Positions 1 to 64,000 of a stretch of 64,000 bases of DNA are shown here, one piece after another. The notes beneath the pieces are model-generated. The model searched no databases. It was not told the DNA's origin and saw only the letters and a list, made by a program, of their open reading frames with translations. Source of the DNA: Halalkalibacter suaedae. GTDB taxonomy: Bacteria > Bacillota > Bacilli > Bacillales > Bacillaceae_D. The position numbers were made by a program, and so were the translations under genes. The first letter of the stretch is position 1, and the number at the start of each line of letters is the position of its first letter. Location: contig NZ_JAGKSQ010000011.1 of the NCBI RefSeq assembly GCF_017939705.1, positions 1 through 64,000 of the forward strand. Direction: 5' to 3'.

Positions 1-15
1 TCGATTATTCTTCAT
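1..15 (-). CDS. 5' end of an unidentified gene leaving the window
   Basis: Reading leftwards, a strong ribosome site (AAAGGAGGATCCCAC) is followed by an ATG whose first codons give Met-Lys-Asn-Asn-Arg before the window ends. Only five codons are visible, so no function can be given. The spacing of about 8 bases between GGAGG and ATG is ideal, which is why I call it a real start. Confidence 0.5.
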
Positions 16-108
16 GTGGGATCCTCCTTTATGTGTGTTTGTTTTGACGACATCCGCATCATATCGGAGGATCCTTTTCTTTTCAAGAGGGGCAAAACTA
101 ATACGACA

Positions 109-277
109 GGAATGCTCCTGCGGGATGTAAAAGCCAAGGGTGAGACCCCACAGGCGAAGACGAGGAGGCTCACCGGCTTCCCGCGGAAAGCGAAGTATAT
201 TTCAGGAGCGGTTTACACCAGCTATCTAGTTCGGATTTTCTTTTAGTTAAATTACTTTTGTTCCAACCCCTTTTAAC
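109..277 (+). repeat. Large intergenic repeat, copy 1 (left end degenerate)
   Basis: This copy shares the CTCCTGCGGGAT core, the AAGGGTGAGACC and CACCGGCTTCCCGCGGAAAGCG blocks and the TATATTTCAGGAGCGG block with copies near 15.3, 46.0, 56.2 and 60.2 kb. It ends in a decayed version of the shared terminus (TTTTGTTCCAACCCC). The left terminus seen in other copies is not recognisable. The open frame across it is a by-product of the repeat and not a gene. Confidence 0.8.
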
Positions 278-311
278 CTAAATACATTAGATATTTATAA
301 ATAAGCTTCCC

Positions 312-1136
312 CTAAGAAGTTAATGTCCCCATATGATTCATAATTTCCTGTGTTACTAATAAAGGGTTGTCTATCATAGAATAATGGCTACATTCAGGCA
401 ATATTCTAAAGCTTGAATTTGGCACCGTTTCCTGTAGACGAAGACCCCAGTAAGCTGGCAAATACCGATCATATTGACCATATAAGAAAGTTGCTGGTAT
501 TTGGAGCTGTTTCAGTTTTGGAACTAAATCCTCCGTTTGGTGATGGTCCAAGGCAAAGGATGCTTCCTGTAATTCCTTTGGTCCAGTTGGATGATTAAAT
601 GGTGCAAGAAACGCTTCTAATAATTGTGGTGTTAGCAGTTGTTGATTGAAAAGACCTTCTCTAAGCATCTTCTCGATAAAATAAAGGGAAGGTTCAAATT
701 CTGGTGCTGGAGGATACCTTAGTGCAACAACTTTCGGTAATGGCCAATTACTAAAGGTAACCCCATCGATAACCATGAAGCTTCCGATACGAGCAGGATA
801 ATTAACTGCTAGTATTTGTGCCACTCCTCCCCCAAGGTCGTGTCCAACTACATGAACCTTATTTTGAATGCCCAATCCATCTAATAGAGCGACTGCGTGT
901 TGCGCTTGCATCGGCAAGGATAAATCTTCTCTTGTAGAGCGAGCTGACTTACCATAACCAATCATATCTGGGGCAATGACTGTGTATTGCTCAGCTAGCT
1001 TCGGAATAACATGAATCCAAAGAAACGAATTAGTAGGGATCCCGTGCATCAATAGAATGGTTTCAGTACCAGAACCAGCCGTCCGATAAAACATTTTATG
1101 TTTCCCGACTTGTATTTCTTTCTCAATCATTTCCAT
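312..1136 (-). CDS. Alpha/beta hydrolase with Asp nucleophile (dehalogenase/epoxide hydrolase-like)
   Basis: A 274-residue cytoplasmic alpha/beta-hydrolase fold protein. The oxyanion motif HGIPTNSFLW lies near residue 31. The nucleophile elbow reads VGHDLGG, which puts Asp (about residue 100) where esterases carry Ser. This is the pattern of haloalkane and fluoroacetate dehalogenases and epoxide hydrolases. The likely acid and base are Asp223 (LYGQYDRYLP) and His251 (ECSHYSM). The ATG at 1136 is preferred over an upstream in-frame ATG because AAAGGAG lies just upstream of it. The gene stands alone, downstream of a spore-gene cluster on the same strand. The substrate cannot be told, and many family members are annotated only as hydrolases. 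Confidence 0.85.
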   Translation of the reverse strand: MEMIEKEIQVGKHKMFYRTAGSGTETILLMHGIPTNSFLWIHVIPKLAEQYTVIAPDMIGYGKSARSTREDLSLPMQAQHAVALLDGLGIQNKVHVVGHDLGGGVAQILAVNYPARIGSFMVIDGVTFSNWPLPKVVALRYPPAPEFEPSLYFIEKMLREGLFNQQLLTPQLLEAFLAPFNHPTGPKELQEASFALDHHQTEDLVPKLKQLQIPATFLYGQYDRYLPAYWGLRLQETVPNSSFRILPECSHYSMIDNPLLVTQEIMNHMGTLTS

Positions 1137-1242
1137 AAGGACACATCTCCTTTTTAAGTGTATGTTAGTCCCCACTATATTCTCCCATTTAAAGAGTTCT
1201 ATCCAAAGCTACAACTTCATCTTCACAAACTACATCAAACTA

Positions 1243-1271
1243 AAAAAGCCCCTTTCAGAAAGGGACTTTAA
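1243..1271 (-). terminator. Terminator after the GerPC-like gene
   Basis: Hairpin AAGTCCCTTT/AAAGGGGCTT read leftwards, followed by a T run. It lies directly after the stop at 1281. Confidence 0.75.
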
Positions 1272-1280
1272 TTCTCTAAC

Positions 1281-2348
1281 TCATTTACACATTGGTACAA
1301 CCAAATAATCTAGAACTACATATTTACTGTACTCCTCTACCATGGTGAGCAAGTGACCATAAAGAAATCCCATTTGTTCTGAGTCTAATTCCACTAATTC
1401 AATGTCTTGCTCCATGCTCTCCACCGTTTCAAGAAAATGTGATTTCATTTTCTTAAACATATCTTCGCCTTCACTACTAACAATCACAACTAATCTATTG
1501 TAAAGATAAGTAACCGCTTCTGAATTCTCTGCCAGGTCTTTATAGCTAGTTGGTAGTTCCCTTAGTTCAAATGTCTTTTTAATATTTCTCATTAATTGAA
1601 TAGAATCAACTTGCCCGTTAGGTTGTTGAACATGAGCATAAATTTTTTTTTGTTTCATCATATTCTTTTGTAGGTCTTTTTTTAGATAGCCTGGTAGCAA
1701 GGATTGTAGGAGAAGAATCATCATGATTAAAGTCTTTGAATATGTCTCTATACGTGTAACCGCTGCTTCACAAACAGCTTCTTCTATTGTCAGATTAGAT
1801 AAATCTAAATCTTGTTCTCCGTCTGGCAATTGACTAAGTATCTGTAATATTTCTTCATAAAAAGACTGAATTTGTGTTGTTTGAAGCTTGTTTTTACTTT
1901 TGTCCCAGACTTCTTTTAATACCTTTGGTTCTACAGCTAATTTTTGAAAGAAAACCGGAACTTCTTCAATAGCTAAATGAGATTTGATTTCCTCAAAGAG
2001 CTCCTTGATCTCCTCAGAAGCTTCTTCGGGTATCACTTTAGGGCTTTCAGTATCCGTTTCCTTTTCCGTGATACCTACTGAGACAGTACCAGAATCTTCT
2101 ATTTCATTAATTTTAATATTTCCGATATAGAACCGATGGATCCCTTGACTATCTTTAATTTCTTTTTCAATAAGATGACCAAGCTGTAACATTCCTTTAA
2201 CTGTTTCAATCTTCATTTCCTGGATGTAGTATTCATAAATATTTAGGTGATTTATATACTCATTTAATTTATTAATATGTTGATTCAAGTAATGTATTTG
2301 TTGCTTTAGCCGGTTAATTTCCTGCTCGTAATCATAGTAATGCTCCAT
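1281..2348 (-). CDS. GerPC-like spore protein with N-terminal coiled coil
   Basis: 355 residues. Residues ~5-50 are rich in Tyr, Asn, Leu and charged residues in heptad spacing and should form a coiled coil, as in GerPC, a protein of the spore-coat GerP group needed for germinant access. A short stretch (VKGMLQLG, then FYIGNIKINEIEDSGTVSVG near residues 75-95) resembles the GerP family beta-strand motif. The remaining ~250 residues are helical and I do not recognise them. The protein is much longer than B. subtilis GerPC (~200 residues), so it is GerPC-like at best. The start is the ATG at 2348, nine bases after AAGGGGTG. The gene is divergent from an Hsp20-like gene and two further GerP-like genes lie within 1.3 kb. 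Confidence 0.6.
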   Translation of the reverse strand: MEHYYDYEQEINRLKQQIHYLNQHINKLNEYINHLNIYEYYIQEMKIETVKGMLQLGHLIEKEIKDSQGIHRFYIGNIKINEIEDSGTVSVGITEKETDTESPKVIPEEASEEIKELFEEIKSHLAIEEVPVFFQKLAVEPKVLKEVWDKSKNKLQTTQIQSFYEEILQILSQLPDGEQDLDLSNLTIEEAVCEAAVTRIETYSKTLIMMILLLQSLLPGYLKKDLQKNMMKQKKIYAHVQQPNGQVDSIQLMRNIKKTFELRELPTSYKDLAENSEAVTYLYNRLVVIVSSEGEDMFKKMKSHFLETVESMEQDIELVELDSEQMGFLYGHLLTMVEEYSKYVVLDYLVVPMCK

Positions 2349-2437
2349 TCCGTATGTCACCCCTTAATATTAGACAGACACCACTTTTTCATCTGGGGAA
2401 TAGACTAATTAATACCTATTCGGATGGAGGGTTCTTT

Positions 2438-2815
2438 ATGAATCATCAACAAAACAGGCAGCAGTATCACTCAACGTCTTACTCAACTAACAAATCTAAT
2501 CATCAAAATCAAGTTGAAATTCGAACTCCTAAAATCGATCTCTTTGAAACGGATGAGCATTTTTACTTACGCCTAAGTCTTCCTGGGGTTAACAAAGAAA
2601 AATTAAAAATTTTCTTTAACGATGAGGATCATTTAGTCATTCAAGGAATTGTTTCAACAAATGTTCCGGAAAACATCGTTGATATCGTTGCACAGGAGAT
2701 TTTCCAAGGTCCATTTAAAAGAACGGTTCAATTACCAAGTGCTGTTGATAAGCAGAGTATTAAATTTCTTTACGATCGTGGCATTCTAGAAATATTCTTA
2801 CAAAAGCTAGTTTAA
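2438..2815 (+). CDS. Hsp20/alpha-crystallin-like protein, probably spore associated
   Basis: 125 residues. After a polar Gln/Asn/Ser N-terminus comes an alpha-crystallin-type domain from about residue 30: IDLFETDEHFYLRLSLPGV, then LKIFFNDEDHLVIQG, and the closing strand FLYDRGILEIFLQK where small heat-shock proteins carry their G-x-L motif. The family forms beta-sandwich oligomers that bind unfolded protein. In Bacillus several members (CotM, CotP) are spore-coat proteins. The ATG at 2438 is chosen because GGAGGG sits seven to eight bases upstream. It is co-directional with the small GerP-like gene five bases downstream. A coat role is inferred from the neighbours. Confidence 0.75.
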   Translation: MNHQQNRQQYHSTSYSTNKSNHQNQVEIRTPKIDLFETDEHFYLRLSLPGVNKEKLKIFFNDEDHLVIQGIVSTNVPENIVDIVAQEIFQGPFKRTVQLPSAVDKQSIKFLYDRGILEIFLQKLV

Positions 2816-2820
2816 AGGAT

Positions 2821-3099
2821 GTGAATGTTTTGGCTTTTTGGGATAATGAACCTGTTGGTATTATTTTTTTGGGAGGAGTAAAGGTAAATAATCTTGAGAG
2901 TGGTGGGACATTTAGTATTGGAGAAACAAATTTCCAGTCGCTTTACAGTCAGGCAAAGAATAATGTGGTTTCAGGACAGACATTCGGCGATTTTGGATTC
3001 AATAATTTACAACCAATTGCTTCGCCTCTATATGACCCTGATGGTTCTGATACCGCTATTCCAGTTGCATTTCCATCCCCACTAGGATTAGAAGACTAA
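2821..3099 (+). CDS. Small GerPF/GerPD-like spore protein
   Basis: About 92 residues. The core VKVNNLESGGTFSIGET matches the pattern of small GerP proteins (K-[IV]-N-x2-S-G-G-x-[VF]-x-[FI]-G). A Pro/Asp-rich tail follows with ...LYDPDGSD, reminiscent of the DPD segment near the end of GerPF. The start is unclear: the GTG at 2821 lies too close to AAAGGA, the TTG at 2830 is better spaced, and a second strong site (GGGAGGAG, about 2872) has no standard start codon behind it. It probably forms a two-gene unit with the Hsp20-like gene. Family membership is by eye only. Confidence 0.6.
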   Translation: MNVLAFWDNEPVGIIFLGGVKVNNLESGGTFSIGETNFQSLYSQAKNNVVSGQTFGDFGFNNLQPIASPLYDPDGSDTAIPVAFPSPLGLED

Positions 3100-3112
3100 T
3101 CATCACTCATTC

Positions 3113-3136
3113 ACCTCCAGTATTGGGGGTTTTTTA
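3113..3136 (+). terminator. Terminator after the GerP/Hsp20 pair
   Basis: Hairpin ACCTCCA/TGGGGGT with a four-base loop, followed by six T residues. Confidence 0.7.
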
Positions 3137-3145
3137 TATTAGAAA

Positions 3146-3180
3146 AATCACCTGCTACTGAATCAATGTAACAGGTGATT
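3146..3180 (-). terminator. Terminator for the leftward GerPF-like operon
   Basis: AATCACCTG/CAGGTGATT hairpin followed by T residues when read leftwards. It begins three bases after the stop codon side of the gene at 3183. Confidence 0.75.
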
Positions 3181-3182
3181 AG

Positions 3183-3551
3183 CTATAGAGTGCCTTCCCC
3201 ATAAGAATTATAGTATCGACCAGCTTGCTCTCCCCGGGGGTAATGTGAATAATAAGGTTCTCCATACGGCCCTAGCGGAGGTTGTTGGACGAATTCTGGT
3301 TCTGGAAATTGATTTTCATTGTAATATAATTTTTGATTATCATTTTTAAATTGCATATCCAGCATATCAGGATCATTCACCGCTGATTGATATGGACTCA
3401 TATTAATATATGATCCGTCCCCGTATGCACTTCCTACCCCATTCGTTGTTTTTGAGTTACTTTGAACGTCTTGAAAACTTGCTTTACCAATAACGACAGA
3501 AGACGTCCCATCCATACTTGACACTTTGAAATTTCCTATATTAATTTCCAT
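3183..3551 (-). CDS. GerPF-like spore protein with extended tail
   Basis: At least 122 residues. The first ~60 residues (IGNFKVSSMDGTSSVVIG..., then SKTTNGVGSAYGDGSY and later NDPDMLD) follow the GerPF layout of a short beta motif, a Ser/Thr-Lys-Thr segment, a Gly-rich stretch and a DPD motif. The C-terminal half is Tyr/Pro/Asn-rich (GPYGEPYYSHYPRG), typical of coat proteins. The ATG at 3551 lies 16 bases from the only good ribosome site (GGAGGG). An in-frame ATT at 3560 is spaced seven bases from it and would give the N-terminus Met-Pro-His, like the Met-Pro start of GerPF. It is probably co-transcribed with the gene at 3576-4121. Confidence 0.65.
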   Translation of the reverse strand: MEINIGNFKVSSMDGTSSVVIGKASFQDVQSNSKTTNGVGSAYGDGSYINMSPYQSAVNDPDMLDMQFKNDNQKLYYNENQFPEPEFVQQPPLGPYGEPYYSHYPRGEQAGRYYNSYGEGTL

Positions 3552-3575
3552 ATGAGGAATCTCAAACCCTCCTTT

Positions 3576-4121
3576 TTAAAAATCAAATGGGATTTCTAAT
3601 TCGTTCTGACTATTTGCCTGATCATTCCAAGACTTTTGTATTTTCGCAAATGTGTAAGTAAGTATCCCGCCCTGATAGCTTGATGAATAATCAGTTGTTT
3701 TCACTGGTTTTTCAAGCTGTATTTGTCGCTCGTACATTTGCTGTGGGGTTTCACTTCTCAACAAAATTTCAGCTCCAGCAGGTTTATAAGAAGGAGAGTT
3801 GATCTTGAGTATTAGAACTTGATCATTTTGAAAGAACAGCTTTGCATCCTTTAACCCTTCCAAACCTGGAACAATGATAGAAAGATATAGATAGTCCTTG
3901 TTCTCCCATATCTCAATCGGTAGCATTTGGATGACCTTCTCTTTTTTGTAACTTCCAGTTAAACCATTAAGATCACCCCAAAAATCATCAGTCATGACTG
4001 AGTTATACTGCTTTACCATCGTTTTTATTTGGTTCAGATATTCTGGAGAAAAATGCGTTCCAGCTTGATTGAAGGGAAAACCACCATCTTTTTTTTGATT
4101 AAAAAAGTCCATTGGATTCAT
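3576..4121 (-). CDS. Hsp20-fold spore-associated protein
   Basis: 181 residues. Residues ~65-165 read as an alpha-crystallin-like beta sandwich: MLPIEIWENKDYLYLSIIVPG, then AKLFFQNDQVLILKI and closing GGILTYTFAKI. The N-terminal 60 residues are polar with MDFFNQKKDGGFPFNQ. It lacks the A-x-x-x-n-G-v-L motif of true heat-shock members, so it is probably a divergent structural member of the CotM/CotP kind. AAGGAGG lies seven bases before the ATG. The stop is 24 bases before the GerPF-like gene, which suggests one operon expressed late in sporulation (inferred from family, since no promoter was confirmed). Confidence 0.6.
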   Translation of the reverse strand: MNPMDFFNQKKDGGFPFNQAGTHFSPEYLNQIKTMVKQYNSVMTDDFWGDLNGLTGSYKKEKVIQMLPIEIWENKDYLYLSIIVPGLEGLKDAKLFFQNDQVLILKINSPSYKPAGAEILLRSETPQQMYERQIQLEKPVKTTDYSSSYQGGILTYTFAKIQKSWNDQANSQNELEIPFDF

Positions 4122-4188
4122 TGTCTAACCTCCTTCTCATCTAATATTCTAATGTATTCAGATGTTAGCCCAGAGGTTCATGTCTTTT

Positions 4189-4229
4189 AAAAAGGTTGCA
4201 ATCCTTGACCTAAGGATTGCAACCTTTTC
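4189..4229. terminator. Bidirectional terminator
   Basis: Near-perfect hairpin AAAGGTTGCAATCCTT/AAGGATTGCAACCTTT with a five-base loop, A-rich on one side and T-rich on the other. It sits between the antiporter stop and the spore-gene start. Confidence 0.85.
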
Positions 4230-6062
4230 TTACGATTCTTCTAAAGTTGGAATGGCGTGGCTATTCTCTTCATTATAAATACTTAAAACGACAATTTGAT
4301 CACCTTTATCGAGCTCTACTTTTTTTCTTAAAGTAATAAATGTAATCGATCTATCCTTTTTTCGTATAAATAACGGTATTCCCACAACGTTTAGTTCTTC
4401 CTTTTTAACTATTTTCTTCTGTTCAACGTCACTGTCGATTGTACTAAATGTATGGCCTTCATGCATTTTTTTGTTTAACGTCTCGAATCCTTCTCCGAAA
4501 AGAAGACTTGCTTTCATTGATGAAGGTACTTTTTGCTGATGACTTGTTTGATTTTCATTCACGAGCAGAGCAAACGTATGATTAAATCCAAACTCATCGA
4601 CATATGATTGATAAACTAGTGCATTATACGCTCCCTCATCGGTCATAACTAGGATTGATTCATATGGTGTTAAATCAATCTCAAATCGTGTATCGTCTGA
4701 GAGGATCTCACCATAATATGTATCAATATTTCTTTCTCGTGCAAGACGTAGATTTTCAAAGGAATGATCTACTATTAAAACTGGGATACCAAGTTTCTGA
4801 CAGTGCTCTGCTAATCCAATTGAGAAAGGGTTTGATCCAACGATTAAGATTCCTGGTGGTTCTGTATTGGCTAAACCAAGTTTCTTTGAAAGTGGGCCTA
4901 ACGAAAACCCGTGAGCACAAACGGTAATGAAAACAAGAGCAAATGTTAATGCCGTTAAGATGGACGCATCCTGGTATCCGTCATCAAGTAATAATGAAGC
5001 AAAATAACCCGATACCGTAAGTGCAACAATCCCCCTAGGTGCAATCCAAGAAATCAACGTCTTCTCTTTCACAGTTAATTCCGTACCGATCGTTGAAATC
5101 CATATCGATAAAGGACGAACAATAAAAAGCATGACCAGAACAAATGCAATGATTGGGAGTGTGAAAATTTCTCCAATAATCTCCCTAGGTAGAGAAGCAG
5201 TTAACAGAATAAAAACTGTCGAAGTCAATAATACTGAAATATCTTCGACGAAGTGTCCTACTTTTTTTATTGAAGAGACGTATTTTTTCGTATGACCCAT
5301 CGTAAGCCCCATTACTGTTACTGCTAGCATACCTGTTTCATGCATGATGACTTCACTAATGCTAAAGCATAATAATACAAATGATAAAATCATTGGTGAG
5401 TGGAGGTAATCTGGAATTCTTCCTCTACTAACCATCACACTTAATAAGATTCCGATAGTATATCCTACAACACCTGTAATCAACGCACCAAAAAGAAAAT
5501 TCGATAAATAACCAAAATGGATCGAATCTTTTGAAAAGACTTTTATCACTTCATATGCAAACAGTGCTAATAATGGACCAGCTGGGTCAACAATAATTCC
5601 TTCCCATTTTAATACAGCGGCTGTTCTTGGTTTTAGCTTAGCTTGTCTCAGTAGTGGAATAATGACCGTTGGACCTGTCACGACAAACAAACCACCAATG
5701 ATAAAGGAAATCTCCAAACTTAAGCCAGCAATAAAATGAGCAGCAAAGGAACCCGCAATCCATGCTAAAAAGGCACCAAATGTCACAATTCGAAAAACTG
5801 ATTTTGATATCCCTTTAACCTCTCTAATGTCTAAGCTCGCACTGCCTTCAAATAAAATAATTGCAACAGCCAATGAAATAATCGGAGTATAAAGTTCTCC
5901 TAGTGCCTGTTCTGGATTAATAATCCCAAAAATCGGACCCATTAGTAGACCTGCAATTGACATAATTACAATTGAAGGCCATTGGATACGCCATGCCACC
6001 CATTGTGAAAAAATCCCTAAAGCAATCACAATCACAATACTTAATAAAACTGTTTCTCCCAT
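4230..6062 (-). CDS. CPA1-type cation:proton antiporter with C-terminal TrkA-N/RCK domain
   Basis: 610 residues. Residues 1-390 hold about 12 membrane segments of the NhaP/CPA1 fold, including the conserved stretch FVVTGPTVIIPLL followed by KWEGIIVDPAGPLLA, where the acidic residues bind ions. From about 400 a Rossmann-like TrkA-N domain (GILIVGSNPFSIGLAEHC) begins and a short TrkA-C-like domain ends the protein. The family exchanges Na+ or K+ for H+ across the membrane, and the RCK part gates it by nucleotide or ion binding. The ATG follows a modest ribosome site. It is a single gene ending at a shared terminator. Ion specificity cannot be read from sequence. A role in pH or salt tolerance is inferred. 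Confidence 0.88.
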   Translation of the reverse strand: MGETVLLSIVIVIALGIFSQWVAWRIQWPSIVIMSIAGLLMGPIFGIINPEQALGELYTPIISLAVAIILFEGSASLDIREVKGISKSVFRIVTFGAFLAWIAGSFAAHFIAGLSLEISFIIGGLFVVTGPTVIIPLLRQAKLKPRTAAVLKWEGIIVDPAGPLLALFAYEVIKVFSKDSIHFGYLSNFLFGALITGVVGYTIGILLSVMVSRGRIPDYLHSPMILSFVLLCFSISEVIMHETGMLAVTVMGLTMGHTKKYVSSIKKVGHFVEDISVLLTSTVFILLTASLPREIIGEIFTLPIIAFVLVMLFIVRPLSIWISTIGTELTVKEKTLISWIAPRGIVALTVSGYFASLLLDDGYQDASILTALTFALVFITVCAHGFSLGPLSKKLGLANTEPPGILIVGSNPFSIGLAEHCQKLGIPVLIVDHSFENLRLARERNIDTYYGEILSDDTRFEIDLTPYESILVMTDEGAYNALVYQSYVDEFGFNHTFALLVNENQTSHQQKVPSSMKASLLFGEGFETLNKKMHEGHTFSTIDSDVEQKKIVKKEELNVVGIPLFIRKKDRSITFITLRKKVELDKGDQIVVLSIYNEENSHAIPTLEES

Positions 6063-6173
6063 ACATTCACCACTTTTCGTCCTATCTTATTTCCTGATAA
6101 TACCCTAATTCTTGAAAACCTTATTTGCTAGTATACACTTTGCCTTCTCGCTACTCAACGAATTCACTTTAAT

Positions 6174-6216
6174 GCACAAAAAATATGCCTCAAAGAATTG
6201 AGACATATTTTTGTGC
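6174..6216 (-). terminator. Terminator after the gamma SASP gene
   Basis: Long hairpin with arms GCACAAAAATATGTCTCAA and its near complement around a short loop. The T runs lie inside the 3' arm. It ends 11 bases after the SASP stop. Confidence 0.6.
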
Positions 6217-6226
6217 GTTTAGCTAA

Positions 6227-7126
6227 TTATTGATTATAACTGGTTGTACCAAATGGATTACCTTGGGCAGACTGAGCATTCTGCTGTCTTACGTGAGCTG
6301 CATCAGTGCCGGAAAGACCAGTTTGGAATCCTGTTTGTGAACCATTAAACTGACCAAATTGGGTTCCTACTTGCTGGTATCCAGTTATTGGCTGCTGCAT
6401 ACCATTTCCGTATGTTTGATTATGTTGAGCTGATTGGGCATTTTGTTGCCTTACGTGTTGTGCGTCCGTCCCTGCAAATCCATTTTGAAATCCTGTTTGT
6501 GCACCACTGAATTGACCCATTTGGTTCCCTGTTTGCATTTGACGATATCCTGTCATTGGCTGCTGTGAACCATTTCCGTATGTTTGATTATGTTGGGCTG
6601 ACTGGGCATTTTGCTGTCTGACTTCCTCTGCGTCCGTTCCCGCAAACCCACCTTGAAATAATGCTTGCGGGCCGCTAAATTGGCCAAATTGATTTCCTGT
6701 TTGCTGATGCTGATATCCCATCATTGGTTGCTGTGAACCATTTCCATATCCTTGGATATGTTGGGCTGATTGAGCATTTTGTTGTCTAACATGCTGGGCA
6801 TCTGTTCCTGCAAATCCATTTTGAAATCCTGCTTGTGCACCACTGAATTGGCCAAACTGGTTCCCTGATTGCTGATATCCAGTCTGATTTTGTGGTCCAT
6901 TCCCGTATGTTTGGTTGTGTTGGGCAGATTGAGCGTTTTGCTGTCTTACTTGTTCAGCATCAGTTCTAGCGTATCCATTTGAATAACCTGCTTGTGGAGC
7001 GCTGTACTGTCCATATTGGTGACTTTGACCCATTGGTTGGAATTGACCTTGTGCTGATTGAGCGTTTTGCTGTCTTACGTGCTGGACGTCAGTACTTGAG
7101 AAACCAGATTGATTATTGAAATTCAT
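6227..7126 (-). CDS. Expanded gamma-type small acid-soluble spore protein (six repeats)
   Basis: 299 residues, extremely rich in Gln, Asn, Gly and Ser. The motif TDAxxVRQQNAQSAQ occurs six times at ~45-55 residue spacing, each followed by a Gln/Tyr/Gly-rich linker (YGNGSQQPMTGYQ...QFGQFSG). The repeat matches the TNAQQVRKQNQQSA core of SspE, the gamma-type SASP that stores amino acids in the spore core for outgrowth. SspE in B. subtilis is about 84 residues with two to three repeats, so this gene has expanded. The usual GPR protease context (TEFASE) is not seen; GFAGTDA stands in its place. The start is an ATG with GGAGGTG well placed upstream. It should be made in the forespore, inferred from the family. 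Confidence 0.88.
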   Translation of the reverse strand: MNFNNQSGFSSTDVQHVRQQNAQSAQGQFQPMGQSHQYGQYSAPQAGYSNGYARTDAEQVRQQNAQSAQHNQTYGNGPQNQTGYQQSGNQFGQFSGAQAGFQNGFAGTDAQHVRQQNAQSAQHIQGYGNGSQQPMMGYQHQQTGNQFGQFSGPQALFQGGFAGTDAEEVRQQNAQSAQHNQTYGNGSQQPMTGYRQMQTGNQMGQFSGAQTGFQNGFAGTDAQHVRQQNAQSAQHNQTYGNGMQQPITGYQQVGTQFGQFNGSQTGFQTGLSGTDAAHVRQQNAQSAQGNPFGTTSYNQ

Positions 7127-7270
7127 TTTAAAACACCTCCGTTAACTAGAGTTCTCTAATAATGCAATATTATTATGCAAATGAAGCTGTAAACTAGATT
7201 TTTTTTATAAGCGTGTACACCCATTCAAGTAGCGAAATCAAAACGCCTTATTCGTATTATTATTAAATAC

Positions 7271-7320
7271 AAAAAGCTTGTCGACGTCTCATTATAGAAA
7301 GATTGTCGACAAGCTGAAAA
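7271..7320 (-). terminator. Terminator-like palindrome, GTCGAC family copy 1
   Basis: Arms AGCTTGTCGAC and GTCGACAAGCT enclose a degenerate GTCTC...GAAAG centre. It lies directly after the MFS stop and ends in a T run read leftwards. Relatives lie at 10503-10553 and 15911-15952. Confidence 0.75.
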
Positions 7321-7321
7321 A

Positions 7322-8794
7322 TTATTCAGTAACTGGTTCTTGTTTATAAACAGATTTCTTCTCTTCTTCTGTCGGTTGACTTTCGGGCTTGCGAATGAAA
7401 AAGGCAAGTAACAAAGCAACTCCTGCGATAAATGTAGAGACAAAAAATGTAAAGTTAATTCCATCCATCATTGCATTGTTCATTATCCCTGCTGGGTCCG
7501 CTCCACTTGCTGCTAGTTCGTTCGCCGTTGCTGTTGTTCGTTTATTCATAATCGTAATGAGTAATGCAGAACCAATTGCACCTGATACCTGTTGAAGTGT
7601 ATTGTTCATCGCCGTTCCATGTGGGTATGCTCTCATCGGTAATGTATTTAGGCCGTTAGTCATAACAGGCATCATGACCATCGAGATCCCTAACATCCTA
7701 ATCGTATACAAAACCATAATAAAGACATAGCTTGAAGCAATACTTAATTGACTAAAGTAATAAGTAGAAATAACGACGATTGTCATCCCTATTGCCGCAA
7801 GTATTTTTGCTCCATATTTATCGAATAATCTACCCGTAATCGGTGACATTATTCCCATTACCAGTGCACCTGGAAGCATTAATAAGCCTGATTCAAAAGG
7901 AGATATCCCTTTGATCGTCTGAATATAGATCGGCATAAGGATCATTGCAGAAAACATCGATATTGATAGAACGATCGAAATCGCAGATGACAAAGCAAAC
8001 ATTGGATACTTGTAAATGCGAAATTCAAGCAATGGCTCACTTAACTTTAACTGACGCAAAATAAACATAACAAGAGATACAGCACCAATGATGATAGTAC
8101 CTACAACTAACGAGTCATCCCAGCCATCTTGACCAGCAGCACTGAATCCATAAAGAATACCACCAAACCCTAATGTTGAAAGTATAAGAGACATTTTATC
8201 AAGCGATAATTCTCTATTTTGGAATGTTAAATTATTTAATTTAAATATCCCTAAACCAAGTGGAATTAAGGCAATTGGTAAGACAATGAAAAACAATACA
8301 CGCCAAGAGTAATGCTCTACAATAAACCCTGATAAGGTTGGACCGATTGCTGGTGCAACAATCATAACAAGTCCAAATAGACCCATCGCAGCCCCTCTCT
8401 TTTCAACGGGAAATGCCGCAAGCATAACATTCATTAATAATGGCATCATTAGAGCAGACCCTGAAGCTTGAATCATCCTAGCAGCGAGTAACACCCCAAA
8501 AGTCGGCGCAATCCCAGCTATCAATGTCCCAAGTACAAATAGAGACATCGCCAGGATGAAAATAGACCTGTTCGAATAACGTTGAATAAAATAGGCACTT
8601 GCAGGAATTAATATTCCGTTTACAAGCATATATCCAGTTATTAGCCACTGGGCAGTAGAAGGGTTACTAATGCCAAAATCCAGCATAATTGATGGTAGTG
8701 CAATATTAAGTAGTGTTTGGTTAAAGATCGCAACGAATGCTCCAGCAAATAAAATCGCGATCACACCATAAGGGGGTTTTTTCTCTTCTGTCAT
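7322..8794 (-). CDS. DHA2-family multidrug MFS transporter (EmrB/LmrB type)
   Basis: 490 residues with 14 predicted membrane segments, the hallmark of the DHA2 drug:H+ antiporters. Recognisable signatures are FNQTLLNIALPSI in helix 1 and LVMIVAPAIGPTLSG (motif C) in helix 5. Such pumps expel lincosamides, dyes or other amphiphiles. The start is the ATG twelve bases after GGAGG. The gene stands alone. No TetR or MarR gene is adjacent, but an imperfect palindrome typical of such operators lies 125-140 bases upstream. The drug spectrum is unknown. Confidence 0.88.
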   Translation of the reverse strand: MTEEKKPPYGVIAILFAGAFVAIFNQTLLNIALPSIMLDFGISNPSTAQWLITGYMLVNGILIPASAYFIQRYSNRSIFILAMSLFVLGTLIAGIAPTFGVLLAARMIQASGSALMMPLLMNVMLAAFPVEKRGAAMGLFGLVMIVAPAIGPTLSGFIVEHYSWRVLFFIVLPIALIPLGLGIFKLNNLTFQNRELSLDKMSLILSTLGFGGILYGFSAAGQDGWDDSLVVGTIIIGAVSLVMFILRQLKLSEPLLEFRIYKYPMFALSSAISIVLSISMFSAMILMPIYIQTIKGISPFESGLLMLPGALVMGIMSPITGRLFDKYGAKILAAIGMTIVVISTYYFSQLSIASSYVFIMVLYTIRMLGISMVMMPVMTNGLNTLPMRAYPHGTAMNNTLQQVSGAIGSALLITIMNKRTTATANELAASGADPAGIMNNAMMDGINFTFFVSTFIAGVALLLAFFIRKPESQPTEEEKKSVYKQEPVTE

Positions 8795-8917
8795 TTCTTA
8801 CTCCTCCGTTTATCAATATGAAATAAAAATTTGTTGTTACAATCATCAATTGGTTAATTTCAACCAAAATTCTATCAACCGATCCTTAAGTTTATATATA
8901 AATAGTTTATTAATTAA

Positions 8918-8935
8918 TAGTTCATATACAAACTA
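8918..8935. promoter_or_regulatory. Candidate repressor operator upstream of the MFS pump
   Basis: TAGTTCATATACAAACTA is a near-palindrome with two mismatches per half. It is embedded in a wider inverted repeat, AAATAGTTT...AAACTATTT (8900-8938). The style fits MarR- or TetR-family operators, but no regulator gene is nearby to confirm it. Confidence 0.35.
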
Positions 8936-8938
8936 TTT

Positions 8939-9199
8939 AACTATACTAATCCCTTCCATGACATTAGTCAACAAGTAAAAACGACATCCACACATATATT
9001 GTGATTGCCGCTTTGTTCATTATAAAAACAATAATCTACAGCAAAATGTGACGATCTCATACAAAGAGAACCAGCCATTAAATGTCCAAACAGAAAAATT
9101 AATCCTTCTTCTATTAGAAGTATATCCAATTGTGGACGTGCACACTGATTTCAATTGCTTATTTGCATATATAGTGCTAAAATAAGGATATAATTTAAT
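8939..9199. other. Gene-free stretch ahead of the riboswitch
   Basis: AT-rich, with no convincing gene. TATAAT at about 9189-9194, just before the riboswitch, is the likely -10 of its transcript. I see no clear -35. Confidence 0.4.
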
Positions 9200-9357
9200 A
9201 CTCTAAAGGGGAGTAGCTTTTACATATAAGTCGTCATTACAGGATCTAATCCTCGGCTTACATGGCAACTATTGTTGTTAGCGAGACCTTTACCGTTGAG
9301 GTAAAGTACTCTTTGATTGAAAACACTTTACCATTTAACGGTAGAGTGTTTTTTTAT
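9200..9357 (+). ncRNA. yybP-ykoY manganese riboswitch (copy 1, rightward)
   Basis: Aptamer landmarks in order: CTAAAGGGGAGTAGC, then GTCGTCATTACAGG, the CCTCGGCT segment, GGCAAC, and TTAGCGAGACCTTTACC at 9278-9294. These match the Mn2+-sensing yybP-ykoY class, including the L. lactis example whose structure is known. After the aptamer, GGTAAAG can pair with CTTTACC. A terminator follows (AACACTTTACC/GGTAGAGTGTT, then seven T), so Mn2+ should favour read-through. The first genes downstream are a 57-residue basic peptide and a protein kinase. Confidence 0.92.
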
Positions 9358-9390
9358 AAAATTGATATAAATCGAAAAGGGGTTATATAA

Positions 9391-9564
9391 ATGTTAAAAA
9401 AACTGTTAAAAGGCTTACTCAATAGTAAATCACATTACAAAAAATACTCTAGTAGTGATTATAAGAAAAGATACTCCAATCATCGTCCTTCTTCTTATGG
9501 ACATAAGTATTATCAGAAGAAGCACCGATCAAGTGGTAGATATAGATCCTACAGTAGCAGTTAA
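9391..9564 (+). CDS. Small basic Lys/Tyr/Ser-rich protein under Mn riboswitch control
   Basis: 57 residues, starting at an ATG preceded by GAAAAGGGG at good spacing. The N-terminus MLKKLLKGLLNSKS is amphipathic. The rest is almost only Lys, Arg, Tyr, Ser and His, ending SGRYRSYSSS. There is no membrane segment and no recognisable domain. It is the first gene after the riboswitch and ends nine bases before the kinase start, so the two are probably translated together. A basic, Tyr/Ser-rich peptide next to a kinase could be its substrate or an adaptor, but that is a guess. I know no named family for it. Confidence 0.7.
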   Translation: MLKKLLKGLLNSKSHYKKYSSSDYKKRYSNHRPSSYGHKYYQKKHRSSGRYRSYSSS

Positions 9565-9572
9565 GCAAGATA

Positions 9573-10352
9573 TTGAACTGGTTTCTATTCAATAAAACAC
9601 TCAAGGTTGGGACTGTCCTTAAACAACGATATGAAGTCATTCAATTTATTGGGAGAGGCAGTTATGGTTTCGTTTATCTAGCTGTTGATCGAAAGACAAA
9701 CACGAAAGTTGTTGTTAAACAGCATAGACAAAGACGAGATCACAATAGTATTCAGATGTTAAAAAAAGAAGCTGAGACACTCTCATCCCTTAGACATCAA
9801 TCGATTCCTAGCTATATTGAGTTATTCGAAGAAAAGAATAAGTGGTTTCTTGTTATGGACTATATTGATGGAAGTAATTTCGAGGATCTTATTTTGCTGC
9901 AAGGAAAGTCCTATAATGAAAAAGATAGCTTACAAATTCTCTTCAGTGCATTGATGATTGTTAGTTACTTACATGAGAATAGATTTCTACACCGGGACTT
10001 ACGCTTGCCTAACATCATCAAAAAGGATTCTGAACTGTTCATTATTGATTTTGGACTGGCAATAAAGCTTGAACGTGAAGAAGCCGTTTCGTTAACCGAT
10101 GGGAAGTCTGAAAAAGAATTATTCAAAGAGCAATCATTTAAAAGTGATTTCTATGCACTCGGACATTTTCTCCTTTTTTTACTCTATTCTACTTATGAGC
10201 CACGTTCCAAGCAGGAACAAAGCTGGGAAGAGGAGTTAATCATAAGTAATGAAACGAAGAGAATCATTCGAAAGTTGTTAAGAATTGAGGACAGCTATGA
10301 CCATATTGCTGATATTACCCAAGATGTATCAGCTTTAATTGATAAGCTCTAG
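9573..10352 (+). CDS. Small cytoplasmic Ser/Thr protein kinase (Hanks type)
   Basis: 259 residues and only a kinase domain. The Gly loop GRGSYGFV lies at 27-34, the ATP-binding Lys at 49 (VVVKQH), the helix-C Glu near 66 and the catalytic loop HRDLRLPN at 140-147. DFGLA begins at 159. The catalytic-loop Lys of typical kinases is Arg here (HRDLR in place of HRDLK), yet Asp142 and Asn147 are kept, so activity is likely. There is no transmembrane or PASTA region, unlike PrkC. The start is TTG at 9573 with a weak ribosome site, so translation is probably coupled to the peptide gene just upstream. Both lie behind a Mn riboswitch, and Mn2+ is often the preferred cofactor of bacterial kinases and PPM phosphatases. 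Confidence 0.85.
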   Translation: MNWFLFNKTLKVGTVLKQRYEVIQFIGRGSYGFVYLAVDRKTNTKVVVKQHRQRRDHNSIQMLKKEAETLSSLRHQSIPSYIELFEEKNKWFLVMDYIDGSNFEDLILLQGKSYNEKDSLQILFSALMIVSYLHENRFLHRDLRLPNIIKKDSELFIIDFGLAIKLEREEAVSLTDGKSEKELFKEQSFKSDFYALGHFLLFLLYSTYEPRSKQEQSWEEELIISNETKRIIRKLLRIEDSYDHIADITQDVSALIDKL

Positions 10353-10371
10353 TCTTTCGCTCATTGCTTAA

Positions 10372-10414
10372 AGGCCACTAAAAAAGGTGAAAATCATACC
10401 TTTTTCAGTGGCCT
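10372..10414. repeat. Mini-palindrome family (GGCCACTGAAAAAGG), copy 1
   Basis: AGGCCACTAAAAAAGGTG...ACCTTTTTCAGTGGCCT hairpin directly after the kinase stop, probably acting as its terminator. Its left flank TTTCGCTCATTGCTTA recurs inverted beside the copy at 61756. Confidence 0.8.
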
Positions 10415-10502
10415 CTTTGTTTTGAATAACTTATTTTAGCACCTTATTCATACATATAGGAATCCGAAACTTCTTTCCATCATGATTAAACTCCTACTAT
10501 AA

Positions 10503-10553
10503 AAATAAGCTTCTCGACTGTCTCGTGATATGAGACTTTTTCGACAAGCTTAT
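10503..10553. terminator. Terminator-like palindrome, GTCGAC family copy 2
   Basis: AAGCTTCTCGACTGTCTCG / TGAGACTTTTTCGACAAGCTT hairpin between the convergent kinase and exchanger genes. It matches the palindromes at 7271 and 15911. Confidence 0.7.
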
Positions 10554-10588
10554 ATGTCCCAATTAAGCATTAGGAACATCTTTTGCTA

Positions 10589-11548
10589 TTAATTTCTTAC
10601 GATAATATAAATCATATAAGCAATATAAGCGATCGCCAGAATGATACCTTCTAGCTTGCCAATCTTGAAATTCGATCTAGAAAATACAAGTAAAACTACT
10701 GTTAAGATAAGCATTAAGATGACATCTACAAATATTTTGCTGTCAACAGCTAACGGGGAAACTACAGAAGCCGCACCAAGCACAAAGAATATATTAAAGA
10801 TATTACTCCCGACAATATTCCCTAATGCAATGTCGCTCTCCTTTTTAATTGCAGCTGTTACCGAAGTGATTAGTTCAGGTAACGAGGTACCTACCGCAAT
10901 AATTGTTAGACCAACTAAGGTCTCACTCATTCCTAGTGCCAGTGCAATTTCAATCGCACCATTGACAACAAGGTCACCGCCAAATATAATTGCAGCTAAT
11001 CCTCCAAGAGTAAATAAGATGTTCTTTCCCCAAGGTGTAGCCACAGGAGCTGTGGTCTTATTTGCCTCTTTACTTCGATCACGTCGAGCCACTTCAAAAA
11101 TATAGTATAAAAAGATACCAAAGAACAGTAACAGAATAAGTCCATCACTTCTTGTAATGAAGTTACCATCAGCTGACTGAAGAAATAAGTCGCTTATTAA
11201 GATAAGCAGAGCTGCACCAGCTAATAAAGTAAAAGGAATTTCTTTACGGATTGTTTCACTCTCAACTCGTAAAGGGTAAAGAAGGGCTGTCATTCCAACA
11301 ACAAATGTGATGTTAAATATATTACTCCCAACAACGTTCCCAATCGCTACTCCTGCATTCCCTTCAAAGGCCGCCACCATACTTACAGTTGCTTCTGGAG
11401 AACTTGTCCCGAATGCAACGATCGTCAATCCAATCAATAATGGAGAAATTTGTAAAGCTGTCGCAATACTCGAGGCACCTTTAACAAAATAATCTGCTCC
11501 CTTTATAAGTAAGACAAAACCAATTATTAATAAAACATATGTCATCAT
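10589..11548 (-). CDS. CaCA-family Na+/Ca2+-type cation exchanger
   Basis: 319 residues with about ten membrane segments arranged as two inverted halves. Each half carries the CaCA alpha repeat: GTSSPE with GNVVGSNIFN in the first, GTSLPE with GNIVGSNIFN in the second. The family exports Ca2+ (and in some members Mn2+ or other divalent ions) against Na+, K+ or H+. It starts at ATG 11548 after GAGAGGT. It is the last gene behind a Mn2+ riboswitch, which makes Mn2+ (or Ca2+/Mn2+) export a reasonable reading, since other genes under this riboswitch class are Mn exporters (MntP, YoaB/TerC-type). Substrate is inferred. Confidence 0.9.
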   Translation of the reverse strand: MMTYVLLIIGFVLLIKGADYFVKGASSIATALQISPLLIGLTIVAFGTSSPEATVSMVAAFEGNAGVAIGNVVGSNIFNITFVVGMTALLYPLRVESETIRKEIPFTLLAGAALLILISDLFLQSADGNFITRSDGLILLLFFGIFLYYIFEVARRDRSKEANKTTAPVATPWGKNILFTLGGLAAIIFGGDLVVNGAIEIALALGMSETLVGLTIIAVGTSLPELITSVTAAIKKESDIALGNIVGSNIFNIFFVLGAASVVSPLAVDSKIFVDVILMLILTVVLLVFSRSNFKIGKLEGIILAIAYIAYMIYIIVRN

Positions 11549-11633
11549 TCATCTACCTCTCAAACCATAATAAGACTAGCATAGCCAAAAACGTTAACTA
11601 CCTACTCAATCCACTTTGTTACATTAATTAACT

Positions 11634-12455
11634 CTAGTACACTTCCTCGATTTTCTCATTTTCTAATTGGGAAAGTTTTTGCATCAATCTTCGCTTTTTA
11701 TAGAACATCTGACCTGCCTCACCAATATCACTTACCATTGATTTATTAATAATTGAACCAAAGATCATTCCTGCAATTGGTATCATCTGAAATAACTTCT
11801 TCCACCCAAAGTTATCTCTATATGTCATCATAACCTCTCTCCATCCTTGAACTTGGGACAATGTCTCTGCACTTCTATCCACATGATCATAGTCTGAAAG
11901 TTCGTTCAAAATGGCTTCTTTACCGACAATATCTGATGAAGCAAATTGGAGACATTTTACGATAAAGATTCGTTCTTTCTTATCATTAGGATCATATCCG
12001 TAGCTAACAGCAATTTCTTGTAACGTTTTCAGAGAGATCCCCAAAATAAGTGGGATATCTATGGCTAGAGTAAAGATTCCACCAATCCCGGTTGTTGCCC
12101 CCTGAGTCATCGCAATTTTTTTACTTGAATTGATCATTTTATCACTAATTTCATCCATATAAGTTATAGGTAGTTCAGCAATTACTTCAGTTGTTACATT
12201 GCTTTGTCCTGTTTTTTCGGCATAACGTTTAAAAATAGTCTGTTCCCTGTACAAGTAGCGACCACCTGTTTGAAGGTAGCTCCCGATTTCATTAAGAGCT
12301 AGAGCTATCTTTTTATGGACAAATTGTGGTGTCATGAGATCCAATAATTTGAATGGCAGGCGTCCTAGTCTTTCCCAAAACCACAAACCTTTCTGTTTCG
12401 ATTCCCATTCTTGAATAGAGGCAAACTCTTTTAATAGGTATTCCTTTGTTTCCAT
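11634..12455 (-). CDS. EcsC-family protein
   Basis: 273 residues. The sequence follows the EcsC pattern: an N-terminal helical stretch (EWESKQKGLWFWERLGRLPFKLLD), then ATTGIGGIFTLAIDIPLIL with two hydrophobic hairpins and a final helical segment with GMIFGSIINKSM. EcsC is encoded with the EcsAB exporter in B. subtilis, but EcsC-domain proteins also occur alone and their biochemical role is not known. The ATG at 12455 is chosen over an upstream in-frame TTG because AGGGGAG sits right before it. It lies 19 bases after the Spo0M-like stop in the Mn-riboswitch operon. Confidence 0.82.
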   Translation of the reverse strand: METKEYLLKEFASIQEWESKQKGLWFWERLGRLPFKLLDLMTPQFVHKKIALALNEIGSYLQTGGRYLYREQTIFKRYAEKTGQSNVTTEVIAELPITYMDEISDKMINSSKKIAMTQGATTGIGGIFTLAIDIPLILGISLKTLQEIAVSYGYDPNDKKERIFIVKCLQFASSDIVGKEAILNELSDYDHVDRSAETLSQVQGWREVMMTYRDNFGWKKLFQMIPIAGMIFGSIINKSMVSDIGEAGQMFYKKRRLMQKLSQLENEKIEEVY

Positions 12456-12474
12456 CTTCTCTCCCCTTTCACTC

Positions 12475-12861
12475 CTAAACAATTCTTATATAGTCAATAT
12501 CTGTACTAACTACACCTTGATTAAATGTCATTTTCGTTCTAAATCCGTAAGAGGTCTTGCTAGTTGAAACCGGAATATTAGGATGTAGGATGTACGAGAA
12601 TGCTCTCTTTTCCTCTTTATCTTTGTCAATTGATTTTTCGATTGGAAGTGTAATGGTGTGAAAAATCGTTTCCTCATTAGTAGTATGATCAATACGAATT
12701 AAATCACAGTCGATTTGAAGGATTTGTTGCTCAGTGATCCCACCTTTAATCAAGAAATGACCCTTAATTTCCTCACCTTGCTTAAATGTATCTTTAGGTA
12801 AAACTAGGTCAATTTGTGCAGAACCAATTCCAATTAGTGACGTGTATTTTCTTAATATCAA
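12475..12861 (-). CDS. Short Spo0M-like (arrestin-fold) protein
   Basis: 128 residues. LIGIGSAQIDLVLPKDTFKQ and GHFLIKGGITEQQILQID match the N-terminal arrestin-like domain of Spo0M, the sporulation-control protein. Spo0M is about 258 residues, so only the N-terminal half is present. The stop is clean and is followed closely by the next gene, so this looks like a natural single-domain form. It starts with TTG at 12861, eight bases after GGAGG. It is the first gene after the Mn riboswitch. Its function is unknown; Spo0M relatives act in cell-envelope or sporulation timing. Confidence 0.8.
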   Translation of the reverse strand: MILRKYTSLIGIGSAQIDLVLPKDTFKQGEEIKGHFLIKGGITEQQILQIDCDLIRIDHTTNEETIFHTITLPIEKSIDKDKEEKRAFSYILHPNIPVSTSKTSYGFRTKMTFNQGVVSTDIDYIRIV

Positions 12862-12979
12862 ACTTTGTTCCTCCCTGTTTTTTTAGTTTTTACGTATTTA
12901 CATCTATCATTCAACATTGAGCTTTTTTTCTACTTAGCTCATTTTGGTTACTATCCTGCCAGAACGACTACAATTCACA

Positions 12980-13138
12980 AAAAAACCTTCACCATAAATG
13001 GTAAAGGTTTCAAAAAAATATATATAAGACCTTTACCGTAACAGTAAAGGTCTTGCTAACAATTGTAAATTGCCAGCAGAGCCGAGAGTTAAATCCTCTG
13101 TAATGACGACAATGCTGTAAAAGCTACTCCCCTTTAGG
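12980..13138 (-). ncRNA. yybP-ykoY manganese riboswitch (copy 2, leftward)
   Basis: Read leftwards: CCTAAAGGGGAGTAGC, GTCGTCATTACAGAGG, CTCGGCT, GGCAA and TTAGCAAGACCTTTAC, the same landmarks as the copy at 9200. Next comes an AAGACCTTTAC/GTAAAGGTCTT stem, then the terminator AACCTTTACC/GGTGAAGGTT with seven T. The peripheral arms differ from copy 1, so this is not a recent duplicate. It controls the Spo0M-like, EcsC and CaCA genes. Confidence 0.92.
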
Positions 13139-13229
13139 AAGACTATTTAATTAATTCAATCATACGTGCTTTTTACTGTATTTGTCAATCCTTAGTTTCT
13201 TTCTATTAACTATTTCTGTAAGCTAATTC

Positions 13230-15176
13230 TTAACTTAATCCAGCTGCTCTCTCTAACTGTGCTTGGTGAGAGGCATCTCTCTTGCCATCGACATGTCTTG
13301 TACTGTTAGAAAAATAAACATCGAAATGTCCAGTTATTCCATTGTTCGTAATATACTCGATATCATGTGGCATAAAGCTCATGGAAGCTGCCAATTTCCG
13401 GCCATCAACCTCAACAATAACGGCCCTTGGAGTCCAAGAAAACCCACCCCAAATCGACCTGGCAATATTCGTATCTGTAACCGTTAGTGTTTCTGAATCA
13501 GCATGATTGGCACCAATCGTTCGTTTGATTTTAAAACTTTGACCAGTTATAAAATCAGTTACTGTCGCAGTCTTACCAATAGGAAAAACATATTGTGCTT
13601 CTGCCCACCAATCTAATAATTCACCATGTCGTTCGCTTACAACTGGTTTGACAGCAATCGTATGAACTGGAATGATCAGCTTCTGTCCAATTGTTAATCT
13701 GCTACTTGTTGTTAATTGATTCGCTCGTAAAAGCTCTGCTTGAGGAATACCAAAACGGACACTCAAATCCCAAATATTATCACCAGATACCACCGTATAG
13801 GTGATGTTTGAAACTGTATTTCCACTAGTTTGGGTTGGAGCATTTAACCCATCTGGAATTGTTAAGGATTGTCCAACTTGGATCATATCAGTACGTAAAT
13901 GATTCGCTAATCTAATTGCTTCTACCGTAACATTAAAACGATTTGCGATAACAGATAGACTATCTCCTGGTTGAACCTTATATGTGAAGGTCACTCGATC
14001 AATGGTTTGTTCACTTTCATTTGCATCAGAATTATTGGATGGGACTACTAGGGCTTGTCCAATTTGTAGTGTATCTGAACTTAACTGATTTACAGTACGT
14101 AATGTGGCAACCGTTGTTCCAAAACGGTTAGCAATTGAAAATAAACTATCTCCTGAAACGACTGTATACGTATTTGTTGTTGTATCAAGCGTTGGTGTAG
14201 TAGGTGGTGTTAGATTCGTATTGCCGTTTGGAATAACTAGGCGTTGTCCGATTTGCAACATATCTGTTTTTAAACCGTTAGCTAAACGAAGAGCTTCTGT
14301 AGTTGTACCAAAGCGTTTTGCAATATGCGACAAGCTATCTCCCGAAACAACTGTATAAACAGAGTCAATTATTTGAATCTGAGGAGAGGTGGACGCTACA
14401 GTCGGAATAAGTAACGTTTGACCGACAAAAATAACATCTGAAGTTAAGTTATTTACGTTTCGAATAGCATCGGCAGTCGTGTTAAACTGTTTAGCGATAA
14501 CTGAAACGCTATCACCTGAAACGACTGTATACGTGGTAATCTCTTTTGTGGTTGATGGTGACGTTGTTTCCTTCCTAACGTTTGGTGTGCCAGGCACCAT
14601 AGGAATGACTACTACCTGACCTAATTGTACTTGATCACTTGTTAATTGATTAGCTTCTTTGATCGCTTCAACCGATGATTGATAGTCTCTCGCTAGTACT
14701 GTTAAGTAATCACCAACACCAACAGTGTGAAAAGCTTTTGGGATTATTAATCGTTGATTAAGTTTCAGCGTATCTGATGTTAATCGATTGGCCCGTTTTA
14801 ATTGATCAATACTAGTATTGAATGCACGTGAAATTGTCCAAAGCGAGTCACCAGCTTTCACATAATAAAAAATAGTAGATGACTGCGACACTTGAGTGAC
14901 CCCTGAAGTGGTTTGAGCCGAAGCTGAATCGTTATTCATAACCAAGGGTAGTGATGCAACAAGCATCCCACCAACCACTACCTTAATGACGGATACCCTT
15001 AAGTTAGGATAAGTCCTCCTCATAATTTTTAAAGCAGTTGCTTTAAGATTTTGTTGCTCTCGCTCCTCTCCTAACTCATTAGCAAATTCAGCTAAGCCTT
15101 CATCTAAATGGAGGATTAAGGCAAATTCGTTCTCATTGTTAGTTAATTGTTGAATTTCATGTCGTTGTATGTTCAT
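13230..15176 (-). CDS. Membrane-anchored wall protein with seven LysM repeats
   Basis: 648 residues. A cytoplasmic N-terminus (~60 residues, acidic then basic) leads to one membrane segment, VIKVVVGGMLVASLPLVM (about residues 62-85), which may act as an uncleaved anchor or late signal peptide. Seven LysM domains follow (YTVVSGDSL...IAKRFGTT type), separated by Ser/Thr/Pro linkers. LysM binds peptidoglycan. The last ~130 residues form a separate domain (ITGQSFKIKRTIGANHADSE, IWGGFSW, VEVDGRKLAASMSFMPH, GHFDVYFSNSTRH, ending SHQAQLERAAG). I have seen this shape at the end of other Firmicute LysM proteins but know no assigned activity. The start is an ATG with AGGAGTG six bases upstream; an earlier in-frame start is less well placed. 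Confidence 0.85.
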   Translation of the reverse strand: MNIQRHEIQQLTNNENEFALILHLDEGLAEFANELGEEREQQNLKATALKIMRRTYPNLRVSVIKVVVGGMLVASLPLVMNNDSASAQTTSGVTQVSQSSTIFYYVKAGDSLWTISRAFNTSIDQLKRANRLTSDTLKLNQRLIIPKAFHTVGVGDYLTVLARDYQSSVEAIKEANQLTSDQVQLGQVVVIPMVPGTPNVRKETTSPSTTKEITTYTVVSGDSVSVIAKQFNTTADAIRNVNNLTSDVIFVGQTLLIPTVASTSPQIQIIDSVYTVVSGDSLSHIAKRFGTTTEALRLANGLKTDMLQIGQRLVIPNGNTNLTPPTTPTLDTTTNTYTVVSGDSLFSIANRFGTTVATLRTVNQLSSDTLQIGQALVVPSNNSDANESEQTIDRVTFTYKVQPGDSLSVIANRFNVTVEAIRLANHLRTDMIQVGQSLTIPDGLNAPTQTSGNTVSNITYTVVSGDNIWDLSVRFGIPQAELLRANQLTTSSRLTIGQKLIIPVHTIAVKPVVSERHGELLDWWAEAQYVFPIGKTATVTDFITGQSFKIKRTIGANHADSETLTVTDTNIARSIWGGFSWTPRAVIVEVDGRKLAASMSFMPHDIEYITNNGITGHFDVYFSNSTRHVDGKRDASHQAQLERAAGLS

Positions 15177-15298
15177 TGTGTTCACTCCTAAGCTGTATAG
15201 TTCTCTCTTTATTTTCACCTACTTCTTCAATTCAACTCGAGTTACAATTGATTTTACTTGTTAATTTATGACAACAATCCTTCTAAAATATACGAAAA

Positions 15299-15589
15299 GA
15301 GGCTGGGACAAAAGTGATTTAACTAATTGAATCCGAACAATAATAGTTAGCGGACATAAACCGCTCCTGAAATATACCTCGCTTTCCGAGGGAAGCCGGT
15401 GAGCCTCCTCGTGCTTCGCACTTCGTGGTCTCACCTTTGGCTTTATCATGAGGCCACTGAAAAAGGTGTGATTTTCACCTTTCTTCAGTGGCCTCTTTAT
15501 CATCCTGCAGGAGTCTACGTATATTTCATCCGCTACGTGATATTTTTGTTCGGTGTTTCAGTTAAAAACTTTAGTTATGTCCCAGCCTC
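15299..15589 (-). repeat. Large intergenic repeat, copy 2 (interrupted by a mini-palindrome)
   Basis: Begins GAGGCTGGGACAAAAG and ends CCCAGCCTC, the inverted ends of the family. The internal blocks run in reverse order compared with the copies at 46.0, 56.2 and 60.2 kb. It is interrupted at 15450-15495. Reading frames across it are not genes. Confidence 0.88.
15450..15495. mobile_element. Mini-palindrome copy 2 inserted in the large repeat with 8-bp duplication
   Basis: GAGGCCACTGAAAAAGGTG...CAGTGGCCTC is flanked on both sides by TTTATCAT (15442-15449 and 15496-15503). Removing the element and one TTTATCAT restores the large-repeat sequence to the length seen in uninterrupted copies. This is the mark of an insertion with target-site duplication. 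Confidence 0.75.
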
Positions 15590-15758
15590 TTTAGAGCGTA
15601 GACAAAATGCCTTTAAGAAAATGACTCTCAAAGGCGTTGTCGGGGACTAGTTTTTCAATTCATATATAGGAAAAAATCTATAAATCGTCTCCAATTTACT
15701 TCGTATAAGGGATCGTTCAAGAGGAAGTAGATTCCCATGTCTCCTCTAAAAAAGAGGA

Positions 15759-15860
15759 CGGGATGGGGGCCGACTCCTGCAGGAGGGGAGGGCAGGTGGA
15801 AATCCACCGGCGGAGCCGGTTAGTTCCACGCCCGCCGGAGGGTGCGTGCCCGCCATCCCG
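15759..15860. other. GC-rich foldable island, nature unknown
   Basis: About 100 bases of far higher GC than the surroundings, bounded by CGGGATGG (15759-15766) and CCATCCCG (15853-15860). It contains GGTGGAAATCCACC and GGCGG.../...CCGCC complementary blocks. There is no coding potential I trust. It could be another intergenic repeat or a structured RNA. Confidence 0.45.
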
Positions 15861-15910
15861 GTAGCGGATTCGAAGCGACTTATCTTGGCCATTCCTTTCA
15901 ACTACAAAAA

Positions 15911-15952
15911 AGCCTGTCGGCTGTCTCGCTTTGCGAGACTTTGTCGACAGGC
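15911..15952 (-). terminator. Terminator, GTCGAC family copy 3
   Basis: GCCTGTCGAC...GTCTCG/CGAGAC...CGACAGGC hairpin followed by TTTTTT read leftwards. With the adjoining AAGGTACCTC/GAGGTACCTT hairpin (15955-15980) it closes the aldolase gene. Confidence 0.8.
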
Positions 15953-15991
15953 AGAAGGTACCTCAATAATGAGGTACCTTTTATATCTAGC

Positions 15992-16954
15992 CTATTTAGA
16001 TTCAGGAGCCAAAGATGCTTCAGGTGAGGTGACCTTGTCATAAAAATCAACAAACTGATCACGCTCTTCACTTGCACGATAAGCCATAGCAACACGAGGA
16101 TGCTCATTAAGAGTCCCTGAGATCATGTATGGGATGATATAGCCCCATTCCCACTTCTGACGCATGGCAAGCATATGTTTTTCAATAACACCTAATAAAG
16201 GTTTAAGCTCATAGCTGGCTTTTTGAATATGACTTACAAGTAATTCTGTGTTGCAATTTCCAGCAGCACGTCCCATTCCATATACAGAAGCATCAAGAAA
16301 AGTCACACCATTTCTCATCGCAGTTAATGTGTTAGCAAAAGCTAATTGCATATTGTTATGTGTATGAATACCAAGTTGCTTATTTGGAATCATTGCTTTA
16401 AATTTCTTCACCTGGTGTTCAATATCCGCCGGATCTAAGCTACCAAAAGAATCAACAATATAAACGACATCTACAGGACTTGCTTCAACTAATTTGAATG
16501 CTTCGATTAATTGATTTTCAGGTACACTAGATAGAGCCATAATATTAAGGGATGTCTCATAACCCATATCATGGAACAGTTGGACAAGCTCTAGTCCTTT
16601 ATCCACTTCTCGAATATAGCAAGCCACTCGAATCATATCTAACGCACTTTGCTCACGAGGCAAAACGTCATTAGCATCAACGCGGCCAATATCCACAAGT
16701 GCAGATAGCTTCGTAAATTTCTTTTCAGGAATAATTTCATTTAAAAAGGCATCATCTAGAAATCTCCATGGATTCGGTTCAGTTGCTTGAAGAAGCTTCG
16801 CAGAGTTTTTATAGCCAATTTCCATATATTCTACCCCAGCATCACTTAGTCCATTATATAAATCTTGAACAAATTCAACACTGAAATCCCAATTATTAAT
16901 TAAACCACCGTCGCGAATTGTACAGTCAATAATTTTGCTACTACCTTGTTCCAT
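15992..16954 (-). CDS. DRE-TIM aldolase-domain protein (HMG-CoA lyase / oxovalerate aldolase-like)
   Basis: 320 residues, a complete TIM-barrel of the HMGL-like superfamily. The N-terminal motif IIDCTIRDGG gives the metal-binding Asp and catalytic Arg. LGIHTHNNMQLA supplies the two metal-binding His residues, and YGMGRAAGNCNTELL is the late conserved loop. Relatives cleave or form C-C bonds on acyl or keto acids (4-hydroxy-2-oxovalerate aldolase, homocitrate or isopropylmalate synthases). This group, often annotated only as aldolase catalytic domain protein, has no settled substrate. It is a single gene, with no aldehyde dehydrogenase partner adjacent as in meta-cleavage operons. The start is an ATG with CAGGAGG upstream. 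Confidence 0.85.
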   Translation of the reverse strand: MEQGSSKIIDCTIRDGGLINNWDFSVEFVQDLYNGLSDAGVEYMEIGYKNSAKLLQATEPNPWRFLDDAFLNEIIPEKKFTKLSALVDIGRVDANDVLPREQSALDMIRVACYIREVDKGLELVQLFHDMGYETSLNIMALSSVPENQLIEAFKLVEASPVDVVYIVDSFGSLDPADIEHQVKKFKAMIPNKQLGIHTHNNMQLAFANTLTAMRNGVTFLDASVYGMGRAAGNCNTELLVSHIQKASYELKPLLGVIEKHMLAMRQKWEWGYIIPYMISGTLNEHPRVAMAYRASEERDQFVDFYDKVTSPEASLAPESK

Positions 16955-17314
16955 AAAATCCTCCTGTAGACCGATATGTCATTTAGTAAGCTTATTATAA
17001 TCCTAAAGTCACTTTAACACTTTTACGCTTTTATGCACTAAAATATCCTAACTCGTTTTTACCATGTTTAACTGATTACTGTCAACCTTTTTCTAGTTAA
17101 ACTGTTTTATCCAGATTAACTCAAGCCTATGTTTTCACAACTGTAATGCTTTTTATTGTAATCGTCAATGAGAAAGTATAGATCCTTTCACGAAAGTATG
17201 TCCGAGCTTAATATCTCTAGCTTGCTGTATTGTTCGCATCGGGGTAAACTATACTTTGCCTTAAATATGTAATCAGAATGAGGAGATTTACTCAAGTATC
17301 AGGAGGAAATGAAA
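16955..17314. other. Divergent promoter region, no gene seen
   Basis: AT-rich spacer between the leftward aldolase and the rightward ABC exporter. TATAAT read leftwards at about 16993-16998 and TATACT at 17250-17255 are candidate -10 boxes. I see no riboswitch or T-box. Confidence 0.4.
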
Positions 17315-18310
17315 ATGAACATTATTGAGGTTGAAGATTTACGTAAAGAATTTAAATCACACTCAAGTCGCTCAGGTTTGCAAGGGGCGTTTCGGGACTT
17401 ATTTACAAGAAATTATAAAGTACTAGCTGCAGTCGATAATATCTCACTAACAATTAAGCAAGGAGAAATGGTTGGCTATATCGGAGAGAATGGGGCTGGA
17501 AAATCAACAACAATTAAAATGTTAACAGGCATTTTAACCCCTACCTCAGGTTCAATCTTGGTTAATGGAATGAATCCACATAAAGAGCGAGAACAATTTG
17601 TGCGCTCAATTGGTGTAGTGTTTGGGCAACGCTCGCAACTTTGGTGGGATATCGCGGTTCAGGAGTCATTTCGTTTGCTAAAAAAGGTATATCGTGTATC
17701 AGACGAGGATTACAAGAATCATATGGGACATGTTATTGAGACACTCGAAATTGGCCCTTTATTAGATAAGCCTGTTAGAAAGCTTTCACTTGGACAACGT
17801 ATGCGTTGTGAATTAGCAGCAGCACTTATCCATAACCCACCCCTTCTCTTCTTAGATGAACCGACAATTGGTCTAGATGTCTTGGTGAAATTGAAGATCC
17901 GCAAATTTCTTAAGGAAATAAATGAGCAATATAAAACAACTATCCTCTTAACAACACATGATTTGACAGATATTGAGGCTCTCTGTGAACGAGTAATCCT
18001 ATTAGATGAAGGCAAAATCGTCTATGACGGTAAACTTAATCAACTTCAAACAAATGCAGTAGAAGGAAAACAAGTAGAATTTCAGTTTCTATCAGAGTTA
18101 GTTGCTCCCCCTTCTACCTCGCCTAACGTTCAATGGCAGCAGAAAAATGCAACAACTTGGCTAGCAACAGTTAACGGAGACGAACAAATGGTTTCAAAGG
18201 TTATTAGCGAGGTTGTTCAAAAGCATCCTATAAAAAATGTTCGTATCAACGAAATATCAACGGAAGAAATCATTCGCAAGATTTATGAAGAAGGAATGGC
18301 CATCTCATGA
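17315..18310 (+). CDS. ABC exporter ATP-binding subunit (COG4586 type)
   Basis: 331 residues. Walker A is GENGAGKST (near residue 60), the Q-loop region VFGQRSQLWWD is a signature of the COG4586 group, the ABC signature is LSLGQRMRCE, and Walker B is LLFLDEPTIGLD with the switch His in TTHDL. A ~75-residue C-terminal tail follows. The ATG at 17315 is chosen since AGGAGG sits eight bases before it; another ATG six bases earlier is too close. It overlaps the first permease by four bases (ATGA). Family members export diverse compounds, including quaternary ammonium or viologen-type drugs in some bacteria. The substrate here is unknown. Confidence 0.9.
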   Translation: MNIIEVEDLRKEFKSHSSRSGLQGAFRDLFTRNYKVLAAVDNISLTIKQGEMVGYIGENGAGKSTTIKMLTGILTPTSGSILVNGMNPHKEREQFVRSIGVVFGQRSQLWWDIAVQESFRLLKKVYRVSDEDYKNHMGHVIETLEIGPLLDKPVRKLSLGQRMRCELAAALIHNPPLLFLDEPTIGLDVLVKLKIRKFLKEINEQYKTTILLTTHDLTDIEALCERVILLDEGKIVYDGKLNQLQTNAVEGKQVEFQFLSELVAPPSTSPNVQWQQKNATTWLATVNGDEQMVSKVISEVVQKHPIKNVRINEISTEEIIRKIYEEGMAIS

Positions 18311-19098
18311 GCAAATATATAGAAATGATTCGGGTTCGTTTTTTAATGATGCTTGCTTATCGAACAAACTACTATAGCGGAATATTAATATACAGTATAA
18401 ACATTGGTGCTTATTATTTTTTATGGACTGCGATTTATGGCGGACAAGAGGAAATAGAAGGATTATCAGTCCTGCAAATGACAACATATGTTGCAGTTGC
18501 TTGGATGGCTAGAGCATTCTACTTCAATAATATTGACCGGGAAATAGCAACAGAGATTAAAGAAGGTAAAGTAGCAATTGAAATGATCCGGCCATATAAC
18601 TACCTAGGAATGAAAACAATGCAGGGTCTTGGGGAAGGCCTGTTCCGTTTACTATTCTTTTCTGTGCCAGGTATGATCATTGTCGCCTTATTGTTTCAAA
18701 TCAGTTTCTCTGCTAATCCGAAAACATGGGTCTTCTTTTTTGTATCTCTAGTCTTCAGTTTCATTGTAAATACACAAATCAATCTCTTAACTGGAATTAT
18801 GACTTTCTTCTTATTTAACAATTCTGGTTTAATCCGTGCTAAGCGCGTCATTATTGATTTGTTCTCAGGCCTTCTTTTGCCGATTTCCTTTTATCCGCTC
18901 TGGGCTCAATCAGTCATGAACTATTTACCTTTTCAAGCAATCAGTTATATTCCTAGTATGATTTTCACCGAGGGCTTTGTTGGTGAAGAGATATATACCG
19001 CGGTTTTATTACAAGCTTTCTGGGCTATTATATTACTCATTCCAATTCAATTTTTATGGAACCTAGCAAAAAAACAATTAATCGTTCAGGGAGGCTAA
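18307..19098 (+). CDS. ABC-2 exporter permease subunit 1
   Basis: 263 residues with six predicted membrane segments. It belongs to the ABC-2 type permeases that pair with COG4586 ATPases. Motifs seen are ATEIKEGKVAIEMIRPYNYLG, the conserved coupling region between helices 2 and 3, and FSGLLLPISFYPLWAQ near helix 5. The start ATG overlaps the ATPase stop, so the two are translationally coupled. It works as a heterodimer with the next gene product in the cytoplasmic membrane. Confidence 0.85.
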   Translation: MSKYIEMIRVRFLMMLAYRTNYYSGILIYSINIGAYYFLWTAIYGGQEEIEGLSVLQMTTYVAVAWMARAFYFNNIDREIATEIKEGKVAIEMIRPYNYLGMKTMQGLGEGLFRLLFFSVPGMIIVALLFQISFSANPKTWVFFFVSLVFSFIVNTQINLLTGIMTFFLFNNSGLIRAKRVIIDLFSGLLLPISFYPLWAQSVMNYLPFQAISYIPSMIFTEGFVGEEIYTAVLLQAFWAIILLIPIQFLWNLAKKQLIVQGG

Positions 19099-19101
19099 AC
19101 G

Positions 19102-19887
19102 ATGTTTCATATTTCTATTTTCTTTCAATATGCCTCGCAATATCTTAAGACAAGATTAACTTATCGTGTTGACACCGTTGTTGAAATTCTGTCAGATTTT
19201 ATGTTTCAGGCTGTCAATTTACTTTTTATTCTAGTTGTATTTGGTCACACCACTCTTCTAAGTGGCTGGAACCGAGAAGAGATTATCTTCATATATGGCT
19301 TTTTCTTAGTACCTTATGCTATCTTCACTGCTTTCTTTAATATTTGGGATTTTAATGATCGGTATATCGTAAAAGGTGAAATGGATCGTATTTTAACACG
19401 GCCGATCCATAGTCTTTTCCAAATTATTATTGAAAGAATGGAACTAGAATCTCTGTTTGGGGTCATTACAGGCATGATCATTATGATTTATGCGGGAACG
19501 AACTTAGGTTTATCCTTTGCTTGGTACGATTACTTCATTTTTATTGCGATGGTGATTGGCGGAGCTTTCATCTATGCAGGTATCTTCATTTCAATTGCAA
19601 CAATTGGCTTTTGGTCGGATAGTAAGACAGATATTATGCCGATGATGTATAACATCGGAAACTATGGACGCTATCCAGTTGATATTTATAACAGTGTTAT
19701 TCGATTCGTACTAACATGGATCCTGCCTTTTGCCTTTGTCGGTGTGTATCCGGCTGCATACTTCCTACAAAGAGAGGAATGGTATGTGTACGCCTTTCTA
19801 ACTCCATTCATGGGTATTATTTTCTTGTTAATTTCCATTGTCTTGTGGAATGCTGGGGTAAAACGCTATCGGGGAGCTGGAAACTAA
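19102..19887 (+). CDS. ABC-2 exporter permease subunit 2
   Basis: 261 residues with six membrane segments, a partner of the preceding permease. The coupling region reads YIVKGEMDRILTRPIHSLFQ, the counterpart of the RP motif in subunit 1, and the late segment ILPFAFVGVYPAAYF is typical for the family. It starts three bases after the previous stop with GGGAGG upstream. The operon ends at a strong terminator at 19901. No regulator is adjacent. Confidence 0.85.
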   Translation: MFHISIFFQYASQYLKTRLTYRVDTVVEILSDFMFQAVNLLFILVVFGHTTLLSGWNREEIIFIYGFFLVPYAIFTAFFNIWDFNDRYIVKGEMDRILTRPIHSLFQIIIERMELESLFGVITGMIIMIYAGTNLGLSFAWYDYFIFIAMVIGGAFIYAGIFISIATIGFWSDSKTDIMPMMYNIGNYGRYPVDIYNSVIRFVLTWILPFAFVGVYPAAYFLQREEWYVYAFLTPFMGIIFLLISIVLWNAGVKRYRGAGN

Positions 19888-19900
19888 TACAACCACTTCT

Positions 19901-19948
19901 AAAAAGGTCACTCATCTCGGCTCTGGGCTAAGATAAGTGACCTTTTTG
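19901..19948 (+). terminator. Terminator of the ABC exporter operon
   Basis: AAAAAGGTCACTCATCT / AGATAAGTGACCTTTTT hairpin, T-rich on both strands. Confidence 0.85.
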
Positions 19949-20058
19949 ATGTAACTGATTATTTCCTCACTGTTCAGTAGCGGTTTACAACCGACAACTA
20001 ATGGCCGGATTCTGTATTAGTATATCCCTTTTGTCCCAGCCACTTCCTACTACTGTAT

Positions 20059-21285
20059 TTAAGCCAGTTCCTCTGTTTCTTTGCCGCCTTCACTTCGATC
20101 AACAAAGACTGCACAAGCAGCATCACCCGTAATATTCACAGCTGTTCGCAGCATATCTAGGATTCGATCAACTGCCAGAACCAAGGCAATTCCTTCAACA
20201 GGTAAACCGACAGACTGAAGCACCATTGCTAACATAATCATTCCTACTCCAGGTACTCCAGCTGTTCCAATACTTGCGAGCGTAGCTGTTAAGACAACTG
20301 TCAGTAAATCTCCCATTGATAACGAAACTGCGAAGACTTGAGCAATAAAGACTGTCGCAACAGCCTGCATAATCGCTGTTCCGTCCATATTAATCGTCGC
20401 ACCTAAAGGTTGAACAAAGCCTGAGATTGTTTTGGATACGCCTAATTTCTCTTGTGCTGTTTTCATAGATGCAGGGAGTGTTGCATTACTACTAGAAGTA
20501 CTGAATGCAATCGTCATAGCGGGGAAAAAGTTCTTAAAGAAATGAATTGGATTCATTTTCCCTAAGAAATAAGCTGTTGCTGAATATACAATTAGAACAT
20601 GTAGAACTAACGCAAGTATGACACAGAACATATACATTCCCATTGATGAGAGAGCTTCCAACCCTTGTTTACCTAAAGCAGATGCAATAAGTCCGAACGC
20701 ACCATATGGGGCAAGCTTCATGGCAATAGTTACGAGAAACATCATAATCTCATTTCCTTGCTCCATTAAACTATGGACACCCTTTGTTTTCTCACCTAAA
20801 AACGCTAAGGCAAAACCAACGAAAATGGCGAAGAAAATAATCTGAAGCATGCTTCCTGTTGCTAGCGAATCTATTGGATTACTCGGAATGATATTTAAAA
20901 GCGTTTCCATAACTGGCGGAGCTTCTTTGGCCGCAAATTCTTCTCCGCCATCAGCCATTAACCCCTCTTCTCCTGGTTGAATAACTAACGCTACTGCAAA
21001 AGCAATAGATAAAGCGAGTACCGTTGAGATCAAATAGAAACCGATTGTTTTTGTACCAATTCTACCTAGCTTTTTCGGCTCCCCTATCCCTGCCGTTCCC
21101 AGAACGATAGAAAAGAACACTAATGGCACAACAAGCATCGTGATCAGCTTCAAGAATATTTGACCAATCGGTGTAAATACATACGTATCCACATAGCCAA
21201 ACGCATCTGATGCAAATAAATTAAAGCCAATACCAACAATAACCCCTAAAATGAGTGCTAGAATGATTTTCTTTGTTAAACTCAT
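20059..21285 (-). CDS. Dicarboxylate/amino acid:cation symporter (DAACS family)
   Basis: 408 residues. The glutamate-transporter fold is clear: LKLITMLVVPLVFFSIVLG in helix 3, the Ser-rich hairpin TIAFSTSSSNATLP, NMDGTAIMQ in helix 7 and the closing VDRILDMLRTAVNITGDA. It takes up glutamate, aspartate or C4-dicarboxylates with Na+ or H+, and the exact substrate is not decidable by eye. The ATG at 21285 is chosen for the AGGAGG nine bases upstream; the earlier in-frame ATG has none. It is a single gene with a 450-base upstream region. Confidence 0.9.
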   Translation of the reverse strand: MSLTKKIILALILGVIVGIGFNLFASDAFGYVDTYVFTPIGQIFLKLITMLVVPLVFFSIVLGTAGIGEPKKLGRIGTKTIGFYLISTVLALSIAFAVALVIQPGEEGLMADGGEEFAAKEAPPVMETLLNIIPSNPIDSLATGSMLQIIFFAIFVGFALAFLGEKTKGVHSLMEQGNEIMMFLVTIAMKLAPYGAFGLIASALGKQGLEALSSMGMYMFCVILALVLHVLIVYSATAYFLGKMNPIHFFKNFFPAMTIAFSTSSSNATLPASMKTAQEKLGVSKTISGFVQPLGATINMDGTAIMQAVATVFIAQVFAVSLSMGDLLTVVLTATLASIGTAGVPGVGMIMLAMVLQSVGLPVEGIALVLAVDRILDMLRTAVNITGDAACAVFVDRSEGGKETEELA

Positions 21286-21572
21286 GACGTGTATCCTCCT
21301 TCTTTGTAAATTCATTGACAAGCTTTATAATCTCATTATGTTCTGTTACTCGTCAACATTTTTACATTCTATGTCAATTGATACAGAATAAAGAACTTTT
21401 CTCCGTAAAATAATCTGTCAATTTCAATATTGGAACTCTAAACTTATAAGCATTAAGACTAGATCCCACTGTTTAATATTAAAAGTAGCAGCGAAAGCGG
21501 GATTATATATTCTTCCAAATTACAGAAAAAAAAACTACTTGCCACTTTATGATTGGTAAAATCGCTTAATAT

Positions 21573-21628
21573 TTAACAAAAAGGAAGTGTTAGAAATGAA
21601 TTCATTTCTAACACTTCCTTTTTGTTAA
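21573..21628. repeat. Perfect 56-bp palindrome
   Basis: A 28-base arm starting TTAACAAAAAGGAAGTGTT is followed at once by its exact complement, centred on GAATTC with no spacer. It lies between the leftward crp-type gene and the symporter start. As RNA it would form a 25-pair hairpin with a tiny loop and a T-rich arm, so it may terminate transcription. The rest of 21286-21743 shows no gene. Confidence 0.9.
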
Positions 21629-21743
21629 GTCATAACCAACATTGTGGATAATGCCTGCTTTCAAATAAAATATTGTATAAACTGAATTCCTACGACGATA
21701 AGTCCACAGCATAATCTTAAGTCGAAAAGAAGACTTGATTCAA

Positions 21744-22433
21744 TTAAAAAGCTTCCTCATCTAATTTATCTAAGGAAATAAGGAAATAGCCATTCCTATC
21801 TAGTTCTAGGACAGCCTTTTTACGTAAGCGATTAATCGTTCGGTTCATTGTTTCTCTTGAGGTGCCAATCATGTTCGCTAGTTCTTGGTTTGTAAAATGC
21901 ATCGTCAATTTATACTTTCCATTGACCTCTATTCCATTTGATCGACATAATCGAATAAGCAGCATCACGATCTGTTGATACGTGTCACGAAGAATTTTCT
22001 CTTCAAGTCTATTTTGCAAATCAACCATTTTCTCACCTAAAACCTTGAACATTTTAATACACAGTTTTGGATATGTAAGCAGAATTGTTTCAAATTGTTC
22101 TACAGGAATAACTATTAACTCAGTAGATTCAAGAACTTCAGCATGTGCTGGAAATTGACCTTCCCTGAAAAAACCAGCATGGGGAAACATATCACCCGCT
22201 TCTAGTATTGATACAATTTGTTCTTTACCAGCAAGGTCCGTTTTGTGTATCTTAACCTTTCCAGCATATATAAAAAAGACACGATCAAGTCGTTCCCCCT
22301 GCATAAAAACATATGATTTTGCCTGATATGAACGTAGTTTTGAAATATCAACAATTGGCTGAATTTCTTCCTCACTAAGTTCCTTAAAAAGCGACACCTC
22401 TTGTAAGTGTTTCTTGATTATTGACACTTCCAT
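21744..22433 (-). CDS. Crp/Fnr-family transcriptional regulator
   Basis: 229 residues. Residues ~1-120 form a cyclic-nucleotide-binding-type beta roll (GKVKIHKTDLAGKEQIVSIL, GDMFPHAGFF). A long dimer helix follows, then an HTH at ~170-205 (TNQELANMIGTSRETMNRTI). The Fnr Cys cluster is absent: only two Cys are seen, in the dimer helix and just after it. Direct Fe-S oxygen sensing is therefore unlikely; heme- or ligand-based NO sensing as in DNR/NnrR-type proteins is possible. It is divergent from scdA/ric and shares its upstream region with a matching palindrome, so control of that gene is likely. Confidence 0.88.
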   Translation of the reverse strand: MEVSIIKKHLQEVSLFKELSEEEIQPIVDISKLRSYQAKSYVFMQGERLDRVFFIYAGKVKIHKTDLAGKEQIVSILEAGDMFPHAGFFREGQFPAHAEVLESTELIVIPVEQFETILLTYPKLCIKMFKVLGEKMVDLQNRLEEKILRDTYQQIVMLLIRLCRSNGIEVNGKYKLTMHFTNQELANMIGTSRETMNRTINRLRKKAVLELDRNGYFLISLDKLDEEAF

Positions 22434-22564
22434 TATCTACACCCCATGTCTCCTTGCATCATTTCTCCTAGATTATATCCTTCAAAGGTCAACTTCTATG
22501 ATTAATGTCACAATCTCTATTAATGATTGTACTTCTCTATATAGAAAATTTCATTTTAACAACG

Positions 22565-22580
22565 AGTGATATAGATCACT
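22565..22580. promoter_or_regulatory. Candidate Crp/Fnr operator before scdA
   Basis: AGTGATATAGATCACT fits the TGTGA-N6-TCACA plan with only the outer base changed. It lies 68 bases upstream of the scdA start and in the region shared with the divergent Crp/Fnr gene. Confidence 0.5.
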
Positions 22581-22647
22581 ACCTAGCCTGTAATTGATTG
22601 TTATTCTACAAATAGATTTACAAATCATACCCTTGGAGGTCCTAATC

Positions 22648-23355
22648 ATGGAACATATTTTTACTAAAACATCAATCATTGGAGACATTGTGGCTAAATT
22701 TCCAAAGGCAAGCGATCTTTTTAAGACATACAGAATTGATTTTTGTTGTGGTGGGAATCGTCCTATTATTGATGCCATTGACGAAAGACAGTTATCTGCA
22801 GATGAAGTCTTAACAAAACTAAATACACTTTACCATGATATGAAAGCTGTAAATGAATCTAGAATTGACTGGGAACATGCATCTTATCGTGATTTAATTG
22901 ATTATATTGTTAACAAACATCATCGTTATATTAATGAAGAAATGCCACTTTTAAGTCCTTACGTCACGAAGGTACTTCGTGTTCATGGATCAGATCAACC
23001 TCATTTAACACAGGTCCACCGATTATTTCATGAATTACGTATAGAGCTTGAACAGCATTTAATTAGTGAAGAGACCGAGGACTTCCCTCTTATCCTAGAA
23101 CTCGAACAAAATTATACTAAGAAGAACTATGTTAAATTACAAGAAGTAGTTAAGGAATTAGAAAGTGAGCACAGCCAGGCTGGTCAAATACTTAAGGACT
23201 TAAGAGAAATCACAAACGATTTCACCCCACCAGAGGGAGCTTGCGGAACGTACCGACTTGTTTATCAGCGTTTAGAAGATCTGGAATCCGATTTATTCGA
23301 ACATATCCATTTAGAAAATAACGTCTTATTCCCAAGAGCGATTGCTCAAACATAA
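22648..23355 (+). CDS. scdA: Iron-sulfur cluster repair di-iron protein (ScdA/RIC/YtfE family)
   Basis: 235 residues. The N-terminal ScdA_N domain carries the DFCCGGNRP motif (residues ~30-40). The rest is a hemerythrin-like bundle with di-iron ligands in NKHHRYINEEMP, the HRLFHELRIELEQHLISEE region, SEHSQAG and a late FEHIHLENNVLFP. The protein restores Fe-S clusters damaged by nitric oxide or peroxide. The ATG at 22648 follows GGAGGTCC at proper spacing; an upstream in-frame ATG has no ribosome site. It is divergent from a Crp/Fnr regulator, as RIC genes often are in NO-stress regulons. Confidence 0.9.
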   Translation: MEHIFTKTSIIGDIVAKFPKASDLFKTYRIDFCCGGNRPIIDAIDERQLSADEVLTKLNTLYHDMKAVNESRIDWEHASYRDLIDYIVNKHHRYINEEMPLLSPYVTKVLRVHGSDQPHLTQVHRLFHELRIELEQHLISEETEDFPLILELEQNYTKKNYVKLQEVVKELESEHSQAGQILKDLREITNDFTPPEGACGTYRLVYQRLEDLESDLFEHIHLENNVLFPRAIAQT

Positions 23356-23370
23356 CAACGTGACAAAATA

Positions 23371-23399
23371 AAAAAAACGCTCAAGATGAGCGTTTTTTT
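23371..23399. terminator. Bidirectional terminator
   Basis: AAAAAAACGCTC/GAGCGTTTTTTT hairpin between the convergent scdA and HD-GYP genes. Confidence 0.9.
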
Positions 23400-23405
23400 C
23401 AGTAT

Positions 23406-24404
23406 TTAGTCCATATAGCTTTCTTCTAATATTGATTCAACAATAATTGTTGGTTGGTTACTCAAATCGATTTCCTTATTAATGTCAATAAGTCTTACAA
23501 TCGGACGGTGGGGATTCGATACAACCCTTGTGACAATCCCCTTGCCTTTACTACCGATGTTCAATTGAACATTGGTACCTGGGGGATAACTAATAATTCC
23601 CTGACTAAAAGCTAACACAATGTGATGACGATATTTGATTTCATTCAATGCCATGATTTTTTCAATTGCTTCGTGAGGGACATACCCCTCTTTGGAAACC
23701 AAATTTTCATAGTCATTTGCAATGCTACAAATTTGAGCAAATTCTAGAATATCTTCACCACTTAGATTTCGTGGAAATCCTTTTCCATCAATGGTTTCAT
23801 GATGTTGATAAGCAATATGAGCAGAAATTAAACTTATTTCTCGGTGAGCCCTTAGCATATTAAATCCTGTCTCAGGGTGCTTCTCCTGTTCCGTTGCACC
23901 TGCTTTGCCAATGTCATGCAGTAAACACCCAATCCCCAAATCATTTAATTGAGCAAAGGTATAGCCAATTTTCTTGCCGATTTGGAGGGCAAGTAACGTG
24001 ACATTAACTGAATGAGCAAATAATGAAAGACCTTGATCAACCGCAGAAGTAGGAATAAGCATTATTGCTGGACGTTTACTTACTTCCTCAATTAACTGCT
24101 TTACTGATTTTTGAATGTCCGTTAACGGTAAGGGACTTTTTGCTTCAGCTGATTTATAAGCATTCTCGACAATGGAGATGATATCTAACCATGTTGGCAT
24201 GTCCATCATCTCCTCCATTGAAATTCCTTTTGACTTCGAATCCTCAATGAATAAGTATCTAATTCCAAGCTGGATCAGCTTTTCCTTATATTTTGGATGA
24301 ATCGTGCTTCCTGTTCCTAACAATACCCTTTTTTTTGCGTCACATATTGGTTTTGCTAATTGCATATAATTTTGATTATAGTCTTCAATATTGATCATTC
24401 TCAT
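23406..24404 (-). CDS. HD-GYP domain protein (probable c-di-GMP phosphodiesterase)
   Basis: 332 residues. The HD metal site GCLLHDIGKAG lies near residue 160 and the GYP region reads YQHHETIDGKGFP, with Phe for Tyr, a common variant. HD-GYP enzymes hydrolyse cyclic di-GMP. The N-terminal ~110 residues carry no recognisable receiver, and the C-terminal ~75 residues form a small beta domain (NIGSKGKGIVTRV) seen in Bacillus homologues. GGGGAG precedes the ATG. It follows cheY by 49 bases on the same strand, so the pair may link chemotaxis or motility signals to c-di-GMP. Catalysis is inferred from the intact HD and HHE residues. Confidence 0.85.
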   Translation of the reverse strand: MRMINIEDYNQNYMQLAKPICDAKKRVLLGTGSTIHPKYKEKLIQLGIRYLFIEDSKSKGISMEEMMDMPTWLDIISIVENAYKSAEAKSPLPLTDIQKSVKQLIEEVSKRPAIMLIPTSAVDQGLSLFAHSVNVTLLALQIGKKIGYTFAQLNDLGIGCLLHDIGKAGATEQEKHPETGFNMLRAHREISLISAHIAYQHHETIDGKGFPRNLSGEDILEFAQICSIANDYENLVSKEGYVPHEAIEKIMALNEIKYRHHIVLAFSQGIISYPPGTNVQLNIGSKGKGIVTRVVSNPHRPIVRLIDINKEIDLSNQPTIIVESILEESYMD

Positions 24405-24453
24405 CTTGATGTTCTCCCCACCAATTTCTATAAGTTCTATCCATACTATCTTA

Positions 24454-24819
24454 CTATGTTGTTTGTAAATGTTTGTTCAGAGCTTCTGCAATTCGTTCGA
24501 CCGTAAAAGGCTTCACAATGAAATCCTTTGCACCAGCTCTAATTGCATCAACAACCATTCCCTGTTGGCCCATAGCTGAACACATAATAACAGTGGCATT
24601 CGGATCTATTTTCCTAATCTCGGTCAGTGCTGTAACACCATCCATCTCTGGCATTGTTATATCCATTGTCACTAGATCTGGTTGCAGTTGCTTATATTGT
24701 TCAACCGCAACTTGTCCATTTTCAGCTTCACCGATAACCTCGTGTCCAAGTTTAGTTACCATATCCTTAAGTTGCATCCGCATAAAAGCAGCATCGTCTG
24801 TAATTAATATTTTAGCCAT
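24454..24819 (-). CDS. cheY: Chemotaxis response regulator CheY
   Basis: 121 residues, a stand-alone receiver. Acidic pocket Asp8/Asp9, phospho-acceptor Asp53 in TMDITMPEMDG, Ser81 in CSAMGQQ and Lys103 in IVKPF are all present. The MAKILITDDAAFMR start and PDLVTMDITMPEMDG segment closely resemble B. subtilis CheY. Phosphorylated CheY binds the flagellar switch. The ATG at 24819 is preferred (CAGGGGGA upstream). The usual fla/che operon is not here. This is an isolated copy paired with an HD-GYP gene, so it may be a second CheY dedicated to that partner. Confidence 0.85.
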   Translation of the reverse strand: MAKILITDDAAFMRMQLKDMVTKLGHEVIGEAENGQVAVEQYKQLQPDLVTMDITMPEMDGVTALTEIRKIDPNATVIMCSAMGQQGMVVDAIRAGAKDFIVKPFTVERIAEALNKHLQTT

Positions 24820-25127
24820 CCCATGTTCCCCCTGCATTTCTCATTCAATAATAGAAGTTTTCCAATATCCAAAAGAGCTTAGGCTCAATACTTTCAATAC
24901 CAGTCTTATGACCTATTATAAACGAAAATCGAATGAAATTGTGTCGAATCGTGTAAAAAAAATACGAAATATAAGGAAAATTGACGAAAAATATATAACT
25001 ACTCAAATAGAAACCTACTTCTTTTATTGAAATATTACATCTTTTTTCCAAACATAAAAAAGGTTTTATTGTAAATAATAAATATGTGTTATAAGTAGCA
25101 CATATTTCTCAATGGGGAGGAATTCTT

Positions 25128-25226
25128 GTGAATAGTCTCTATCGCTTATTTCCGACATTCTTTATGCTCATGATTAGAATTGTAATTGCATTAAGAAGTT
25201 TAGTTAGGAAACCGGTAATGGCTTAA
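25128..25226 (+). CDS. 32-residue hydrophobic peptide
   Basis: GTG start eight bases after GGGGAGG. The product is MNSLYRLFPTFFMLMI... with one hydrophobic segment (residues ~8-22) flanked by Arg, ending RKPVMA. A terminator follows 37 bases after the stop and an AT-rich TATAAG-type box precedes it, so it has the layout of a complete small gene. I know no family. It could be a small membrane regulator or a toxin-like peptide, or an accidental frame. Confidence 0.45.
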   Translation: MNSLYRLFPTFFMLMIRIVIALRSLVRKPVMA

Positions 25227-25262
25227 GCCGGATATTCAACGTTCCGAACTCATTGAAACACA

Positions 25263-25297
25263 TAATAGAGGTGACTCATTTGAGTCACCTCTATTTA
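25263..25297. terminator. Terminator between the small peptide and DUF3231 genes
   Basis: TAGAGGTGACTCA/TGAGTCACCTCTA hairpin with T-rich flank; it overlaps the end of the DUF3231 gene. Confidence 0.8.
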
Positions 25298-26305
25298 TTT
25301 ATGCTCTGCTAATTTGTCGCGATCTTCAAACGTCGGTGGTTGCTCTAACCACCCATTTCTAATCATAATTTGTACACCATCTTCAGCATATTTAGTGATC
25401 TCTGCTATTAAAACTGCATATTTTGTGGCTAGATCTCGTCTTTGTGATAATGAAAAAGCAGCTCCATAATATCCAGAGGCTGTTGCGACTAAAGAGGTAA
25501 TGTGAAATAAAAGGAGTCTATCAGAAAATGGCGATATTGTAGAATTAGTTATTTCATCCCCATACTTTTTTGGTGGAGAGATCTTACTTTCAGATAACAA
25601 TGAACTGAAGATTTCAAAATGTTTATCACAGATCTTCTCACCTTTCTTAAAATACTCACGTAATTCTGGTGATTTAGCAACTTGTCTAAAACCAATCTCC
25701 AGCACTATTTTAACAGCATTCTTTTTTGAATTAAAAAAGAGACCACTTACTTCAATGGCATTTAAAGGTCTTCTATCCCCGAACCAACCTGTTAAAAAAC
25801 TTTGTTTGTGAACAAAATCAATTGTATCAGGTGCATTAAGATTAGGAGGTCGACTGATTATTCCTTTATGAACCATAGTCGTGACAATTCTTTTATATAG
25901 TTCCATTGCTTCAGAATTGCATCGAATAAAATAATTTATTTGATCCTCTCGAATAGAGGTACTAACTGCAGCTGAATACCCTGTCAGACCATGAATGGTC
26001 ATGATATGCATATACACAAGCAAAAACGTGTCTGAAAACAATGGTGGTGCATTAAGATTCACATCACTTTCTATGAAACCCTGTGGAATAGGGTAGCTTT
26101 CCTTCTCTAAATACTGTCTAATTTTTTGAAGATGTCTTTCAGATAATTCAAGTGAAAACTCAAGGATGGAACGAATGTCCTTATCCTGAACACTTTTCAA
26201 ATAGTAGCTAATTACACAAATCGCCATCGAATCATTTAGATATTGAGACCACAAATTAGCTATTTCAGTTGATGTTAAACGCACATTGTGACTAACATCC
26301 TCCAT
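25295..26305 (-). CDS. DUF3231 family protein, two tandem domains
   Basis: 336 residues made of two ~165-residue halves. Each half starts LTSTEIANLWSQYLNDSM- or LNAIEVSGLFFNSKKNAV-like and contains a ferritin-like run of helices with FSDRLLLFHITSLVATASGYYGAA (second half) and its counterpart FSDTFLLVYMHIMTIHGLTGYSAA (first half). DUF3231 proteins are common in spore-formers and resemble the CotF/ferritin-like spore-coat group, but no function is proven. The ATG at 26305 follows GGGAGG. It is a monocistronic gene. Confidence 0.82.
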   Translation of the reverse strand: MEDVSHNVRLTSTEIANLWSQYLNDSMAICVISYYLKSVQDKDIRSILEFSLELSERHLQKIRQYLEKESYPIPQGFIESDVNLNAPPLFSDTFLLVYMHIMTIHGLTGYSAAVSTSIREDQINYFIRCNSEAMELYKRIVTTMVHKGIISRPPNLNAPDTIDFVHKQSFLTGWFGDRRPLNAIEVSGLFFNSKKNAVKIVLEIGFRQVAKSPELREYFKKGEKICDKHFEIFSSLLSESKISPPKKYGDEITNSTISPFSDRLLLFHITSLVATASGYYGAAFSLSQRRDLATKYAVLIAEITKYAEDGVQIMIRNGWLEQPPTFEDRDKLAEHK

Positions 26306-26418
26306 GAACACACCTCCCTAAATATGTAGCAATAACGCACTTATCTTAACTCAGTTCTATAGGATTTATACTGAACTCAATGCGAACATATTGAACCTTC
26401 TCCAAAGTACAAAGAAAA

Positions 26419-26440
26419 AGGATGTTCCATGAACATCCTC
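26419..26440 (-). terminator. Terminator of the LLM oxidoreductase gene
   Basis: AGGATGTTC/GAACATCCT hairpin followed by TTTTC and further T residues read leftwards. Confidence 0.75.
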
Positions 26441-26452
26441 TCAAAGTAAAAC

Positions 26453-27511
26453 TTATTTAATTCTATTTGCCTTTTCCCAGCTCGAGATTTCTTCACGAAC
26501 CTTTGGTGCCACTTCTTCACCAAGTAGTTTAATCGCATTCATCACATCATCATGTGGCATTGTTCCTACTGGGACGTGTAACATAAAACGAGTGATACCA
26601 ACATTTTTTCTGAGATGAATAATCTTTTCTGCAACTGTATCGGCATCTCCAACATATAAGGCACCTTCAAAGCTACGAGCTGAGTCGAAACTCGCTCTTG
26701 TATAAGGTCCCCAGCCACGTTCTCGTCCCAGCTTGTTCATGACTTGCTGAGTTGAAGGGAAAAACTTATCTGCTGCAAGCTCTGTACTTTCTGCAATAAA
26801 CCCATGTGAGTGTGAAGCAACGGGGAGCTGTGAGACATCATGGCCACCCTTGATCGCTGCTTTTTTATAAAGTTGAACAAGTGGTTCAAATTGCATCGGA
26901 CTACCTCCAATAATTGCGAGCACAAGGGGTAGACCAAGGAGGCCAGCACGAATGACCGATTCTGAGTTTCCTCCACTACCAATCCATACAGGTAACGGGT
27001 CTTGAACAGGGCGTGGATAGACACCAAGATTATCAATGGCTGGACGATGTCCTCCTCTCCAAGATACCTTTTCGTCTTTTCTTATTTTTAACAACAGTTC
27101 TAAATTTTCATTGAATAGTTCATCATAATCCCTTAAATCAAAACCAAACAAAGGGAATGACTCGATGAAAGAGCCTCTCCCTGCCATAATCTCAGCACGA
27201 CCGTTTGAAATAGCATCAAGTGTAGCAAAATCTTGAAAGACTCGCACCGGATCAGCTGAAGAAAGTACAGTAACTGAACTTGTTAGTCGTATCCTCTTTG
27301 TCTTTGCTGCAGCTGCAGCTAACAGCATGGCTGGAGATGAAGCTGCAAAATCCTCGCGGTGATGTTCTCCAACACCGAACACATCTAACCCAACCTGATC
27401 AGCCAGGACGATTTCTTCAACGACTTCTCGAATTCTGGTTGCATGGCTAATGACTTCCCCTGTTTCGACATTGGGTGTTGTTTCAACAAATGTGCTAAGT
27501 CCTATTTCCAT
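26453..27511 (-). CDS. LLM-class flavin-dependent oxidoreductase
   Basis: 352 residues, a bacterial luciferase-like TIM barrel. Typical segments are ADQVGLDVFGVGEHH near residue 40, AAAKTKRIRLTSSVTVLSS, DATLDAISNGRAEIMAGRGS-like phosphate loop and the late WIGSGGNSESV. Members use FMNH2 with oxygen for monooxygenation, or reduce substrates in the group-2 branch. It is not beside a flavin reductase. The substrate is unknown and the annotation is limited to family level. Confidence 0.88.
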   Translation of the reverse strand: MEIGLSTFVETTPNVETGEVISHATRIREVVEEIVLADQVGLDVFGVGEHHREDFAASSPAMLLAAAAAKTKRIRLTSSVTVLSSADPVRVFQDFATLDAISNGRAEIMAGRGSFIESFPLFGFDLRDYDELFNENLELLLKIRKDEKVSWRGGHRPAIDNLGVYPRPVQDPLPVWIGSGGNSESVIRAGLLGLPLVLAIIGGSPMQFEPLVQLYKKAAIKGGHDVSQLPVASHSHGFIAESTELAADKFFPSTQQVMNKLGRERGWGPYTRASFDSARSFEGALYVGDADTVAEKIIHLRKNVGITRFMLHVPVGTMPHDDVMNAIKLLGEEVAPKVREEISSWEKANRIK

Positions 27512-27587
27512 TAGTAAACCTCCATCAATACTATTTGTAGTAATATTAAACGATTTGCTTTAGAACAATCAATTAAATGATATGAAA

Positions 27588-27610
27588 ACCCCATGCAGGT
27601 CGCATGGGGT
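27588..27610 (-). terminator. Terminator of the DUF368 gene
   Basis: ACCCCATGCGACCTGCATGGGGTTTT read leftwards: a seven-pair GC-rich hairpin with T tail. Confidence 0.8.
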
Positions 27611-27621
27611 CTTATTCTAAA

Positions 27622-28458
27622 TTATTGAGGTGACACTGTGTTCTTTGACTCAATGTAACTCAGTAAATAAGCAATGAGGCCACCGACAACAAAGGCAAAA
27701 AGGCTAAGAATTAATAAAGTGAAATCCTCAGATATACCTGGATAAATGACCACAATTGAACCAATAATAAAGCCAATCATTAAGGCATATGTAGCTGTTC
27801 GATATTTCTTAAAAAGAACGGTAACCACTTTACTAGTTATTATTAAGCCAATTACTACACCCATACCAACTGTGATGATGACAGCTAGATTTAACGTAGA
27901 TAGGGCATTTATTACTGTTGGATACACACCTAAAAGTAAAAAAACGAAAGATCCACTAATCCCAGGTAAGATCATTGCAGAGCTAGCAAGCCAACCCCCA
28001 AAGAATAATAAGAGATAATCACTCCAAACAAGCTGTGTCATAATTTCGGCCAATTGGTCTTCTTTCACAAAGAAGGTTGCTGCAACTAGAATAGCACCAA
28101 GGCCTAGAATCAGATAATGCTTAGATGTAAATGTTTGTTTGTAATTAATGTCTTTTAATAAAGTAGGGATAATACCTATAATTAATCCGAGGAAAAAGAA
28201 AAATGTAGGCTGTGGGTACTCAACTAAAAGCCATTCAACTAAATGACTGACCGTTAGTAGTGCCAAGACAATTCCGAGCATTAACGGAATCAGAAATAAT
28301 ACATGCTCTTTCCACTTCTTTGATAGCAATCCATTTATTGCTGCGATTAATGACTGATATATCCCCAGAACTAAAGCAATCGTTCCACCACTGACACCTG
28401 GGATTAGGTCGCTTATTCCCATCATCATCCCTTTTATGATATTACGCCATTGAAACAA
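27622..28458 (-). CDS. popT: DUF368 membrane protein, PopT-type polyprenyl-phosphate transporter
   Basis: 278 residues with eight or more membrane segments. The family signature GISDLIPGVSGGTIALVLG is at residues ~16-34, and its inverted partner AMILPGISGSFVFLLLG occurs near residue 160, giving the two-fold pattern of DUF368. Members are reported to flip undecaprenyl phosphate back across the membrane for wall synthesis, in parallel with DedA proteins, with a noted importance at alkaline pH. It starts with TTG at 28458 after AGGAGA. It is a single gene. Function is taken from the family. Confidence 0.85.
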   Translation of the reverse strand: MFQWRNIIKGMMMGISDLIPGVSGGTIALVLGIYQSLIAAINGLLSKKWKEHVLFLIPLMLGIVLALLTVSHLVEWLLVEYPQPTFFFFLGLIIGIIPTLLKDINYKQTFTSKHYLILGLGAILVAATFFVKEDQLAEIMTQLVWSDYLLLFFGGWLASSAMILPGISGSFVFLLLGVYPTVINALSTLNLAVIITVGMGVVIGLIITSKVVTVLFKKYRTATYALMIGFIIGSIVVIYPGISEDFTLLILSLFAFVVGGLIAYLLSYIESKNTVSPQ

Positions 28459-28644
28459 AGTTACGTCTCCTACCTTCTATTATAGATTATTATGCTAGCC
28501 AAAAAAACCATCATCACGAATGCAGCCCTAGAAATCAAAGGCCTTTACTCTGACAAAGGTCCATCTAACAACATTTATTATTAAGATAATCATATAACTT
28601 TTCATCATACATGACAACGTCCTTTTCTATACTTGTTCTTCCAA

Positions 28645-28677
28645 ATAAAAAAAGCCGTATAAATTACGGCTTTTTTG
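28645..28677 (-). terminator. Terminator of the DUF2187 gene
   Basis: AAAAAGCCGTAAT/TACGGCTTTTTT hairpin, T-rich read leftwards. Confidence 0.8.
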
Positions 28678-28718
28678 TAAAAGTAAAAGAAAGAAAAGAG
28701 CGCGAAATAGTAAGGATC

Positions 28719-28922
28719 TTAGTCGATCTTCTTGTAATTATTATGCTTAATTACAGTACGATATTTGCTTTTATCCTTTGTTAAAATATTATCGAATTCA
28801 ATTGCAGATGTATTTTTATATACATTTACAATTCTACCTTCTTCACCCTTATGCTCACCATCTACTACCTTAATTCGATCTTCAATTTCAATATCCAACT
28901 TATCTTCTTCCAGCTCTGACAT
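28719..28922 (-). CDS. Small KOW-type DUF2187-like protein
   Basis: 67 residues. The central part IKVVDGEHKGEEGRIVNVYKN is a KOW-like beta motif with the invariant Gly, followed by SAIEFDN. Small DUF2187/YkvS-like proteins share this plan. A KOW motif usually binds RNA or ribosomal partners, but no role is known for these short forms. GGAGGTG is placed seven bases before the ATG. The neighbours do not suggest a function. Confidence 0.7.
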   Translation of the reverse strand: MSELEEDKLDIEIEDRIKVVDGEHKGEEGRIVNVYKNTSAIEFDNILTKDKSKYRTVIKHNNYKKID

Positions 28923-28994
28923 TCTGCACCTCCTGTTTCATTATTTTTTGATTTCTGAGGCTTTTTATACTTTCATTTTTTATTTCCATGATCA

Positions 28995-30692
28995 TTAAAG
29001 CTTAAATTTACGAACCAATCCATTCAACTCTTCCGCTAACTTAGACAGCTGAGTCGAACTATTTGTGACTTCCTCCATCGTACTGCTAGATTGCTGAGCT
29101 GAAGCCGACGTTTCTTCTACACCTGCAGCAGATTCCTCAGAAATCGAAGCAATTTCTTCAACAGACGAATTCATTTTCTTACTATCCTCAGATATAGTCG
29201 ACAAGTTCGTTGTGACCATTTTAATACTATCTGCCATTTCTTGTACTGCATGATTAATAGTAACAAACGTTTCCTCTGTTGTCTTCATTTGATTTGTTCC
29301 TTTTTCTACTTCACTATATCCCTCTTGTAAGGAGAGTACAACATTAGCTGATTCACTCTGAATCGTATTTACTATTCCCGTTATATCCATCACTGAAACC
29401 CCTACTTGCTCAGCTAGCTTCCTAACTTCATCAGCAACAACTGCAAAGCCTCTACCTTGTTCCCCTGCTCGTGCTGCCTCAATCGCTGCATTAAGTGCAA
29501 GTAAGTTCGTTTGCTCAGCAATTTCTTTAATCACTGAAACAAGCTTTGTAATTTCCTGTGATTGAACATCAAGTCCTTGAACTTTTTTAACCGACTCTAA
29601 AACAATCTTATCAATTGTCATCATTTGTTTAACAGAGCTTTCAATAAGCTCTCTTCCTTCATTTGTCAAACCTAAAACATTATCAGAAGAAAGATAGATC
29701 TTATTTCCATCATTATTCGCTTCTTGTACCATCGTAGTAAATGAAGCCATTGTGGAAGCAAGATTCGTTGCATGATCAGCTTGAACCTCTGAGCCAGACG
29801 CTAACTCTTCCATCGTTGAAGCTATTTGCTGTGAGCCTGTTCTTACTTCATTTGCAGACTGAGTAAGCTCTTCACTTTGGCTAGTAACCGAACCAGATAC
29901 GACTTGGATTTGTTGTAAAAGTTCACGTGTATTGTCATTCATTTGATTCGTCGCACGAACTAGCTGGCCGATTTCATCTTGTGATTTTGTTACTAATGGT
30001 TCATTACTTAAATCTCCATCAGCAATCATGTTCATACGTTTCATGACTGAAATAAGGGGCTTTGTGATAATTCTAGAAGTAACCAGAGCTGCAGTTAGAC
30101 CTAGGACAATTACTAACAAAGCAATAACTAAGCCTGAGATTAAAGTTGCTTGGTTTAAGTCAATAACTAATTGTCCTTCCTCTTCAATAAGTTGCTCCCG
30201 ATTTTTGGCCATTTCTTCAAAGTCAGCCATCAGTTCTCTTGCAATAGGTTGGGCAACCTCATTTAATATTCGTTTTGCTCCTTCTTCATCTCCACGATCG
30301 TAGGCTACGAATACTTCTTCAACAATAATTTTTCTCCACTCGATGCTTTTGTTAATTAATTGCTCTATTTTTTCTGAATTAGTCTGTGAAATAATGTAGT
30401 CTTGGTGTTGTACACTATCTTGTGTATATTGATCAAATAATTCTTTATAGCTGCTATCCCCATTTAAGATATAGCCTCGAGCTAGTGCTATACGCTGAGC
30501 CATGTTAAAGGCCAATTGCTCATCGGCAATTAATAATGGTAATTCTTTGTTTAAAATATCTTCTGTATTTTTATTTGCATCTGTCAGTGAGACAAAATTA
30601 AAGACACTTTGAATAATGACAAGCATAATAACTAAGGAGAATCCTAATAAGATCTTCATTCTAATACTTTTCATGTTCAACCTTTTTTTCAT
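28995..30692 (-). CDS. Methyl-accepting chemotaxis protein
   Basis: 565 residues. A membrane segment at about 13-33 is followed by a ~150-residue extracytoplasmic four-helix bundle, a second membrane segment near 185-205 ([18 protein letters not shown]), HAMP, then the cytoplasmic coiled-coil rod. Its signalling tip reads [20 protein letters not shown], then [14 protein letters not shown]. It senses an unknown stimulus and controls CheA. The ATG at 30692 is the likely start (GGGGTG upstream), but an ATG 18 bases further in is also possible. A terminator separates it from the histidine kinase upstream. Confidence 0.9.
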
Positions 30693-30759
30693 AACTAGCA
30701 CCCCACATCCCATATTTTTTACAATAACTTCTCCCTTGAAAAAACCTTAAAACAAAAAA

Positions 30760-30805
30760 CTACCTTTGTATAAGAATAGCCATCTTGTCCTTATACAAAA
30801 GTAGC
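30760..30805 (-). terminator. Terminator upstream of the chemoreceptor
   Basis: CTACTTTTGTATAAG / CTTATACAAAGGTAG hairpin followed by six T and further T runs read leftwards. It should stop transcripts from the kinase gene. Confidence 0.7.
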
Positions 30806-30992
30806 TTGACAAAAACCTTTAAGTGTTAAACAATAAACCCTTTATTTCTAAAACCACCTATTACCCTATTAGTTCTATGTCATAATAATTCAATATTCGA
30901 CAAGCGTCAACATTTTTCCTTATAAATGCAAGCTTTTGGACTCAGTATTTTTTACCATTTATATTTATAGCTAAAACAGACTTTAGCCAATC

Positions 30993-31030
30993 AAAAAGAC
31001 TAACTCATCTTTTAATGAATTAGTCTTTTT
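30993..31030 (-). terminator. Terminator directly after the histidine kinase
   Basis: AAAAAGACTAA...TTAGTCTTTTT hairpin beside the kinase stop, T-rich read leftwards. Confidence 0.8.
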
Positions 31031-31032
31031 TC

Positions 31033-33228
31033 CTAATATTCCTCACTACTATCACTTAACTCATCAGCCTTAAAACTAATAGGCAACTCAATATCGACAG
31101 TCGTACCCTTTCCTTTCTCGCTAGTAATCTCGATGCTTCCTTTATGACTAGCAATGATACGGTAACTGATCATTAATCCGAGTCCAGTGCCTTTTTCTTT
31201 TGTTGAATAAAAAGGCTCTCCTAATCGTTTAACTCTATCTTGATCAATGCCGATTCCTTGATCTATGAATCGAAGCATTACGTGTGAGTCGCTCTTCTTT
31301 CTTATTTGAACTAGAATTTCTCCCCCGTCTTGCATCGACTCAATCGCATTTTTTAAGATATTAACGAAAACCTGCTTTAATTGATTTTCCTCACACCATA
31401 TGAGTGGAATATCAGCATCGAAATCACTATAAATCTGTACATTATTTAGATTAGCCTGCGACTCAAACAAATAAATGATACTACTGCCAATTTCTCTAAC
31501 ATCTTTTAGTTCTCTTTTTTCGACTTGTGGTCTTGATAAAACAAGCATTTCACTAACAATTAAGTTGATTCGCTCTACCTCAGATAGCATAATGTCAAAA
31601 TAATGATCATCATTATATTTTGGTTTCATGAACTGTAAGAACCCTTGAATGCTAGTTAGCGGATTACGAATTTCATGTGCAACACCAGCTGCCAACTCAC
31701 CAACAACAGACATTTTATCTGATTTCCTTATGATTTCCTCTGTTAATTTACGTTCAGTTAAATCATTGGAAACATACAAAACTTGGATCTCTTCTGATGC
31801 GATAGAGACAAGGGGAATGATCGTTGTTTTCACCCATTTTTTCTCACCTTTATTGTTAATCAAGAGCTCTTCTTCTATGACTCTCTCTTTAAGAGTCTCA
31901 ATGACGATCTGCTCTTCCTGAGAGTGTCTTTCTACCTGTTCATTACTTGGATTAACATCTTTATCATTTTTGTACATCATTTCCTCAACAGTTGTATCAA
32001 AGAATGTGGCAATCGATTGGTTCGCTAACGTAAATTGACCTTTACTATTTTTTGCGTAAATAAAGTTAGGATTGGAATCTAATACTGTCCGCAAAAACTC
32101 TTTCTGGTGCATTACAAGCGATTCTTTTGCCACAATATCCTCCCGAGCATCCTCAATGTATTCTGCCATTTCATTAAATCGTCTTGATAGTCGACCTATT
32201 TCTGTATTATCTTCTCTTTTTAATTCTAACCTTTTACTGAAATTCCCTTTAGCAACTTGTCCTACTGCTAATTCCAAGTCTTTAATTGGTTTGAGAATCT
32301 GCTTTGTATATAAAGCTGTAAATATAGACAGGAATAGAAAAAGGATAAATGAAATTAGATACAACGAATGTTGGAATGTCTCAAAATAGACGTGAGTGTA
32401 CGAGACTGGTACCTGGGCAACAACGCCCCAATCAAGGACAGGAATATATTGATAGGAAGCGAGCATTGGGATATTTTGAGTATTAACCACTTCCTGATAA
32501 CCAGATTGCTTATTTAGAACTTTTTGAATAACAGCATTTGCGGTTACATCTTCTCCGATTCTATTCGCTTCAGGATGAGAAATTAAATGTCCATTTCTAT
32601 CTACCAAATAGGCATATCCTTCGCCAATTTGGATATTTTCAAGAATTGAATTGAAGACAGGATTTTCACCAATTCTAACAATTAGATTTACAACTCGGCT
32701 TACATTACCTTCCCCATCCAAAATCGGTATAGCAACCACGACTACAAATCTATCTGTGACGGCTGATACTACATGACTAATATAAATTTCTTTTGTCTTA
32801 ATGGCATTCTTCATATAGTCACGATTAGAAAAATTTGCATTCTTCACTTCTGCCTCTAAGTCATTAGGGTAGTAACCACTTATCCATCCATCTGTTTCAA
32901 CAATTGTTCCACTATCAACAAAAGGCGAGTAGTCAACAATGTTCTTGATTTCTTGCCCTAATTCCTCAACACTAGCATCTATATACTCATCAGAGTGAAA
33001 TTTCCTACCAAGCTTTTGAATTTCTAAGGTAATGTTATTAAATTGATCCTGTATGCGAAGAACCGTTTCATCAGTGATTTCCTTATACCGATCTTCAGCT
33101 ATATCTGGTAAAACATTTTGAGCCATATAGAAATTAAACCCTAATAATGTGAGCATAATTAATAAGTTTATAATAAATATTTTCCAAAATAAAAATGATT
33201 TTAGTGTTTTCAAAAAAAGCACATCCAA
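31033..33228 (-). CDS. PAS-domain sensor histidine kinase (dCache-HAMP-PAS-HisKA-HATPase)
   Basis: 731 residues. A membrane segment at 13-33 and another near 285-305 enclose a ~250-residue dCache-type sensor (VDRNGHLISHPE, then LDWGVVAQVPVSY). HAMP and a PAS domain (~375-490) follow, then HisKA with the phospho-His in GVAHEIRNPLTSIQGF. The ATPase boxes are N (NILKNAIESM), G1 (IDQGIGID) and G2 (GTGLGLMIS). The layout resembles Bacillus sporulation kinases such as KinB/KinD-like enzymes and there is no response regulator beside it, as for phosphorelay kinases. It follows the LuxR-type gene by 125 bases. Start codon support is weak. Confidence 0.88.
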   Translation of the reverse strand: MDVLFLKTLKSFLFWKIFIINLLIMLTLLGFNFYMAQNVLPDIAEDRYKEITDETVLRIQDQFNNITLEIQKLGRKFHSDEYIDASVEELGQEIKNIVDYSPFVDSGTIVETDGWISGYYPNDLEAEVKNANFSNRDYMKNAIKTKEIYISHVVSAVTDRFVVVVAIPILDGEGNVSRVVNLIVRIGENPVFNSILENIQIGEGYAYLVDRNGHLISHPEANRIGEDVTANAVIQKVLNKQSGYQEVVNTQNIPMLASYQYIPVLDWGVVAQVPVSYTHVYFETFQHSLYLISFILFLFLSIFTALYTKQILKPIKDLELAVGQVAKGNFSKRLELKREDNTEIGRLSRRFNEMAEYIEDAREDIVAKESLVMHQKEFLRTVLDSNPNFIYAKNSKGQFTLANQSIATFFDTTVEEMMYKNDKDVNPSNEQVERHSQEEQIVIETLKERVIEEELLINNKGEKKWVKTTIIPLVSIASEEIQVLYVSNDLTERKLTEEIIRKSDKMSVVGELAAGVAHEIRNPLTSIQGFLQFMKPKYNDDHYFDIMLSEVERINLIVSEMLVLSRPQVEKRELKDVREIGSSIIYLFESQANLNNVQIYSDFDADIPLIWCEENQLKQVFVNILKNAIESMQDGGEILVQIRKKSDSHVMLRFIDQGIGIDQDRVKRLGEPFYSTKEKGTGLGLMISYRIIASHKGSIEITSEKGKGTTVDIELPISFKADELSDSSEEY

Positions 33229-33289
33229 TAAACAAAGTATACTATCATATTAATTCATACGACCAATACAAGCTAGTTATTTTTAGCGT

Positions 33290-33314
33290 ATAACACTGTA
33301 TTTATCAGCGTTAT
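33290..33314. promoter_or_regulatory. Inverted repeat between LuxR-type and kinase genes
   Basis: Arms ATAACACTG and CAGCGTTAT (one mismatch) around a seven-base AT spacer. There is no T run in either direction, so it is more likely an operator or attenuating hairpin than a terminator. Confidence 0.35.
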
Positions 33315-33352
33315 ATTGATTAGGATATAGGTTGAGGAATTCCCTTTTTTAT

Positions 33353-33820
33353 TCACTCGATAATTTTTCTGAAAAGCTGCTGCCGACCGTTAAGCCCTAG
33401 TTTGTTTAATATATTTCTTACATGGTTTTTGACTGTATGTTCACTGATGTAGAGTATCTCTGCAATCTCACTATTTCTTAGTCCTTTAATAATCAGGATG
33501 GATATTTCCTTTTCCCTTTTCGTTAATTGGTTTGTCCGATTAACTTTCTCATGTATTGAATTTAACGTTGGATCTTCATTTATGACCACTTGTGGAGCAT
33601 TTTCATCATTTTGATCGTTTAAATAGTAAATTTTGTTATTATCTATTTCTTTGCTGCTTAGAAAATATACATCTTCCAAGTCGCTTAACACCTCTTTAAC
33701 AAGATCTTCGTTTCTTCCAATTTTAAGGGATATACTCGAAGTAGTTTCAAAACAATATTTGTTTTCCTTAAAAAGACATCTACATTCTTCTTCGATCATT
33801 TGTTTTGCTATGCTATTCAT
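33353..33820 (-). CDS. LuxR-type HTH regulator without receiver domain
   Basis: 155 residues. The C-terminal LuxR/GerE HTH is complete: LTKREKEISILIIKGLRNSE, then IAEILYISEHTVKNHVRNIL. The N-terminal ~85 residues lack a response-regulator fold. They include a Cys pair (EEECRCLF) and a region that may be a small winged-helix (SLKIGRNEDLVKEVLSDLED). The gene starts 14 bases after the KaiC-like stop with GGGAG before the ATG, so the two form an operon. Its activity may be set by binding to the KaiC-like ATPase; this is inferred from gene order. Confidence 0.85.
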   Translation of the reverse strand: MNSIAKQMIEEECRCLFKENKYCFETTSSISLKIGRNEDLVKEVLSDLEDVYFLSSKEIDNNKIYYLNDQNDENAPQVVINEDPTLNSIHEKVNRTNQLTKREKEISILIIKGLRNSEIAEILYISEHTVKNHVRNILNKLGLNGRQQLFRKIIE

Positions 33821-33834
33821 AATACTCCCTTTTC

Positions 33835-35271
33835 CTATAACAGTTTAATGAACGGGTAATGATCAGTCGTTTCGATGACAAATGGCCTTGAAGTGACACT
33901 GATTGGTGATTTGATTACTTGTAAGTATTGATACTTTGTATCTGACCAAAGCTTGATGACACCATCACATTTATTTTCTAGCATTGCACGAGTTTCTGTA
34001 TCGATCATTTCTATATTACAATGCATAAACACTGTCACTGCCATAGATTTTTCTATTGCTAATAACTCCCCGTGGATCGTGTTAATAAATTCTTTCCCAT
34101 GTTTATCTAATGCAGTATTAATGTTATAGCTTGTGAACCAATATGTTCTCTTGTCAAAGTCTTCTTTAATTTTTTTGATGATTTTTTCATTAATAAACGT
34201 CCAGTACTCGTCCTCACTCAAAAAATTAGTTGCATCCAATACCCTTTCTTCAATACCTTCTAATATTGGTCTCCGGTAATGCTCTAGAAAATAGCCTTCG
34301 CCTCTTTGCAACGCTGCTACTAAATCAATCTTAAAACGCTTTAGAATAGAAATAAAATCTTCGATCGTTGTTGAAGAGGATAGCGAATAGAAAAACTTTT
34401 CTCCTTGTTTCAATCTCTCACTAGATATGAGAGCAAGGATATATTTGTATACGGTTGTTAAGCTGTCGGTTTCAATCAGAAAGATTTCCCCCCTAGAAAC
34501 TCCCCCAGAAAGGATCTCATCTAATTTTTTTATACCAGTAGGGATGAGATCTTTTGGATTTCCTCCTGATTTTCTTTTGAAATCACTTGAAATATAGGCT
34601 GGTATAATATGTATACCCTCATCTGTAATACGGTAGATATGTTGATCTTCTAAAATATTCGTGCCTCTCATCTTCACAACTTCTAATAGCAATGTTCTAG
34701 CATGATTATTCGCAAAATCAAAGTAAAGCTGAATAATTCCATCAACAACGAAATTCTCCATCGAATGACTATTAATATTTGTATAAATTTCTTCGTTAAT
34801 AATTACAGCCGTTAAGCCGTATTTCCGAAGCGTATTTCTGAATGTATAGATTAATTCCCTAACATTGTTTTCTCCATCACTAAGATATTTAATTAAACTT
34901 AAACTATCAATAACGATTCGTTGACAGCTAAATGAAAGAATTAACTCCTCAAATACACCTCCTGGATTCAACATATCCTCCATTAACGCCTTTGGTGAAA
35001 AAGAGATAATTTTCAGTAAACTTCTCTGTTCATATTCATTTAATTCACTTTGAAAATTAGTCATATTAGAAAAAATTTGTTGTGGTGTTTCCTCAAATGA
35101 TATATAAAGACCGGGTTGGTTTTGGCTAGCTCCATAAATTAAATACTGAATTCCTAATGTCGTTTTACCAGTCCCTGGTGCTCCTTCAACCATCACAACA
35201 TTTCCTTTAGGAAATCCACCGTGTAATATTGTATCAAGCCCTTTTATTCCCGTTTTAATCTTCTCTCTCAT
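33835..35271 (-). CDS. KaiC-like double RecA-fold ATPase, second domain degenerate
   Basis: 478 residues in two KaiC-type halves. The first half is intact: Walker A GAPGTGKT at 30-37, the Glu pair FEE at 60-61 and Walker B RIVIDSLSL near 118. The second half starts like a KaiC domain (PTGIKKLDEILSGGVSRGE, ~245) but has ETDSLTTV where Walker A should be and lacks the Glu pair. It probably does not bind ATP. There is no KaiA or KaiB gene. KaiC-like ATPases outside cyanobacteria act in signalling and stress responses. The ATG follows GGGGTGAG. It is co-transcribed with a LuxR-type regulator and possibly with the PAS kinase. Confidence 0.88.
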   Translation of the reverse strand: MREKIKTGIKGLDTILHGGFPKGNVVMVEGAPGTGKTTLGIQYLIYGASQNQPGLYISFEETPQQIFSNMTNFQSELNEYEQRSLLKIISFSPKALMEDMLNPGGVFEELILSFSCQRIVIDSLSLIKYLSDGENNVRELIYTFRNTLRKYGLTAVIINEEIYTNINSHSMENFVVDGIIQLYFDFANNHARTLLLEVVKMRGTNILEDQHIYRITDEGIHIIPAYISSDFKRKSGGNPKDLIPTGIKKLDEILSGGVSRGEIFLIETDSLTTVYKYILALISSERLKQGEKFFYSLSSSTTIEDFISILKRFKIDLVAALQRGEGYFLEHYRRPILEGIEERVLDATNFLSEDEYWTFINEKIIKKIKEDFDKRTYWFTSYNINTALDKHGKEFINTIHGELLAIEKSMAVTVFMHCNIEMIDTETRAMLENKCDGVIKLWSDTKYQYLQVIKSPISVTSRPFVIETTDHYPFIKLL

Positions 35272-35370
35272 GCGTGCTCACCCCAAATTCGTATGCCCTA
35301 CTATCGAGGATTCACTAAACTTATTTGTTTTAATCATAATAGATCAAATGAAAGCGTCTATGTAAATTCA

Positions 35371-35413
35371 AAAAAAGAGATGACCTGATTGCATCTTAGG
35401 TCATCTCTTTTTT
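35371..35413 (-). terminator. Terminator of the thiamine operon
   Basis: AAAGAGATGACCT/AGGTCATCTCTTTTTT hairpin read leftwards after the tenA stop. Confidence 0.85.
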
Positions 35414-35434
35414 CAATTTCTCACTCATTTAAGA

Positions 35435-36109
35435 CTATCTTTTCAGACCAGGCTGCCATGTCTCAAGGCGATAGGCCATATCCCAGAATGAGTATTCATA
35501 TTGACTACTAATGATAAAGTGTTCCTCCATTCGATTACGATCTTCATCCGTCACTTGACCAGCGATTTCATCTAATCGATCGATTTGTTCCTCAACGAGC
35601 TGACGGAACCAATCACCACCATAAGCATCTATCCACTCTTGATAAATCGGTTCACTCGGTTTTGAACCAACTAGTCTCTCTCCAATCTCGTAATAAAGCC
35701 AATAACAAGGAAGAATGGCAGCAATCACATCTCCTAAATGACCATTATAGGCTGCACGATATAGATGTGAAGTGTAGGCATATGCGGTAGGTGCTGGTTT
35801 AAAGACCTTGAGCTCTTCCTCTTCAACACCTAATAACTTAGAGAATTTTTCGTGCAATTCCATTTCAGCACCATACGTTCCCTGTGAATGGATAGCCATT
35901 CGATTTGTTGTGTGCAAATCAGATGCTTTTGCTGCACCTAATGCTTGAACTTTGGCAAAATGACTTAAGTAATAGGAATCCTGCATGACATAATATTTAA
36001 AATTTTCTAGTGGTAATGTTCCGTCTGCAATTCCTGTTACAAATGGATGGTCAAAACTTGCTTGCCATATCTCATCTACCTTGCTTCTTAGTGCTTCTGA
36101 AAATTTCAT
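35435..36109 (-). CDS. tenA: Thiaminase II / aminopyrimidine aminohydrolase TenA
   Basis: 224 residues, the normal TenA length. Family residues are visible: HPFVTGIADGTLP at the N-terminus, FKYYVMQDSYYLSHFAKVQA, then AAILPCYWLYYEIGERL carrying the catalytic Cys and the final EYSFWDMAY. TenA hydrolyses aminopyrimidines from degraded thiamine to HMP for salvage. It is the last gene of the TPP-riboswitch operon, 54 bases after ykoC, which fits import of a pyrimidine precursor by YkoEDC followed by its conversion in the cytoplasm. Confidence 0.93.
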   Translation of the reverse strand: MKFSEALRSKVDEIWQASFDHPFVTGIADGTLPLENFKYYVMQDSYYLSHFAKVQALGAAKASDLHTTNRMAIHSQGTYGAEMELHEKFSKLLGVEEEELKVFKPAPTAYAYTSHLYRAAYNGHLGDVIAAILPCYWLYYEIGERLVGSKPSEPIYQEWIDAYGGDWFRQLVEEQIDRLDEIAGQVTDEDRNRMEEHFIISSQYEYSFWDMAYRLETWQPGLKR

Positions 36110-36163
36110 CTAATCCTCTCCTTATCTAGTGCTACACGTTTGATTAGTCACTAGGCTTAATTT

Positions 36164-36967
36164 CTATTCATAGTAACGAACATCTGTAATTGAGATCATC
36201 GGAAACAGAATACCTAACACATAAGCCATTACCACTATTAATAGAAAGAAAATAATAATCCCTACATCATATCTGGAATACGTCAATTCATAATAGTAGG
36301 TTCGTTTCTTTAAATTGGAAAACCTTTTTGCCTCCATTGCAACAGCAATTCGTTGAGCTTTCCGAATTGATTGTGCGAGTAAAGGAATCGAATAGAACAT
36401 CAGCTTCTGATAGACTCCCATTACTCCTTTTTTCTCCTTTATCCCACGAACCTTTAAAGCATGACGCAATGTCTGAAATTCCTCAACCATAATAGGCATC
36501 AGTCTAATTGAAGCCATAAAGCTATACGCATAGCGAGGAGAGAGCTTTAATTGCTGCATTAACGAGTAAAATAGTAATACCGGCTTTGTTGTCAAAGCAA
36601 ACAGTAGACCAAGGACAGCAAAGCTCAAAGCACGAAAGCCTAGGTGCAGACCACGGTAGAAACTTTCTTCAGTAATATGAATGAGCCCCCACTGAAACCA
36701 AGTGATATCACCTTTACCAAAAAAGATCATTGCTGTCGAAGAAGATACAAACACTAGCACAAATGGGCTTGAGTAAAGCAACAGATACTTTAATGGATGC
36801 CCGGAATATGTGAATAATACAATTGCACAGAAACTAGTAAAAAGTACGAGCACATTAGGATTATGTGTAAAAATGACAACGCTGAAAAGAAGCATAAATA
36901 GAAGCAGCTTCAAACTTGGATTGACTTTTGTTACCCACGTGTTCTTGACATCATATCCTAGCTCCAT
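36164..36967 (-). CDS. ykoC: YkoC: ECF-type transporter transmembrane subunit for HMP/thiamine precursor
   Basis: 267 residues with about five membrane segments. It is a CbiQ/EcfT-type coupling subunit: MASIRLMPIMVEEFQTLRHA, and later KAQRIAVAMEAKRF, are the two Ala-Arg-containing coupling helices that contact the ATPase. It overlaps the end of ykoD by ten bases, with GGAGGAAACGG as ribosome site inside ykoD. It works with YkoE and YkoD to import hydroxymethylpyrimidine or related thiamine precursors, a role known from B. subtilis. Confidence 0.92.
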   Translation of the reverse strand: MELGYDVKNTWVTKVNPSLKLLLFMLLFSVVIFTHNPNVLVLFTSFCAIVLFTYSGHPLKYLLLYSSPFVLVFVSSSTAMIFFGKGDITWFQWGLIHITEESFYRGLHLGFRALSFAVLGLLFALTTKPVLLFYSLMQQLKLSPRYAYSFMASIRLMPIMVEEFQTLRHALKVRGIKEKKGVMGVYQKLMFYSIPLLAQSIRKAQRIAVAMEAKRFSNLKKRTYYYELTYSRYDVGIIIFFLLIVVMAYVLGILFPMISITDVRYYE

Positions 36968-38445
36968 ACCGTTTCCTCCATTTCAGTCCCAATCTTTAGT
37001 TGGCTCATGTATAAATCTGGATGGAGATCTTGTACAAGCTTGCCTTTAGAAATAAGCCAAACCTTTGTCGTAAAATGGGCTAATATGTGCAAGTCATGGG
37101 TGACCATAATGATAGTTGTTCCTTTTTGACGGATTTCTTCTATTAGTTCAAGCAGGGCAAAAGTATTTTTAGCATCCTGACCAAAAGTTGGTTCGTCAAG
37201 AAGTAATACTTTTTGATCCTTCATAATGGCTGTAGCAACACTTAATCGTCTTTTCTGTCCCATTGATAATTGATATGGATGCTGATTTTGTTTTTCTAAT
37301 AGACCGAACATGGCCAGGCAATGCTGAACCTTCAAGCTTATCGTTGCCTCATTTTCCCCCATCAATCTTAAGCTATAAGCAAGTTCTTCATAAACGGTGT
37401 TTGTTATGAATTGAAATTCAGGATTCTGAAAAACAAAGCCAATTTCGTTTCCAAGGTTGGTTTTTTTTGTGACAAGAGAGCCATCTAATTTATATACGCC
37501 ATCTGTTTTTACTAATTGCATCAGTGAAAGGAGCAGAGTACTCTTTCCTGCCCCGTTTTCACCAACTACACCAATCCATTCCCCACGTCTAACAAGCGAA
37601 TCTTCAATGGTGATCTTGGGTATTTTTCCTCTAAGTCCATGGAATGACTTTAATTCGATCATTACTTCCTTTTTAACTTCTCGGTTTACTAGAAGTTGCT
37701 GTGTCGTTTTTCTGCGAAGATAAACGTCCCATACATTTGGGTACCAAATTCCGTATTCGATTAACTCAGCTTGGTACGTCTGAAAAATTTCGTCCTTACT
37801 ACCTTCTGCAATGATTCGACCGTTATTATCAAATAGGATGATCCGATCAATGAAATCAATAATTTGATCAATTTTATGCTCAACAATGATCACTGTTTTA
37901 TCTCTACTTACAGTTCGAATCGTCTCCCACACTTCTTCTGTTCCTTTTGGGTCAAGCAATGCCGTTGGTTCGTCTAAAAAAAGAACCTCTGGCGTTAAGG
38001 CTAAGATCGAAGCGATCGCCAAACGCTGTTTCATTCCTTGTGATAACGCACGAATTGGTGTATGTGCATCATCTAGATATAATCCAACTTGCTGTAAATA
38101 GTCAGAGATTAATCCAGGCATCTGTTCTCTATCTACACCGAGATTCTCTAACACAAAAGCCAATTCTTCATCAACAAAAGGCATACAAAACTGAGTGTCA
38201 GGATCCTGGAACACATAACCCCATGATTCAGGAATTACTATACTTTCAAATTTGACAGGGACTTGGATAGATGTAGGGATAAGCCCTGTTAGCACTTGTA
38301 ATAAAGTTGACTTCCCGCAGCCGCTTGGACCAAGGAATAAAACTTTCTCCCCTGATTGTATTGATATTGATATGTCTTTAAAAAGTAAAGACTCTTCTCC
38401 CGCAAATTTCAGTCGAAGCTTCTCAACTTCCGCAATTTTCCTCAT
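36958..38445 (-). CDS. ykoD: YkoD: fused double ATPase of the thiamine-precursor ECF transporter
   Basis: 495 residues comprising two ABC ATPase domains. The first has GPSGCGKST, LSQGMKQRL and VLFLDEPTALLDP. The second has GENGAGKST, LSMGQKRRL and VLLLDEPTFGQD. Both halves look catalytically complete. The ATG at 38445 is taken, since AAAAAGG lies eleven bases upstream; the TTG nine bases earlier is too close to it. It lies 16 bases after the ykoE stop. It powers import through YkoC and the substrate-binding YkoE. Confidence 0.92.
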   Translation of the reverse strand: MRKIAEVEKLRLKFAGEESLLFKDISISIQSGEKVLFLGPSGCGKSTLLQVLTGLIPTSIQVPVKFESIVIPESWGYVFQDPDTQFCMPFVDEELAFVLENLGVDREQMPGLISDYLQQVGLYLDDAHTPIRALSQGMKQRLAIASILALTPEVLFLDEPTALLDPKGTEEVWETIRTVSRDKTVIIVEHKIDQIIDFIDRIILFDNNGRIIAEGSKDEIFQTYQAELIEYGIWYPNVWDVYLRRKTTQQLLVNREVKKEVMIELKSFHGLRGKIPKITIEDSLVRRGEWIGVVGENGAGKSTLLLSLMQLVKTDGVYKLDGSLVTKKTNLGNEIGFVFQNPEFQFITNTVYEELAYSLRLMGENEATISLKVQHCLAMFGLLEKQNQHPYQLSMGQKRRLSVATAIMKDQKVLLLDEPTFGQDAKNTFALLELIEEIRQKGTTIIMVTHDLHILAHFTTKVWLISKGKLVQDLHPDLYMSQLKIGTEMEETVWS

Positions 38446-38461
38446 CTTATCCAACGCCTTT

Positions 38462-39043
38462 TTAAGTGTTTAGTGTTTTGTAATCATTCTCAGAAGCGGG
38501 TCGCACGAGATTCGTTACACCTGTTTTTTCAAGTGCCTTTACTAGATAATAAGCAAAGAATCCACAAATGATAATTGCACCAATCGTTCGAAACGAAATC
38601 ATTAATACAAGATTCCATGTTTCTAAGTCTGCAAGATATCCACGATTCCAATCCATAACAAAAGAACCCACGGTTGCACCAATTCCAGCTAAGCTTGCAG
38701 TAAACAATGAATAGCTCTTATATAAAAATAATGCAAAGATGATCTCTGCCCCGAGTCCTTGAAGAACTCCGTAAACTAGTACCTCTAAACCATATTGTGA
38801 GCCAACTAGAAATTCCCCTGATGCAGCTGCTGTTTCAGCAATTAAAGCAACACCGGGTTTCCGGATAATAAGAAAAGCAACAATCGCTGCAATAAACCAC
38901 ATCCCATACATTAACTCTTCTGCTTGAAAACCGAATGTAGAAAACAAATCAGAAACCGGACCCCAAATCCGATAGATAATCGCAAAAACCACTGCAATCA
39001 CTACTGTTACCAAAATGTCTGTTAACGTCAATTTCTTCTTCAT
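38462..39043 (-). CDS. ykoE: YkoE: substrate-binding membrane subunit of the thiamine-precursor transporter
   Basis: 193 residues with about six membrane segments. The N-terminal KLTLTDILVTVVIAVVFAII and the segment AAASGEFLVGSQYGLEVLVYG match YkoE, which binds the pyrimidine precursor within an ECF-like complex. It is the first gene after the TPP riboswitch and its terminator. Repression by thiamine pyrophosphate is therefore expected. Confidence 0.93.
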   Translation of the reverse strand: MKKKLTLTDILVTVVIAVVFAIIYRIWGPVSDLFSTFGFQAEELMYGMWFIAAIVAFLIIRKPGVALIAETAAASGEFLVGSQYGLEVLVYGVLQGLGAEIIFALFLYKSYSLFTASLAGIGATVGSFVMDWNRGYLADLETWNLVLMISFRTIGAIIICGFFAYYLVKALEKTGVTNLVRPASENDYKTLNT

Positions 39044-39141
39044 GTTATCGTCTCCCGACTATGTAATTGTACAAATCATTACACACTTCCAAAGGGGAAG
39101 AAATGAAATCAATCCTGATCAGAACGAGGATCTTTTTTCCA

Positions 39142-39173
39142 AAATAAAAACCACCCCATATAAATGGAGTGGT
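39142..39173 (-). terminator. Riboswitch-controlled terminator before ykoE
   Basis: Read leftwards, CCACTCCATTTATATGGGGTGG is followed by a T-rich run. It lies between the TPP aptamer and ykoE, the expected expression platform. Confidence 0.8.
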
Positions 39174-39235
39174 AGTAGTTACAATTCGTCGTCATGACAT
39201 AACAGTACGGTCAGACGAATTCATATCATACGTTC

Positions 39236-39326
39236 CGCTCCACTTCCCTACGCTAGTATTATCTAGATCAGGTTAAGGGTTAAGGTGAAAACACCTCTCT
39301 CAGCTTAATAGCACCCCTAGTGGAAA
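39236..39326 (-). ncRNA. TPP riboswitch (THI element)
   Basis: Read leftwards the core landmarks appear in order: AGGGGTGC, GCTGAGAGAGG, then AACCTGATCTAGATAATACT and AGCGTAGGGAAGTGG. The CTGAGA and ACCTGATCTAGATAATACTAGCGTAGGGA blocks are diagnostic for TPP. It governs ykoEDC-tenA. Confidence 0.97.
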
Positions 39327-39428
39327 TAAGTATAATGTTTGTCATGTTCATTGAAACATAGGAACATGAATGTAGCAACTTTTTTTTGAAAATTAGTAAC
39401 ATTTTTTCATAAATAGTGTTAAATACGC

Positions 39429-39486
39429 AACAGTTTCAAGTGCCTAATCCTTAATCTCTCCTAAGGACTAGGCACTTGAAACTGTT
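39429..39486. repeat. Long inverted repeat (25-bp arms)
   Basis: Arms at 39429-39453 and 39462-39486 (AACAGTTTCAAGTGCCTA... and its complement) differ at one position and flank an eight-base loop. It lies after the YkuK stop. There is no T tract on the YkuK side, so it is not an ordinary terminator. The sequence does not recur in the window. Confidence 0.8.
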
Positions 39487-39528
39487 ATTGAAGATAACTT
39501 GTCAATCAATTAAATGACTCCTACTCAA

Positions 39529-40065
39529 TTACTTCGTGTATCGATTAGCATAACCACTAGCTACAAATGAATCTGGTTTAATTTTCGGTTCGAAGCCAAT
39601 TGATTCGATTCTTGATACCATTTCTCTTACAAAAACCCTTGTTTTATTTCTTTCTCCAGATCCAATATCGATATGTCCCTCAATCGTAAATGAGGCTCCT
39701 TTATAAATATTGGGTAGGACAATGTCAATTAATGCTTCTTTTCGTTCTTCAGTAAACATTGAGGCAACCTCTTCAGTTAACGTCGTTTCAAAGGAAATCC
39801 GTTCATGGAGATTTGTCATCTTTCGAGGAACAGTATTTTTGCGTATACACGCCCAGGCCCCTCTCCCTATTTGTTGAATGACAATTCCTGTAATAAACTT
39901 TGTACAGTTAGGGTGTACTTGGGAATCCGTACCAACCATTAAGCGAAAGTTCCCATTCGGATTACGCTTCATAAATAGTACTATTTTCTTAAACACATCA
40001 TCAAAGGTCATGCTTTTTTCTTGTAAATTTTCAAAGGAATAGTTTAAAACCGTGAAGTTTTTCAT
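39529..40065 (-). CDS. ykuK: YkuK/DUF458 family RNase H-like protein
   Basis: 178 residues. RLMVGTDSQVHPNCTKFITGIV is the conserved N-terminal strand pair with the acidic Asp of an RNase H-like fold. The family continues with EEVASMF...LIDIVLPNIYKG, then IEGHIDIGSGERNKT and the end FVASGYANRYTK. DUF458 proteins are frequent in Bacillus, have been proposed as nuclease-like, and lack a demonstrated role. AGGTG precedes the ATG. It is monocistronic. Confidence 0.88.
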   Translation of the reverse strand: MKNFTVLNYSFENLQEKSMTFDDVFKKIVLFMKRNPNGNFRLMVGTDSQVHPNCTKFITGIVIQQIGRGAWACIRKNTVPRKMTNLHERISFETTLTEEVASMFTEERKEALIDIVLPNIYKGASFTIEGHIDIGSGERNKTRVFVREMVSRIESIGFEPKIKPDSFVASGYANRYTK

Positions 40066-40404
40066 GATTTCACACCTGCCTCTTTCCTCACGTTTGCCTT
40101 CATTATTGAAGAATCATTCAAAGGACAACTCCCTCACCTTGCTTATAGGTTAACTAAGACAGACACTCTATTAATTACGCGTTGCCAATTAGGAATATGA
40201 CATAAACTGAAATCAAATTAAGCACTAAGGTAGAGCAACTCATATTAAAAAGACTGGGTAATATTTATTATTAAATCCATTATATGCAAATTCTATTCCA
40301 ATGTTTAAAAATTAAACCATTCAAGTGATGAGTTGATGCCTAATACAAGAGCTAGTTAAACAAAAAAAAAACCTATGCCACTAAAGGGCATAGAGTACTC
40401 CTTG
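40066..40404. other. Spacer with terminator for the sugar-binding protein gene
   Basis: No gene is seen. At 40362-40393 a CTATGCC/GGCATAG hairpin followed by nine T (read leftwards) ends the chemoreceptor/binding-protein operon. The rest is AT-rich and holds the likely ykuK promoter. Confidence 0.6.
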
Positions 40405-41466
40405 TTATTCGCCATAAATGTCAGATTCAGAAAGGTGTCCTTCTTTAATAATCGTCTCTCTAATATTTTCGGCTGTTACAGCAATTGGTTCTAATAGTAT
40501 TGAAGGAATATCAGCTTGTCCGTTATTTACAGTTGATTCGGTAGTGATTTCTTCTCCTGAAGCAACTTGGATAGCAAGTTCTGCAGCTCTTTCTGCGATT
40601 AAGACAATTGATTTGTACACCGTCATTGTTTGGGTCCCTTCAGCAACACGTCTTACACCTGCTAATTCAGCATCTTGCCCTGAAACTTCAACTTCACCAG
40701 CACGAGCCCCAAGTGCTTCAACTACTCCACCTGCGGTTCCATCATTTGCTGCAACAACTGCGTCTAATTGAACCGAATTACTCGCGAGAAATGATGCTAA
40801 TTGGTCACGAGCACGTTCAGGCTCCCAATTTTCCGTATAATTATCATATACAAGGTTTATAGCACCTGAATCAATAAACGGCTTAAGAACATTCATTGCT
40901 CCCTCACGAAATAGAATTGCATTATTATCTGTTTCAGATCCACCAACATAGGCAAATGTCCCTTGATCAACCCGATTGACAATCTCCTGTGCTTGAAGCT
41001 CGCCAACCTTTACATTATCAAAAGACAAATAATAATCAAGGTCTGCACCACGAATCAAACGATCATATGAAATGACCTTAACACCAGCTGCGTGTGCTAA
41101 AGTTACGATCTCACTTGCTCCATCAGCATCTGTTGGTACAACGACTAGTACATCTACTCCTTCATTAATAAGGAGCTGTGCCTGCTGAATTTGCACTTGT
41201 TGATTTCCATTAGCCGCGAGTGTCTTCACCTCTGCACCTAGTTCACGAACCGCTCCTTCAAAAGCTTCTTTATCACGATACCAGCGCTCTTCACGTAACG
41301 TATCAAGCACGAAACCAACATAAATTTGATCTGGATTCGAACGAAGCTTCTGATCGGTATCCTCATTTGAATCTGATGCTGATTCAGTGTTACAAGCTCC
41401 TAGAACCAACAGAAGTAGGGTTGATAGTAATAATAACAAGCGGTTCGCTTTATTTTTAGATGACAT
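40405..41466 (-). CDS. XylF/ChvE-like sugar-binding lipoprotein
   Basis: 353 residues. A signal peptide with lipobox VLGAC (Cys near 25) anchors it to the outer membrane face. The type-I periplasmic-binding fold is clear: YVGFVLDTLREERWYRDKEAF, then GVDVLVVVPTDAD, VKVISYDRLIRGADLDYYLSFDN and VVAANDGTAGGVVEAL. This layout is closest to D-xylose-binding XylF and ChvE. No ABC ATPase or permease gene is near. The ATG overlaps the chemoreceptor stop (TAATG), so the two proteins are made together. The likely job is to present a sugar such as xylose to the receptor rather than to transport it. Confidence 0.88.
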   Translation of the reverse strand: MSSKNKANRLLLLLSTLLLLVLGACNTESASDSNEDTDQKLRSNPDQIYVGFVLDTLREERWYRDKEAFEGAVRELGAEVKTLAANGNQQVQIQQAQLLINEGVDVLVVVPTDADGASEIVTLAHAAGVKVISYDRLIRGADLDYYLSFDNVKVGELQAQEIVNRVDQGTFAYVGGSETDNNAILFREGAMNVLKPFIDSGAINLVYDNYTENWEPERARDQLASFLASNSVQLDAVVAANDGTAGGVVEALGARAGEVEVSGQDAELAGVRRVAEGTQTMTVYKSIVLIAERAAELAIQVASGEEITTESTVNNGQADIPSILLEPIAVTAENIRETIIKEGHLSESDIYGE

Positions 41467-43244
41467 TATGACACATCCTCCTTTCGATTTTCCCTTGATA
41501 GATGCTGCTTTTCTTCACTTTCGATTACGTTGTCAGCACCTACGTCGAAATGTTGAATAAGGGTATTCATCCCCTTAACTAATTCAGTCAATTCATTTGC
41601 TCCAGTCGAAACTTGATTAATGGCAGATTGTTGTTCAATGACTGAAGCTGATATTTCCTCTGCACCAGCAGCTGATTGCTCTGAAATGGCTGCAATATGC
41701 TCAACAGAATTGCTAATTTCCTCACTCGCAACATGAAATTCAGTCAGAGTTGTAGAGATTTCTGAGACTCTTTCCACCATATTAGAAACTTTATCTTTAA
41801 TCTCTGAAAAATACTTTCCTGACATCTCAATTTGATTCTTACCTTTGTTAACCTCTTCATATCCGGCCGTTAAATCCTTAACCATTTGGCCTGTCTCACC
41901 TTTGATTGAATTGACAATTTCAGTAATGCTTTTGACAGAAACAGAAACTTCTTCGGCTAGCTTTCTTACTTCATCAGCAACAACTGCGAAACCTTTACCT
42001 GATTCTCCTGCACGTGCAGCCTCAATTGATGCATTAAGTGCAAGCAAATTAGTTTGTTCTGCTATAGATTGAATGACTCCAACAAATGTAGAGATTGAGT
42101 TTGTTTGCTGTTCTAGATCATTTATCTTAACAACAGATTCCTCCACGATCTGATAAATACTCTCCATTTGTTTTAACGATTCTTTCATTTGGAGATCACC
42201 ATCTACAGAGACAGTAAGAACTTCTTCTGAGAAAGTAGCTAAACGATCACCATTTTCACTAGCACCAACAATTTGTTGAGTAAGATTTTGAGTCCGCTCT
42301 GAAATGACAGTCGCTTCATTCGCTTGACTAGACGCTCCTGAAGCAAGTTCCTCAATTGTTGTTGCGACTTGTTCACTGCTCTGCTTGACTTCATCGGCTT
42401 TCAACGTAAAGTTTTGAACTTGATGATCAACCGAATTAGCCAATGTTGAGACTTCATTAATCATATTTTTCAGGCTAGTTCCCATCTCATTAATTGATTT
42501 AGACAAAAGACCAATTTCATCTCGGCTATCGTCATTAAGCTTTGGAACGTTTAAGTTTCCTTTAGCAATTTGGTCACTAGTTTCCACGACTTTATTTAAG
42601 CTTTGACGTATTCGACGACTAATAATATATATAAGTGCGATAGATACAATTATGGATACAAGCACTGACCCAATAAGAACCGCGATAGTGACCCCAATAT
42701 TACCTTGAGCATTTTCAATAGAAGACGTATTAGATGAAACCGCAGCTTCCATCAGACTATCACCCAAAGCAATCGTTTCTACCTTTAGTTGATTAGCCTG
42801 CTCTTGTAATTCTGCAAAAGTATCAGTATTAATCTGTTGAACATTTGGAACGATTTCACTAAAGTAATATTCATCAAGTGCATGATTGTTATCAATAATC
42901 TGATTAAACATACTAAGATGCTCATCCTCAGAGATATTACCTCTTAACTCCTTAGCGGTTGCTACAAACTGTTCACTAAGAGTTAAATATTGAACTAGAC
43001 GTTCATCTTGCTCAGCGATAATATACTCAGGAATATTTAGATATTTTTCTTGATACAGAGACATCAACTCAGAAACTTGGATGACGATTTCATTCTTTGT
43101 ACGAGTTTCTTGAATGGACGAGCTCGTATTTGATAGCAACCAAAAGGTTAGTATCAGTGAACCAATAAACGTTAACATTACTACCGCAAAGACGATCGCA
43201 TATTTACCTCCAATCGATCGATCTCTCCAAAATCTCTTCCCCAT
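41466..43244 (-). CDS. Methyl-accepting chemotaxis protein paired with a sugar-binding lipoprotein
   Basis: 592 residues. Membrane segments at ~15-37 and ~185-208 enclose a ~150-residue extracytoplasmic helical region. HAMP follows (~210-260) and the signalling domain has [20 protein letters not shown] and [14 protein letters not shown]. It lacks a Cache domain and is therefore a candidate for indirect sensing through a binding protein, which is encoded by the next gene with a one-base overlap. The start is an ATG with AGGGG upstream. The distal tail ([16 protein letters not shown]) is acidic. Confidence 0.9.
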
Positions 43245-43419
43245 ACGTTCAACCCCTTTATAATATCTAAATCTTTATCTATCTTAATTATCAAAAAAAT
43301 CAAAATAGACATATTGCGACATTTGTCGACACTTCCTAATAATAATTTTAAAGCTGTTTTAGTGTCAATACGATCTGCAAACATCCATTATTTACTTTTA
43401 AGTAGACTGTTCCTACTAT

Positions 43420-43445
43420 GTTTACTAGGAAACACTTATGGGAAG
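43420..43445 (+). promoter_or_regulatory. Candidate sigma-B promoter before DUF2188 gene
   Basis: GTTTAC, a 14-base spacer, then GGGAAG resembles the sigma-B pattern GTTTAA-N13-15-GGGTAT. The ribosome site and ATG follow about 55 bases downstream. Confidence 0.4.
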
Positions 43446-43500
43446 AGGAAAATGTAGCGAGTAGGAAGCACAATAACTATTAAAAGGAGAATGATCAGTT

Positions 43501-43701
43501 ATGAAAAAATTCACTGTCCGTCCCGACAAGAATGCAGATTCATGGTTCTTAAAGCTAGAAGATGTCGCTCCACAAGAGAACTTTGATCAAATGGATGATG
43601 CAACTGAAGCAGGAAAAAAGCTAGCTTCAGAAAATAGTCCTAGCCAACTGACCATTTATAACCAACATAACGAAGTCGTCGAAGAGATCAATTTCAACTA
43701 A
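43501..43701 (+). CDS. DUF2188 small protein
   Basis: 66 residues. The pattern KFTVRPDKNADSWFLKLED... AGKKLASENSPSQLTIYNQ fits the DUF2188 family of small stress-related proteins (two beta strands, a helix, two strands). No activity is known. AAAAGGAG precedes the ATG. A sigma-B-like promoter lies upstream, which agrees with general-stress control. It is monocistronic with its own terminator. Confidence 0.82.
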   Translation: MKKFTVRPDKNADSWFLKLEDVAPQENFDQMDDATEAGKKLASENSPSQLTIYNQHNEVVEEINFN

Positions 43702-43710
43702 AAATTTATT

Positions 43711-43747
43711 AAAATCCTATGCTTATTAGTAAGCATAGGATTTTTTG
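43711..43747 (+). terminator. Terminator of the DUF2188 gene
   Basis: AATCCTATGCTTA/TAAGCATAGGATT hairpin followed by TTTT. Confidence 0.88.
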
Positions 43748-43885
43748 GTTAACTCAATTAATAGATTCCACTACTTCAGCTATACTATTTAAATTAATTC
43801 CTAAGCTTTAAGCGTTTACATTTATGTAGTTATTGATACACTGAAGAAAGAGCATTATTTTATTTACATAGTGAGGAGATTTGAT

Positions 43886-44866
43886 ATGGATAAGAAAACA
43901 AAACCGAATGAACCGATCGTGACGCATTTATTTACAGCTGACCCGTCTGCCCATGTGTTTGAAGGAAAAATTTATATTTACCCTTCACATGACCTTGATC
44001 ATGATGGTCCAACTAATGACAATGGTGACCAATATGCGATGGAGGATTATCATGTCCTTTCGATGGATAACTTCGATTCCCCTTGTGTAGACCATGGTGA
44101 AGCCTTGCATGTAAGGGATATTCCATGGGCAAAACAGCAGCTTTGGGCCCCAGATGCTGCTTTTAAAAATAATAAGTATTACCTATTCTTCCCTGCTAGA
44201 GATAAGGACGATATTTTCCGCCTAGGTGTTGCTACTAGTTCAGCTCCAGAGGGTCCTTTCACACCACAAGAGAATTATATACCTGGAAGCTATAGTATTG
44301 ATCCTGCAGTATTTGTAGATGAAGATGATAGAGCTTATATCTACTTCGGTGGTCTATGGGGTGGACAATTAGAGAAATGGCAAACAGGGGAATTCCTATC
44401 AGATGCAGAAGGACCAGAATTGACTGAACCTGCCTTAGGGCCGAGAATTGCTGAGTTAAGCGAAGATATGCTAACATTCAAAGAATCCCCTACCGAAATC
44501 TCTATTATTGATGAGGATGGTAACCCTATACTAGCAGGTGATGAAGAACGTCGTTTCTTTGAAGGTGCTTGGGTTCACAAATATAATGATTATTATTACC
44601 TTTCATACTCAACTGGTACCACTCATAAAATCGCCTACGCGATAAGCAAAGCTCCACAGGGACCTTTTACTTATAAAGGAACCATTTTAAATCCTGTGAT
44701 TGGTTGGACGACACACCATTCTATCGTACAATTTGAGGATAAGTGGTATTTATTCTATCATGATTGTTCGTTATCAGACGGTGTCGATCACAAACGTTCA
44801 GTTAAATACACAGAAATTACGTATAATGCGGATGGAACGATTCAAACGATCGACCCTTATAAGTAG
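43886..44866 (+). CDS. Glycoside hydrolase family 43 enzyme
   Basis: 326 residues, a single five-bladed GH43 domain without signal peptide, so cytoplasmic. The three catalytic acids are recognisable: Asp in TADPSAHVFEGKIYIYPSHD (general base, near residue 20), Asp in SIDPAVFVDEDDRAYIY (pKa modulator, ~130) and Glu in FFEGAWVHKYNDYYYLSYS (acid, ~220). GH43 enzymes release arabinose or xylose from oligosaccharides. The ATG at 43886 follows GAGGAG. Together with the XylF-like binding protein 2.4 kb away it hints at use of plant pentose polymers, though no transporter is present here. Confidence 0.9.
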   Translation: MDKKTKPNEPIVTHLFTADPSAHVFEGKIYIYPSHDLDHDGPTNDNGDQYAMEDYHVLSMDNFDSPCVDHGEALHVRDIPWAKQQLWAPDAAFKNNKYYLFFPARDKDDIFRLGVATSSAPEGPFTPQENYIPGSYSIDPAVFVDEDDRAYIYFGGLWGGQLEKWQTGEFLSDAEGPELTEPALGPRIAELSEDMLTFKESPTEISIIDEDGNPILAGDEERRFFEGAWVHKYNDYYYLSYSTGTTHKIAYAISKAPQGPFTYKGTILNPVIGWTTHHSIVQFEDKWYLFYHDCSLSDGVDHKRSVKYTEITYNADGTIQTIDPYK

Positions 44867-44876
44867 AATTATTATT

Positions 44877-44919
44877 GTACAAAAAAGACTCAGGATCGTA
44901 CTCCTGAGTCTTTTTGTAC
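44877..44919. terminator. Bidirectional terminator
   Basis: GTACAAAAAGACTCAGGA / TCCTGAGTCTTTTTGTAC, a near-perfect hairpin between the convergent GH43 and FusB-like genes. Confidence 0.9.
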
Positions 44920-44929
44920 GAGATACAAC

Positions 44930-45592
44930 TTATTTTTTCAGTATTTCAATGAAATCATATAACTTATCTAAAGTGGTGATATTTTGATTACACTTCACAG
45001 AATCCTTACAGATATAATTCCCTCTATTTGTGTAAGTGTCTACACCACTCTTGACACTCGTCATAAATAATCCAACATCTTCATGTCTATTACAAATTGC
45101 ACAAATTCCTTTTACATTACCTCTAAACGTCCCCTGAAAACCGATTAATTTTCCATTTAATTCAATAATCAAATATTTCCTCTCCGAACGAATATCGTAC
45201 CAGCTTATATAGGAAAAATCTCTGAAATCCATTTCATCAAAGGATGGAATTTTTAATTTTTTTGCTTTTGGAAATAACTTTGTAACGGTTTTCTCAGTTG
45301 TTTTTGTAAAGGGTCTAACGAGTGATTTAAGATGTTTCACCAACTGTTCAGCTTGTATCTCGTCTTTTAATTCAATAACCTCATTCATTAATAGTAGTTG
45401 CTTCTCATTCAAAGTGAGAAATAGATTATTGATGTTTTCAAATGAACTCGCTTTAAGGGCATTTAGAACATCGGGGTCCCTACTTGTAACATGAGCTTGA
45501 ACAAGTTTTTTAATCTCATATCTAATAAAGTTGTATTGGTCACTCCTGATAAAAGGCTCCATCTTCAATCCTGTAATTTCATTATTTTTCAT
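44930..45592 (-). CDS. FusB-family elongation factor G-binding protein
   Basis: 220 residues. The N-terminal ~110 residues are helical (SDQYNFIRYEIKKLVQAH), as in FusB/FusC. The C-terminal domain has SYISWYDIRSERKYLI and a four-Cys zinc site, GICAICNRHED and YICKDSVKCNQ. FusB proteins bind EF-G and free it from stalled, fusidic-acid-locked ribosomes. Chromosomal relatives in Bacillus and Listeria have the same activity. The ATG follows AAGGAG with nine bases between. A leader peptide and long hairpin precede it, and control by ribosome stalling is likely, as reported for plasmid fusB. It probably lowers susceptibility to fusidic acid or rescues EF-G in other stresses. Confidence 0.87.
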   Translation of the reverse strand: MKNNEITGLKMEPFIRSDQYNFIRYEIKKLVQAHVTSRDPDVLNALKASSFENINNLFLTLNEKQLLLMNEVIELKDEIQAEQLVKHLKSLVRPFTKTTEKTVTKLFPKAKKLKIPSFDEMDFRDFSYISWYDIRSERKYLIIELNGKLIGFQGTFRGNVKGICAICNRHEDVGLFMTSVKSGVDTYTNRGNYICKDSVKCNQNITTLDKLYDFIEILKK

Positions 45593-45638
45593 TTATTTCA
45601 GCTCCTTATTTTCAGTAAATAATTCAAATTCAATAAGG

Positions 45639-45730
45639 GCAGAGCCGAGACAGGACAAGAGGAACATATTTGGCGATATTAAAAAAGTCTACCTCATCCA
45701 AAGTATCGCCTTCCTACATCTAGGCTCTGC
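45639..45730 (-). promoter_or_regulatory. Candidate translational attenuator hairpin before the FusB-like gene
   Basis: Outer arms GCAGAGCC (45730-45723) and GGCTCTGC (45646-45639) pair perfectly. Pairing continues inside through AGAT/GTCT and AGGA/TCCT, and an inner GGCGATA/TATCGCC stem caps the structure. No T run follows, so it is not an intrinsic terminator. A GTTCCT within the 3' part can pair with AGGAGC of the gene's ribosome site. Confidence 0.65.
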
Positions 45731-45775
45731 ATGAGACGTTACAGATGCTGACAAATAAGGATGCTTATATGCCAT
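45689..45775 (-). CDS. 28-residue leader peptide of the FusB-like gene
   Basis: ATG at 45775 lies seven bases after AGGGGGTG. The product begins MAYKHPYLSASVTSH and ends ILWMR before a TAG. The reading frame runs through the 5' arm of the attenuator hairpin, so a ribosome moving or stalled on it would open the structure. A 13-residue frame starting eight bases earlier is possible but worse spaced. No similarity to known leader peptides is claimed. Confidence 0.6.
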   Translation of the reverse strand: MAYKHPYLSASVTSHAEPRCRKAILWMR

Positions 45776-45966
45776 TTCATATCACCCCCTTAAAGATAGA
45801 TAATTATATTATATAATAGCCAATACCTTTGAGTTAATCACCTTTCAACCCTTTCTCATTGTAGGTGGAATTTCATTACTATCCTTCTTCATAACACAGA
45901 GACTTACAATAAAATATTTTACATTATTTTCAAATAAAATGCTGAATTCTAGCGAAAAAAAAGATA

Positions 45967-46208
45967 GAGGCTGGGACATAACTAAAGCGCTAACTAAAAT
46001 ACCGAATAATGCAATCACGTAGCGGATGAAATATACGGAGACTCCTGCGGGACCTAAAAGAGGCCACTGAAAAAGGTATAATTTCCACCTTTTTTAGTGG
46101 CCTTACCGGCTTCACGCGGAAAGCGAAGTATATTTAAGGAGCGGTTTACGTCCGCCAACCACCATTGCTCGGATTTTCTATTAGTTAAGTCAATTTTGTC
46201 CTAGCCTC
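45967..46208 (+). repeat. Large intergenic repeat, copy 3 (centre replaced by a mini-palindrome)
   Basis: Starts GAGGCTGGGACATAAC and ends TTTTGTCCTAGCCTC. The outer blocks agree with the other copies, but the middle GGGTGAGACC...GAGGAGGCTC part is missing and the palindrome at 46060-46104 stands there. Confidence 0.88.
46060..46104. repeat. Mini-palindrome family, copy 3
   Basis: GAGGCCACTGAAAAAGGT...ACCTTTTTTAGTGGCCT, inside the large repeat. No target-site duplication is visible here, and about 40 bases of the host repeat are lost. Confidence 0.8.
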
Positions 46209-46222
46209 TATCCCTATCCTCT

Positions 46223-47641
46223 TTAAAGAATAAATGTCACAATTGTATATAAGACAGTTGTGATACCGGCAGCGATCAGTGCTGGTTTTAATTTATATTT
46301 AGCGTATTCTATGACCGAAAGGCCTAGTATTTTTGCAATTGTATTTGTATCATCACTTAATGGAGATGCAAAAGCACCAAATGACCCACTTGCAAACACC
46401 GCCCCAATAACTAGAGGTAAGGACACATCACCCGTAGTAGCAAGTGCTACCCCGAGTGGCATTAAAATCCCCCATGTTCCCCATGCAGATCCAATAAAAT
46501 AAGATACAGCAGCTCCGAATAAAAAGATAAGTGGTGCTATAAACATTTGCGGGATCCAGCCGGTATGTGCTGTCACAAATCCCGAAAAACCTAAATCATC
46601 TGTGATTGATGATAATCCCCAAACGATTGATAATAATAAAATAACTGACATTAGGTCATTTCCACCTTGTATGAAGCTATCAATTAAGTTTACAAGCTTA
46701 AACCGTTGTATCAAGTAGAAGAATATTGATACTAGTGTTGTAATCAGAAGGGCAATGACCATTGCATCAAGTACATTTGCTCGAATAAATGCCTCAAACG
46801 GCCCAACCCCCTTTTCATAGCCATCCCACCATGTCAAAAACAATGTCAAACCAATTACCAGAATAAGGGGGACAAGAAGATTCAGAGGTTTAATAGGTAA
46901 ATCCTTTGCAACAACAGGATGGCAATCATGCCAATCCTCCTCTTCATCTTCAACTTCCTGCTCATCAATTTGCATCGGTGCATCGGACTTTGTTTTTGCA
47001 TGATGAAAAAAGCTTAAGTAAATCCCTAAAACAATCGTGACAATTGCAAAGAAATTAAATGGTATGCTTTGAATAAAGAGTGAATAAGGATCTATTTCGA
47101 TTCCTTCGTTTTCAGTTGCGATTTGGATAATCGAGACCATATAACCAACAAAAGCGGTTGCAACTGGAATTAAGACAATGACAGGAGTCGCAGTTGTCTC
47201 AATAATGAAACCGAGCTCCTCTGTCGTCATTTTGACTTTTTTTAGTAGCGCTCTCATAATTGGAGCAATAGTTACGAAACGAAACGTAGGTGCACTGAAT
47301 GTCCCAATAGTTGAAACATATGTAAGGAGCAGAGCTTGCTTTCTGGTCTGAATTCGCTCAGCTGCCTTTTCTACAAAACCTCTAATTCCTCCTGTCATCT
47401 TAATCATGCCAACCAGTCCTGAAAAGGCATATAAGAACACAATAATCTTAATATTATTTTCATCAATCAGGGCTTGAACTACATAGACAAACATTGTTTG
47501 TATTCCACCAAGGACAGTAGGGTCAATAAGATATGAACCCACTAATAATCCAAGAAATAGAGCAGGAAGCACCTGTTTTGTATAAATAGCAACTGGTATG
47601 ACAACTAAAAATGGGATAATCGATAGCCAGCTTGATTCCAT
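46223..47641 (-). CDS. NhaC-family Na+/H+ antiporter
   Basis: 472 residues with about 11-12 membrane segments. Typical NhaC features are FLYAFSGLVGMIKMTGG, the conserved GTFSAPTFRFVTIAPIMRALL region and SYFIGSAWGTWGILMPLGVAL. A charged loop with DEQEVEDEEEDWHDCH lies mid-protein on the cytoplasmic side. NhaC proteins expel Na+ at alkaline pH, and some paralogues exchange organic acids. AGAGGTAGG precedes the ATG. It is a single gene. Confidence 0.88.
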   Translation of the reverse strand: MESSWLSIIPFLVVIPVAIYTKQVLPALFLGLLVGSYLIDPTVLGGIQTMFVYVVQALIDENNIKIIVFLYAFSGLVGMIKMTGGIRGFVEKAAERIQTRKQALLLTYVSTIGTFSAPTFRFVTIAPIMRALLKKVKMTTEELGFIIETTATPVIVLIPVATAFVGYMVSIIQIATENEGIEIDPYSLFIQSIPFNFFAIVTIVLGIYLSFFHHAKTKSDAPMQIDEQEVEDEEEDWHDCHPVVAKDLPIKPLNLLVPLILVIGLTLFLTWWDGYEKGVGPFEAFIRANVLDAMVIALLITTLVSIFFYLIQRFKLVNLIDSFIQGGNDLMSVILLLSIVWGLSSITDDLGFSGFVTAHTGWIPQMFIAPLIFLFGAAVSYFIGSAWGTWGILMPLGVALATTGDVSLPLVIGAVFASGSFGAFASPLSDDTNTIAKILGLSVIEYAKYKLKPALIAAGITTVLYTIVTFIL

Positions 47642-47728
47642 AGTATCACCTACCTCTTTTCACATCGTCTTTTTATGTTGTGAATAAGCAAGAAGATTAT
47701 ACTTGTAATAGCCTAGACATAAAAAAAT

Positions 47729-47758
47729 AAGATGGGGATCATATCTCTCCGCCATCTT
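47729..47758 (-). terminator. Terminator of the alpha/beta SASP gene
   Basis: AAGATGG/CCATCTT hairpin with a T7 tail read leftwards. Confidence 0.7.
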
Positions 47759-47766
47759 GTTTCTCG

Positions 47767-48033
47767 TTAATCTTTACTCGCTAAATTATTTTTAGCCATT
47801 TTGATCATCTCTTGCACCATTGATCCACCAATCTGACCTCCAACCTGACCAGCTTGCTTTGATGTCAATTCGCCATTATCTCCTTTAGTAAGCGGAACAG
47901 CTAGATCCTTTGCTACCTCGTATTTTAATTCAGACTCACTCTTCGTATGATAGCCTCTTTTGCTCATAACTTGCTCTTTGAATTGAGTTAAGCCTTTTCT
48001 TGCTTCTGGGATTAATAGCTTATTTTTTGTCAT
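47767..48033 (-). CDS. Alpha/beta-type small acid-soluble spore protein
   Basis: 88 residues. KYEVAKDLAVPL corresponds to the GPR protease site region, and GELTSKQAGQVGGQIGGSMVQEMIKMA is the DNA-contacting second half typical of alpha/beta SASPs. These proteins coat spore DNA, force an A-like form and protect it from UV. A slightly longer N-terminus (LIPEARKGLTQFKEQVMSKRG) is like that of minor SASPs. GGAGTG precedes the ATG. Expression in the forespore is expected from the family. Confidence 0.92.
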   Translation of the reverse strand: MTKNKLLIPEARKGLTQFKEQVMSKRGYHTKSESELKYEVAKDLAVPLTKGDNGELTSKQAGQVGGQIGGSMVQEMIKMAKNNLASKD

Positions 48034-48099
48034 ATCAACATCACTCCTTTACCTTTTTAGTGTCTCCTCTTAACCTGATTGATATGTCGACGATTACAA

Positions 48100-48138
48100 C
48101 AAAAAGAGGCAGGAAGCTCCACGCTTCATACCTCTTTG
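48100..48138 (-). terminator. Terminator of adhP
   Basis: AAAGAGG...GAAGC/GCTTC...CCTCTTTTT hairpin read leftwards after the adhP stop. Confidence 0.75.
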
Positions 48139-48147
48139 ATCGTTCAG

Positions 48148-49164
48148 TTAATTATCTAAAGTCAACACAACACGTCCTTTTATTTCACCCTTGACCATTC
48201 TGTCAAACACTTCATTTATCTTATCAAGTGGCTGTGTTTCAATAATTGTTTTAACTTTTCCTTCTGCTGCAAATTGAAGAGCTTCTTGCAAATCTTTCCT
48301 CGTTCCTACGATCGAACCAACAACCTTAATTCCACCAAGGACAGTATCAAAAATCGGAATAGGCATCTCCTCTGGAGGTAAACCTACTAGCACACAAGTT
48401 CCCCCTCTTCTTACAGAATGGAATGCAGACTGAAATGCTGGTTTTGAAACAGCTGTAACTACCGTCCCGTGAACGCCTCCTACTTTTTCTTTAATAAATG
48501 CAGCTGGATCTTCTAACGCTGGATTTACGAATAAGTCTGCACCCAGTTCTTTAGCTAATTTGAGTTTTTCTTCTCCTAAGTCTACTGCGATTACATGTAA
48601 TCCCATCGCTTTTGCATATTGAACAGCAACATGACCTAGCCCTCCGACACCATAAATCGCTACCCATTCTCCAGGTTTTGCATTTGTCACCTTCAACGCC
48701 TTATACGTTGTAACCCCTGCACAAAAAATCGGAGCAGCTTCCTCAAAGCTTAAATTATCTGGTACTTTCACTACATAAGCCGCATCTGCCTTACAATATT
48801 CAGCATATCCTCCGTCAACGGAATATCCTGAATTCTGTTGACTTTCACAAAGAGTTTCTTGACCCGTTAAGCAATATTCACAATGACCACAAGCAGAATA
48901 TAACCAAGGAACACCGACTCTATCACCAATTTGTAAATGTGACACCCCTTGACCTACCTCTACAATAACTCCTACTCCCTCATGCCCTGGAATTAGAGGA
49001 AGCTTAGGTTTCACTGGCCAGTCACCGTGTGCAGCATGTAAATCAGTATGACAAACCCCACAAGCTTTAATATGTACTAATACCTCTCCCAGCTGTAAAA
49101 CTGGTCTTTCAACATCCTTCACTTCAAGTTGCTTTTTAAATTCGTTCACAACAGCTGCTTTCAT
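48148..49164 (-). CDS. adhP: Zinc-dependent alcohol dehydrogenase AdhP type
   Basis: 338 residues, a medium-chain dehydrogenase. The catalytic zinc ligands sit in [16 protein letters not shown] and PGHEGVG, the structural zinc is held by four Cys in [15 protein letters not shown], and the NAD site is [14 protein letters not shown] near residue 170. It interconverts short primary alcohols and aldehydes and is close to Geobacillus AdhT. The ATG at 49164 with AAAAGGAG upstream is chosen over a GTG nine bases earlier. It is monocistronic. Confidence 0.93.
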
Positions 49165-49261
49165 AATTATCACTCCTTTTCATTTAAATGCTCTGTACAT
49201 CTGAATAAATAATACAAAGCTTTCCTTTTTGGATCAGTGACTTTAATCACAACCGCTAGAA

Positions 49262-49291
49262 AACTTCCTTTTTACACATAAACAGGAAGTT
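49262..49291 (-). terminator. Terminator of the SMR gene
   Basis: AACTTCCT/AGGAAGTT hairpin followed by TTTTC read leftwards. Confidence 0.65.
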
Positions 49292-49374
49292 TCAAATAAG
49301 TTGAGTCCAACATGTTATCTTCTGTGTCATTAGTTCATAACTTAAAATGTTGAAATTCGACTGTCCAAAGTCCT

Positions 49375-49698
49375 TTACTCCGTTGGTGCAACGAGCTTCA
49401 ACCCAATAACTCCAACAATAATACATAACACAAAAACTGCCTTCAGCAACGAAAAGGATTCATGAAAATACAAGATACCAATAATAACAATAACTACTGT
49501 TCCAAGCCCAGACCAAATTGCATACGCTATACTTAATTCAATCTTCGTCACAACAAAACTAAAAATAGTAAAACAAGCACCGTAAAAAACAAATAACAAG
49601 ACACTTGGAAGCCATTTCGTAAGACCCTCTGATAATTTCATGCTAATCGTACCTGCGACTTCAAGAATAATGGTTAGAAGTAATAATACCCAAGCCAT
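49375..49698 (-). CDS. Small multidrug resistance (SMR) transporter
   Basis: 107 residues with four membrane helices. The essential Glu is in helix 1 (LTIILEVAGTISMKLSEGLT, Glu13). Other SMR marks are AYAIWSGLGTV in helix 3 and the C-terminal GLKL. Dimeric SMR pumps exchange quaternary ammonium compounds, or guanidinium in the Gdx branch, for protons. No guanidine riboswitch is visible upstream and only one subunit is present, so the drug-type (Qac) branch is more likely. GAGGTG precedes the ATG. Confidence 0.9.
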   Translation of the reverse strand: MAWVLLLLTIILEVAGTISMKLSEGLTKWLPSVLLFVFYGACFTIFSFVVTKIELSIAYAIWSGLGTVVIVIIGILYFHESFSLLKAVFVLCIIVGVIGLKLVAPTE

Positions 49699-49711
49699 GT
49701 GTTCACCTCAT

Positions 49712-49746
49712 TAAAAAACTGACTCCTGTTAACTGAGTCAGCTTTT
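49712..49746 (-). terminator. Terminator of the ABC/phosphatase operon
   Basis: GCTGACTC/GAGTCAGT hairpin with six T read leftwards, right after the HAD gene. Confidence 0.82.
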
Positions 49747-49755
49747 CGTTTCTAT

Positions 49756-50484
49756 TTAACTCCATACAAAATGATCTTCGTCATTAATTAAGAATTTAAC
49801 CGATGGGATGATATAATCAGCATCAATTAAATCATCAATCTGACTCGCACCCGATTTTACACCAATCGATAGACCACATTTTGAATTTTTAGCAAACGCT
49901 ATGTCGATAGCAGTATCTCCCACCATGACAATCTGATCCGGCTCTAAATTCACGCTTTGACAAAAGGCCTTCATCATACTAGGGTCAGGTTTCTTTTTAT
50001 ACTGGTCTGACGTACCTACAAAATCAAATAATTGATCAATACCCAAAAGTTTAAACGTTAGGTTCGTTGTCTCAATATCATCAGCTGTCGCAACACCGAT
50101 TTTTAAGCCCTTACGTTTTAGTTTCTGCAGCAATGTCCTCAGATCAGTTACTGGTTTAACCGCATCTAAATTTTGCTTTGTTAATAATAGAATACGTTCC
50201 TCAACCCATAGATGGAATGGTTCAGGAATAGATTGTCTTTCCTTAATAAGAATTGGATAAAAAGCCGTTGCAATGTCTTTTGTCGTTCCTGAAGCCAAAA
50301 TACTGGTGGGTTGCACTTCGCCATTTAACAGTCCAATACTTTCCAATAGTGCCTCTCTTATTCTACTAGCATTTCCACTAGGAACGAGCTCGGTAACTAA
50401 ACCAAAAGCAATTCGTCTCCACAGTTCTAGAAATTCAATAAGAGTGCCATCCTTGTCAAAAAGAACCCCCTTAATCTCAGTCAT
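49756..50484 (-). CDS. HAD-superfamily phosphatase
   Basis: 242 residues. Motif I FDKDGTL gives the nucleophile Asp (residue 9). The cap is helical (C1 type), motif II is VATADD, the Lys motif is KKKPDPSMM and motif IV is VGDTAIDI. This is the phosphoglycolate phosphatase-like group. It overlaps the PHP-domain gene by eight bases and closes the operon with an Ugp-like importer, so the substrate may be a phosphorylated product of the imported compound, for example glycerol phosphate. That is inferred from gene order. Confidence 0.87.
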   Translation of the reverse strand: MTEIKGVLFDKDGTLIEFLELWRRIAFGLVTELVPSGNASRIREALLESIGLLNGEVQPTSILASGTTKDIATAFYPILIKERQSIPEPFHLWVEERILLLTKQNLDAVKPVTDLRTLLQKLKRKGLKIGVATADDIETTNLTFKLLGIDQLFDFVGTSDQYKKKPDPSMMKAFCQSVNLEPDQIVMVGDTAIDIAFAKNSKCGLSIGVKSGASQIDDLIDADYIIPSVKFLINDEDHFVWS

Positions 50485-51937
50485 TATTAAATCCAGCCTT
50501 CTCTAATAAATCAGCCCATATATGTAATGAATGTTTTTTTGTTCCGTTGAATATTGGATTCAAAAAAGCAAGTAGTTCTCCGTTAGAAGAACGAACTTCG
50601 TAACGAATCCAACGATATCCCTCTTCCCCTTTTATTTCTTCTTTATAGATGCCCTCGAGTTCTAGATTCTCAACCTCTGTCCGTACACCATTGATGACCT
50701 TAACTAATCTGTTCCCATTAGTCGTGCATTTATAGTTAAGCTTAAAGGTTATATCACTATTCTGAGCTATACTCTCTCCCATATGAACGCTTTCTCCATT
50801 CACAAAGAATGAAGGATTAAGCACCTGTCCTCTAGACACATATACATTTCCTAATTTCACCGAATCTAAAATTGCTTGTGCAGACAGCTCATTTGCCCAT
50901 ACATAAGTAGAAGGATCACCGATCAATGAAGCTGGGCCTCCTTCGACATAGCTTTCAGTCGGTCTCATATGCGAATCAGAGCCGCCAATCCCAGGAATTG
51001 AGTAACCATCATTTAATAAAGTGTCCCAAAGAACAAGTGCTTGCTTAGTTGCATTCACATTATCAGGAAATGTTGGGTCATTCCATATTTCGATTACATC
51101 TATTTCAGAAAGAAGTGTCTCCTTAAATGCCCATTGCCACGGTCGTAATAAAGGATGATTGATTGAACGCAAAGCACCTTGAGACCCTACTTCTTTTAGA
51201 ATCCGATTCATACCTCGTTCGCTTTCCATTCCCTTGTCACTAGCCGTCGGTCTCCAATCAACCCAGCTTCTCACACCTAGTGCGTTAAAATGTCCTCTAG
51301 ATGAAGTAATTTCAACTCCAGGAATAACAAGAGTTGAATCCTTCAACCATTTTGTCGGGATGATATTATGATCTGTCGCAACGAAGAAATCTAAGCCTAT
51401 CTCTTTAGCTGAGGTCATTCCTTCTTGCGGTGAAAGCTTACCATCTGAATAAAAAGTATGCGTATGAAAATCACCTTTATACCAGCGTTGTTCTGTATTG
51501 ACAGCTTCATTGGGGTTCCAATTGTTCAACATAAATCCTGCTTCATACTGTGAGGTTGCAAATACTTGAAGCGGTTCGCTATCTAACTTCGGCAAGGAAT
51601 CCTGACCATACACAACTTCAATCAAATACGGACCCTTTTTAGGAAGAGCATTAAGTAGCTCTATACTCCAATCACCAGCTGAAATCTTTCCAGGAACGGT
51701 AGAAAAGCTTGTGGAATATAGATCTTCACTAAAACAAAATTCTATTGATCCATCCATGAGGAGCCCTTGAGCCCGGATTGTTCCTTCAGGGCTTGTAACA
51801 ATAATGAGCAGCCAAGCTTTTTCCTGAATAGATATTTTCATTTTCATTGATGCATACATTTGAGGGATATGTAGCGTTTGATTAATTAGAGATGTCTCTA
51901 GGACACCTCTAATCTCTTGCCTTTCAAGTACATTCAT
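50477..51937 (-). CDS. PHP-domain metallohydrolase (CehA/McbA-like)
   Basis: 486 residues. After a ~165-residue beta-rich N-terminal domain comes a PHP domain: GDFHTHTFYSDGKLSP, ATDHN, PGVEITSSRGHFNALG, NHPLLRP and GGSDSH provide the metal-binding His, Asp and Glu residues. PHP enzymes cleave phosphoesters; the CehA/McbA branch also includes a carbaryl hydrolase and other esterases. The ATG at 51937 follows the binding-protein stop by four bases, so translation is coupled. There is no signal peptide, so it acts on imported substrate. With the HAD phosphatase downstream it could handle glycerophosphodiesters. Confidence 0.85.
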   Translation of the reverse strand: MNVLERQEIRGVLETSLINQTLHIPQMYASMKMKISIQEKAWLLIIVTSPEGTIRAQGLLMDGSIEFCFSEDLYSTSFSTVPGKISAGDWSIELLNALPKKGPYLIEVVYGQDSLPKLDSEPLQVFATSQYEAGFMLNNWNPNEAVNTEQRWYKGDFHTHTFYSDGKLSPQEGMTSAKEIGLDFFVATDHNIIPTKWLKDSTLVIPGVEITSSRGHFNALGVRSWVDWRPTASDKGMESERGMNRILKEVGSQGALRSINHPLLRPWQWAFKETLLSEIDVIEIWNDPTFPDNVNATKQALVLWDTLLNDGYSIPGIGGSDSHMRPTESYVEGGPASLIGDPSTYVWANELSAQAILDSVKLGNVYVSRGQVLNPSFFVNGESVHMGESIAQNSDITFKLNYKCTTNGNRLVKVINGVRTEVENLELEGIYKEEIKGEEGYRWIRYEVRSSNGELLAFLNPIFNGTKKHSLHIWADLLEKAGFNND

Positions 51938-51941
51938 AACT

Positions 51942-53273
51942 TTATAGAACCCGATCAAGCTCACGCTGTGCTTCAATTTGTGCTTCCTTTAATGCCTCAG
52001 CTGCAGGGATTCCCTCAATCTCTACCTTGTCTGCTGCCTTTGTCAACGCGTCAATGATCTTTCCACCTGTAGGATCATGAAATGGTGGTGTAGCCGTTTC
52101 AGCTTGCTTTAATGGTACAAGAATTTGTGGATTTTCTTTAGCAAATTTCTTGAATTCAGGGACTTCATTAGCTGATGTACGCACAGCAATATAGCCTGTG
52201 TTCATCGACCAATCTGCTGTCTTTTCAGGACTATTAAAGAAAGTAATAAATTGGTAAGCTGCTTCTTGCTGTTCTGGTGAAGCAAGAGCTGGGATTGATG
52301 CTAGTAATGCATAAGCATGCGGGGCAGCTGCATGATCTTCCCAACCAGGTTGAGGATATGCTGCAACTTTCGTGAAATCTAAATCCCCTTGATCACCTGA
52401 AGAACCTGTATATCCAGCAGCACGGTCCTGCAATACATCATCAATTGTTTTATACCAATATGCCCATCCTTCTCCACCATGATTGATTGCCATCGTTTCG
52501 TCTTCATGTATTGCCTTACGAATGAACTCCCATGCTTCGATCCATTCAGGTGAATCAATTGTAACTGTTTTCCCATCTTCACTTAAATATTTAGCTCCAT
52601 TGCTCATCGCAAAGTCCATCAAATTGGCTGCACCCCACATTGGCATCCATCCATAGATTCCTTTTTCCTCCTTAATCTTTGCTGCTGCCTCTCCTAAGGA
52701 CTCAAATGTATCTAATGAATCTGCTGAAATTCCAACCTCTTCAAAGAGATCTTTACGATAATACATTACTTGGGTTGTTCCATATAACGGTAAGCCATAT
52801 TGGATTTCATTCACGGTTCCTTGCTGATAAAAGGCTTCAACAAAATCTTCAGGTTTAAGATCTTTATCTGCCTTTATAAGTTCATCCATTGGGGCAAGAA
52901 TGCCTTTATTACCAAATGTATAAACGGTATCATCACCTAGTAAAACAGCTGCCGGTACTTTCTTTGCAGCTATTGCAGCTTGTATTTTTTGTTCTGTTTC
53001 ATCATAATTCCCTTGTGCAACACCTGTTACTACTACATCATCTTGACTTTCGTTAAATTCTGAAATAATACGTTCTACATTTTCACCAAGATTTCCACCA
53101 AGTCCGTACCAAAATTCAATTTCTACTGGCTCATTCGTTGTTTTTTCAGCAGCTACCTCTCCTTCAATTTTCGTCTCAGATGCTTCAGTTCCTGTATTTT
53201 CGGAACATCCTACTAATGCAAACATAAACATGACAATTGCCAAATAAATAACATGATTAAATCTCTTCTCCAC
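51942..53273 (-). CDS. UgpB-like ABC transporter substrate-binding lipoprotein
   Basis: 443 residues. It has a lipoprotein signal peptide with ALVGCSE (Cys near 23). The mature part begins IEFWYGLGGNLGENVERIISEFN, followed by VAQGNYDETEQKIQAAIAA and LPLYGTTQVMYYRKDLFEE, close to the pattern of the glycerol-3-phosphate binder UgpB and its relatives. The GTG start lies eight bases after GGAGG. Family-1-type binding proteins also bind maltodextrins, so phosphate-ester specificity is suggested by similarity and by the two phosphatases encoded after it. Confidence 0.87.
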   Translation of the reverse strand: MEKRFNHVIYLAIVMFMFALVGCSENTGTEASETKIEGEVAAEKTTNEPVEIEFWYGLGGNLGENVERIISEFNESQDDVVVTGVAQGNYDETEQKIQAAIAAKKVPAAVLLGDDTVYTFGNKGILAPMDELIKADKDLKPEDFVEAFYQQGTVNEIQYGLPLYGTTQVMYYRKDLFEEVGISADSLDTFESLGEAAAKIKEEKGIYGWMPMWGAANLMDFAMSNGAKYLSEDGKTVTIDSPEWIEAWEFIRKAIHEDETMAINHGGEGWAYWYKTIDDVLQDRAAGYTGSSGDQGDLDFTKVAAYPQPGWEDHAAAPHAYALLASIPALASPEQQEAAYQFITFFNSPEKTADWSMNTGYIAVRTSANEVPEFKKFAKENPQILVPLKQAETATPPFHDPTGGKIIDALTKAADKVEIEGIPAAEALKEAQIEAQRELDRVL

Positions 53274-53299
53274 CTTGATAACCTCCGATAATTTTTTAT

Positions 53300-54139
53300 T
53301 TATTCTTTTAGCCCGCGATCACCAATAGCTGAAACAAACCATTTTTGAGCGAAGACGAAAATAAGTAGTAGAGGAATTACTGTAAATGTGCTTGCAGCCA
53401 TAATTAACGGCCATTCAATTCCATAAGCACCCTCTTGAATGAAGAATTGTCTCAGACCCTTTGTAATCAAAAATTTCTCTTCGCTATTTAGAATAAGGGC
53501 GGGCCACAAATAATTGTTATACATCCCAATGAAGCTAATTAATGCTAGTGTGATGAACGTAGGTTTCGTCAATGGAAAAATGATTTGCCATAATATGCGC
53601 CAATGACTCGCACCATCGACTTTACCAGCTTCAATCAGTTCTTTAGGAATCTGCATAAATGCTTGTCTGAATAGAAAGATTCCAAAAATCGATATAGCAT
53701 TTGAAATAATAACTGCTGTATGTGTATCCATTAAACCCATTTTCGAAATGATCACGTAGCTCGGTACATAGGTAGCTGCCACTGGCACCATATATGAAAC
53801 AAGAATAATAGAGAAAAGCAAATCCCTTCCTTTAAATCTGAACTGCGTAAAGGCATAGGCCATCATCGATGAATTAAGTAATTGAATGGCTACGATACAA
53901 ATGGCCGTGAATGTACTATTAAAGATATATAGCGCGAACGGAGCAGAATTCCAGGCCTCTATAAAGTGACCCCACTCGGGATCTTGCGGCCACCAAACTG
54001 GAGGAAAGGACCAGATTTCCTCTCTTGTTTTAATTGAATTAGTTACCATCCATAAGAATGGGAAGAACATAATAAAGCTAATAACTAGTAGAACAATATG
54101 CTTTGATAGTAGTGAGACTTGCTTTTGGATTAAATTCAC
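53300..54139 (-). CDS. ABC importer permease, UgpE/MalG type
   Basis: About 279 residues with six membrane segments. The EAA loop reads ELIEAGKVDGASHWRILWQIIFPL, which contacts the ATPase. The GTG at 54139 is preferred (GAGGGTG upstream, 13 bases after the previous stop); an in-frame upstream ATG would overlap the previous gene by 32 bases. It forms the channel with the UgpA-like permease. Confidence 0.87.
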   Translation of the reverse strand: MNLIQKQVSLLSKHIVLLVISFIMFFPFLWMVTNSIKTREEIWSFPPVWWPQDPEWGHFIEAWNSAPFALYIFNSTFTAICIVAIQLLNSSMMAYAFTQFRFKGRDLLFSIILVSYMVPVAATYVPSYVIISKMGLMDTHTAVIISNAISIFGIFLFRQAFMQIPKELIEAGKVDGASHWRILWQIIFPLTKPTFITLALISFIGMYNNYLWPALILNSEEKFLITKGLRQFFIQEGAYGIEWPLIMAASTFTVIPLLLIFVFAQKWFVSAIGDRGLKE

Positions 54140-54152
54140 CTTATACACCCTC

Positions 54153-55082
54153 TTATTGATAATGAACCCATTTACGAGAAACATAGAATTGAACTGCCGC
54201 TAACATTCCAGTGATGATAACCAAAATCGTCGATAAAGCGGTTGCCCTGCCCATGTCAAATTGTTCGAAGGCAGCTTGATAGAACATATACAAAATCGTT
54301 CTTGTACTTCCAGCAGGCCCACCTTGGGTCATCACTTGGATTTGATCATAAGCCTGAATTGCATCAATCATCGTGATAATGACGAGGAACAGTGTTGTTG
54401 GTGAAATCAACGGGATCGTAATATGAATGAACTTCTTGAAACGACCGGCCCCGTCTAAGTCAGCTGCTTCATATAGTGAAGAAGGTACTGTCTTTAGAGC
54501 ATGCATGTAAAAAATCATAGCCCAGCCGACTCCTTTCCAAACCGTAACAATAATGACCGCAGGCATCGCCCATGTTGTACTACTTGTCCAACCTAAAGCC
54601 GGTAGATTAATTAGCGACAGCAGCCAATTCGCTAGTCCTACATCTGGTTCATAGATCCATGACCACACGATTGATATTGCTACAGTCGGAGTCACCCATG
54701 GAGAGAAGATAATCGTTCGGTAAATGGACATCCCCTTTTGTTTATTTGAAATAAGCATCGCAAGAAGGAGTCCACCAACGACGGTTGGCAAAACGGTTCC
54801 TAGCATGAAGTAGAGTGTATTAACTAACACTTGATAGAAAATAGGATCGGTTAATAAATAGTAATAGTTTTCAAATAAAACAAAATTAACTTCAGGACTA
54901 ATATAATCCCAATCTGTAAAACTAATATAGAAAGAATAAAATATAGGATAGAGATAAAAAACACATAACGGTAAAAGGGCTGGAATCATGAATAACCATG
55001 GAGTTACGCATTTAGACAGGTTTCCTGTTGTCTTTTTACCCAACTGAACATTCTTCTGTTTCGTAGCAGGAACTGATTGCAT
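54153..55082 (-). CDS. ABC importer permease, UgpA/MalF type
   Basis: 309 residues, six membrane segments. The EAA loop is SSLYEAADLDGAGRFKKFIH followed by ITIPLISPT. An N-terminal basic stretch precedes the first helix. It is the first gene of the operon, with AAAGGAG before the ATG and two DeoR-like operator repeats 75-105 bases upstream. No ATPase gene is present in the operon, so the pair must borrow a shared MsmK/UgpC-type ATPase. Confidence 0.88.
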   Translation of the reverse strand: MQSVPATKQKNVQLGKKTTGNLSKCVTPWLFMIPALLPLCVFYLYPIFYSFYISFTDWDYISPEVNFVLFENYYYLLTDPIFYQVLVNTLYFMLGTVLPTVVGGLLLAMLISNKQKGMSIYRTIIFSPWVTPTVAISIVWSWIYEPDVGLANWLLSLINLPALGWTSSTTWAMPAVIIVTVWKGVGWAMIFYMHALKTVPSSLYEAADLDGAGRFKKFIHITIPLISPTTLFLVIITMIDAIQAYDQIQVMTQGGPAGSTRTILYMFYQAAFEQFDMGRATALSTILVIITGMLAAVQFYVSRKWVHYQ

Positions 55083-55155
55083 ACAACATCTCCTTTCTTT
55101 TAGCTAACCTTATTTTAATAGAGAAATATGGAGGAAATATTAAGAAGATATGAAT

Positions 55156-55188
55156 AATACACAAAAAACAATTGTAAATACACAAAAA
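55156..55188. promoter_or_regulatory. Direct repeats, candidate DeoR operator for the ABC operon
   Basis: AATACACAAAAA occurs at 55156-55167 and 55177-55188, 21 bases (two helical turns) apart. The core ACACAAA also makes up the repeats before the divergently positioned DeoR gene at 56081. Confidence 0.6.
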
Positions 55189-55234
55189 CCCACAGACAAT
55201 TCCACAATAAATAGTAACCATTTACCAATACAAA

Positions 55235-55264
55235 GGGGACCACTGAAAAGATACAGTGGTCCCC
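55235..55264. terminator. Terminator of the DeoR-type gene
   Basis: GGGGACCACTG/CAGTGGTCCCC, eleven GC-rich pairs. T residues follow only after a few bases. Confidence 0.7.
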
Positions 55265-55291
55265 TACTATTCACGTTAATCTCGACTCTAA

Positions 55292-56056
55292 TTACTCGTT
55301 AATAATTTTAATATTGTTTTGAATATAATTATCCTTCACCTTAGAAGGTAGTTTAGAATCAGTAATAATTGCTTCAATTTTATCAAAGCTACATACCTTT
55401 AACATTGAGACAGCATCAAATTTACTAGAATCAGCAACAACATAAACAGATTTTGCTTGCTGCATCATTTTCTTTTTTATATTCCATTCACCTATTCCAT
55501 AATCAGTTAGTCCAGCGTGCAAAGAGATCCCACTCATGCTCATAAAGAACAGACTTATATGAAACTGGGAAAGAAATGATTCGGCTAGCTCTCCGACAAC
55601 ACATAGCTCTTCATTACGGAGAGTCCCACCAGATAAAATAATTGTATATTGTGGCATTGTAGAAAGCTCCAATACAATTGGTAATGAGTTAGTGATGATC
55701 GTCAACTTCCTAAATCGTTGTTTTAATGCTTTTGCAATCTCAGTGTTTGTCGTACTGACATCTAACGCAATCACTTGCTCTTCTTGAACAAACTGCATTG
55801 CCAAGTTAGCAATTTCTATTTTTTCATCGCTATGAAGTGTCTCTCTAGTTGTAAAGGATTGTTCTTGGGAGTTATCTCTTTCAAGGATCGCACCACCGTG
55901 TACCCGCTTAAGCTTGCCAATTGATTCTAGATACTCTAAATCCCTTCTAACTGTTTCAGCAGAGACACGAAACTCATCAACAAATTCTTGAACCTTTACC
56001 GAATGAGCATCTTCTAACATTTCTATAATTCGATCATAACGTTCTTGAACGAGCAT
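55292..56056 (-). CDS. DeoR-family transcriptional regulator
   Basis: 254 residues. The N-terminal winged HTH MLVQERYDRIIEMLEDAHSV... VSAETVRRDLEYLESIGKLKRVHGGA is textbook DeoR. The C-terminal sugar-phosphate-sensor domain has ALDVSTTNTEIAKAL, ITNSLPIVLEL, LSGGTLRNEELCVVG and VVADSSKFD. Such proteins respond to phosphorylated sugars or glycerol phosphate. The ATG at 56056 with a GGGAG/GAAGGA ribosome site is chosen. It precedes the ABC operon on the same strand and shares operator repeats with it. Confidence 0.9.
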   Translation of the reverse strand: MLVQERYDRIIEMLEDAHSVKVQEFVDEFRVSAETVRRDLEYLESIGKLKRVHGGAILERDNSQEQSFTTRETLHSDEKIEIANLAMQFVQEEQVIALDVSTTNTEIAKALKQRFRKLTIITNSLPIVLELSTMPQYTIILSGGTLRNEELCVVGELAESFLSQFHISLFFMSMSGISLHAGLTDYGIGEWNIKKKMMQQAKSVYVVADSSKFDAVSMLKVCSFDKIEAIITDSKLPSKVKDNYIQNNIKIINE

Positions 56057-56080
56057 TCCTTCACCACTCCCTAACTGTAT

Positions 56081-56110
56081 ACACAAATACGCACAAATAT
56101 ACACAAATAG
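56081..56110. promoter_or_regulatory. Three 10-bp tandem repeats, candidate DeoR autoregulatory operator
   Basis: Three consecutive decamers ACACAAATAC, GCACAAATAT and ACACAAATAG lie 25-54 bases before the DeoR-type start codon, all on one face of the helix. Confidence 0.65.
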
Positions 56111-56164
56111 TAGCATATACTCATCAAAAACAACAATACCTCTTGTTTTAACAAACAAAAAAAA

Positions 56165-56399
56165 GAGGTCGGGACATAACTAAAGTGTTTGACTAAATTC
56201 TGAACAAAGCAATCCTTTAGCGGATGAAATATACGTAGACTCCTGCGGGATGCAAAAGCCCAGGGTGAGACCCACAGGCAAAGCCGAGGAGGCTCAGCGG
56301 CTTCCCGCGGAAAGCGAAGTATATTTCAGGAGCGGCATCTATCATCCACCCCTTTGTTCGGTTCTTCATTTAGTTTAATCACATTTTGTCCAAACCTCT
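56165..56399 (+). repeat. Large intergenic repeat, copy 4
   Basis: Full-length copy from GAGGTCGGGACATAAC to TTTTGTCCAAACCTC with uninterrupted centre (CTCCTGCGGGATGCAAAAGCC, then GGTGAGACC). Between two leftward genes. Confidence 0.9.
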
Positions 56400-56411
56400 G
56401 TTTACTGTTTT

Positions 56412-58397
56412 CTATCCTAGATACTCAACAAACCATCCCTTAATATGGTTGATTCGATCAATACGAAGCTTTGGATTCCCACTTCTTGAAAGTTCATGAT
56501 TTGACTCAGGGAAACGAACAAATTTTGTCGGCTTCTTCTGCATCTTCAAAGCAACAAATAACTGTTCTGCTTGCTCAATCGGGCAGCGATAGTCTTTTTC
56601 ACCATGCAAGATTAATAACGGTGTTTCAATCTTATCAACATAAGCAATTGGTGAATGCTTCCAGAGCTTCTCTGTATTATTAATAAGATCTCCCTTCATT
56701 TCCCAATCTGTAAAGAAGTAGCCAATATCACTGACGCCGTAAAAGCTCAACCAGTTAGAAATTGAACGCTGTGTTACAGCTGCTTTGAAGATATTCGTAT
56801 GGCTAACAGCCCAGTTCGTCATAAACCCACCGTAGCTTCCACCTGTAATTCCTAATTTTGTTTCATCAACAAAATCAAATGTCTTCACTGCATATTCTGT
56901 AGCTGTCATCACATCGATATAATCTTTCCCACCGTAATCTCCTCTTACAGCATCGACAAACGTCTGCCCATATCCATGACTTCCCCGAGGATTTGTGAAT
57001 ACAACAACATAGCCCTGAGCCGTTAGCGTCTGAAATTCATGAAAATACGTATTGGCGTACATTGCATGCGGACCACCATGGACCTCAATAATCGTCGGAT
57101 ATTTCTTTCCCTCTACAAATCCAAATGGCTTCATGATCCAGCCATGGATATCCCAGCCATCTGGTGCTTTAAAGGTGATCGCCTCAGCCTTAGCTAGCTC
57201 GATTCCGGTCAAAAATTCATCGTTAACAAACGTAATTTGTTTGATATCACCATTCGTTAAGTCAACCGAAAATAGATCACCTGGATGTGTAGGTGTGCTA
57301 ATCCCTACGATGGCTTTATGTGTGTTTGGATCCACAGCTAGCCCATATACATGCTGGTTTTCAAGCAGTGCCGGGTACATTTCACCCTCAACAGATCCAT
57401 AATAAACACCCGTATTCCCTAAATCACTCATTAGGAAGTAGAAGCCCTTACTATCACTTGTCCAAATTGCACCTGGATTAGTATTACCGGAATGGAAATC
57501 ACCGATCGCAACATCCCCAATCTGTACATCCCACTCAGCTGTTAAACATGTTAACTCTGCTAATTGAACATTGTATAACCAAAGTTTCGATAACGTAGCC
57601 CCTTCATATTCTTTCTCATGTCCAATCAGAGCAATATAGCCACCATCAGGTGACCAGGTAGGATTACCAAACGAGCCATTGCTCTTAGTAAGCTTTGTTA
57701 ACTCTTTGGTCTTTACTGACATGATGTATACATCGTTGGTTAAGTTATAATCAGGCTCATCCGATAAATCTACCGAAAGGCTAATTTTTTCGCCATCAGG
57801 AGACCAGAAACCAGCTGTATAATCTCGATCTCCTTCGGTTAATTGCTCAATTTCACCTGTTGCAAGTGTTAGGATAGCTAGGTGTTGGTTTTTATCATCT
57901 AAGAAACCTACTGCATCTGATTTGTATCGAACTCGTTCAACAACCATTGGTTCAAGTAGCTTATCTTTCTCTTTCTGCTCCTCTTTGTCTGTTACATTTT
58001 CTTCAGGAGAAAGAGATGTTTCAAATAATATTTTTGTACCATCAGGCGACCAGATTGGATTTCTTGCACCATGCTTACAGTAAGTCAACTGTTTGGCTTC
58101 TCCGCCATCGGTATTCAACATATGTAGTTGTGATTTTCCAGAACGATTTGATGTAAATAGAATTGATTTACCATCTGGGGACCAAGATGCAGAACCATCC
58201 TTCACATCTCCAAATGTCCATTGGCTGACGTGTTTCCCTTCTACATCCGCCACAAACAAATGTGAATTGTATTCATGCTTTTCTTTATCTATTTCTGTTT
58301 CAATAAAAATAAAGCGACTCCCATCAGGAGAAAGCACCGGGTTTTTAACCGATTTTAATTCATATAAGTCTTCTGCAACAATTCCACGTTTAGTCAT
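56412..58397 (-). CDS. S9-family prolyl oligopeptidase / acylaminoacyl peptidase
   Basis: 661 residues. The N-terminal ~400 residues form a beta-propeller with repeated WSPDG signatures. The C-terminal alpha/beta-hydrolase has HGGPH, the nucleophile elbow GGSYGGFM, acid Asp in LHGEKDYRCP and base His in ESNHELSR. This is the YuxL-like group of cytoplasmic peptidases acting on short or acylated peptides. The ATG at 58397 is taken since AAGGTGG is six to seven bases upstream; the ATG six bases earlier is too close. Confidence 0.92.
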   Translation of the reverse strand: MTKRGIVAEDLYELKSVKNPVLSPDGSRFIFIETEIDKEKHEYNSHLFVADVEGKHVSQWTFGDVKDGSASWSPDGKSILFTSNRSGKSQLHMLNTDGGEAKQLTYCKHGARNPIWSPDGTKILFETSLSPEENVTDKEEQKEKDKLLEPMVVERVRYKSDAVGFLDDKNQHLAILTLATGEIEQLTEGDRDYTAGFWSPDGEKISLSVDLSDEPDYNLTNDVYIMSVKTKELTKLTKSNGSFGNPTWSPDGGYIALIGHEKEYEGATLSKLWLYNVQLAELTCLTAEWDVQIGDVAIGDFHSGNTNPGAIWTSDSKGFYFLMSDLGNTGVYYGSVEGEMYPALLENQHVYGLAVDPNTHKAIVGISTPTHPGDLFSVDLTNGDIKQITFVNDEFLTGIELAKAEAITFKAPDGWDIHGWIMKPFGFVEGKKYPTIIEVHGGPHAMYANTYFHEFQTLTAQGYVVVFTNPRGSHGYGQTFVDAVRGDYGGKDYIDVMTATEYAVKTFDFVDETKLGITGGSYGGFMTNWAVSHTNIFKAAVTQRSISNWLSFYGVSDIGYFFTDWEMKGDLINNTEKLWKHSPIAYVDKIETPLLILHGEKDYRCPIEQAEQLFVALKMQKKPTKFVRFPESNHELSRSGNPKLRIDRINHIKGWFVEYLG

Positions 58398-58752
58398 CCT
58401 CATCCACCTTTATAAATTAGTAAAATCATTATGTAAAGACCTCTTTAATCGTTGACCTTCCGACAAAACTATTTCGGTAACAGAAATAATTTTGTCTTTT
58501 TTATTATAAACTACTTTCTCATTTTTTTAAATCTTTTATTAATTCTCAGGATCGGCGTTGTTTAGTGAGATTTGAAACAACAAATTTCCAGTTCAACTAA
58601 AAATTTTTAGTCATATAACCTAATTAACAAACCATTCATTAGACAGATTAACCATCCAACAAATGAACAAGACATGATACGATAAAAAATATACAAACAA
58701 TTACGTTTAATGAAATGAAAATAGAAGAATGTCATTGAAGGGATTGAAAATA
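58398..58752. other. Divergent spacer, no gene seen
   Basis: AT-rich, with promoters for the two divergent genes presumably inside. I find no operator, riboswitch or small gene that I can support. Confidence 0.4.
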
Positions 58753-60165
58753 ATGAGCTTAGAAACGTTAAATGACAGAGTGAAATCCGATCTTGCTTAT
58801 TTAGCTTACGGTGGTGCAGATTGGGTTCGACCACTGTCTCACCCAGAAGGTCATGTATATGATGTCGTTATTGTAGGTGGTGGCCAAAGTGGTCTTGGGA
58901 CAGCGTTTGGACTTTTAAAGGAACGAATTTCTAACATCCTCATTATTGATGAAAATAACGAAGGATTAGAAGGACCATGGGAAACTTACGCAAGAATGAT
59001 AACATTGCGTACACCTAAACATTTAACTTCAATTGACCTTGGTGTACCTTCTCTTACGTTTCGATCCTGGTGGGAGGCTCAATTTGGAAATGAAGGATGG
59101 GAAGCCATTGATAAAGTCCCTCGAGGCGATTGGATGAATTATTTACGCTGGTATCGTAGTATCCTTAATCTTCCAGTACTTAATGAAGTTAAATTAAGTC
59201 TGCTAGAGCCAGCAGAAGCAGGTATTCACCGCCTCCATATCACAGGAACAGGAGCAACACAAAACACACTTCTTGCACGTAAAGTGATTCTAGCTACAGG
59301 AATCCAGGGTGGAGGCGAATGGCATGTCCCTCCCTTAATTGCTGACAACGTTCCACGTCACCTGTACGCACACACGTCTGAAGCAATTGACTTTAATAAA
59401 CTGAAAGGGAAAAAGATCGCTATACTCGGAGGAGGGGCTTCGGCCTTTGACAATGCTAATTTTGCTTTATCTGAAGGTGTAAGCGAAGCCCATGTTTTCA
59501 TCCGCCGGAAAGAACTGCCCCGAATTAATCCAATCCGTCAAATGGAAGGATCAGGGATGATAGAACGATTTCATAGTTTGAATGATCGAGACAAATACGC
59601 TACCATCGCTCATTTCTTTAAACATAATCAGCCACCAACGAATGATACATTTGACCGTGCCACGTCTTGGCCTGGTTTTCAACTTCACTTAGGATCTCCG
59701 TGGCTCAGTGTCGAGTCTTCTACTAACGGAACTACTGTGACAACACCCAAAGGAGAATTTGTCTTTGACTTCTTAGTAATAAGTACGGGTTTGCTTACCG
59801 ATCCAGCCTTACGACCAGAGCTCAAGTTAATTGAAAATTATATTTGCCGTTGGGGTGATCGTTATAATGCCCCTGAAGAAGTAGCTAACCCGGTCCTTGA
59901 TGCTCATCCATATCTTACCCCTGGCTATTCTTTCATAAGCCGTAACGAGGAAGGAAAGGCTCATTTACACGGAATCTTTGCTTTTAACTACTCAGCACTA
60001 ATAAGCTGCGGTATCTCAGCCTCAGCCCTTTCTGGTATGAGAATCGGTGTACCTAAACTGGTATCCGCAGTCGCTGATGAATTATTTCTTGATGACCGAG
60101 AACAAATTTTGGATAGCTTTTTCAGCTATAATGAAAATGAATTTATTGGTCAATGGCCAAAATAA
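58753..60165 (+). CDS. FAD/NAD(P)-dependent oxidoreductase, flavin-monooxygenase-like
   Basis: 470 residues. The FAD site VVIVGGGQSGLG is near residue 40 and the NAD(P) site IAILGGGASAFDNA near 228. Between them RTPKHLTSIDLGVPSLTFRSWWE and an ATG motif (VILATGI) fit class-B-like flavoprotein monooxygenases and lysine/ornithine hydroxylase relatives. The exact FMO fingerprint is not clear, so a hydroxylase or a plain reductase are both possible. The ATG at 58753 has GAAGGG upstream. It is monocistronic and followed by a large repeat. Confidence 0.83.
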   Translation: MSLETLNDRVKSDLAYLAYGGADWVRPLSHPEGHVYDVVIVGGGQSGLGTAFGLLKERISNILIIDENNEGLEGPWETYARMITLRTPKHLTSIDLGVPSLTFRSWWEAQFGNEGWEAIDKVPRGDWMNYLRWYRSILNLPVLNEVKLSLLEPAEAGIHRLHITGTGATQNTLLARKVILATGIQGGGEWHVPPLIADNVPRHLYAHTSEAIDFNKLKGKKIAILGGGASAFDNANFALSEGVSEAHVFIRRKELPRINPIRQMEGSGMIERFHSLNDRDKYATIAHFFKHNQPPTNDTFDRATSWPGFQLHLGSPWLSVESSTNGTTVTTPKGEFVFDFLVISTGLLTDPALRPELKLIENYICRWGDRYNAPEEVANPVLDAHPYLTPGYSFISRNEEGKAHLHGIFAFNYSALISCGISASALSGMRIGVPKLVSAVADELFLDDREQILDSFFSYNENEFIGQWPK

Positions 60166-60199
60166 TATTCGAATTAAATAGATCACCTCAAGCAATTTG

Positions 60200-60436
60200 G
60201 AGGCTGGGACATTACTAAAGTGTCTAATTGAAATACCGAACAATACAATTATCTAGCGGATGAAATATACGTAGACTCCTGCGGGATCAAAAGCCAAGGG
60301 TGAGACCCCACAGGCGTAGCGTGATGCGGCTCACCGGCTTCCCGCGGAAAGCGAAGTATATTTCAGGAGCGGTTTTTATCCGCCAGCTGTTGTTATTCGG
60401 ATTTTATATTAGCCAAATCACTTTTGTCCCAGACTC
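60200..60436 (+). repeat. Large intergenic repeat, copy 5
   Basis: Full copy from GAGGCTGGGACATTAC to TTTTGTCCCAGACTC, uninterrupted, in the same orientation as copies 3 and 4. Confidence 0.9.
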
Positions 60437-60518
60437 TTTTTAAGTTTTTTGGGACTATGTTTAACTCTCCTTCAAAGAGGATATGTACCAATAACAATTC
60501 AAAAAGGAGGAATTTATT

Positions 60519-61262
60519 ATTCTTTACAAAGCTAGTTCTTTAGAGTCTTGTATTGTCAAAGCAACAGACGGTGAATTAGGAAAAGTGAAAGATCTATACT
60601 TTGATAGCGAGAAATGGGTTGTAAGGTATTTAGTAATCGATACGTTGAAATGGCTCCCAGGACTACAAGTATTAGTTTCACCAGTCTCCTTTGATAATGT
60701 CGAATTAGCCGATAAGAGAATTTCGATACTTGCGACAAGACTACAAATTGAAAAAAGTCCATCTATCGAAGAGCATCGACCACTCTCACGCCAAATGGAA
60801 ACAGACCTCCACACTTATTATGGCTGGACTCCTTATTGGATCGGAGAGGGACTATGGGGAAATGGAGATAGACCAACTACCTCTCAAACAAAACCGACTG
60901 AAAATGAATTAAATGAACAAGAACGTCCATTCTTAAGAAATGTGAATGAGCTCAAAGGTCAATGGACTGGTTACACTGTTAATGGACTGGATCAAAAAAT
61001 TGGAAATGTCGTTGATTTCGTCTTTGATGATGATTCGTGGGCAGTTCATTATCTAATTGTTGACACGGGCGATTGGTTACCCGGCAGAAAAGTGATGTTA
61101 CCACCTGAAGCAATTGTTTCAATCAATTGGGCAACTAAAGAGATTTCTACAAATCTAACATCAGAAGACGCCAAAGTAGAGGCAACAGAACGAAATTCTA
61201 TCTTACATTTAGATGAGATTTCAATCGATAATTTAAGAAGAAGATCGATTACAAATAAGTAA
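60519..61262 (+). CDS. Double PRC-barrel domain protein with apparent ATT start
   Basis: About 247 residues with two PRC-barrel domains. The first spans ~5-75 (VKATDGELGKVKDLYFDSEKW, then YLVIDTLKWLPG), the second ~145-220 (VNGLDQKIGNVVDFVFDDDSW, then YLIVDTGDWLPGRKVMLPP). PRC barrels mediate protein contacts, as in photosynthetic reaction centre H subunit and RimM. Stand-alone double forms occur in Bacillus with no known role. No ATG, GTG or TTG fits the GGAGG at 60506-60510; an in-frame stop lies upstream. ATT at 60519 is eight bases from it. The first standard start, GTG 60585, would cut off the first strand of the domain. The lipoprotein gene follows 25 bases on. Confidence 0.8.
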   Translation: MLYKASSLESCIVKATDGELGKVKDLYFDSEKWVVRYLVIDTLKWLPGLQVLVSPVSFDNVELADKRISILATRLQIEKSPSIEEHRPLSRQMETDLHTYYGWTPYWIGEGLWGNGDRPTTSQTKPTENELNEQERPFLRNVNELKGQWTGYTVNGLDQKIGNVVDFVFDDDSWAVHYLIVDTGDWLPGRKVMLPPEAIVSINWATKEISTNLTSEDAKVEATERNSILHLDEISIDNLRRRSITNK

Positions 61263-61287
61263 TTAGTACAAGCATTAGGAGGTTAGT

Positions 61288-61719
61288 ATGACAAAACAAT
61301 TAATCGGCTTAACAGCCATATTTTTTATACTTGGAGCTTGCAGCAACGAGAATGGAGTAACAACTGAAGAGGTTGTAGAGAACTTTGATGAAATTGTTGT
61401 TAACACCGAGGAGGCTATGAATTCTGCTAGTAATGAAGTAGAACAAAACCTATTACTTGAAGGTGATACAGCTGAGTTAGAATCAGATGCGTTTGTTGCT
61501 TATAATACGGAGGCATATAGCGAAATGTATGATTTATTTGGTGCAGATTATACAAATGATCAGTTCATTGAAATGATGGATGAAGACAAAATTGAAGTAC
61601 TATCTGAAGGAACAGAGGTTGAAGTGTCTGATATTAACCTAAGTCAAATTGAAATTATGATTCCTGAAACAGACGAAATTGGTTATATTCACGCATCGAT
61701 GTTATCAGATGCCTCTTAA
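61288..61719 (+). CDS. Acidic lipoprotein of unknown function
   Basis: 143 residues. A type-II signal peptide ends with ILGACSN (Cys near 18). The mature part is strongly acidic (EEVVENFDEIVVNTEEAMN...) with few positive residues, and the end VEVSDINLSQIEIMIPETDE followed by GYIHASML looks like a small beta domain. GGAGG precedes the ATG. It lies 25 bases after the PRC-barrel gene and is probably co-transcribed. I recognise no family. Confidence 0.7.
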   Translation: MTKQLIGLTAIFFILGACSNENGVTTEEVVENFDEIVVNTEEAMNSASNEVEQNLLLEGDTAELESDAFVAYNTEAYSEMYDLFGADYTNDQFIEMMDEDKIEVLSEGTEVEVSDINLSQIEIMIPETDEIGYIHASMLSDAS

Positions 61720-61733
61720 TATAAAATGATCCT

Positions 61734-61947
61734 AAAAAAGAGTGACGTTATGTCTAGGCCACTGAAAAAGGTGAAAAACACACCTTTTTCAGTGGCCTTT
61801 AAGCAATGAGCGAAACCGTTGCATTGTCTTAAGCCTTGCTATGAGTGGGTTTCTCATTGCAAGCGTGCAACGAGTGAAGCCATTGCTACTTCCTCGAACT
61901 GCTAAAAAGGACTTTTTCAGCATTCTCCGTTATGTCACTCTTTTTTT
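61734..61947. repeat. Composite inverted-repeat element
   Basis: Outer arms AAAAAAGAGTGAC and GTCACTCTTTTTTT bound ~214 bases that contain the mini-palindrome at 61756, a second inverted pair GCAATGAGCGAAACC / GGGTTTCTCATTGC, and no coding frame. The right arm with its T run may end the upstream operon. Confidence 0.65.
61756..61798. repeat. Mini-palindrome family, copy 4
   Basis: AGGCCACTGAAAAAGGTG...CACCTTTTTCAGTGGCCT, near perfect. It shares the adjoining TAAGCAATGAGCGAAA with the copy at 10372 in inverse orientation. Confidence 0.85.
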
Positions 61948-62016
61948 ATGACTATGTTGATCGTAATTATTGATGGCTTTTTGGCCACACTAGATATAGA
62001 AAAGGAGGTAAAAACC

Positions 62017-62310
62017 ATGAATATTGATATAACAACTATCCATCAGGAACTTCCTGATTTTAACAGCCACAATGAAGCAAAAGCATGGTTTACTAATAAG
62101 TTCCCAGGTAGTTTTCGATACAAAGATAGTGACGAAATTGATGGAATAACCGTTCATTATTACCATCTGATCAAAGATTCCCAAGCCTATTCGCAATATA
62201 TGGAGACACTTGAGAGTACTGAAGGTCATCAAATTACGAGTGTAGTACCATTTGAGAGCTATTCAACAATCGAAATTACTGACGAAGGCGATATCAGTAT
62301 ATCTATCTAA
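62017..62310 (+). CDS. Unknown small acidic protein
   Basis: 97 residues. The ATG at 62017 follows AAGGAGG with good spacing, preferred over an upstream in-frame ATG. The sequence (HNEAKAWFTNKFPGSFRYKD, HYYHLIKDSQAYSQYMET, ending ITDEGDISISI) suggests a small alpha/beta fold with acidic surface. No membrane segment, signal peptide or Cys is seen. I know no named family. It is followed by a terminator and stands alone. Confidence 0.7.
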   Translation: MNIDITTIHQELPDFNSHNEAKAWFTNKFPGSFRYKDSDEIDGITVHYYHLIKDSQAYSQYMETLESTEGHQITSVVPFESYSTIEITDEGDISISI

Positions 62311-62381
62311 CATGAAGGCAGTGCAAGTCAAGTTGATTTTCACTCACTTACTCGAATCGTGAAGCCTCATATCAAATAAGA

Positions 62382-62419
62382 AGACTAGAACCTACGATCA
62401 TATCGATAGATTCTAGTCT
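62382..62419. terminator. Terminator-like hairpin between convergent genes
   Basis: AGACTAGAA/TTCTAGTCT arms around a loop with its own CGATCATATCG symmetry. The T tract is poor. Confidence 0.55.
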
Positions 62420-62445
62420 ATTCCTGTATCTTACACATGAAGGAA

Positions 62446-63867
62446 TCAATTTCTGTTAAAAACAACTAGCTTTTGTTCCATCATTTCTTTCATTGCATAC
62501 TTTACCCCTTCACGACCTACACCACTTTCCTTAACGCCACCGTAAGGCATATGATCAACACGAAATGTCGGAATATCATTGACCATGACTCCGCCAACAT
62601 GTAGCTTTTGAGTCGCATCTAGAGCTGTGTGGATATCATTTGTGTAGATCCCTGCTTGTAAACCATAGCTCGAATCATTAACACAATTTATCCCTTCGCT
62701 GATCGAGGATATCTTATTAACGATGACAATTGGTGCAAAAGCCTCCTCGCAAGACACTTTAAGTCTAGAATCCACCTCAGTTAGAATGGTAGGATGAAGG
62801 ATATTCCCTTCAGCTTTTCCTCCTAACTCAACCGTAGCCCCCTGTTGTTTTGCTTCATCAATCCAATTGAGTGCTCGTTCAACATCTTTTGGATGAATAA
62901 GTGCCGAAACATCTGTAGCTTCATCCAAAGGGTCTCCTAGCTTCAGCTTCAAGGTTGCTTTCACTAATTCAGAAACAAATGATTCATACTGTTGTTCATG
63001 AACATATATACGTTGTAATGAAATACATACTTGACCTTGAAATGAAAATGCTCCGCTCACACATCGTGAAACCACTTTTTCAAGGTCGACGTCTTTATCA
63101 ATAATGACTGCTGAATTGGAGCCAAGCTCTAAAGTAACCTTCTTCAAACCAGCTTTCTTTCGAATGCGTTTCCCTACCTCCGGACTACCAGTGAAGGAAA
63201 TTTTCTTTACACGATCATCCTCAACTAAGAGATCTCCAAGCACAGCCCCACTACCTGTTACGACATTCAAAGCCCCAGCCGGCAAGCCAGCCTTTTCAAA
63301 TAATTCTGCAAGCAGTAAGGAAGATAATGGGGTTTGCCCTGCTGGCTTTAGCACAACTGTGTTCCCTGCTGCAATGGCAGGGCCAATTTTATGTGCAACT
63401 AAATTCATTGGAAAATTAAAAGGAGTAATTGCACCGACGACACCAATCGGCTCGTTAACGGTGTATGCAATTCGCCCTTCTCCACCAGGAGCAGCATCCA
63501 TAGGTACCGTTTCCCCGTATATTCGCTTGGCTTCCTCCGCAGCAAACTTATATGTTGTAACCGTTCTGTCAACCTCAGCTCTTGCCGTTTTAAGTGGTTT
63601 GCCAGCCTCTTTTGCAATTAAAATCGCGGCCTGTTCCCGTTGTTCTTTTAATAAGTTAGCGACATTTTCTAAGATCGATGCTCTTTCGTGACTTGGCATC
63701 TCTGCCATAACCTTTCTTGCTTCGTAAGCTGCTTCAATTGCATTGTTAATGTCCTCTCTTGATCCATACCCCACATCTGCAAGAAGCTCGCCACTAAAAG
63801 GGGAGTATAACGAAGAATACTCTTCCGTGGTTTTCCATTCTCCATTAATAAATAGTTGCTTCTTCAT
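62446..63867 (-). CDS. Aldehyde dehydrogenase family protein
   Basis: 473 residues. The core is complete: ITPFNFPMN, KPAGQTPLSS, FTGSPEVG (cofactor site), the Glu in LELGSN and the catalytic Cys in FQGQVC. The C-terminus PYGGVKESGVGREG is typical. The subgroup looks like the lactaldehyde/NADP-glyceraldehyde-3-phosphate dehydrogenase type, though the substrate cannot be read. The ATG at 63867 (AGAGGTG upstream) is preferred over a GTG nine bases earlier. Upstream sequence to the window end holds no further gene. Confidence 0.92.
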   Translation of the reverse strand: MKKQLFINGEWKTTEEYSSLYSPFSGELLADVGYGSREDINNAIEAAYEARKVMAEMPSHERASILENVANLLKEQREQAAILIAKEAGKPLKTARAEVDRTVTTYKFAAEEAKRIYGETVPMDAAPGGEGRIAYTVNEPIGVVGAITPFNFPMNLVAHKIGPAIAAGNTVVLKPAGQTPLSSLLLAELFEKAGLPAGALNVVTGSGAVLGDLLVEDDRVKKISFTGSPEVGKRIRKKAGLKKVTLELGSNSAVIIDKDVDLEKVVSRCVSGAFSFQGQVCISLQRIYVHEQQYESFVSELVKATLKLKLGDPLDEATDVSALIHPKDVERALNWIDEAKQQGATVELGGKAEGNILHPTILTEVDSRLKVSCEEAFAPIVIVNKISSISEGINCVNDSSYGLQAGIYTNDIHTALDATQKLHVGGVMVNDIPTFRVDHMPYGGVKESGVGREGVKYAMKEMMEQKLVVFNRN

Positions 63868-64000
63868 CCATTTCACCTCTTAAGGGAATTTATTAGATAG
63901 TTTAGTATAGTCACTTCCACTATTTCGAAAATCAAATTAACTTATTCACTTTCTATATTAGTTCTTCTATACCCATCAGCTGTCTTTTATAATCCTGCTT

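Follow-up and report, generated by a model that had tools for sequence, protein, structure and literature searches.

The DNA analysed here, referred to as the window, is a stretch of 64,000 nucleotides from Halalkalibacter suaedae (contig NZ_JAGKSQ010000011.1 of assembly GCF_017939705.1, positions 1 to 64,000 of the forward strand). A short leader reading frame, a set of complementary hairpin arms and a FusB-type gene follow one another in this window, all of them on the minus strand (Table 1). The product of the gene contains the Pfam domains EF-G-binding_N and FBP_C, both above cut-off, and matches Far1 in the PDB with an E-value of about 1e-34. Its CxxC...CxxxxxC cysteines align with those of Far1 and are presumably zinc-binding, as in a zinc finger. 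The NCBIfam exception cut-offs for fusB, fusC, fusD and fusF (375-450 bits) are not reached by the window protein, which scores 104-123 bits. Based on these matches, the product can be assigned to the FusB family of EF-G-binding proteins, outside the named resistance alleles fusB/C/D/F.

Table 1. Positions of the leader, its RNA helices and the FusB-type gene in the window
Feature	Positions	Strand	Sequence or remark	Basis
Promoter-like site, sigma-70 type	45808-45837	minus	TTAACT-18-TATAAT, just 5' of the leader	consensus only, 10 of 12 matches
Leader ribosome-binding site	45781-45791	minus	AAGGGGGTGAT	sequence; GGNGGT conserved
Leader ORF, 28 codons	45689-45775	minus	MAYKHPYLSASVTSHAEPRCRKAILWMR, then stop; ATG at 45775, stop at 45689	frame kept in relatives
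H0 5' arm	45770-45774	minus	UGGCA, takes in UG of the leader start codon	covarying start hairpin
H0 3' arm	45749-45753	minus	UGUCA	window variant UGGCA:UGUCA
H1 5' arm	45725-45735	minus	CUCAUGCAGAG, inside the leader frame	alignment
H1 3' arm	45693-45703	minus	CUUUGGAUGAG	alignment
H2 5' arm	45723-45730	minus	GCAGAGCC, GCAGAG common to H1	alignment
H2 3' arm	45639-45646	minus	GGCUCUGC; its GGCU has the alternative partner AGCU (45600-45603)	alignment
H3 5' arm	45704-45710	minus	GGCGAUA	alignment
H3 3' arm	45672-45678	minus	UAUCGCC	alignment
H4 5' arm	45632-45638	minus	CCUUAUU, covers the gene's ribosome site	fold and alignment
H4 3' arm	45604-45610	minus	AAUAAGG, overlaps the gene's ribosome site AAGGAG (45602-45607)	fold and alignment
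Whole RNA element	45600-45740	minus		R1 112.7 bits, E 4.6e-20; R2 101.5 bits; window sequence among the sources of both models
FusB-type EF-G-binding protein, 220 aa	44930-45592	minus		Pfam and PDB matches

The surroundings of the leader were scanned for further signals of expression. Promoter-like sites, scored by consensus match only, numbered 7 in the region against 5.9 in shuffled sequences. A simple, limited terminator scan of positions 44800-46300 listed no site on the minus strand and two sites in all, both on the plus strand; a hairpin with A and T runs 3' of the FusB-type gene, at about 44880-44915, was missed by the scan and recognized by eye. A transcription terminator within the leader was rejected, since the simple scan gave none. 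Between the leader and the neighbouring antiporter gene, positions 45955-46230 are occupied by an interspersed repeat with GAGGCTGGGACA-like inverted ends. At least 59 full or partial matching stretches of this repeat were found in the genome when 40 of 247 candidates were scored, some of them being the two strands of one palindromic part.

An initial annotation of this DNA had described a well-initiated 28-codon frame running through the 5' arm of a hairpin without a T run, with perfect outer and nested arms, before a FusB-type EF-G-binding gene starting some 50 bases further on. Most of this description holds. The frame is present with a good ribosome site, the outer arms GCAGAGCC and GGCTCTGC and the nested arms GGCGATA and TATCGCC pair exactly, the Pfam domains and the Far1 match bear out the gene, and its start lies 46 bases beyond the outer 3' arm. 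The proposed pairing of GTTCCT (45660-45665) with the AGGAGC of the gene's ribosome site was rejected: GTTCCT is unpaired in the predicted minimum-energy fold, where CCTTATT pairs with the ribosome site instead, and it is this latter partner that is conserved in relatives. The window also has a second ATG at 45780 (45776-45780), which opens an overlapping 13-codon frame (MKWHISILICQHL) behind the same ribosome site. Its equivalent is absent from the other 12 of 13 aligned leaders, so that the frame starting at 45775 is the common one.

Taken alone, the window hairpin is unusual only modestly. Its fold stability corresponds to z = -1.68, with 13 of 200 shuffled sequences equally stable, and nested arms as perfect as these, 8-mers around 7-mers, arose in 70 of 3000 dinucleotide shuffles. 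It is the conservation across relatives that takes the element far beyond chance. A genome search for FusB-type proteins identified relatives in 6 of 13 genomes of the genus, 11 of 41 of the family and at least 174 of 397 of the order; a contig search with the single protein gave 2 loci only. From 42 loci, 13 leaders with the same layout were selected on reading the upstream sequence and by motif, and were used to build a covariance model (R1). This seed excluded fusB loci that lacked the motif close upstream, many of which were later found to have it before a gene of the CD3324 family. R1 detected the element in at least 138 of 397 genomes of the order (E up to 0.1), which is about a third, in 94 of 398 genomes of the class (E up to 0.01) and in 8 of 41 genomes of the family, while a second covariance model (R2) detected it in 11 of 398 genomes of the phylum, 10 of them within the class and one outside; in all these counts the order, class and phylum samples overlap, the window's genome and the model sources are included, and the filters of the large scans lose weak matches. 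The same comparison, which the initial annotation had proposed, found that relatives keep both the leader frame and the pairing.

The genes that follow the element are few in kind. Among 195 examined copies, 191 directly precede a fusB-like or CD3324-family gene. In the first set of 140 copies, 85 are followed by CD3324 and then a fusB-like gene, 27 by fusB, 24 by CD3324 with no fusB in the fetched stretch and four by neither directly. The 55 further copies come mainly from other families of the class (40 regions, 14 R1 loci and one plasmid record, a subset of the places matched) and precede fusB in 23 cases, CD3324 plus fusB in 15 and CD3324 in 17. Taken together, 112 of the 140 copies are placed ahead of a fusB-type gene, either directly or with CD3324 in between. 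The earlier reading is upheld as regards a conserved structured leader before a FusB-type gene, and its proposal of translational control is consistent with such a leader; the element is not specific to fusB, since a CD3324 gene directly follows it in 109 of the 140 copies. The CD3324 family (NCBIfam NF040785) consists of small proteins that weakly resemble Mor-type HTH proteins, below the Pfam cut-off. In the window's genome a single element was detected and no CD3324 gene was matched; the B. subtilis genome used as a control has one CD3324 gene.

The distribution of copies shows several particular cases. One locus (L130, G147:C4) contains CD3324 and fusB-like genes and has the element twice, in identical copies 765 bases from each other, as if recently duplicated. 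Two genomes (G063 and G106, with loci L135, L146, L151, L153, L156 and L170) and several genomes of family f50 contain two to four divergent copies each; the fetched copies from multi-copy genomes each precede CD3324 or fusB and perhaps form a small regulon. The single copy outside the class (L251, genome G1008) precedes a CD3324 gene, and its helices are rewritten by compensating changes. At a locus in the same genus as the window (L004, L007 and L073; G011:C16:17869-18660) the fusB-like gene is interrupted and the leader element still scores 123.4 bits. There are also fusB-like genes with no detectable element nearby (for example L010-L012).

Helix conservation was assessed on a sequence-only alignment (A5) of 100 of the 134 usable rows from 140 matches, after removal of six matches without upstream sequence or a clear gene start and of 34 near-duplicates. 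Changes were counted against 500 shuffles per helix, which leave relatedness in place. Five helices keep 82-99% of their pairs. The leader-start hairpin (H0) is 82.1% paired with 48 double-changed cells against a shuffle mean of 19.6; the local leader hairpin (H1) is 99.0% paired, with 5 against 0.1; the long-range helix (H2) 96.5%, with 6 against 0.6; the nested helix (H3) 97.3%, with 10 against 1.1 and all six pairs double-changed; and the helix over the gene's ribosome site (H4) 92.9%, with 6 against 1.5. The closing pairs CAUUUCU:AGAAAUG and GGCU:AGCU are together 83.0% paired, with 15 double-changed cells against 9.0. Counted as pairs and not as cells, the double changes do not clearly exceed the shuffles for H0 (365 of 500 shuffles reach the observed number), H4 (149 of 500) and the closing pairs (66 of 500). 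The covariation of H4 is the weakest among the helices and falls below that of H1-H3; one slid version of its register scores higher (0.112 vs 0.101) and several have more double-changed cells. In the first 13 sequences, about 95% of cells were paired and covariation was not clearly above the shuffles. The search model already held H2, H3 and H4, and the search therefore favours copies that keep them, whereas H0 and H1 were not part of that model.

Some distant copies retain these helices with quite different letters. By eye, copies from families f50 and f90 and L251 keep H1, H2 or H4 in this way (for instance, H4 as CCUUAAAA:UUUUAAGG), and L251 keeps all of H1-H4 with other bases. The GCAAAGCC/GGCUUUGC segments of H2 display very strong primary conservation in A5. 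In the window, H2 differs from this consensus GCAAAGCC:GGCUUUGC by a double change from A-U to G-C, and H1, which contains a single G-G mismatch and a single G-U pair, has a predicted probability near 0. Both H1 and H2 use the leader arm and cannot coexist; each of these mutually exclusive helices is conserved, with compensatory changes. The ribosome site of the gene is likewise predicted to be closed by H4 pairing, a closure conserved in relatives.

The leader frame overlaps a structural arm, as in translational attenuators, and is kept open in relatives. The GGNGGT of the leader ribosome site is nearly invariant across the 100 A5 copies (at least 90%). The leader peptide belongs to a family most of whose members read [S/T]HAKP over the 5' arm. 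With starts restricted to those reading into the arm, the chosen start was in the HAKP frame in 85 of the 100 copies, in the second frame in nine and in the third in two, with no start in four. The distance from start to arm is 31, 34, 37, 40 or 43 in 83 of the 85 HAKP-frame leaders; the loop directly after the arm varies modulo three, with 63, 21 and 16 of the 100 copies in the three classes. Starts picked by the ribosome site alone were available in all but six of 186 copies, and 166 of these 180 leaders read through the arm, compared with 173 of 360 for the other two frames of the same stretches. A stop at +20 to +29, just beyond the arm, occurs in 32 of the 180 leaders. Since the leader sequences vary and 15 of 100 are outside the HAKP frame or without a clear start, no single stall codon is evident.

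The recurrence of the same arrangement in many relatives, with matching base changes, makes it very probable that the foldable leader RNA is a real and so far uncatalogued control switch. We consider it reasonably probable that the element is gated by its leader peptide and acts at translation, with a leader ribosome stalled early permitting H2 and H3 to form and easing the block on the gene. In such a scheme, a normally moving leader ribosome would sit on the arm, or H1 would re-form behind it, so that no H2 would form and the gene would remain closed. An early stall around codons 9-11, caused by EF-G locked by fusidic acid or by another translocation block, would cover the base of H1 and leave GCAAAGCC free, allowing H2 and H3 to form. 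Otherwise the 3' arm of H2 can pair elsewhere, GGCU binding AGCU and, in roughly half of the relatives, CAUUUCU binding AGAAAUG; these pairings shut the remainder of the ribosome site together with the start codon. Formation of H2 and H3 would remove this extra closure, and the translated FusB would clear the stuck EF-G. According to a review (PMC12493156), EF-G stays on the ribosome for a shorter time when FusB acts, whether or not fusidic acid is present, and a translocation block is therefore the likely signal; the pUB101 precedent and the downstream genes point the same way, and from them we infer a response to fusidic acid or another inhibitor.

Folding with a leader ribosome placed at different positions agrees with part of this scheme. 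For the free RNA, equilibrium folding of the 100 copies gave mean probabilities of 0.65 for H2 and 0.29 for H1, with H2 predominant in 67 of 100 copies, and a closed default state therefore needs a kinetic argument. With the P-site near codon 9, H2 reached 0.93 (over 0.5 in 95 of 100 copies) and H1 about 0. A ribosome on the arm abolished both H1 and H2 (H2 = 0), with a slight rise of the GGCU:AGCU closing pair from 0.10 to 0.15-0.18. The probability of H4 was 0.73-0.76 and about equal in every ribosome state, so that the folding model never frees the ribosome site; this is the main weakness of the scheme. The mean cost of opening the segment from the ribosome site to the start codon, calculated for 128 copies, was 9.0 kcal/mol in the free RNA; it fell to 7.6 when the ribosome stood near codon 9 and rose to 10.0-11.5 when the arm was occupied. 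In 116 of the 128 copies, opening was cheaper near codon 9 than at positions 19-28. A second low of 7.9-8.6 appears at positions 73-79, beyond the stop of most leaders, and the minima fall at -11 to -2 in 59 of the 128 copies and at 70-79 in 41. Access to the ribosome site alone, calculated for 130 copies, also peaked at the early position, and the level there was low (0.29 vs 0.23). In the window, the opening cost was 5.1 in the free RNA, 2.0 with the P-site at codon 11 and 7.0-8.8 at positions 1-13, and was also low earlier (3.0 at -26 and 2.7 at -17).

Among the other explanations, the order of events described for ermC-type attenuators survives best. Here H1 and H4 would form together in the off state, and a ribosome stalled on the leader arm would free the 3' arm of H1 (AUGRGG) to capture CCUUAU and so release the ribosome site, which is the scheme given for pUB101 fusB and ermC in the accessible parts of the published accounts. 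In A5, 90.6% of the AUGRGG:CCUUAU cells are paired and 5 are double-changed, compared with 1.1 for the shuffles; the pairing outscores its slid versions and is possible in most Bacillaceae-like copies. However, its predicted mean probability is at most 0.05, exceeding 0.3 in at most 6 of 100 copies, and is low even before the ribosome site is transcribed. Several f50 and f90 copies, with GCAUAGAG or GCAUGGAG arms, and L251 were also seen by eye to keep H1 and H4 by compensation while losing AUGRGG:CCUUAU, and we regard this order as unlikely. In another explanation, favoured by the H4 site staying closed in all folding states, translation of the leader or its failure would alter the stability of the mRNA or the pausing of RNA polymerase and not access to the ribosome site. 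VmlR in B. subtilis combines several layers, pausing included, as far as its available description goes. This explanation seems improbable given that the pairs over the ribosome site and start codon are conserved and that the simple scan lists no terminator-like site on the minus strand.

An RNA that responds to a ligand or a protein, for instance to CD3324 in an autoregulatory loop, and in which the leader frame is secondary, would account for the very strong primary conservation of the GCAAAGCC/GGCUUUGC segments and would suit the small size and weak Mor-type HTH likeness of CD3324. We find it very improbable, as the leader frame is kept and the window's genome has the element but no detected CD3324 gene. 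A chance hairpin over an ordinary 5' untranslated region, compatible with the weak window-only shuffle statistics, is refuted by conservation, since the element recurs in genomes of the order and class and its helices covary.

The preferred scheme, a leader-gated switch opened by an early stall, has one of its closest known counterparts in the fusidic acid-induced fusB leader of the S. aureus plasmid pUB101. According to the accessible parts of two accounts, this gene is regulated by translational attenuation with stalling of drug-inhibited ribosomes (PMC12493156; PMC12190993), and the regulation of FusB homologues is stated in the available text of the review to be not known (PMC12493156). 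The two leaders are alike in having a short frame with its own ribosome site before a FusB-family gene and, by eye, complementary stretches in and after the leader. They differ in that the pUB101 peptide, MLKDITYLKLLDLEYKMLCS, lacks SHAKP, and the GCAAAGCC/GGCUUUGC, GGCGAU/AUCGCC and CCUUAUU motifs were not seen there by eye; its upstream stretch (L199) matches neither R1 nor R2. The pUB101 leader is thus analogous in principle and outside the present RNA family. The ermC-type attenuators, as far as the available accounts describe them, also have a leader frame, alternative stems and a ribosome site closed in the off state. In contrast to these, the present element has two exclusive conserved partners of the arm together with a hairpin at the leader start; the 2:3 rescue stem is not universal in the family, and no fixed stalling peptide is evident.

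Similar comparisons were made with other leaders. Those of fusB-like genes in Listeria and Enterococcus also combine small leader frames and hairpins before EF-G-binding genes but have no match to R1 or R2. The fusB upstream stretches of pUB101, Listeria, Enterococcus and Priestia were all rejected as family members for lack of such a match, while a Paenibacillus one matches the models with 67.6 and 73.8 bits. The vmlR leader of Bacillus subtilis, likened by description and not by sequence, is in its available description also an upstream control region responding to ribosome-targeting drugs; it differs in controlling another gene and in including transcription attenuation.

At the gathering score, Rfam 15 has nothing at the element and gives only a TPP riboswitch in the window (39228-39328, minus strand, 77.3 bits), an ordinary find. 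In E-value mode, searches with sets of 8 and 5 loci gave no family at the element and one weak match each, namely the nematode snoRNA ceN114 (E 0.58) and, at a place away from the leader, sau-19 (E 0.043). A literature search, with most subscription journals outside its scope, did not turn up any account of a leader of this kind among Bacillus relatives; it gave only unrelated nematode work for CD3324, and nothing relevant for these genes in two RNA-discovery papers. Because there is no Rfam 15 match and no description in the literature searched, and because the other fusB leaders (pUB101, Listeria, Enterococcus and Priestia) are unmatched, we regard the element as a new RNA family.

We propose tentatively, at somewhat less than even confidence, that Bacilli possess a hitherto undescribed family of RNA switches that would pick between two conserved, exclusive folds according to where the leader ribosome stands, and so control an EF-G-rescue module, made up of CD3324 and FusB or of FusB alone, in response to failed translocation in general and beyond fusidic acid. 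The element offers a defined RNA whose helices and leader can be tested; it occurs in about one third of the order's sampled genomes (at least 138 of 397), and it ties the CD3324 family to EF-G rescue by operon position. These results suggest that inducible protection of EF-G may be an old chromosomal trait of Bacilli that extends beyond hospital plasmids.
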